A DNA stretch of 23,033 nucleotides from a virus. The stretch spans positions 1 through 23,033 of the IMG/VR virus record IMGVR_UViG_3300010157_000263. One strand, given 5' to 3'. The translations under genes and the position numbers were made by a program. Shown piece by piece: positions 1 through 23,033 of this stretch. Position 1 is the stretch's first letter. Each line of letters opens with the position of its first letter. The notes beneath the pieces are model-generated. The model had not been told where the DNA came from, did no database searches, and was given only the letters and a program-made list of their open reading frames with translations.

Positions 1-21
1 AAATTTTAATAGGAGGCTACC

Positions 22-432
22 ATCGCATCTTTAGACGATATTCTCACTACACAGAAAAACGGTGTTGTCGCTATTAACAATTTAGCGCAAATCCTTTCCT
101 ATATGTCTTATGTCTACATCGCCGATCCATCTCCAACGGTTCAGTCAACAACATCAGCTAATATCTTGTACACGGTGCCAAATACGCTCCAGTATACACT
201 CACTGGAATAGACATTTGTAATACGTCGGGGTCAGCCGACACATTTACTATTTGTTTTGTTCCGTCTGGCGGCACTGCAAATGCTACAAATGCTCTTTAT
301 TATTCCGCAGCCATCGCCGCTCACACGACAATTTCGTGGCGGGGCGGTACTGCTTTAGATTCAAATTATACAATACAGGCTTACGCTGGCACCACAAACC
401 TTACGTTTAAGATATCTGGCGCATCAAATTAA
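22..432 (+). CDS. Hypothetical phage structural-region protein, probable AUC start
   Basis: A 136-residue protein if translation starts at the ATC codon at 22. I chose this start because a perfect AGGAGG lies at 11-16, five bases upstream, and the frame stays open through a conserved-looking stretch (ASLDDILTTQKNGVVAINN) before the first ATG at 103. Starting at 103 would give 109 residues with no good ribosome-binding site. The N-terminus resembles small proteins I recall from phage structural regions that begin MASLDDILTTQKNG; that is memory, not a search. The rest is rich in Thr, Ser, Ala and short beta-like stretches, with no catalytic motif. It could be a minor virion or neck-region protein, but the function is unknown. 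The stop is followed 10 bases later by the next gene, so the two are probably co-transcribed. Confidence 0.7.
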   Translation: MASLDDILTTQKNGVVAINNLAQILSYMSYVYIADPSPTVQSTTSANILYTVPNTLQYTLTGIDICNTSGSADTFTICFVPSGGTANATNALYYSAAIAAHTTISWRGGTALDSNYTIQAYAGTTNLTFKISGASN

Positions 433-442
433 GGTATAGGTC

Positions 443-1033
443 ATGCCACTAGCACACGGTAAGTCACAGAAAACGATCAGTTCCAATATAAGGGAAATGA
501 TCCATTCAGGTCATCCTCAAGATCAAGCCATAGCGGCGGCATTGAATGTTGCTCGTTCTAAGAAGGCATCTGGCGGTGACATTCCCGACCCGTTAACCAA
601 TGCAGATGTCTCAGATCGTGCGGCGCATGATTCGCGTGCTCATGTTGGACCAATTCATGCCGCAGTGGCTGGGCGAACCGATCACCTTAATATGCATGTT
701 CCGGCTGGATCATATGTCATTCCGGCTGACATCGTGTCGGCATTAGGTGAGGGAAATACCGATGCAGGGCTTGATGTTCTGGATAGTCTTTGTCACGATC
801 ATAATTCAAATAGCGGAAATATGCGGTCTAAAAGTGATAAAAATAGTAATGACAGGTCTCTCGCGCCTATTGTCGCTGCTGGAGGGGAATATGTTATTCC
901 TCCTAGTGTTGTCACTTCAATTGGTGATGGCGATATCGATCATGGCCATAATTTGTTGGACGATTTTGTCGTTTTGGCTCGCAAGGACTTAATAAGGACA
1001 CTGAGTAAACTACCCGGCCCAAAGAAGGACTAA
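443..1033 (+). CDS. Hypothetical phage protein with duplicated YVIP motif
   Basis: 196 residues; function not recognised. The N-terminus (MPLAHGKSQKTISSNIREMI, then a GHPQDQAIAAAL segment near residues 23-34) matches a short motif common at the start of small phage proteins, typically 'MPL..GKS...I..NI...I..G.PQ.QAIAIAL'. Two copies of a roughly 30-residue unit follow, at about 87-116 and 146-175. Each has the form G(S/E)YVIP...VV/IVS..G.G....G...LD, separated by a Ser/Asn/Lys-rich linker. The C-terminus is basic (PGPKKD). It sits 10 bases after the preceding gene and 3 bases before the acetyltransferase gene, inside the virion-protein operon, so a structural or morphogenesis role is likely but unproven. 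Confidence 0.75.
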   Translation: MPLAHGKSQKTISSNIREMIHSGHPQDQAIAAALNVARSKKASGGDIPDPLTNADVSDRAAHDSRAHVGPIHAAVAGRTDHLNMHVPAGSYVIPADIVSALGEGNTDAGLDVLDSLCHDHNSNSGNMRSKSDKNSNDRSLAPIVAAGGEYVIPPSVVTSIGDGDIDHGHNLLDDFVVLARKDLIRTLSKLPGPKKD

Positions 1034-1036
1034 TAA

Positions 1037-1597
1037 ATGCAAATTGTAGAGACTAAAAAACGTGTTCGTCTGTCAAAGAGTGCACGGAAGAACCGCAAAA
1101 TTGAGCTAATCACTACCCCAGCCCGCGTCAGGGTTGCCACCAGAGACGACCTATTCGGCATTATGGACTTGGCGCGTATTGTCCATAAAGAGAATGGTTT
1201 GTTTGACTTTAATGACGTTAAGGTTGCCGAAGCACTGTGGCCACAACTGACACAGAACAACGGTATTATCGGCGTCATTGGACCGAAAGATAAACTTGAA
1301 GGATTGGTTGTTTTGCGAGTGGCCAACTATTGGTATTCGGAGAAACAGTTCTTGGAAGAAATGTGTGTCTTTGTGCATCCAGATTATCGTAATGCCAAAG
1401 AATCACGGGTCCAGAAACTGATTGAATTTGCTAAGAAAGTTGCGACAGACCTTGAACTTCCTTTGATGATTGGGGTTTTGTCAAATACTAGAACAAGTGC
1501 TAAGATAGCTTTATACGAGCGTAACTTTGGTGAACCCGCTGGGGCGTTTTTCCTATGGGGCGCGAAAACAGGTTCTACTGACGAAGAAGTAGATTGA
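1037..1597 (+). CDS. GNAT-family acetyltransferase-like protein
   Basis: 186 residues with a GNAT-like fold signature. A basic N-terminal extension (1-25) precedes a beta strand and helix (RVRVATRDDLFGIMDLARIV, about 31-50). Next come a central strand (LEGLVVLRVANYWY), the core EEMCVFVHPDYRNA strand-turn at about 107-120, and a following helix. The last segments (PLMIGVLSN, then helix and FFLWG) match GNAT strands 5 to 7. The usual acetyl-CoA pyrophosphate loop (R/Q-x-x-G-x-G/A) is degenerate: after R118 the sequence is NAKESRV. Such proteins are common between tail or internal virion genes of podovirus-like phages, where their substrate is generally unknown. It may modify a phage or host protein, or be a catalytically altered relative. 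It starts 3 bases after the preceding stop. Confidence 0.75.
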   Translation: MQIVETKKRVRLSKSARKNRKIELITTPARVRVATRDDLFGIMDLARIVHKENGLFDFNDVKVAEALWPQLTQNNGIIGVIGPKDKLEGLVVLRVANYWYSEKQFLEEMCVFVHPDYRNAKESRVQKLIEFAKKVATDLELPLMIGVLSNTRTSAKIALYERNFGEPAGAFFLWGAKTGSTDEEVD

Positions 1598-1607
1598 GGG
1601 TTATACG

Positions 1608-4600
1608 ATGGGTTCCAAGGGTTCAGCCACCACTACGTCCACGAGTGCGCCTCCACAGGCTGTTCAGGATATGTACAAGTACATAACTGAGCAGGGTAAA
1701 GCCCTTCAGCAGCAACCTTACCAGCAGTATCAGGGGCAGCTAGTTCCTGATATCAATGCTACTCAGCAAGCTGGCATCAATCAAGCTCAGCAATATTCTC
1801 AGGCCGCACAGCCCGGATATCAGGCTGGTTATGGCGCGACGAATACTGCCATGAACCAAATTGCTCAAGGCCAAAATGTTGCCCAGCCTTATTATGGCGC
1901 GGCTACTGATCTGACGGGTGCCGCTGCACAGCAAGCTGGAATGAACATGAATGCGGCTCAGCCAGCTTATCAGGCGGGGTATGGAGCGGCTGGGCAAGCT
2001 CAAGATATTTTGAACCAAGGCTTGGGAGTGGCGCAACCTTATTTTCAGGGTGCTCAAACTTTTGCGGCTGGAACTATGCCTCAATATCAAGAAGCTGCGG
2101 GCGCTGCTCAGGCTGGCATGAGGCCGCTGATGCAATCAACGTATGCGGCTCAGCCAAGTTATCAGGCTGCTCAGATGGGTACGATGGGCGCGGCTGGTGG
2201 GCTTGGGCAGACTATCGGCGGATTGGGTGGTATTTCTCAGGGTTACAATGCCCCGAATTATGCGGCTGGCGTTCAAGGTTACATGAATCCTTATTTGCAG
2301 AATGCGATGGGTTCAACGGCTGCAATGATGCAGAATCAAAATCAACAGCAGCAACAGCAACTTCAGGGAAGCGCAATTCAGCAGGGTGCTTTCGGTGGAG
2401 ATCGTGGCAAGGTGGCTCAGGCGGCTCTTATGGGCCAGCAGAACCTTGCTATGGGTCAAACGCTTGGCCAGATGGCTAACACTGGCTACCAATCGGCGGC
2501 ACAGAATTATTTGTCTGGCCTTGGCGCTCAGGCGGGTATCGCTGGGCAGCAGGGTTCTATGTACGGACAGATTGGTGGCCTAGCCAATCAGTATGGTCAA
2601 CTTGGTGGACAGGCTCAACAGGCTCTTATTAATGCCGGTCAAGCTCAGCAACAGGGTGCTGCTAATATTGCAAACATTGCTGGCCAAGGAATGGGTGCGG
2701 CTGGTCAATATGGTGCATTAGGTACCGCGGCTCAGAACGCGGCACTTCAGGGTATGCCATTGGCTCAGCAGCAAGCATCACTATACGGTCAACTTGGCAC
2801 CGGCGCTCAAAATGCTGCTATGCAGGGCGCTCAACAGTTGGGTGCTCTTGGTGCTCAGTACGGTCAGCTTGGAACATCGGCTCAAAACGCGGCACTTCAA
2901 ACGGTTCCAATGTCATTGGCCGCTGGTGCTCAATATGGACAGTTAGGGGCTGGCGCTCAAACGGCTGGCATGACTGGCGCTCAACAGCTGTCCGCGGCTG
3001 GAGCTATTCCGTACGCAGTTCAGCAAGCTCAGAACGCAGCTGCATATCAACAGTTCGCTCAGCAACAGGCATATCCATTCCAGACATTGGGTAGCTTGGC
3101 AAACATGGCTTCCGGCCTTGGCGCTGGTCAGGGTGGTACGAGCACGGCCACTACTCCGGCTCCAAATCCAATGAATGCTGCACTTGGCCTTGGCACGTCA
3201 TTGTTGGGTTATATGACGCCATCAGATGAGCGCCTTAAAGAAAACATGGAGCCTATTGGTAAGACCTTTGATGGTCAGAACCTTTATAAGTACAACTATA
3301 AAGGCGATCCACGTACGCAAATTGGTCTTAGTGCTCAAGAAGTTGAAAAGCGCAATCCAAATGCTGTCTACCGTCGCGATGATGGTATGCGTGTTGTCGA
3401 TTACAATGATGCTACCAATAAGGCTGCGGATCGTGGCCACTTTGCAGCTGGTGGGTCATCAATGGGCGGACTTGTCCCTGAAAGCATGGAACGTCGGCCA
3501 TTTGCGTCGGGTGGAAGCCAATTTACTCAAATACCATACGCTGATGATCCACTAGCTGAAGAAATGGCTGCATTAGCTAAGATTACGCTTGGATCATATA
3601 TTCCTCAAATGAAGGAAATTAAAGCGGGCGGAAGTATGCCTATCCCGACAGCTCATCCATATGATGCGCCAACATTTGACACTTCTGGTATTGAAGGGTT
3701 TGGTAAGGCTTACAAAAAATACAGTTTAGCCACCGCTCCTTCATCAGTTTTGCCAAGTTATATTAGTGGAGATAGCGGTATTGGTGGTACTTTAGGCCAA
3801 TCCATGTATGCCACTGGCGGTCTTGTTCCCCGCATTCCACATGCTGATGGCAGTTCGGCTGATCCAGAAAAAACCGTTTCCGCAGATCAAGGTTTCTTGG
3901 GTGGATTAGGATCATCTATATCTAAGGGTCTGGGTGGTGTATTTGGATCAGATACGCAGCCGGGTTTTATTTCAAGCACCTTTAATAAGGGTCAACCATT
4001 ATCTGATGATGCTCGTCAGGCCATGATGGCTGCTGGCTTTGGCATGATGGCAAGCCCGTCGCCATTTCTCACTCAGGCCATTGGTCAGGGCGGCCTTACT
4101 GGCATGAATACCTATGCCAAACAACGTCAAATTGATTATGAGACCCAGAAGGCTTTGGCTGAACAGGCATTGCGGGGTCGTGAAATCGGCGTTCAAGAGC
4201 AGGGTAATGTCTATAAGGGCAAGGAAGTTGAAAATGCGATTATTACAAATCGCATGACCGCCCTTCAACAATTGAGAATGCAAAAAGCATCTTATATTGA
4301 GAATGGCCAACCTGTTCCTGAAAATATTCAAAGCGGAATTGATAGTCTGGCCTCATCACTTGCTACGTTCGGCGTTAGCGGGGCTGGTGGCACTCCTGTT
4401 TCCGCTATAGCTGCCCCAGCCGCAGTTGCTGGCGCAGCGGTTGCCGCACCCAAGCCTCAGGAAGCGCCTCCAGTTACTGCCCCAGCTCCATCAGTTAGTG
4501 CAACGCCAGCTCCAGCGGTATCCGCACCAAAGCCAGCGGAGGCTCCAGCTGTTGTCGCTCCAGAAGTTAAGGAACAGCCAAAGACAGCTGTTCCAGCAGA

Positions 4601-5525
4601 ACCAGAGAGATATGGTCTGCCTAAAATAAATGACCCATCCTTTTTGACCTCACTTGATCCTAACAATAATCCAAAAACTTTGCGTGATCGTGCCGCATTG
4701 ATTTCTGGAGATGATCCTAGGGCTGCTGAGAAACTGCGTGAGCAAGCAACTAAGGCTCAAGACACTATGCTTGAAAAGGGCGTTGGCGTTGGTCCTAATG
4801 GCGAACTGATTAAGGTTCCGGGTTGGGATCAATGGAAATCTATGCAGGAAAACGTAAAGAGCAATGCGGACTGGTTTAACAAACAAGCCAGCGATGCTCT
4901 TTCACGTCAAAATTCTAGGCAGCAATTGGCTTCGATTTCCAAAATTGTTGAAAATTTTAAGCCAAATGCTTTTGCAGAACAGTTTGCCAACATTCAGTCT
5001 TCGTTGGATGCGATTGGTATTCCTGTTCCAGATTCGGCTAAAGTAAATGCAGTGGCATTTCAATCTTTCTTGAAAGATACATTGCGTCAAATTTATAGCG
5101 ACGTTAAGCAATATTCTGGTGGTGTAAAGGTTGCTGAATTGGCTGGACTTGAAAAGCAAGCTCCAAGTGCAACCCTTCAGCCCGGAACTGTTGAAAATAT
5201 TATGTCTCAGCTTCAAGGTTCATTGAATTTTGCTGACAAGCATTTCTATGATGCTCTTGATTTCCGTAATAAAAACAAGGGGGCATTTGATCAGGCAGAC
5301 TTTGAAGGTGAGTTCAATAAAAAGAATAACCTGACGAAATATACTGATGATGCCTTAAAAGACATAGCTGTGTATGGTGCTGCTCCCACCAACAAGGCAA
5401 GTTTTGTTCCGGGTAAAACATATATCCTAGATCAGGGTCCAAATGGTGAACCAGTTAAACCTCATAAGAAGAGGTTTATTAAGTTTTCCGCAAAGGGTAA
5501 TCCAATATTTGCCGACGTTGAATAG
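1608..5525 (+). CDS. Large virion protein with central peptidase S74 chaperone domain
   Basis: 1305 residues, probably a tail fibre-associated or internal virion protein. Residues 1 to about 520 are very rich in Gln, Ala, Gly and Tyr and are repetitive. Early AAQP.YQAGYGA units and four tandem 25-residue YGQLG..AQNAA units at 368-467 can be seen. At 539-546 is SDERLKEN, the start of the intramolecular-chaperone S74 domain; S539 and K544 have the spacing of the Ser-Lys self-cleavage dyad. It continues with a Y.YNYKG segment, GLSAQEVEKRNP and VDYNDAT, ending near 605. About 700 residues follow: Gly-rich GG..P turns, a Pro/Ala-rich linker at about 930-1000 and a mostly helical C-terminal region. 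GAGGGTTATACG before the ATG is a plausible ribosome-binding site. An S74 domain in mid-protein is unusual, since the domain is classically C-terminal. Virion location is inferred from context. Confidence 0.85.
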   Translation: MGSKGSATTTSTSAPPQAVQDMYKYITEQGKALQQQPYQQYQGQLVPDINATQQAGINQAQQYSQAAQPGYQAGYGATNTAMNQIAQGQNVAQPYYGAATDLTGAAAQQAGMNMNAAQPAYQAGYGAAGQAQDILNQGLGVAQPYFQGAQTFAAGTMPQYQEAAGAAQAGMRPLMQSTYAAQPSYQAAQMGTMGAAGGLGQTIGGLGGISQGYNAPNYAAGVQGYMNPYLQNAMGSTAAMMQNQNQQQQQQLQGSAIQQGAFGGDRGKVAQAALMGQQNLAMGQTLGQMANTGYQSAAQNYLSGLGAQAGIAGQQGSMYGQIGGLANQYGQLGGQAQQALINAGQAQQQGAANIANIAGQGMGAAGQYGALGTAAQNAALQGMPLAQQQASLYGQLGTGAQNAAMQGAQQLGALGAQYGQLGTSAQNAALQTVPMSLAAGAQYGQLGAGAQTAGMTGAQQLSAAGAIPYAVQQAQNAAAYQQFAQQQAYPFQTLGSLANMASGLGAGQGGTSTATTPAPNPMNAALGLGTSLLGYMTPSDERLKENMEPIGKTFDGQNLYKYNYKGDPRTQIGLSAQEVEKRNPNAVYRRDDGMRVVDYNDATNKAADRGHFAAGGSSMGGLVPESMERRPFASGGSQFTQIPYADDPLAEEMAALAKITLGSYIPQMKEIKAGGSMPIPTAHPYDAPTFDTSGIEGFGKAYKKYSLATAPSSVLPSYISGDSGIGGTLGQSMYATGGLVPRIPHADGSSADPEKTVSADQGFLGGLGSSISKGLGGVFGSDTQPGFISSTFNKGQPLSDDARQAMMAAGFGMMASPSPFLTQAIGQGGLTGMNTYAKQRQIDYETQKALAEQALRGREIGVQEQGNVYKGKEVENAIITNRMTALQQLRMQKASYIENGQPVPENIQSGIDSLASSLATFGVSGAGGTPVSAIAAPAAVAGAAVAAPKPQEAPPVTAPAPSVSATPAPAVSAPKPAEAPAVVAPEVKEQPKTAVPAEPERYGLPKINDPSFLTSLDPNNNPKTLRDRAALISGDDPRAAEKLREQATKAQDTMLEKGVGVGPNGELIKVPGWDQWKSMQENVKSNADWFNKQASDALSRQNSRQQLASISKIVENFKPNAFAEQFANIQSSLDAIGIPVPDSAKVNAVAFQSFLKDTLRQIYSDVKQYSGGVKVAELAGLEKQAPSATLQPGTVENIMSQLQGSLNFADKHFYDALDFRNKNKGAFDQADFEGEFNKKNNLTKYTDDALKDIAVYGAAPTNKASFVPGKTYILDQGPNGEPVKPHKKRFIKFSAKGNPIFADVE
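2709..3008 (+). repeat. Four tandem 75-bp (25-residue) coding repeats
   Basis: Inside the large S74 protein gene, four consecutive units each encode 25 residues beginning YG(A/Q)LG..AQ. They lie at 2709-2783, 2784-2858, 2859-2933 and 2934-3008. The first ten residues are most conserved (YGQLGTGAQN in unit 2), while the second halves vary. Codons differ between units, so the duplication is old and maintained at protein level. A partial related unit (YGQLGGQAQQA) lies upstream. The regular period suggests a repetitive fibrous or helical stack. Confidence 0.8.
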
Positions 5526-5532
5526 GTGACAC

Positions 5533-7824
5533 ATGACTGATGTTTCTGGAACGGAATACAATTGGGCAGAACCAGATGTGAAGCCAACTCGTCGTTGGTC
5601 CTCTGACATCCCTGCGACAGAAGCCGCTCCATCAGCTGGGGTTGGCACTGAATATCTATACAATGTCCCCTCATCTATCGGTGAGGATGTTAGAAAATCA
5701 ATGGCAAGCCAAGCCAAATATATTCCCGGTGATATCGCTTCCATTGTTGGCGGCGCTGGCGAATTGATGGATGTGGCTAAGGCTAAGGCTGCAAAGTATG
5801 TAATTGGATATCCAGCTGAATATTTAGGCTACGCTAAACCGGGTACTGCGGAAGCAATTGAAAAGGAAATGGCTCCAGAACAAGGTGCTGTTACTAATTC
5901 TATTTTTGGCGTTCCATTTCCAACTCCTTATGGAATGGAAGAGGTAACACGCGCTATTACTCCATCGTCCTTGGAATATGAGCCACAAACTGCTGCTGGT
6001 AAACTGGCTGGGTCAGCTACTCGCGTTGGCGGCGGTATGGCCCTTACGGGTGGATTGGGTGCATTAACCAAGGCTCCTGAGGTAATTGAGGCTGCTACAT
6101 CCGTTCCATCAGCAGTGAAAGAGTTATTGGGTACTGCGGGTAAGACGGCAGTAAAAGAAGGTTCTGTTGGAGCCGTTAGCGGAGCCGCATCTGAATTAGC
6201 TGGTCAGGCCGCTGAACAAACTGGATTTGATCAAGTTGATCCATATGCCAGATTTCTGGGCGGCACGATTGGTTTAGCTGGCGGTCATTTGATGTCGCGT
6301 GGCGTTAGATATCTTTTGCCAGATGTTGAGGGTCAAGCAAAACTTGTGAAGGCTATGGGTGAGGATTTTGCAACTGGCCAATCAAAGATCAGTCCAGATG
6401 ATCTACAAAAAATGATTGATAATGGCTATAAGCCAACTCCTTGGGATGTCGTTGGCCCCCGTGGCGAAGCGCTTCTTGAAAAGATGGGCTTTAAGACACC
6501 TGAATCAAAAGCGGCTATTAAAAAGTTAAATGAAGAAATGATGGCTCGTAAAGATGCGGCTGCGGGTAATGTGTCATCATATCTTGAAGATAAAGTAATG
6601 GGTACGCAATTAGATGCCCCCGCATTGCAGTCAAAGATAGAAGCGGAAAACAAAATTCAAACTGGAAAAATCTATGATTTAGCTAACTCATCAATGAATG
6701 CTCAAAATGTATTTTCTCCTAAATTAAGGGATTTAATGCAAGTTGATGACTTTAAAAAAGCAATGAAAGTTGCTGATTCTGTTGCATCGGACCCCGAATT
6801 AGGAATTAAGGTTGGAACTAATTCCCCTCCTAACTTGATGTATTGGGATCAAGTAAAACGTAATCTAGATGACCAAATATCAACTGCCATGCGTGGTGGC
6901 TCTAAAGATGAAGCACGTCGTTTGTTGGGCTTAAAAGGCCGGTTGGTTAACGAACTTGATTCAATTGTCCCTGAATATGCTAACGCGAGAAACGCGGCAT
7001 CAGAAGCATTTGGATCATCAAGTGCTATTGAATCTGGTTATAATTCAATGAAAAACATGAGTGCTTTTAAGGCATCTGATTTTTTTGATTTAAGAAAAAA
7101 GCTAAACCCAGAGCAGCAAGAGCTAATGGCAACTGGTGCTGCCAGTTATATAAAAGAAATTATTAATGAAAAGGGTCTAGATAAGTTTTTAAAACTTGTT
7201 GATAGCCCGTCAATTTCTAGTCGTGCCAGAGCTGTCTTGGGCGATGATAGATTTGATAAACTTGTTGGAAATGCTAGAATTGAAAACACTTTAGCTAAAG
7301 TTGGAAAAGTTGGAGCAAAAGACACTGCAAATGGTTTAGGTATGTGGGAGGGAGTTGGTGGTGCAATGGGTGCTTTAGCCCAAGGCGTTGGAACTCAAAC
7401 CTTATCTTTAAATCTAGCAGCGGGATTTCTTGGTGGCGCAATAGCATCGGCGGCAGCAAAGGGAACTTTAAACTTTGCCCAAAATCGTGTCGCCAACAGT
7501 GTCGTAAAACTTATGGCTTCAAATGATCCAGCTAAATTGGAAAAGTTAGCATCAATGGCGCAGAAGGATTACGCTGTATCATCAATGTTGGATAAGATTG
7601 GCGATTTGTCGCAAAAGGCATTGCTTCTGAACTCTCGCGTTAATCCACCATATGAATCTGAACGTCAGGGCCATAAGGCTGGCGGTAAAGTCGGTGGTCT
7701 TACGGCAGAATCACTTCTTCGTGATTTAAAGCGCCGTCAGGTTATGTTGGCAAGCAAGACTGAGCATATGCTTTCATTACCCGACGACGCAGTTGTTCAA
7801 GCGTTGGATGCAGCCAAGCGTTAA
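5533..7824 (+). CDS. Putative internal/ejected virion protein
   Basis: 763 residues without an enzymatic motif that I recognise. An N-terminal acidic/aromatic segment is followed by Ala/Gly-rich amphipathic stretches (IPGDIASIVGGAGELMD; RVGGGMALTGGLGAL). A long helical middle with many Lys/Glu/Asp comes next, then a glycine-rich hydrophobic segment at about 607-645 that could interact with membrane. A basic C-terminal tail contains HKAGGKVGG (about 714-722) and a final helix ending in DAAKR. This composition, the size and the position directly after the large S74 protein fit the internal core or DNA-ejection proteins of podovirus-like phages; the AGGKVGG-type tail recurs in such proteins as I recall them. 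AGGTGACAC before the ATG is the ribosome-binding site, 7 bases after the previous stop. Its stop overlaps the stop of the convergent gene on the other strand. Confidence 0.75.
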   Translation: MTDVSGTEYNWAEPDVKPTRRWSSDIPATEAAPSAGVGTEYLYNVPSSIGEDVRKSMASQAKYIPGDIASIVGGAGELMDVAKAKAAKYVIGYPAEYLGYAKPGTAEAIEKEMAPEQGAVTNSIFGVPFPTPYGMEEVTRAITPSSLEYEPQTAAGKLAGSATRVGGGMALTGGLGALTKAPEVIEAATSVPSAVKELLGTAGKTAVKEGSVGAVSGAASELAGQAAEQTGFDQVDPYARFLGGTIGLAGGHLMSRGVRYLLPDVEGQAKLVKAMGEDFATGQSKISPDDLQKMIDNGYKPTPWDVVGPRGEALLEKMGFKTPESKAAIKKLNEEMMARKDAAAGNVSSYLEDKVMGTQLDAPALQSKIEAENKIQTGKIYDLANSSMNAQNVFSPKLRDLMQVDDFKKAMKVADSVASDPELGIKVGTNSPPNLMYWDQVKRNLDDQISTAMRGGSKDEARRLLGLKGRLVNELDSIVPEYANARNAASEAFGSSSAIESGYNSMKNMSAFKASDFFDLRKKLNPEQQELMATGAASYIKEIINEKGLDKFLKLVDSPSISSRARAVLGDDRFDKLVGNARIENTLAKVGKVGAKDTANGLGMWEGVGGAMGALAQGVGTQTLSLNLAAGFLGGAIASAAAKGTLNFAQNRVANSVVKLMASNDPAKLEKLASMAQKDYAVSSMLDKIGDLSQKALLLNSRVNPPYESERQGHKAGGKVGGLTAESLLRDLKRRQVMLASKTEHMLSLPDDAVVQALDAAKR

Positions 7825-8189
7825 GCTGCGTCTGTTGCTGCTAGTTGATTAGCTAAGTCAGACATTATCCTCAGTTCAGCAAAGCTACCATCTACCGGCT
7901 TTGCGAATTGAGCTGTGTGTGCTGACGTTGTGATCACATCACGGTACAGATCGGGATTAAGGCGATCCTCACTGACCTTGGCTAACGATATACACATCAT
8001 GATGATTGATACGTCGTGCGCCGTTACCTCTTTCTCAAGCATTACAGAGGCTATCAGGGATGCCTTCGTAATTGCTGGAACTGGATCACCATTTTTAACA
8101 GCGTTAGCCTCAGCGGTCTTCTGTGTGTGATCAATGAACTGACGCCAGTTCAGCGGGCTACTATAGTTCCGTTTAGCTTTTTCTTCCAT
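7821..8189 (-). CDS. Small helical phage protein, DUF6378-like
   Basis: 122 residues starting MEEKAKRNYSSP. I chose the ATG at 8189 because GGAAAG lies 8 bases upstream; the frame is open further upstream but there overlaps the HNH gene. The segment ITKASLIASVMLEKEVTAHDV, then IIMMCISLAKVSEDRLNPDLYRDV, resembles a small phage helical domain (DUF6378-type) in which a D...MM..LK.AR pattern precedes a conserved Asp/Tyr helix. Function is unknown. It overlaps the HNH gene by 40 bases and is the last gene of the leftward operon. It converges on the rightward virion operon, with the two stop codons sharing a TTAA. Confidence 0.7.
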   Translation of the reverse strand: MEEKAKRNYSSPLNWRQFIDHTQKTAEANAVKNGDPVPAITKASLIASVMLEKEVTAHDVSIIMMCISLAKVSEDRLNPDLYRDVITTSAHTAQFAKPVDGSFAELRIMSDLANQLAATDAA

Positions 8190-8506
8190 TTTGAGTTCTT
8201 TCCATATGGCAGTGGGGTTTTGGATTCTTTTAAACCTAAAGTTGATGACTTCGCTCGTTTCGCTTTCGCTGCTCTGCTGTGATCCTCCTTCGTCTTTTCC
8301 GTAGCACAAGCCTTGCACGTAAGACGTATATTCTCGTCCGTATCCGACCCTCCCAGTTCCAAGGCCCGGACGTGCTCAAAGATAAAATGACCTGTCCTCA
8401 ACTTGACTGAGCAGATCATGCATTTGCCATGTTCTCGTTCCCATATCGCTAACTTTCTTCTTTGCGATAGGTTACCTCGTTTAGTGGTTCCCATATCCTC
8501 AGTCAT
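8150..8506 (-). CDS. HNH endonuclease
   Basis: 118 residues with a clear HNH/zinc-knuckle nuclease core. CMIC (C29, C32) is followed by FIFEHVRALELGGSD with H45 as the first His, then DENIRLTC with N59, and C64-KA-C67, with H76 a candidate final ligand. The two Cys pairs probably bind a structural zinc, while His/Asn/His coordinates the catalytic metal. The tail after about residue 78 is Lys/Arg-rich, suiting DNA contact. In phages such proteins act in DNA packaging, recombination or as homing nucleases. Here the gene lies in the leftward recombination operon rather than beside terminase. The start at 8506 overlaps the upstream gene's stop by 8 bases, suggesting translational coupling. Confidence 0.85.
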   Translation of the reverse strand: MTEDMGTTKRGNLSQRRKLAIWEREHGKCMICSVKLRTGHFIFEHVRALELGGSDTDENIRLTCKACATEKTKEDHSRAAKAKRAKSSTLGLKESKTPLPYGKNSKWKKKLNGTIVAR

Positions 8507-8951
8507 TAAAGGAAAAACCTTTTATTTCCTTAAATTCTTCTCTTGGTATCAAGTAGCAGATTGCTTCGTAATCTCGTGGGTCGTTTCTGTTTCGTTGACC
8601 AGATGGACGAGATTCATATTGATTGTGGAGGATATCAAGGTAACCAAAATAGTCCGGCCATTTAACTACCAAAAACGCTGGCAACTTAGTTTCTTCAGCT
8701 AGTTTCAGGCCGTGGTCTATGTCACTCTTTGTACAGATATAGGTGTCGAAGTCAGTGTATGGCTTGCTCTTGGTTTTAACCTCAATGAAGCCAATGATTT
8801 GACCATTCCTCCGACACTTAAAGTCAAAGATGCTGTAATCACCCATCTTTTCATATTCAAAATTCCACTGGGCGCTCAAGAACTCGATGATTTGATTTTC
8901 TCGATTTAAGTCATGTGGAGTTTGATAGGATATAAATGGTGCATTACTCAT
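8499..8951 (-). CDS. PD-(D/E)XK nuclease-like protein
   Basis: 150 residues. The core motif is visible: an N-terminal helix with an acidic residue (ENQIIEFL, 18-25), then YSIFDFKCRR with D43, a short turn, and GFIEVKT with E57 and K59. This gives the D-x13-E-x-K pattern of PD-(D/E)XK phosphodiesterases. Strand-like LPAFLVVKW and a conserved-looking aspartate in YLDIL follow. It is single-domain, so it resembles VRR-type or resolvase-like phage nucleases rather than a restriction enzyme with a specificity domain. GGGAG about 9 bases upstream supports the start. Its start overlaps the previous gene's stop as ATGA and its stop overlaps the HNH start. A role in processing recombination intermediates or degrading host DNA is inferred from the fold and the neighbouring ERF, Gp157 and HNH genes. 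Confidence 0.65.
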   Translation of the reverse strand: MSNAPFISYQTPHDLNRENQIIEFLSAQWNFEYEKMGDYSIFDFKCRRNGQIIGFIEVKTKSKPYTDFDTYICTKSDIDHGLKLAEETKLPAFLVVKWPDYFGYLDILHNQYESRPSGQRNRNDPRDYEAICYLIPREEFKEIKGFSFND

Positions 8952-9295
8952 TGGAACTTACTCCCTGCTCTGTGGGAGGCCTGTTCCGTCCTCCACGCTT
9001 CAATAATCGTGTCACACTTGTTTCGTTGCGCCCTGTGCCACTCGTCGGCCTCAATTGCTGCAACTTCTGCATCGCAAACTTCTTTGTAGTCGTCATGCGA
9101 TTCAGCCCAAGCATCACGCATTGCTACGGATGATTCGGGTGAGCGAAGGATTAAGTTTGCCTTGGTTCGCTTTCTGGTGAACTCTGCTCGCACCCTATTG
9201 GCGCGAGCAGCAGCAGTTTGATCTGTCGAGGTTGAGAGATACTGAAGAGCATCCTCAATCCATTGGTTTTCAATCAGTCTCGACGGTGTTTGCAT
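8948..9295 (-). CDS. Hypothetical helical phage protein
   Basis: 115 residues from the ATG at 9295 (MQTPSRLIENQW). A TTG ten codons earlier would extend it, but lacks a better ribosome-binding site. The protein is almost wholly alpha-helical and charged. It has AAARANRVRAEFTRKRTKANL, a SVAMRDAWAESHDDY segment, an acidic EVAAIEADEW helix and a closing IIEAWRTEQASHRAG. I recall similar proteins, with RA...RK..KA, AWA..H.DY and AWR.EQ motifs, beside ERF-type recombination genes in phages, but no function is assigned. Its position between the ERF/SSB-like genes and the nuclease gene suggests an accessory recombination role. Confidence 0.7.
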   Translation of the reverse strand: MQTPSRLIENQWIEDALQYLSTSTDQTAAARANRVRAEFTRKRTKANLILRSPESSVAMRDAWAESHDDYKEVCDAEVAAIEADEWHRAQRNKCDTIIEAWRTEQASHRAGSKFQ

Positions 9296-9380
9296 AGTGA
9301 CGTTCGATCCTTGGTTTAAGTGCAATCCAGCACTCTACGTTTTGATTTGGCGTTGGAAGGGCATCAAGGATTACAAGAAT

Positions 9381-9698
9381 TTAGTTATCCTCAAGCCAAC
9401 CATTGCCAATAATTGTCTTCTTAGTCGAACCGTTGCGGTCAGTCTTATAAGACAAAACTGTCCACCGCTCAGGCCAATGCTCATCAATTTCCATATATTC
9501 CAATGGACGAAGGATTACCCGACAGAAGTTGTCTGGATCGGTTAAGGGGAGAGCCTCAAGCAAGATATTGATAGTATCTCGCTTGGTGCTAAATCCCTTG
9601 CCAATGACAATACCACGGGCTTCATTCGTGACGGCCTCAGGACGATAAGAGACCGCTTTCCACTCAAATCTAAAACTTGGATCAGAAGGCAATGTCAT
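9381..9698 (-). CDS. Hypothetical protein of the recombination operon
   Basis: 105 residues from the ATG at 9698 (MTLPSDPSFRFEWKAV). That ATG lies inside the last codons of the upstream SSB-like gene, giving a 17-base overlap; the frame is open upstream to 9797 with another ATG at 9740, so the start is uncertain and no strong ribosome-binding site decides it. The sequence has beta-rich segments (RFEWKAVSYRP; CRVILRPLEYMEID; RWTVLSYKT) and ends GNGWLEDN. No family is recognised. Eighty-five bases without a visible gene separate it from the next leftward gene. Confidence 0.6.
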   Translation of the reverse strand: MTLPSDPSFRFEWKAVSYRPEAVTNEARGIVIGKGFSTKRDTINILLEALPLTDPDNFCRVILRPLEYMEIDEHWPERWTVLSYKTDRNGSTKKTIIGNGWLEDN

Positions 9699-9942
9699 CG
9701 TCGAGATCAATTGGCGTGGCGTTCTGTCGTTGTCCCCCATTAGATTTATTGTCTTGATCGGCTTTTTGGAAACTGCATGAGAGAAACTTTTCACCATTAC
9801 GATCTACCTTAATCCACACTGCCAATTTGTAATCTTCACCATCCACTTTAACCGATCCGGTATAGTTTGGATGCTTATCTTGGGTTTTATATTTATTTTT
9901 GAACGCTGATCCGCTCATGTCTTTAACTTCATAATTAGACAT
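9682..9942 (-). CDS. Small ssDNA-binding-like protein with SSB-type acidic tail
   Basis: 86 residues starting MSNYEVKDMSGSAFKN. The start is set by GAAAGGAAC just upstream. The body (residues 10-60) has the pattern G.AFKN.K....HPNYTG.VKV.G..Y.LAVWIK....EKFLSCSFQ, which resembles the small DUF736-type phage/plasmid family and would fit a compact beta barrel. A Gln/Asn/Gly-rich linker (61-77) leads to the C-terminal tip DLDDDIAF. That is nearly the tip of bacterial SSB (DDDIPF in E. coli), the peptide that recruits recombination and repair proteins. Together with the ERF gene directly upstream (8-base overlap), this suggests a phage ssDNA-binding protein or a decoy of the host SSB tail. The domain call is moderate; the tail is directly visible. 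Confidence 0.7.
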   Translation of the reverse strand: MSNYEVKDMSGSAFKNKYKTQDKHPNYTGSVKVDGEDYKLAVWIKVDRNGEKFLSCSFQKADQDNKSNGGQRQNATPIDLDDDIAF

Positions 9943-10639
9943 TTTTAGTTCCTTTCGTTGCATTGATCCGTGCCGTGCAAGCATCGGTCATTTTTGTGTA
10001 CTCATCAGTGTTTGGCACGATTGCCAGTGTAATTCTGTTTTCACTTTCTGATTTCCATGTTGCCCTAACTTCCTTTTCATCAAGGCACATTTCCAGCATT
10101 CCAGTGAAAACACCGACATAGTTATCAACATCCTTAGCCTCTAAAGCACGCTTTGGAAGTTCAATCTTTTTAAGCGGCTGCCTCTTTGGCGCTGGTTTTT
10201 CTACTTCCTGATTCGGTGCTGACTTATCGCCATCCTCTTTCTCAGGATCATCTCCAGTTTCAATCTGGAACAACTTAAACAACAGATATTTGTTGGCCCC
10301 TGTCAGAGCCTTGTAGATACCCTTGTCGCCTACGCTGCCAGATTTAGACTTGTCATTACCGCAACCAACGGCAATGATTTTATCAGGCCAAATCTCGCCC
10401 GATGTGTGAGCCAATGTGTATTCGACGGTGACGGTTGTATTACCGTGCGCGTCGATTGGCGATACGTTTCCGATGCTTGGGATAAGCACCAATCCCTGAT
10501 CAATCATCGCAGGACGAAGTGATTCGAGGAGGGATGATTCGCTGGCATACTTGTAGCCGTGGAACTTGTTTTCGGAAGATTTCTGAACGTAGGAGACGGA
10601 TTTCATCACCTCATTCAATGCCTTGATAATGTTTTTCAT
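9935..10639 (-). CDS. erf: ERF-family single-strand annealing protein
   Basis: 234 residues. The N-terminal part matches ERF recombinases: MKNIIKALNEVMKSVSYVQK, then HGYKYASESSLLESLRPAMIDQGL (about 27-50). A strand pair (TTVTVEYTLAHTSGE) follows, then GCGNDKSKSGSVGDKGIYKAL and the ANKYLLFKLFQIETGDDPE segment ending near 135. A Pro/Lys/Glu linker at 136-165 leads to a less conserved helical C-terminal domain. ERF proteins bind ssDNA as rings and anneal complementary strands, promoting phage recombination and genome circularisation. The family assignment comes from motif recognition and operon context (Gp157-like gene 2 bases upstream, SSB-like gene overlapping downstream). AAGGTAACG precedes the ATG. 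Confidence 0.85.
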   Translation of the reverse strand: MKNIIKALNEVMKSVSYVQKSSENKFHGYKYASESSLLESLRPAMIDQGLVLIPSIGNVSPIDAHGNTTVTVEYTLAHTSGEIWPDKIIAVGCGNDKSKSGSVGDKGIYKALTGANKYLLFKLFQIETGDDPEKEDGDKSAPNQEVEKPAPKRQPLKKIELPKRALEAKDVDNYVGVFTGMLEMCLDEKEVRATWKSESENRITLAIVPNTDEYTKMTDACTARINATKGTKNV

Positions 10640-10641
10640 CG

Positions 10642-11193
10642 TTACCTTACCGTTAATGTTTCGCCGCCATTTGACAGCGTTGCGCCGGGAACGTCTTCGC
10701 CAGCCTTTAGCTTTTCACCAATCAACGTCTTGTTTGGTTCAACTTTGATACGCATAAATTCATCGGGGATCAACCCCTCATCCAAAATTTGTACCGACAG
10801 AGGCTTCTGGCTCAGCGAAACGGTTCCATTGGCGGCCTTAACGGTACGCATATCGGCCATCTCCAACATGCGGCGGAGCAAGGTACGGATCAAATTAACG
10901 CGAACGGTATGTTTCGAAATTCGGTCATCCATACGCGCCCGCGATATTTTAATACCTTCTATATAACCTTCTGTAATAGATAGTTCTAATAAACATTTAT
11001 TAATAATATCCATATAGTCAGTAGAACCTTCTAAGATATCTGACTTAAAAGTATCATCATTCTTTAACTCAGGATTATTAATATATATGTTAGCCAGAAG
11101 GTTAGTAATTTCATGTTCTATAACTGGCATAGCTAATCTAAGTTTATGCAACTCAGTGGCATCCGACTGTGCGCCATGTGGAAACTGTTTCAT
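10642..11193 (-). CDS. Siphovirus Gp157-like protein
   Basis: 183 residues, first gene of the leftward operon. The N-terminal two thirds is a long helical/coiled-coil region (ITNLLANIYINN; YMDIINKCLLELSITEGYIEGIKISRARMDDRI; LIRTLLRRMLEMADMRTVKAANG). It is followed by the typical Gp157 C-terminal motif: TVSLSQKPLSVQILDEGLIPDEFMRI, then KTLIGEKLKAGEDVPGATL near the end. Proteins of this family sit next to ERF or other recombinases in many phages; some reports link them to phage resistance phenotypes, but the biochemical role is not settled. The ATG is preceded by AAGGGTG. A leftward promoter candidate lies in the divergent region 11194-11259. Between roughly 10950 and 11130 the DNA is noticeably AT-richer than the rest of the gene. 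Confidence 0.8.
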   Translation of the reverse strand: MKQFPHGAQSDATELHKLRLAMPVIEHEITNLLANIYINNPELKNDDTFKSDILEGSTDYMDIINKCLLELSITEGYIEGIKISRARMDDRISKHTVRVNLIRTLLRRMLEMADMRTVKAANGTVSLSQKPLSVQILDEGLIPDEFMRIKVEPNKTLIGEKLKAGEDVPGATLSNGGETLTVR

Positions 11194-11234
11194 TGGTTAA
11201 CACCCTTGTATGTTTGTTTTCGGCATGTTATTGA

Positions 11235-11259
11235 TTGCACTCAATGCAAGGATTGTCAA
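11235..11259 (-). promoter_or_regulatory. Divergent control region: leftward -35 with nested inverted repeat
   Basis: The 66-bp gap 11194-11259 separates the leftward recombination operon from the rightward replication operon. On the minus strand a perfect TTGACA occupies 11259-11254. Just downstream, where a promoter spacer and -10 would lie, is the inverted repeat TTGCA-N5-TGCAA (11235-11249). The candidate -10 (AATCAA after a 17-base spacer) is weak, so the promoter itself is tentative. An inverted repeat in the spacer is a usual place for a repressor operator, and an XRE-type regulator gene starts 220 bp to the right. The same bases overlap the ribosome-binding site of the rightward gene at 11260. 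Confidence 0.4.
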
Positions 11260-11481
11260 ATGATTGAACGGCTCGATCCCCCGCTACCTGTATTTACCCC
11301 AAAGGGCAGCGCTATGGCGCACTTCCTGATCGACTATGGGTTTGAACACCATTTGATGTGGGTTTGTTTTCAAGACGGAACTGGAGAATGTTGGACATGG
11401 GAAAACCCATTGATTCGGATGCAGCCAAACACAACAGCGGGTCGGAAATCGATTTCGAATATACGCCTACCCATCCCATGA
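11260..11481 (+). CDS. Small conserved phage protein, first gene of rightward operon
   Basis: 73 residues beginning MIERLDPPLPVFTPKG. The start is supported by AAGGAT 7 bases before the ATG; an open frame runs further upstream but lies over the divergent control region and is not needed. The core (AHFLIDYGFEHHLMWVCFQDGTGECWTWENPLIR) resembles a small protein often found in phage early regions, with the pattern LDPP.P..TPKG..AHF.IDYG.EH.L.WV.F.D.TGE.W...N. No function is known to me. It is coupled to the downstream regulator gene, whose probable ATG overlaps this stop. Confidence 0.75.
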   Translation: MIERLDPPLPVFTPKGSAMAHFLIDYGFEHHLMWVCFQDGTGECWTWENPLIRMQPNTTAGRKSISNIRLPIP

Positions 11482-11663
11482 GAATGTTTCGAAAGGAACA
11501 CTTTGTCACACTTGACGATTTGTCTTTTCAAACTGGAATTTCGATGGCATCTTTGTCTCGAATTGAACGATATAAACAATACCCGCTAATCAGTGCAGCA
11601 AAGAAAATCATTGCAGCATCAGGGGGTTATCTGAAACCGGAAGATTTTTTTGGTGAAAAGTAA
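11478..11663 (+). CDS. Small XRE/Cro-like HTH regulator
   Basis: 61 residues from the ATG at 11478 (MRMFRKEHFVTLDDL), which forms an ATGA overlap with the preceding stop. In-frame ATGs at 11397 and 11388 lie behind GGAG and would add about 27-30 residues, so the start is uncertain. The HTH is clear: TLDDLSFQTGISMASLSRIERYKQYP is the helix 2-turn-helix 3 pattern of the Cro/C1 family, followed by a helix (LISAAKKIIAASGG) and the ending DFFGEK. It probably binds DNA as a dimer; the inverted repeat at 11235-11249 is a reasonable candidate site. It ends in a TAATG overlap with the RusA gene. No integrase is visible here, so this need not be a lysogeny repressor; early-gene timing is equally possible. 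Confidence 0.75.
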   Translation: MRMFRKEHFVTLDDLSFQTGISMASLSRIERYKQYPLISAAKKIIAASGGYLKPEDFFGEK

Positions 11664-12037
11664 TGATACAATTAACTCTTCCACTGGCTCCGTCAGCTAA
11701 CGCTCTTTGGCGCATAACTGGCTCCAGAATGTACAAGACGAAGCTCTACAAAGACTGGCTTGAAGAGGCTGGTTGGATGGTAAAACAACAGACTAAGCAG
11801 ACAATTGATGGCGAGTATGCCCTTCACATTAGGGCGAGAAAAACCAACAAACGTCGTGATTTGGATAATATCTTGAAGGCCACCAGTGACCTACTTGTTA
11901 AGCTCCACATCGTAGAAGACGACTCGCAGTGCATGGCTTTGGCTGCTGAGTGGGCCAAAGAATCATCAGAGCCGATGGTTGTAACGATTTACGCAATGGG
12001 CGAGGCAGATGACACAGGACTTCCGAAACTACAATGA
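11663..12037 (+). CDS. rusA: RusA-like Holliday junction resolvase
   Basis: 124 residues, the usual RusA length. The N-terminus has the family pattern PLAPSANALWRI...MYKTKLYKDW, and the core motif is RRDLDNILKATSDLLVKLHIVEDDSQ. D66 and D68 in RRDLDN and the acidic cluster E85-D86-D87 supply the metal-binding carboxylates expected for this Mg-dependent nuclease; K72 in the LK that follows is also typical. RusA dimers cut four-way junctions symmetrically, resolving recombination or replication intermediates before packaging. It starts in a TAATG overlap with the regulator gene and overlaps the next gene by 29 bases, so it belongs to the replication operon rather than the leftward recombination operon. 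Confidence 0.9.
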   Translation: MIQLTLPLAPSANALWRITGSRMYKTKLYKDWLEEAGWMVKQQTKQTIDGEYALHIRARKTNKRRDLDNILKATSDLLVKLHIVEDDSQCMALAAEWAKESSEPMVVTIYAMGEADDTGLPKLQ

Positions 12038-12431
12038 ATTACGTGCACATTACTTGGCAGTTAGAAAAAGATTGGGCGGACTTGGCAAGTCAGCGGGACT
12101 TGTCCCAATTAGGCCACCAGAAGTTCAAAAGGTCGTATTTTCCCGTGTTGAGGAAGCCGTTGAAGTTGTGTTCAAGGTGGACCATATCCCCAATAACAAT
12201 TTCTCAAAGCTACTGATTAAAATTGCTCAAAAACATAGTGTCGATCCTAACTCTCTAATCGTCCCGAATCATAAACCCGAAGTTGTCAAAATTCGTCGTG
12301 AAGTTGCCTACTTTGCCGTTAAAGATTTGAAATACTCAGCTAGCCAAATTGGTCGATGGCTGCAACGTGATCACAAAACAATCCTTTACGACGTTAAATG
12401 TTACGAGAGAGACAATGCACAAACTGCGTGA
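12009..12431 (+). CDS. DnaA domain IV-like replication protein
   Basis: 140 residues. The C-terminal part (about 67-135) reads like the DNA-binding domain IV of bacterial DnaA: LLIKIAQKHSVDPNSLIV, then VVKIRREVAYFAVKDLKYSASQIGRWL and the signature-type RDHKTILYDVK. In DnaA this DHKTV..A helix inserts into the 9-bp DnaA box. The protein has no AAA+ domain, and the N-terminal 65 residues are unlike DnaA. It may recognise DnaA-box-like sites at a phage origin or promoters, or compete with host DnaA. It overlaps RusA by 29 bases upstream and the helicase by 17 bases downstream, fitting a role in replication initiation. Fold confidence is good; function is inference. Confidence 0.8.
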   Translation: MTQDFRNYNELRAHYLAVRKRLGGLGKSAGLVPIRPPEVQKVVFSRVEEAVEVVFKVDHIPNNNFSKLLIKIAQKHSVDPNSLIVPNHKPEVVKIRREVAYFAVKDLKYSASQIGRWLQRDHKTILYDVKCYERDNAQTA

Positions 12432-13944
12432 TTATCAAGAGGATGCGATTACGGCTCTCCGCCAGTCACTTCGATCTGGTAAACAAAGGCCGGTGCTGCA
12501 AGTTCCAACGGGTGGCGGTAAGACTGCCATCGCGGGTAATATCATCAACATGGCACTCGAACGGGGGCGCAGAGTTATCTTCTGCGTTCCAGCAATCAAC
12601 CTCGTTGACCAAACAGTTAAGTCATTTGAACGGGATGGCATCTTCGATATCGGTGTCATGCAAGCCTATCACGAGCGCACGGATCACACGGCTCAGGTTC
12701 AGGTTGCTTCGATCCAGACACTGATGCGGCGTAATGTGCCAGATTGTGGCTTGGTCATCATCGACGAGGCTCACGTCCTGTTTAAGTTCTACGGTAAGTG
12801 GTTTGAGAAACTGGCCGAAAATCGAATACCTGTTATTGGATTAACGGCAACTCCGTGGGCCAGAGGCATGGGCAAACTGTATGATGATTTGATTGTTGGA
12901 ACAACAACACAGCGACTAATTGACGCGGGGTATCTATCAAATTTCCGTGTGTTTGCTCCAGCCCACCCAGACTTGACAGATGTTAAGATCGTTAAGGGTG
13001 ACTATGAGACTAAAGGATTATCTGCCGCCATGCAGGAGGGTACTCTTGTGGCCGATATTGTCTCAACATGGTTAGAGAAGGGTGAGGATCGTCCAACGCT
13101 ATGCTTTGGTGTGGATCGTGCTCACGCCAAAAAGATACAGCAAGAGTTTTTGGCTGCTGGAGTTCCAACAGGGTATATGGATTCTTTTACTGAACTGTTG
13201 GAACGTCAGGAAATCGCCAAACAATTCGCGGACGGTGATTTAAAGATTGTCTGTAATGTCGGTGTTCTCACGACTGGCATTGATTGGGATGTGCGGTGCA
13301 TCATTTTGGCGCGACCTACACGCTCTGAGATTTTGTATACACAGATCATTGGCCGTGGACTTAGGACGGCTGAAGACAAGGATGATTTAGTGATTCTTGA
13401 TCACAGTGACACAACAATCCGTCTTGGATTTGTAACGGATATTCACCATGAGACACTCGATTCGGGCGATAAAAGAACGGCCAGTAAGTTTGAAAAAGAA
13501 ACGCCGCTACCGAAACCCTGTCCAAAATGCACGTTCGTTCGCCCCCCAAAAACACGGGAATGCCCAGCCTGTGGCTTTAAAGCTGAGTACGTATCAAAGA
13601 TAAATACAGAAGAGGGTGAATTGTTAGAACTAACGCCAAACAAAAAGCAGATTGCCAAAGACTGGCCAGCGGCTGCCAAATCAACATTCTACGCAGAATT
13701 GCTTGGACACGCTCAAATCAAGGGATACAAAGATGGTTGGGCTTATCACGCTTACCGTCAGAGGTTTGGTGTGGGGCCAGCTAGTAGGCCATCCCCGATC
13801 ATGCCGTCACAGGCTACATCAGCTTGGATCAAGCATTTAAACATCACTAAGGCAAAACAACGTGAGAAAAATGAACTTCGCAACAGCAATAGCCCAATCA
13901 CACGGCAAGTGGCATGGCATCCTTCTACAGTTGGGGGTCGATAG
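12415..13944 (+). CDS. SF2 DEAH-box helicase with C-terminal zinc finger
   Basis: 509 residues from the ATG at 12415 (MHKLRDYQEDAI), chosen because GAGAGAGA precedes it and the Q-motif-like LRDYQ then sits at the N-terminus. Helicase motifs in order: Walker A PTGGGKT (31-37), DEAH (117-120), GLTATP (142-147), a motif IV/V region with FADGDLKIVCNVGVLTTGID (about 271-290), and motif VI QIIGRGLRT (310-318). After the second RecA domain lies a Cys4 finger, CPKC...CPAC (C369, C372, C383, C386), then a basic C-terminal region. This architecture resembles type III restriction/UvsW-like SF2 helicases that phages use for replication or fork and recombination-intermediate remodelling. It lies between the DnaA-like and primase genes. 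It overlaps the primase start by 74 bases, a large overlap. Confidence 0.9.
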   Translation: MHKLRDYQEDAITALRQSLRSGKQRPVLQVPTGGGKTAIAGNIINMALERGRRVIFCVPAINLVDQTVKSFERDGIFDIGVMQAYHERTDHTAQVQVASIQTLMRRNVPDCGLVIIDEAHVLFKFYGKWFEKLAENRIPVIGLTATPWARGMGKLYDDLIVGTTTQRLIDAGYLSNFRVFAPAHPDLTDVKIVKGDYETKGLSAAMQEGTLVADIVSTWLEKGEDRPTLCFGVDRAHAKKIQQEFLAAGVPTGYMDSFTELLERQEIAKQFADGDLKIVCNVGVLTTGIDWDVRCIILARPTRSEILYTQIIGRGLRTAEDKDDLVILDHSDTTIRLGFVTDIHHETLDSGDKRTASKFEKETPLPKPCPKCTFVRPPKTRECPACGFKAEYVSKINTEEGELLELTPNKKQIAKDWPAAAKSTFYAELLGHAQIKGYKDGWAYHAYRQRFGVGPASRPSPIMPSQATSAWIKHLNITKAKQREKNELRNSNSPITRQVAWHPSTVGGR

Positions 13945-14803
13945 CGCACACCTATCTGGCAAACATTGCCCATGCCCAATCTGTGGCGGTAAGGATCGCT
14001 TTCGGTTTGATAACAAGCAGGGAGATGGCAATTGGATTTGCTCTAACTGCGGTGCGGGTAATGGATTTAACTTGGTGTCGCGAATCAGGGGAATACCAGC
14101 CGGAGATGTCCTCAAAATGGTAGAACCATTGATAGATACCGCCACACTTAGGGCCGTGCCAAAAGTTGATACGGAAAAAACTCATGCGTCAGCGGAACGG
14201 TTCTGGAAAAGCACGCGGAGGATCATGAATGGCTCTCCGGTGTGGTCATACCTTACAACACGATTAAACGGCTTCTATGCCTCCCCTGTCATTCGTGAGG
14301 GACACGCAACACATCCTGACGGTGATTACCGATCATATTTTGTCATGGCGGCCAAAGTCAGTGACGTGGATGGTCGTGGCGTGTCCGTACATAAGACGTA
14401 CTTGCTCACAAACGGTGAAGTTGCCGGTTTTAACCCGAATAAGCTGCTTATGGCCGGATCAATCCCGCCCGGTTCAGCTATTCGACTTACAGAGCCAGCC
14501 GAATCAATGGGTATTGCTGAGGGCATTGAGACAGCAATGTCAGCCAGTATCCTGACAGGCATACCAACATGGTCAGCAATTAGCGCACCTTTATTAAAAC
14601 AGTTTCAGCCGCCAAAAATTTGCAATTTCTTAACAATTTTCGCGGATAACGATGTTAATTTCACGGGTCACTCAGCAGCCTACGATCTTGCTAGGCGTTT
14701 AAAGATGACAAATCCTGAGATGAAGATTGAGGTTCGTGTTCCACCACGGATCGGTGACTGGAACGATGTTTTAAGGGAAAAGCGAAATGAGCAGCGAATT
14801 TGA
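13871..14803 (+). CDS. Phage primase with zinc ribbon and Toprim domain
   Basis: 310 residues from the ATG at 13871; a GTG three codons earlier is the alternative. The N-terminal zinc ribbon is CPCPICGGKDRFRF (C35, C38) with WICSNCGAGNGF (C57, C60), as in P4/T7-type primases. A linker follows with FWKSTRRIMNGSPVWSYL and a strand-rich part. The Toprim core is GIAEGIETAMSA (E217) and, about 40 residues later, IFADNDVNFTG with the DxD pair D259/D261. This fits a DnaG-type catalytic core that makes RNA primers; there is no helicase domain, so unwinding must come from the separate SF2 helicase or the host. The protein ends GDWNDVLREKRNEQRI; GDWND is a frequent tail motif of such phage Toprim proteins. 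It overlaps the upstream and downstream genes. Confidence 0.9.
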   Translation: MNFATAIAQSHGKWHGILLQLGVDSAHLSGKHCPCPICGGKDRFRFDNKQGDGNWICSNCGAGNGFNLVSRIRGIPAGDVLKMVEPLIDTATLRAVPKVDTEKTHASAERFWKSTRRIMNGSPVWSYLTTRLNGFYASPVIREGHATHPDGDYRSYFVMAAKVSDVDGRGVSVHKTYLLTNGEVAGFNPNKLLMAGSIPPGSAIRLTEPAESMGIAEGIETAMSASILTGIPTWSAISAPLLKQFQPPKICNFLTIFADNDVNFTGHSAAYDLARRLKMTNPEMKIEVRVPPRIGDWNDVLREKRNEQRI

Positions 14804-14984
14804 TATAAAATACCAAAGCGAGACCATGTTTACCGTGTTTCATGACGGCAACGAGATTGCGTGGTGCCAGTGGTCGCCAGTGTTTGACCTTTGGCGCGTG
14901 ATAGTGCTGTCCGATAAGCGTGTTCATCATTTAGCGGATATGATTGAAGTGATGAATTTATGTTCTGACGAAATAGGCTGTTGA
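14787..14984 (+). CDS. Small hypothetical protein
   Basis: 65 residues, MSSEFDIKYQSETMF. Good ribosome-binding site (AAGGGAAAAGCGAA before the ATG), and it overlaps the primase gene by 17 bases. The middle is rich in aromatic and hydrophobic residues (FTVFHDGNEIAWCQWSPVFDLWRVIVL), followed by an acidic helix. No family is recognised. Its TGA stop lies inside the TTGACA of the first promoter-leader cassette. Confidence 0.65.
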   Translation: MSSEFDIKYQSETMFTVFHDGNEIAWCQWSPVFDLWRVIVLSDKRVHHLADMIEVMNLCSDEIGC

Positions 14985-15053
14985 CATCATCTGTGGATGC
15001 GTTTACTCCTATGTTCATCAACAACGGCCCACGGGCAACCAACGGAGACGAAA
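14981..15053 (+). promoter_or_regulatory. Promoter-leader cassette, copy 1
   Basis: 73-base element directly before the gene at 15054. It has TTGACA at 14981-14986, a 17-base spacer and a weak TACTCC in the -10 position (15004-15009). The conserved block GTGGATGCGTTTA lies at 14993-15005 and CATCAACAACGG at 15016-15027, ending in an ACGGAGA ribosome-binding site. The same layout recurs at 15341 and 17358. The TGA stop of the upstream gene falls within the TTGACA. Confidence 0.7.
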
Positions 15054-15344
15054 ATGTTTTTTTGTGATGGTGATTTTGAGTTCGCAATCGACAACTTTGA
15101 ATACACGATTGGCGATAAGGTAGTGCTCGTCGATGCCACGGCGCTTGTTGAGTACGGCTCCGACTATGATGGCGATACGTCGTGGAACTTCTCCTATATC
15201 CATATCAATTATGCCGAAGACAATAACGGCAACATCGTCAACTTCACGACGGCTGACGACAAGGATGTGGTCGAGAAGATCAAGGCAAAATACTACGAGA
15301 AGGATTGGTCGATTATTTCAGAAATTATTGATCGGGGCTATTGA
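15054..15344 (+). CDS. Hypothetical acidic protein downstream of cassette 1
   Basis: 96 residues from the ATG at 15054 (MFFCDGDFEFAIDNFEY), which follows the ACGGAGACGAAA ribosome-binding site of cassette 1. An open frame upstream covers the cassette and is not needed. The protein is acidic and aromatic: DGDFEFAIDNFEYTIGDKVVLVDATALVEYGSDYDGDTSW, then a strand YIHINYAED and a C-terminal helix (DDKDVVEKIKAKYYEKDW). It has no recognised domain. The high negative charge could suit a DNA-mimic or small inhibitory protein, but this is speculation. It ends with TATTGA, whose TGA is part of cassette 2. Confidence 0.7.
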   Translation: MFFCDGDFEFAIDNFEYTIGDKVVLVDATALVEYGSDYDGDTSWNFSYIHINYAEDNNGNIVNFTTADDKDVVEKIKAKYYEKDWSIISEIIDRGY

Positions 15345-15414
15345 CCGATGCTGTGGATGCGTTTACACAAGATACATCAACAACGGGGCTGAGGCCCAAC
15401 CCAAGGAGACTACA
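15341..15414 (+). promoter_or_regulatory. Promoter-leader cassette, copy 2
   Basis: 74-base element before the gene at 15415. TTGACC at 15341-15346, a 17-base spacer, then TACACA (15364-15369). The conserved GTGGATGCGTTTA is at 15353-15365 and CATCAACAACGG at 15375-15386. Here the leader contains GGGC-TGAG-GCCC, a 4-bp stem with a 4-base loop, before the CAAGGAGA ribosome-binding site. The upstream gene's TGA is inside the TTGACC. Confidence 0.7.
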
Positions 15415-15720
15415 ATGAGCAACGCAACTGATTACACCGCAATGAACACCGCTGAAGTCATCGACGCGGCAGCTTACCTCAAGGCTCAGATCAAGGAACT
15501 CACGGCTCAGTTCAACGCAGCTGAAGAAGTGATTCGCGAGCGCGCTACCGGCAAAGAAGTTTCAGGCAATCTTTTTAAAGCTGTGTTCTCAGAAGGTTCA
15601 GTTCGTTGGACCCTTGACACCGATAAGGTCAAGAAGGAAATGGGTGAAGATTGGTGGACCAAGAACTGCAAGATTTCCACACCGAAGCCATCCCTAACAT
15701 TTAAGCAAAACGTGCAATGA
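15415..15720 (+). CDS. Hypothetical phage protein, coiled-coil N-terminus
   Basis: 101 residues (MSNATDYTAMNTAEVIDAAA), started by the AAGGAG of cassette 2. An N-terminal helix (VIDAAAYLKAQIKELTAQFNAAEEVIRER, about 15-43) looks like a short coiled coil. Then come strand-like GNLFKAVFSEGSVRWTLDTDKV and a C-terminal SLTFK segment. I recall similar small phage proteins (helix, then a G.LF.A..S....TLD.D.V pattern) near recombination or early genes, without a known function. The stop overlaps a possible downstream ATG as ATGA. Confidence 0.75.
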   Translation: MSNATDYTAMNTAEVIDAAAYLKAQIKELTAQFNAAEEVIRERATGKEVSGNLFKAVFSEGSVRWTLDTDKVKKEMGEDWWTKNCKISTPKPSLTFKQNVQ

Positions 15721-15905
15721 TTATCCCATTGTTCAAGCGGAAACGGATTGCGGGGGCTACTGGTCCCCGCGTCAAGTCTTGGATGATCATAGCCCAGCCA
15801 ATCGTTCTGGTTAACAGCCCATTCCTATCAATCATCCAAATCAACAAAGGTTACATGCAACATGGAATTGAAGAACAAAACAGGGTTCGCCCTATTGTCA
15901 GCTGA
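15717..15905 (+). CDS. Doubtful small ORF coupled to the preceding gene
   Basis: 62 codons starting in an ATGA overlap with the preceding stop and overlapping the following gene by 44 bases. No Shine-Dalgarno is evident. The predicted peptide begins MIIPLFKRKRIAGATG and has one hydrophobic stretch (MIIAQPIVLVNSPFLSII). It may be expressed by coupling, or the stretch 15721-15861 may simply be a leader for the next gene. It contains a GC-rich hairpin at 15750-15770. Confidence 0.3.
   Translation: MIIPLFKRKRIAGATGPRVKSWMIIAQPIVLVNSPFLSIIQINKGYMQHGIEEQNRVRPIVS
15750..15770. repeat. GC-rich inverted repeat
   Basis: GCGGGG at 15750-15755 and CCCCGC at 15765-15770 form a perfect 6-bp stem with a 9-base loop. 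No T-run follows, so an intrinsic terminator is unlikely. It could be an RNA structure in the space before the small basic protein gene, or chance within the doubtful ORF. Confidence 0.4.
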
Positions 15906-16050
15906 AAAACGTAAACAAGTTTCATCGCTTGGTGGAAAAACAGGTAATAGAAACAAGTTCACATCTGAAACAGCATCTGCTGGCGGTAAAATTGGCGGTA
16001 AAGCAAAGAACCCTAATAAGGGTTTTGGAACAACAAAGAAAAACAAATGA
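15862..16050 (+). CDS. Small basic KGG-motif-like protein
   Basis: 62 residues (MELKNKTGFALLSAEKRKQV), with AAAGGT upstream as the ribosome-binding site. It has GFALLSAEKRKQVSSLGGKTGN, then F.SE.AS.AGGKIGGKAK and a Lys/Asn/Gly-rich tail. The repeated LGGK/IGGK units match the KGG motif of small stress-type proteins and of short phage proteins of the form GFA..SPEKR..IAS.GGK.....F. It is highly basic and low-complexity, so nucleic-acid binding is plausible but unproven. Its stop overlaps the ATG of the cytosine methyltransferase (ATGA), so the two are probably translated together. Confidence 0.7.
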   Translation: MELKNKTGFALLSAEKRKQVSSLGGKTGNRNKFTSETASAGGKIGGKAKNPNKGFGTTKKNK

Positions 16051-17366
16051 AATATTTATCAGTTTGTTCTGGCATTGAAGCCGCCACCGTTGCTTGGCAC
16101 TCATTAGGTTGGGAACCATTAGCATTCAGTGAGATTGAACCATTTCCGCGTAAGATGTTAACCCACCACTATCCAGATGTACCTCTACATGGTGACTTTA
16201 CCGTTTTGCGTGAACAAGATTGGATAAAAGACGCTGACATCTTAGTTGGTGGCACACCTTGCCAAGCCTTCTCTGTGGCAGGGTTACGCAACAGCCTTGA
16301 TGATGACCGTGGTAACTTGACCCTAGAATTTGTAAGGCTTGCAGATGCAATTGACGATCTTCGATCTGATGGAACAGTCATCGTATGGGAAAACGTCCCC
16401 GGAGTGCTCTCCGTTAAGGACAACGCCTTCGGATGCTTCCTTGGTGCCCTTGTGGGAAACGATGAACCCCTCATCCCGACAGGGGGCAAATGGACAAACT
16501 CAGGTATGGTTATGGGACCGAAAAGACGTGCGGCGTGGCGAGTTCTCGACGCTCAATACTTTGGAGTGGCCCAACGACGCCGTCGTCTGTTCGTTGTCGC
16601 AAGTGCTAGAGATGGGTTTGATCCCGCAGAAGTTCTTTTTGAGCGCGAAGGCTTGCGAAGGGATACTCCGCCGTGCAGAGAAAAGGGGCAAAACACTGCC
16701 AAGTGCCTTACGACAGGCGTTGGTCAACGTTACGACCCAGAAACAGAAACCTTGCCCGTAGTTACAAATTCAAATGTGTCTGGAACATTAACATCTAATA
16801 CGGGCGGTTTAACTCGTCCGGCTGGCAATGCGAATGAGTTAGATTTTTGTGTTGCACAACCGATTCCGTTTGGTGTTGGTGAAAATCCTAATCTTGGACA
16901 TTGTTTACGTTCTGGTGCATCAAAAGCCGATAAGCATGAAAGCACAACGTATATAGCGCAACCCCTGCCTTTTGATACTACTCAGATTACAAGTCCTTAT
17001 AATTTTAGTAACCCCAAAGCCGGTGATCCATGTCACCCTTTATCGGCTGGAGCGCACATTCCTGCTATAGTACAGCCAATAGCATACGCATCTTCTGATG
17101 GAATTGTTAGGCCATTAGGAGAAGTAATGGCTACATTGGATTCTGCGGGAGAAACTCGCGGAACTAATCAACAGCGTTTTATTCAACAAGAAATGGCTGT
17201 TCGACGCCTGACGCCACGCGAATGTGAAAGGCTTCAAGGATTTCCAGATGGTTACACTGATATTCACGGTGCATCAGACACACCCAGATACAAATCATTA
17301 GGAAATTCAATGGCTGTGCCAGTGATGGCATGGATTGGAAAAAGAATAAAACATGAGTTGACATGA
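16047..17366 (+). CDS. dcm: DNA (cytosine-5)-methyltransferase
   Basis: 439 residues, full-length for a phage C5 methyltransferase. Motif I is YLSVCSGIEAATVAW. The catalytic PCQ lies in GGTPCQAFSVAG with C72; motif VI ENV is at 116-118 and motif VIII QRRRR at 176-180. A variable target-recognition region spans about 190-385. The C-terminal motifs IX/X are RRLTPRECERLQGFPDGY and YKSLGNSMAVP. It transfers methyl from SAM to C5 of cytosine in a sequence set by the variable region; with no cognate nuclease visible, protection from host restriction is the likely role. It starts by ATGA overlap with the KGG gene. The region coding residues 100-238 also contains a long ORF in another frame (16345-16761). 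Its last codons run into cassette 3. Confidence 0.93.
   Translation: MKYLSVCSGIEAATVAWHSLGWEPLAFSEIEPFPRKMLTHHYPDVPLHGDFTVLREQDWIKDADILVGGTPCQAFSVAGLRNSLDDDRGNLTLEFVRLADAIDDLRSDGTVIVWENVPGVLSVKDNAFGCFLGALVGNDEPLIPTGGKWTNSGMVMGPKRRAAWRVLDAQYFGVAQRRRRLFVVASARDGFDPAEVLFEREGLRRDTPPCREKGQNTAKCLTTGVGQRYDPETETLPVVTNSNVSGTLTSNTGGLTRPAGNANELDFCVAQPIPFGVGENPNLGHCLRSGASKADKHESTTYIAQPLPFDTTQITSPYNFSNPKAGDPCHPLSAGAHIPAIVQPIAYASSDGIVRPLGEVMATLDSAGETRGTNQQRFIQQEMAVRRLTPRECERLQGFPDGYTDIHGASDTPRYKSLGNSMAVPVMAWIGKRIKHELT
16345..16761 (+). CDS. Embedded ORF in alternate frame of the cytosine methyltransferase gene
   Basis: 138 codons from ATG 16345 (MQLTIFDLMEQSSYGKTSPE), wholly inside the methyltransferase gene in a different frame. 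AAGG at 16334-16337, seven bases before the ATG, is a well-placed ribosome-binding site. The predicted protein has a coherent, non-random look: a TIFDLM.QSSYGKTSPE start, RRGEFSTLN, LEWPNDAVVCSLSQVLEMG, KFFLSAKACEGILRRAEKRGKTLPSALRQAL. I recall phage and prophage proteins with the same motifs (WPNDA.VCSLS.VLE and FFLSAKAC.GILRRAEKRGK) annotated as hypothetical, apparently overlapping cytosine methyltransferases. It may be a real overprinted gene. The alternative is that strong conservation of methyltransferase motifs (VAQRRRRLFVV) produces a conserved shadow. Confidence 0.5.
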   Translation: MQLTIFDLMEQSSYGKTSPECSPLRTTPSDASLVPLWETMNPSSRQGANGQTQVWLWDRKDVRRGEFSTLNTLEWPNDAVVCSLSQVLEMGLIPQKFFLSAKACEGILRRAEKRGKTLPSALRQALVNVTTQKQKPCP

Positions 17367-17431
17367 TTCGTGGATGCGTTTATATCTATGTTCATCAACA
17401 ACGGCCAACGGGAAACTAACGGAGAAATACA
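17358..17431 (+). promoter_or_regulatory. Promoter-leader cassette, copy 3
   Basis: 74 bases before the small gene at 17432. TTGACA at 17358-17363, a 17-base spacer and TATATC at 17381-17386 make the most convincing sigma70-type promoter of the three. The conserved GTGGATGCGTTTA is at 17370-17382 and CATCAACAACGG at 17393-17404, ending in ACGGAGAAATACA before the ATG. The methyltransferase stop codon (17364-17366) lies just after the TTGACA. Confidence 0.75.
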
Positions 17432-17575
17432 ATGGCTTACATCGTTTACAAAAAAGGTAACATTGAAATTTGGGCAGTTAAAGAATCATATGGATTTGAT
17501 TATTACGTTTACGGCGTAATGCATGACCCAATCATGTGTCCAAGTCTTTCGGTTGCAATGTCCAAAATTCATTGA
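17432..17575 (+). CDS. Tiny hypothetical protein downstream of cassette 3
   Basis: 47 residues, start MAYIVYKKGNIEIWAVKE. It is placed directly behind the ribosome-binding site of cassette 3, which is the main support. The sequence is aromatic-rich (SYGFDYYVYGVMHDP) and ends SVAMSKIH. No family is recognised. The next gene's ribosome-binding site (GAGGAAA) begins at its stop codon. Confidence 0.6.
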   Translation: MAYIVYKKGNIEIWAVKESYGFDYYVYGVMHDPIMCPSLSVAMSKIH

Positions 17576-17585
17576 GGAAACCAAA

Positions 17586-17795
17586 ATGAGCATTAGGTGG
17601 TTAGGGCCATATAAACCAACAGATAGACATGCTGACGACGTGACAGTTTCAAAATTGGTTCGCCTCAGGGCAGAGAATGATCGGTATCGTGAGCAACTGG
17701 AAGACATCCTAGAGTGTGGCAATGGAGATGACATTCTTGACGCCATTAAAAAAGATATTCGCAAAACATTAACAGTCTTGAAGGAGAGTGAGTGA
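17586..17795 (+). CDS. Small hypothetical protein, coiled-coil
   Basis: 69 residues from the ATG at 17586 (MSIRWLGPYKPTDRHADD), with GAGGAAA five bases upstream; an ATG further upstream lies inside the preceding gene. The centre is a charged helix with heptad-like spacing (VSKLVRLRAENDRYREQLEDIL, about 23-44), then an acidic patch and an Ile/Lys helix. The function is not recognised. The stop overlaps the next ATG (TGATG), a typical coupling. Confidence 0.65.
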   Translation: MSIRWLGPYKPTDRHADDVTVSKLVRLRAENDRYREQLEDILECGNGDDILDAIKKDIRKTLTVLKESE

Positions 17796-18040
17796 TGGAT
17801 ATTGTAGAACGGTTGCGGAACGGGACGGGAAATAACCCTGAGAATCATTGGCTATTGATTGAAGCCGCAGATGAGGTTGAACGGATTCGTAGTCTCCTTA
17901 AAAATCCAACAGAAGAAATGCTGAAGGCTGGTCGAGCAGCAAATAGGCTGGTGGCGGGTAATTCTCTTGGTTTGGCTTGTATAGCACCTGATTCTGCATG
18001 GTCAGCTATGGCTAACCTTATTTTAACGGAGGATTGGTGA
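17795..18040 (+). CDS. Small hypothetical phage protein (MDIVERLR type)
   Basis: 81 residues (MDIVERLRNGTGNNPENHWL) behind AAGGAGAGTG. The opening MDIVERLR...LLIEAADEVERIRSLL is a frequent module of short phage early proteins (DIVERLR, AADEIERLR), whose function is unknown. The rest carries NPTEEMLKAGRAANRL and SAWSAMANLILTEDW, a pattern also seen in small phage proteins. It has TGATG overlaps on both sides. Confidence 0.65.
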   Translation: MDIVERLRNGTGNNPENHWLLIEAADEVERIRSLLKNPTEEMLKAGRAANRLVAGNSLGLACIAPDSAWSAMANLILTEDW

Positions 18041-18153
18041 TGCGGGGAAATCATATTGTTGCCAGCATTGCCCTAATTTGTGCTATTGTGGGCGGTGTAC
18101 ATGATGTGTCGGGATGGGGGTGGTTACTACTCGCGGCTATCTCAATAGCGTAG
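18040..18153 (+). CDS. 37-residue membrane peptide
   Basis: MRGNHIVASIALICAIVGGV, then HDVSGWGWLLLAAISIA: two short hydrophobic stretches (6-20 and 25-37) with almost no charge except the N-terminal Arg. GGAGGATTGG precedes the ATG, and the start overlaps the previous stop as TGATG, which supports translation despite the small size. It may be a holin-like or membrane-modifying peptide; nothing in the sequence decides this. Confidence 0.55.
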   Translation: MRGNHIVASIALICAIVGGVHDVSGWGWLLLAAISIA

Positions 18154-18163
18154 GATTTATAAA

Positions 18164-18451
18164 ATGTTCGATCACTTCCATAAATTTAATGATTGGATGG
18201 CTAGACATACAGTCGCAGCTATGTCATCAATGTTTTGCGTTTACGCTTTTATGATATGGTCACTATTACCATCATTAGACGCAAAGTGGGAGCAGTTAGT
18301 TTTCTACGTATCCGGTGGTGTTATCCAGTTGGTTGCATTGCCATTGATTATGGTTGGTCAGAAGCTTGAAGGACGGGATAATGACCGCCGCTCTAAACAA
18401 GATCATGAGATGCTAAAGCGTATTTTAAAGCACGTTGAAGGAGAAAAATGA
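18164..18451 (+). CDS. Two-helix membrane protein, possible holin
   Basis: 95 residues. Residues 1-15 are cationic/aromatic (MFDHFHKFNDWMARH), then come transmembrane segment 1 (about 17-38) and segment 2 (about 45-66, VFYVSGGVIQLVALPLIMVG). A strongly charged cytoplasmic-type tail follows (KLEGRDNDRRSKQDHEMLKRI). Size, two membrane segments and a charged C-terminus fit class II holins. However, a small phage membrane family with a similar ...QLV.LP.IMVGQ pattern is widespread without a proven function, and no endolysin gene lies nearby. The stop overlaps the start of the next gene. Confidence 0.65.
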   Translation: MFDHFHKFNDWMARHTVAAMSSMFCVYAFMIWSLLPSLDAKWEQLVFYVSGGVIQLVALPLIMVGQKLEGRDNDRRSKQDHEMLKRILKHVEGEK

Positions 18452-18780
18452 TGTGTGTGCGGGCTAGTGTAACGCCAAAAGAAAAGAAGCAGATGGTAAC
18501 GAATAAGTTATGGGACGGGATTAAGCCAGAATTGCTTGATGGAGCCAAGGGAATGGATGCTGTTGATGAATTAGTGTTCCTGAACCGCGAAACCCGCAGA
18601 TTGGGCGATGTATGTGTTGAGTATCGCAAGGAAATTGATCTGTACGAAGAGATCGTGGATGATTATAGGGCATTTCTGTATAGTCTTTTGAAAAAAGCTA
18701 GGGCTATGGATTGGTCGCCAGCCACTCAGCAGATCATCGAATCAATTACCGATAAGTTGCAATTTGATGAGGAAGGCTGA
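18448..18780 (+). CDS. Hypothetical acidic helical protein
   Basis: 110 residues (MMCVRASVTPKEKKQMVTNK). It is mostly helical: a Lys-rich N-terminus, then DELVFLNRETRRLGDVCVEYRKEIDLYEEIVDDYRAFLYSLLKKARAMD, which suggests a coiled coil, and a closing helix. There is no known domain. It overlaps the membrane protein gene by 4 bases (ATGA), with AAGGAG upstream. Confidence 0.65.
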   Translation: MMCVRASVTPKEKKQMVTNKLWDGIKPELLDGAKGMDAVDELVFLNRETRRLGDVCVEYRKEIDLYEEIVDDYRAFLYSLLKKARAMDWSPATQQIIESITDKLQFDEEG

Positions 18781-18785
18781 CAGCA

Positions 18786-18968
18786 ATGGCAATTAAATTC
18801 ACTAATGCAGACGATAAACCAACAAAAGCACCAAAGATTGAACAGAAAGGGAAGGCAAGGGCAGCAGTAGCAAAGCGGGTAAAGAAGAACGCAGATATCA
18901 GTGCAACAATGTCAGGCGAAAAGCCAAAAGTGACATTACCAAAATTCTCATGGGACAAAGACAAATGA
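18786..18968 (+). CDS. Small basic hypothetical protein
   Basis: 60 residues (MAIKFTNADDKPTKAPKIEQ), rich in Lys and Ala, with a KGKARAAVAKRVKKNA segment. Probably flexible and nucleic-acid-attracted; no family recognised. GGAAGG lies upstream. The stop overlaps the next ATG. Confidence 0.55.
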   Translation: MAIKFTNADDKPTKAPKIEQKGKARAAVAKRVKKNADISATMSGEKPKVTLPKFSWDKDK

Positions 18969-19324
18969 AAAACTGGCACTCAATCACAACAGAAACATTC
19001 GACACCAACGACTTGCCAATCTGGATAACACAGATGTTCAAGCCAAACTCATTCACTAAGTTCATGCGCTTGTTAGATCATTATGGGTCAATGAATGAAG
19101 TAGTTAAAGCTGGACCGTGGGGTTGGGTTGAACAGCCATCAATTGGCTTAAAATCAGTTACCCTGACATCTTACATCATCAATCACTTCGCCGATAAGAA
19201 GGTAATGCCAATTTTTGGTTCGCTTGAAATGATCGTTCAGGTTGGCAAGTACGTTAATTATCTTGAGAAGGTTGCCATTCTTAATATGCTTGATGCTTTA
19301 TTGATTGAGCCAGAGGAGGATTGA
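18965..19324 (+). CDS. Hypothetical protein
   Basis: 119 residues from the ATG at 18965 (MKNWHSITTETFDTNDLP), chosen for the ATGA overlap with the previous stop. It contains WITQMFKPNSFTKFMRLLDHYGSMNEVVKAGPWGWVEQPSIGLKS and a helical C-terminus (VGKYVNYLEKVAILNMLDALL). It has no catalytic motif and no family I recognise. GAGGAGG at its end serves as ribosome-binding site for the next small gene. Confidence 0.6.
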   Translation: MKNWHSITTETFDTNDLPIWITQMFKPNSFTKFMRLLDHYGSMNEVVKAGPWGWVEQPSIGLKSVTLTSYIINHFADKKVMPIFGSLEMIVQVGKYVNYLEKVAILNMLDALLIEPEED

Positions 19325-19325
19325 T

Positions 19326-19445
19326 ATGGAAATTCCTACGCTAGTTAGCTTTGACTATTGGATGATTGAGTTCCCAGCGGCGTGTATATTGTGGGGAATG
19401 GTGATTGGTAATGTTTACTACATCATCAAAGCAATTAAAGGCTAA
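19326..19445 (+). CDS. 39-residue single-span membrane peptide
   Basis: MEIPTLVSFDYWMIEFPAAC, then a hydrophobic ILWGMVIGNVYYII and the basic tail KAIKG. One membrane span (about 17-34) with the positive charge after it suggests the C-terminus faces the cytoplasm. GGAGGATTGAT before the ATG is a strong ribosome-binding site. The next 58 bases hold no gene and lead to the methyltransferase. Confidence 0.5.
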   Translation: MEIPTLVSFDYWMIEFPAACILWGMVIGNVYYIIKAIKG

Positions 19446-19503
19446 CACAAACCACTGTGGTATCCAGATACCGCTCAACGATAACGAAACAGGAGTGTAT
19501 CCC

Positions 19504-20055
19504 ATGTCAGACCAACTAATGAACGCAACGCATTATGAACGTAGGGCATGGGATCACTACGAGACCCCAGCTTGGTGTACGGAGGTTCTGCTGAGGCATG
19601 AGGACTTCACTCGTGTGTGGGAACCAGCGGCTGGCAAGGGGGCCATCGCAAACACCTTGGCTAACACGGGCATAGATGTTTACTGCTCAGACATACACGA
19701 CTACGGCTTTGGATATGATGTAAAAGACTTCCTACTCACATGGGAGAATAAGGGAAGGGATATCATAACCAACCCACCATTCGCTGAGGACTTAGCTGAT
19801 CAGTTCATTAACCACGCATTACTGCTAACAAAGAACTTCGGTGGCAAAGTAGCCATGTTACTCAGGAATGAGTTTGACTGCGCCAGTAGCCGAAAGGGCA
19901 TGTTCGGTAACGCATCACCATTCGCCTGTAAGATCGTATTAACACGTCGCCCCAAGTGGATTGAGGGTAGTAAGGGGTCGCCCCGGCATTCATACGCATG
20001 GTATCTGTGGGATTGGCAATGGGGCCAAGTTCCAAACATTGTTTATGATAAGTAA
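19504..20055 (+). CDS. DNA adenine/N4-type methyltransferase
   Basis: 183 residues from the ATG at 19504 (MSDQLMNATHYERRAWDHYE), with AGGAG 8 bases upstream; the frame is open further upstream but without support. YETPAWCTEVLL precedes motif I VWEPAAGKGAIA (38-49), which binds SAM. SDIHDYGFGYDVKDFL carries the acidic residue after strand 2, and the catalytic motif IV is NPPF (90-93). Later segments KVAMLLRNEF, RRPKW and YAWYLWDWQWG match a compact phage methyltransferase family with the form TP.W....L, EPA.G.GA, TNPPF, LLLR. NPPF suggests exocyclic amino methylation (N6-adenine more likely than N4-cytosine). The target site is unknown; the role is probably evasion of restriction. Confidence 0.8.
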   Translation: MSDQLMNATHYERRAWDHYETPAWCTEVLLRHEDFTRVWEPAAGKGAIANTLANTGIDVYCSDIHDYGFGYDVKDFLLTWENKGRDIITNPPFAEDLADQFINHALLLTKNFGGKVAMLLRNEFDCASSRKGMFGNASPFACKIVLTRRPKWIEGSKGSPRHSYAWYLWDWQWGQVPNIVYDK

Positions 20056-20065
20056 GGATCAACAA

Positions 20066-20743
20066 ATGAAAAACGAAAACTGGAAAGATATCGAGTTCAA
20101 GGATGTGGACCTGTCAGCAATTGAAATGACTGGACACATGAAGACGCAGATTAAAAAGTTCTTTAATCACGTTGAAGTTAGTGGAATGCAAGAGCCAGTG
20201 TATTCTGAGGAACTCAACAGGTGGGGTGGCTACACTTATATGGGTAACCGTATCATTCCGTGTAAAACATTGGGTGATTTATCCAAGGTAAAATACAGGC
20301 ACTGGTGGCACGGGTTGCGGGACATTGGACACAAAACTACCCGTACTGTTGGTTTTCTGATCAATGCTATAGCTGGTGAAACCATAGTAACACATAGAGA
20401 TATGATGATTCCAAGAGACCCAGAGCAGCGTAGGGCGGACACAGTAGCGCGGCACAAGAAAGCTTATGACATGCGCCAGAATGGTTCGTCATGGAAAGAA
20501 ATATCTAAAGCACTTCAAATTACTGAGAAAACAGCTGTTACATTCATTACCAAGCACAGGAAGGAAGCTAACATCCAGCCTGATCCAATACATCGCGCCC
20601 AAATAAGCGAGAATGCTATGAGGAAGCAGTACAATGAGTTAGTCGAGGATATTGTTCACTTGGCAAATAATTTAAAGGGCAAGGAACGGCATGAAGTAGC
20701 CAACATACTTATGAATATGGCATCAGGTCAGGGTAGGAAGTAA
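20066..20743 (+). CDS. HTH-containing hypothetical protein
   Basis: 225 residues from the ATG at 20066 (MKNENWKDIEFKDVDLSAIE), behind AAGGATCAAC. The N-terminal 125 residues are unrecognised, with several Trp/His motifs (YRHWWHGLRDIGHKTTRTVG). Residues about 131-164 (KKAYDMRQNGSSWKEISKALQITEKTAVTFITKHRK) form a helix-turn-helix of the type found in small terminases, resolvases and sigma-like factors. A C-terminal helical tail follows. It sits just before the inverted-repeat region and the terminase genes, so a late-gene regulator or a packaging accessory protein are both possible. No closer identity can be supported. Confidence 0.65.
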   Translation: MKNENWKDIEFKDVDLSAIEMTGHMKTQIKKFFNHVEVSGMQEPVYSEELNRWGGYTYMGNRIIPCKTLGDLSKVKYRHWWHGLRDIGHKTTRTVGFLINAIAGETIVTHRDMMIPRDPEQRRADTVARHKKAYDMRQNGSSWKEISKALQITEKTAVTFITKHRKEANIQPDPIHRAQISENAMRKQYNELVEDIVHLANNLKGKERHEVANILMNMASGQGRK

Positions 20744-20744
20744 T

Positions 20745-20775
20745 CACAAATGAACCAAATTTCAGTTCATTTGTG
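20745..20775. promoter_or_regulatory. Perfect 11-bp inverted repeat upstream of terminase
   Basis: CACAAATGAAC (20745-20755) and GTTCATTTGTG (20765-20775) flank a 9-base spacer, beginning one base after the preceding gene's stop. As RNA it forms an 11-bp hairpin, but GGGGTATC rather than a U-run follows. It is therefore either a weak or factor-dependent terminator or an operator for a dimeric regulator of the late genes. Confidence 0.55.
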
Positions 20776-20849
20776 GGGTATCATAGTACCGCAAAAAACC
20801 GTAAAAATAGATGGGGGGAAAGACAAACAAGATTCGTGTGTTTGTAAAG

Positions 20850-20864
20850 TGTTGTGATACAACA
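20850..20864. promoter_or_regulatory. 6-bp inverted repeat, possible operator
   Basis: TGTTGT-GAT-ACAACA, perfect half-sites with a 3-base centre, 26 bp before the small terminase gene. The 147-bp gap 20744-20890 also has a run of six G at 20813-20818 region and an AT-rich stretch before the ATG. No clear -35/-10 pair stands out, so a promoter here is only suspected. Confidence 0.35.
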
Positions 20865-20890
20865 GAAAAATCAAACTTTATGGAATTACT

Positions 20891-21370
20891 ATGGCCAGAC
20901 CAAAGAAGCCAAAACAGATGGGCCGTCCATCACATAAAGTGTCTGACGCATCAAGGCGTACAGTTAAACTAATGGCTGCGGCTGGTTTATGGCAATATGA
21001 GATCGCTGAGGCTATGGGCGTCAATGAAAAGACGCTGGTAAAGCATTACGATCTAGAACTACGAACTGGCTGGGCTGATACAATGACGCTGGCAACTGGC
21101 GTGTTGTTGGATGAGATGACGGCTAAAACTGACAAGGCTGTAGATGCGGCTAAGTTCTTCCTAAGCAAGCGTGGCAAAGGCCGTTGGGCTGAAGTTAAAC
21201 AAATGGAAGTCACTGGAGCTGGCGGTGGTCCAATATTGACACAGAAGATTGACGTGGACGTTTTGGACATTGAGGAGCAAGAGCAGCTCGAATCAATGCT
21301 GAACGCTATTCTGGCATTACCCGCACCAGATGAGATTGTTATCGATCTGGATGACGAAGACGATGCTTGA
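20891..21370 (+). CDS. terS: Terminase small subunit-like protein
   Basis: 159 residues (MARPKKPKQMGRPSHKVSDA). A basic N-terminus leads into an HTH at about 23-52 (RRTVKLMAAAGLWQYEIAEAMGVNEKTLVKHY). The motif L.TG......A.G.L..M, with AAKFFLSKRGKGRWAEV at about 87-102, is typical of phage small-terminase/HTH proteins encoded just before large terminase. The C-terminus is very acidic (IDLDDEDDA). Small terminase binds the packaging site and stimulates the large-subunit ATPase. The 8-base overlap with the large-subunit gene (ATGCTTGA) supports the pairing. The call rests on the HTH and on synteny. Confidence 0.8.
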   Translation: MARPKKPKQMGRPSHKVSDASRRTVKLMAAAGLWQYEIAEAMGVNEKTLVKHYDLELRTGWADTMTLATGVLLDEMTAKTDKAVDAAKFFLSKRGKGRWAEVKQMEVTGAGGGPILTQKIDVDVLDIEEQEQLESMLNAILALPAPDEIVIDLDDEDDA

Positions 21371-23033
21371 TATAACTAAAATGTCTCGTGAAGAGGCTGA
21401 AGTGCTTCGGTCTACATTGGCTAAACGTCGCATGGAGCGCAGCCTGTATGACTTCACCAAGGAAGCGTGGCACGTAATTGATCCAGCGCCATTCGTTGGT
21501 GGTGGTTTCTCTATGCAAGCGGTGTGTGATCACCTTCAGGCTTGTGCTGACGGTAACATCCGCAACTTGATCATTAACATTCCGCCCCGTTTCAGTAAGT
21601 CAACGCTGTGTGGTGTGTTGTTCCCTGCGTGGGTGTTTGCCCAGCCTGAGAATACACCAGTGTCGGGCAATGGTGTTCAATTCTTACATGCATCGTATAG
21701 CCAGACATTGGCATTGCAGGACAGCTTGAAGTGCCGCCGCTTGCTTGAGAGTGACTGGTATCTATCGCGCTGGGGTGATCGCGTTCAGGTATCGAGCGAC
21801 CAGAACACCAAGAGCCAGTTCGATCTCGAATCAGGTGGTCGCCGTATGACCACGTCGGTTGGCGGCTCTACGACTGGTTTGGGTGGACAGTATTTAATCT
21901 GCGACGATCCTAACAATGCGCGTGAGAGCAACTCTGAGGCTGTGATCATGTCTACCATTGAATGGTGGGATATGGCTTGGTCTACACGTCTGAACGATCC
22001 AAAGACTGGCTGTCGTATTGTGGTCCAGCAAAGACTGAACGAGCGTGACATCACTGGACATATCTTGTCGCAGGACATTGGTAACTGGACACATCTGATG
22101 TTGCCAATGGAGTTCGAGCCTAGCCGTCGCATTTACACGGTGTTGGTGCCTGATTCGGCCAATGACGGTGAGGGCGATATTATGTGGACTGACCCACGCC
22201 AAGAGGAGGGTGAACTTCTCTGGCCTGAGCGGTTTGGCCCAACGGAAGTTGATAACCTGAAGCGAACGCTTGGACCGTATGGAACGGCTGGTCAGCTACA
22301 GATGCGTCCTCAGCCAGCGGGTGGCGGTATTATCAAGCGTACATGGTGGGAACCATATGAGGGCAATGACTTCCCCGACATGGAGATCACGATTGGATCG
22401 CTCGATCTAGCGTATACCACAAAGAAAGAGAACGATTTCTCCGCCATGACTTGCTGGGGCGTGTGGCGTGATTCGGGTAACTACACCGCTGTGTCGAATA
22501 AGAACTTCCAAGGAACTGTATCTAGCCGTATCCAAAGCTCTGATCAGGGCGGTGACATTCCCAAGATTATGTTGACCAATGCATGGAAGGAGCGCCTTGA
22601 GTTCCATGATCTGGTCGCCAAGGTAGTTGAAACTGCACGGGAATCGAAGCTGGACATCCTGCTGGTTGAAGCTAAGGGGCCGGGCATTAGTGTGGCTCAG
22701 GAGATCAGGCGTCTCGTTGGCATTGAAGAGTTCTCCGTCCGTGAGGTCAGCCCGAATGATCTAGACAAGGTTGCACGGCTATATGCCGTACAGCACCTAT
22801 TCGCTGAGGGATTAGTGTATGCACCCACTAAGGTCGGTGACCCAGATACATTCCGTGTATGGGCTGACATGGTTGTCACTGAGGTCGAATCATTTCCAAA
22901 AGGCATTCATGACGACTTGGTTGATACGGTTAGCCAAGCGATTAACTTCATGCGTCGGTCTGGCATGATCCAACGCGGTGCTGAACGCACGTTTGAGCTT
23001 AGTGAGAGCCAACGTTTTGCTGGGAATACTGGG
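21363..23033 (+). CDS. terL: Terminase large subunit (3' end outside window)
   Basis: 557 codons are present, without a stop before the window ends. The N-terminal ATPase has INIPPRFSKST with K79 (Walker A-like, 74-81) and YLICDD (Walker B, D181/D182). The C-terminal RNase H-like nuclease has GSLDLAY with D348 as the first metal-binding Asp, VEAKGPG as a likely second acidic position and GIHDDLVDTVSQA with the final Asp pair. This motor cuts concatemers and pumps DNA into proheads. Nearly the full length expected of the family is visible, so only a short tail should be missing. The start at 21363 (MLDITKMSREEAEVL) overlaps the small-subunit stop; a second ATG six codons later is possible. Confidence 0.95.
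   Translation, partial: MLDITKMSREEAEVLRSTLAKRRMERSLYDFTKEAWHVIDPAPFVGGGFSMQAVCDHLQACADGNIRNLIINIPPRFSKSTLCGVLFPAWVFAQPENTPVSGNGVQFLHASYSQTLALQDSLKCRRLLESDWYLSRWGDRVQVSSDQNTKSQFDLESGGRRMTTSVGGSTTGLGGQYLICDDPNNARESNSEAVIMSTIEWWDMAWSTRLNDPKTGCRIVVQQRLNERDITGHILSQDIGNWTHLMLPMEFEPSRRIYTVLVPDSANDGEGDIMWTDPRQEEGELLWPERFGPTEVDNLKRTLGPYGTAGQLQMRPQPAGGGIIKRTWWEPYEGNDFPDMEITIGSLDLAYTTKKENDFSAMTCWGVWRDSGNYTAVSNKNFQGTVSSRIQSSDQGGDIPKIMLTNAWKERLEFHDLVAKVVETARESKLDILLVEAKGPGISVAQEIRRLVGIEEFSVREVSPNDLDKVARLYAVQHLFAEGLVYAPTKVGDPDTFRVWADMVVTEVESFPKGIHDDLVDTVSQAINFMRRSGMIQRGAERTFELSESQRFAGNTG

Follow-up and report, generated by a model that had tools for sequence, protein, structure and literature searches.

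The 86-aa protein examined here is encoded in a virus record of 23,033 bases, the whole of which was analysed (hereafter the window), and by its sequence it is a member of a widespread and already catalogued family of phage single-stranded DNA (ssDNA)-binding proteins (SSBs), from which we infer that it binds ssDNA. Most probably it serves as the phage's own SSB within a run of recombination genes, its body coating ssDNA and its SSB-like C-terminal tip docking the ERF annealase encoded next to it. The basis at hand for this reading is family membership, the conservation of the tip, a frequent ERF neighbourhood and a distant kinship of the body with DUF736, together with the finding of no canonical SSB in the records searched. 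As a family member the protein is ordinary, though by sequence its body is not that of a recognisable SSB and the tip carries an unusual alanine. The analysis mostly confirms an already catalogued phage SSB family; what deserves further work is the kinship with DUF736 and the IAF ending of the tip. The main guess of an earlier, first-pass annotation of this DNA, namely that a phage protein encoded beside an annealase binds ssDNA and recruits partners by its tip, is probably correct and is already the family's catalogue name: the PHROG name, the conserved tip and the frequent ERF neighbourhood all speak for it.

Gene and neighbourhood in the window

Translation of positions 9682-9942 on the minus strand gives a protein that runs from MSNYEV to PIDLDDDIAF (C-terminus QRQNATPIDLDDDIAF*), which bears out the first-pass description of an end in DLDDDIAF with the last six residues at 9685-9702, of a linker before the tip (residues 64-80, DNKSNGGQRQNATPIDL) in which Gln, Asn and Gly are abundant, and of ERF as the neighbour (Table 1). 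The closeness of the tip to the DDDIPF of SSB was also correctly seen, the window differing by an alanine where SSB has its penultimate proline. The end of the ERF gene overlaps the start of the 86-aa gene by 8 nt (9935-9942), and the probable ATG of the next gene downstream (9696-9698) is embedded in the codons of the tip itself; a second gene without assigned function lies on the minus strand between that downstream gene and the PDDEXK nuclease. Judged by their predicted products, the Gp157/Gam-like gene, the ERF gene, the 86-aa gene and the nucleases, all on one strand, read as a recombination gene run.

Elsewhere in the window, positions 16047-17366 encode a C-5 cytosine methylase (PF00145, E 4e-41), and these positions also hold the only part of the window with a near match (MW202711, 78.8%) among the phages of the collection. 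Adjoining the RusA gene and a DEAD/ResIII helicase is a gene at 12009-12431 for a small protein with a DnaA C-terminal-like helix-turn-helix, scoring just below the Pfam cut-off (29 against 31.5 bits).

Table 1. Features of the 86-aa gene and of the genes around it in the window
Feature	Position	Strand	Evidence
Gene of the phage ssDNA-binding-protein family, 86 aa	9682..9942	-	stop 9682-9684; phrog_18154 and phrog_7364 profile matches
Body, residues 1-63	9754..9942	-	four predicted strands and a short helix; distant DUF736 relative by sequence
Gln/Asn/Gly-rich linker, residues 64-80, predicted disordered	9703..9753	-	low pLDDT, high column entropy
SSB-like C-terminal tip DDDIAF, last six residues	9685..9702	-	translation, cluster tip counts, column entropy
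ERF single-strand annealing protein, immediately upstream	9935..10639	-	Pfam PF04404 E 2.8e-21; phrog_155 E 6.1e-32
Gp157 / Mu Gam-like end-protection protein, upstream of the ERF gene	10642..11193	-	PF05565 E 2.1e-20; phrog_253 E 1.4e-20
Downstream gene (MTLPSD...), likely ATG 9696-9698	9381..9698	-	without Pfam match; PHROG best E 0.39
PDDEXK-type nuclease, same gene run	8499..8951	-	PF24579 E 1.6e-24
HNH endonuclease, same gene run	8150..8506	-	PF14279 E 9.7e-7; phrog_333 E 1.5e-13
RusA-like Holliday-junction resolvase, opposite strand	11663..12037	+	PF05866 E 1.4e-12

Family membership and identity as an SSB

The two PHROG families matched by the protein, phrog_18154 (E 3.6e-11, residues 9-65) and phrog_7364 (E 4.6e-11, residues 7-75), both carry the name 'single strand DNA binding protein', and all 19 members of set A1 match phrog_18154/phrog_7364; searches of Pfam and NCBIfam gave no match for the 86-aa protein. 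Relatives were recovered by tblastn from 52 phage records of the phage collection, many of them annotated as SSB, and 20 of these records, hand-chosen at about one per group, were fetched. The PHROG name is inferred in its turn, in part perhaps from the tip: the VpV262 record describes its family member as similar to the SSB 'C-terminus'. No ssDNA-binding experiment on the family turned up among the open-licence PMC papers listed. It also counts somewhat against an SSB role that the body is no more than mildly basic, with 11 K/R against 9 D/E.

Identity as a canonical SSB was considered and rejected, given that the protein has no Pfam match, that PF00436 was not found in the window and that the family scores 0.1% when compared by hhalign with 11 domains of canonical SSBs. 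A profile search for PF00436 likewise returned nothing in any of 35 records, the window included, these being mostly longer contigs and possibly fragments, and no solved relative was found by sequence. Several other similarities were set aside as chance matches, namely one to a neuraminidase, one to the E. coli SSB tail (E 0.094) along with myosin chains ending in the same tail, and one to a toxin B subunit (E = 1), to whose Pfam family a single family member also matched.

Genomic context in relatives and proposed function

Of 50 records of relatives, a hand-chosen sample whose members are not independent (L001-L004 are close kin) and whose contigs are possibly fragments, 23 proved to contain ERF. 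In 20 of these 23 records ERF lies upstream on the same strand at a distance of up to 1.7 kb, and in 16 of them no more than 300 nt separate the family member from the end of the ERF domain; the remaining three have ERF at a distant place. Coupling to an annealase is not universal, since a Rad52-type annealase occurs in two of the 27 records without ERF and RecT in none of the 27, which leaves 25 of the 50 without ERF or Rad52. An annotated DNA polymerase gene adjoins the family member in nine of the 20 fetched phages, and in four of the nine the member sits between the polymerase gene and a gene for adenylosuccinate synthetase of the type that serves 2-aminoadenine DNA; gene order differs in phage Bm1, where a tRNA gene stands between the family member and the polymerase. 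Among the closer phages the member follows an annealase, which is ERF in Mae-JY35 and ctfne034 and a Sak-like protein, directly upstream, in C72C1.

In the mechanism that we favour, the overlapping ERF and SSB genes would be translated, the small beta body, probably as a dimer, would coat ssDNA, and the flexible linker would hold out the SSB-like tip for docking to partner proteins, first of all ERF. By analogy with the SSB-Sak4 pair of HK620, contact between tip and ERF may then load ERF, or stimulate annealing, on the coated ssDNA. According to PMC5928155, the last six residues of the HK620 SSB (NDYPPF) are needed both for the binding of Sak4 to coated ssDNA and for the stimulation of Sak4 annealing, and reports cited in PMC10711431 describe recognition of the last residues of SSB by RecT-type annealases. 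Relatives within polymerase gene clusters would probably render the same service to the phage replisome. ERF and its own SSB would constitute an annealase-SSB pair that is amenable to Sak4-type testing.

Conservation of the SSB-like tip

The matches listed comprise 157 loci, 156 of them from IMG/VR (one scan of which contributed its best 80 matches) and one from a bacterial genome, and reduce to 115 non-identical proteins, which form 57 clusters when grouped at 80% identity. Search seeds had included tip peptides; 56 of the 57 clusters match in the body, carrying the body seed, and the one cluster matched by its tail only (L177, whose end is shared by L178 and L179) was dropped before tips were counted. 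A further 80 loci, the best 80 of one scan, of which 50 were read and were mostly of one tip type, were also kept out of the count. Conservation of the tip in homologues, as the first-pass reading implied, is present: among the matches listed, 48 of the 56 cluster representatives close with PF, in 43 cases as [ILVM]PF, with F at the last position in 50 and P at the position before it in 49. Column entropy, which is 3.3-3.8 bits over positions -20 to -7, drops to 0.7-0.8 bits at these last two positions. A comparison set from 57 of the loci, made up of 472 other ORFs of 100 aa or longer that were called mechanically on both strands and are not all genes, contains a single PF end and no acidic [ILVM]PF tip. 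The conserved PF, the dip in entropy at the very end and the near-absence of such ends from the other ORFs together argue that the tip is selected and does not arise by chance. The eight clusters without a PF end are the window's own (IAF), those ending in IPW, IPF plus one residue, VPW plus five residues, IPF plus 11 residues and KKTF, and two in which no tip was found in the frame read.

Each of the 20 family members from the fetched phage records has a PF end, which takes the form [ILV]PF in 17. In some gammaproteobacterial phage members the tail is identical to that of E. coli SSB, the VP2 member and the E. coli SSB chain 1eqq both ending NEPPMDFDDDIPF. Such tails, and the nine of 20 fetched members that adjoin an annotated polymerase gene, would suit an SSB for replication that directs its tip chiefly to the partners of host SSB (polymerase III chi, PriA, RecO, RecQ, exonuclease I), the phage protein acting as a replacement of, or a competitor for, host SSB. 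For the window we hold this to be possible but somewhat doubtful, because its gene sits in a recombination run and its tip departs from the E. coli sequence at a residue that matters to partners there.

The alanine variant of the tip

Near relatives of the window protein are divided at this residue, L001 (an identical protein) and L002 ending in IAF, and L003 and L004 in IPF. In E. coli the ssb-113 mutation, which exchanges proline for serine at the same position (SSB113), greatly lowers affinity for partner proteins (PMC10164576). Because the window's alanine occupies the ssb-113 position, recruitment of host partners is less certain for the window than for its relatives with E. coli tails, and by analogy with SSB113 such recruitment by the IAF tip is doubtful.

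The variant was followed through a scan of IMG/VR for DDDIAF directly before a stop codon, a pattern that, like the corresponding one for DDDIPF, covered TAA and TGA stops but not TAG. It returned 85 stretches, with 80 reading frames read and five shorter than 30 aa; DDDIPF-stop occurs in at least 120 stretches of phage contigs. Frames ending in DDDIAF include six hand-picked SSB-like proteins, all six of which match PF00436, as well as a DUF669 SSB and two other PHROG SSBs. They also include a second group related to the family (L306, L347, L356 and L366; 42 bits by hmmsearch, with E 3e-13 to 4e-13 among fewer than 80 proteins), of which L306 gave no match in Pfam, in PHROG or in the phage collection; others of the 80 are unrelated proteins. 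Bacterial genomes were sampled from the phylum of Herminiimonas (L080), which we take to be Pseudomonadota. Within 398 genomes of this one phylum, which may not be the phylum of the contigs' hosts, DDDIAF-stop is found in none and DDDIPF-stop in 201, counted as pattern hits whether in SSB genes or not. Since DDDIAF stands on phage SSBs and in none of the 398 sampled bacterial genomes, the IAF tip looks like a working variant that is seen mainly on the phage side; the same zero in the sampled phylum speaks against a tip directed chiefly at the host. This natural Pro-to-Ala variant could show how phages tune the proteins recruited by an SSB.

Two other accounts of the alanine fared poorly. That it marks a decaying tip is weakened by the presence of DDDIAF at the ends of canonical, DUF669 and PHROG SSBs and of the second related group. 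That the start codon of the downstream gene forces the tip is not supported, L004 having the same ATG with an IPF end, and L003 an IPF end (tip DDHIPF) with the downstream ATG lost.

The scan also brought up DDDIAF on proteins of other kinds. A RecT-like annealing protein (L301:1413-2420, minus strand; phrog_561 E 4e-48) has the end EPGEDDDIAF, so that here an annealase carries the SSB-like tip, and a large conserved phage protein of up to 776 aa has the same last six residues (L323, L310, L313, L336 and others). Small phage proteins end in WDDDIAF or MDDDIAF (L300, L305, L321, L322, L337, L373) or, within PHROG families without known function, in DDDIAF (L307 in phrog_29348, L325 in phrog_18187); going by their ends, these eight small proteins are possible unrecognised ssDNA-binding or docking proteins.

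The body: predicted fold and kinship with DUF736

AlphaFold2 places strands in the window protein at residues 9-15, 27-33, 36-46 and 52-60, followed by a helix at 61-65, with good local confidence over residues 11-60 (block means 88-95) and a disordered tail in which pLDDT is below 50 at residues 68-77. Within set A3, P25 and G29 of the body are invariant and N16, G35, W43 and G50 nearly so. VP2-type Vibrio phage members carry two copies of the body before a single tip (L009:2297-2770 / L218:2501-2974), and the model of one such natural two-body member, L218, has eight strands (pTM 0.62); with this tandem arrangement as the guide, the single-body protein would probably form a dimer with an eight-stranded arrangement. 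The locus L185, from a bacterial genome, also reads as two body copies, without a PF end.

The OB fold envisaged in the first-pass annotation found no support in the models, which give four strands per body and no convincing OB match, though it is still a possible fold for the body. Foldseek searches of the PDB gave a best E of 0.31 for the window protein and of 0.029, to a designed barrel, for the tandem relative, with SSB chains appearing for the window-protein model at E of 1.4 or above only. VIA-align, in which Z below 8 may mean a common arrangement only, gave Z up to 4.2 for the window model, with Pur-alpha, a T5 PC4 homologue and PC4 mixed among unrelated beta proteins, and Z up to 7.4 for the tandem model, with designed and avidin-like barrels; at such scores a PC4-like fold is a passing thought. 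Across the two models and both programs no confident OB or other ssDNA-binding fold emerged. A library of viral structures returned relatives, one of them an SSB from a Vibrio phage and another a DUF736 protein from a phage.

A DUF736-type body, which the first-pass annotation had also suggested, holds as a distant homology of the core (hhalign 94-95%) and fails as a direct assignment, for the window protein itself matches no Pfam family and falls short of the curated 22.1-bit cut-off of DUF736 (PF05284). In Pfam, DUF736 weakly matches 18 of 55 family members at E of 0.1 or below (best E 0.0016). In a search of 299 genomes the family profile produced six hits, of which three have E between 3.5e-4 and 9.2e-4: L186 and L187, both also above the DUF736 cut-off of Pfam, and L188, which shares 72-75% identity with three proteins that exceed it. 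Aligned by hhalign with 26 DUF736 sequences (set A4), the family scores 95.5% (P 1.3e-8, 49 columns), and with 24 of these, minus the two found by the family's own profile, 94.4% (P 8.9e-8); as controls, the family scores 0.1% against the 11 canonical SSB domains and DUF736 0.7% against SSB. In view of these contrasting scores the body is placed with DUF736, as a distant relative by profile comparison, and not with canonical SSB. The window protein can also be aligned, through residue 86, with a plasmid protein that bears a DUF736 annotation (E 6e-3). Twenty-five of the 26 DUF736 proteins are without an SSB-like end, the exception being L211:1432-1836 (minus strand), a DUF736 protein of 134 aa from a bacterial genome that scores 64.7 bits against the cut-off of 22.1 and whose Gln/Asn-rich tail ends in QNSDDIPY; by sequence it is a natural bridge between DUF736 and the phage SSB family.

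The DUF736 link offers a possible function for DUF736, and a bolder synthesis can be built on it. The phage family would be a non-OB SSB, four-stranded and pairing to eight, that shares its ancestry with DUF736 through the L211 bridge, and DDDIAF would be a phage-private tip that keeps ERF and sheds host partners. Taken jointly these propositions are unlikely to hold; if they did, the DUF736 proteins of bacterial mobile elements would become candidate ssDNA-handling proteins.

The same kinship can be turned against an SSB role, the protein then being of DUF736 type with some other role, such as scaffolding protein-protein contacts in mobile elements, and using an SSB tip to get itself recruited. 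The hhalign scores, with and without the sequences drawn from the family's own profile, the SDDIPY end of L211 and the occurrence of DUF736 genes on all the Mesorhizobium conjugative elements compared (PMC8627217) would accord with it. We rate it as improbable, for the PHROG annotation and the polymerase and annealase neighbourhoods fit an SSB, and DUF736 may itself bind ssDNA as a candidate activity. There is little support for a decoy or inhibitor that fills the SSB-docking pockets of the host and is no working SSB, which is very improbable even though the protein is small and the tip peptide alone binds E. coli RecG (PMC10164576), because the body is conserved beyond the need of a mere carrier, many members keep annealase or polymerase neighbours and canonical SSB appears in none of the 35 records.

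Comparison with known systems

Read as the phage's own SSB beside ERF, the window protein can be set against several known systems. Enc34 ORF6, a T7 gp2.5-type SSB (DUF2815), is likewise a phage SSB with an acidic C-terminus, and PMC5686142 describes how this formerly unknown family was proved to be SSB by structure and gel shift; it differs in its OB fold and long acidic tail, and the type is absent from the matches listed for the window protein. Bacterial SSB (PF00436, E. coli) has the linker and the acidic, Phe-ended tip in common with the window protein, whose body of four predicted strands, within 86 aa, is unrelated to it by sequence. With DUF736 the window protein shares a distantly homologous core, some 50 residues long (P-[DN]-[FY] ... 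W ... G ... Y/F-x-S), and, in L211, an SSB-like tip; the DUF736 comparison sequences, which were drawn from bacterial genomes, otherwise end without such a tip, and they are longer than the common core, which spans columns 28-77 of the 103 in the profile. The HK620 SSB is, like the window protein, a phage SSB with an SSB-like tip encoded beside an annealase, and its tip is needed for annealase stimulation there; its body is DUF669 and its partner Sak4 (PMC5928155), where the window has ERF. Nearest of all by body, linker and tip are the phrog_18154 and phrog_7364 SSBs of the Vibrio phages VP2 and VpV262 and of Acinetobacter and Klebsiella phages, from which the window differs in that its gene follows ERF and has no polymerase neighbour, and in that its protein ends in IAF instead of IPF, LPF or VPF.
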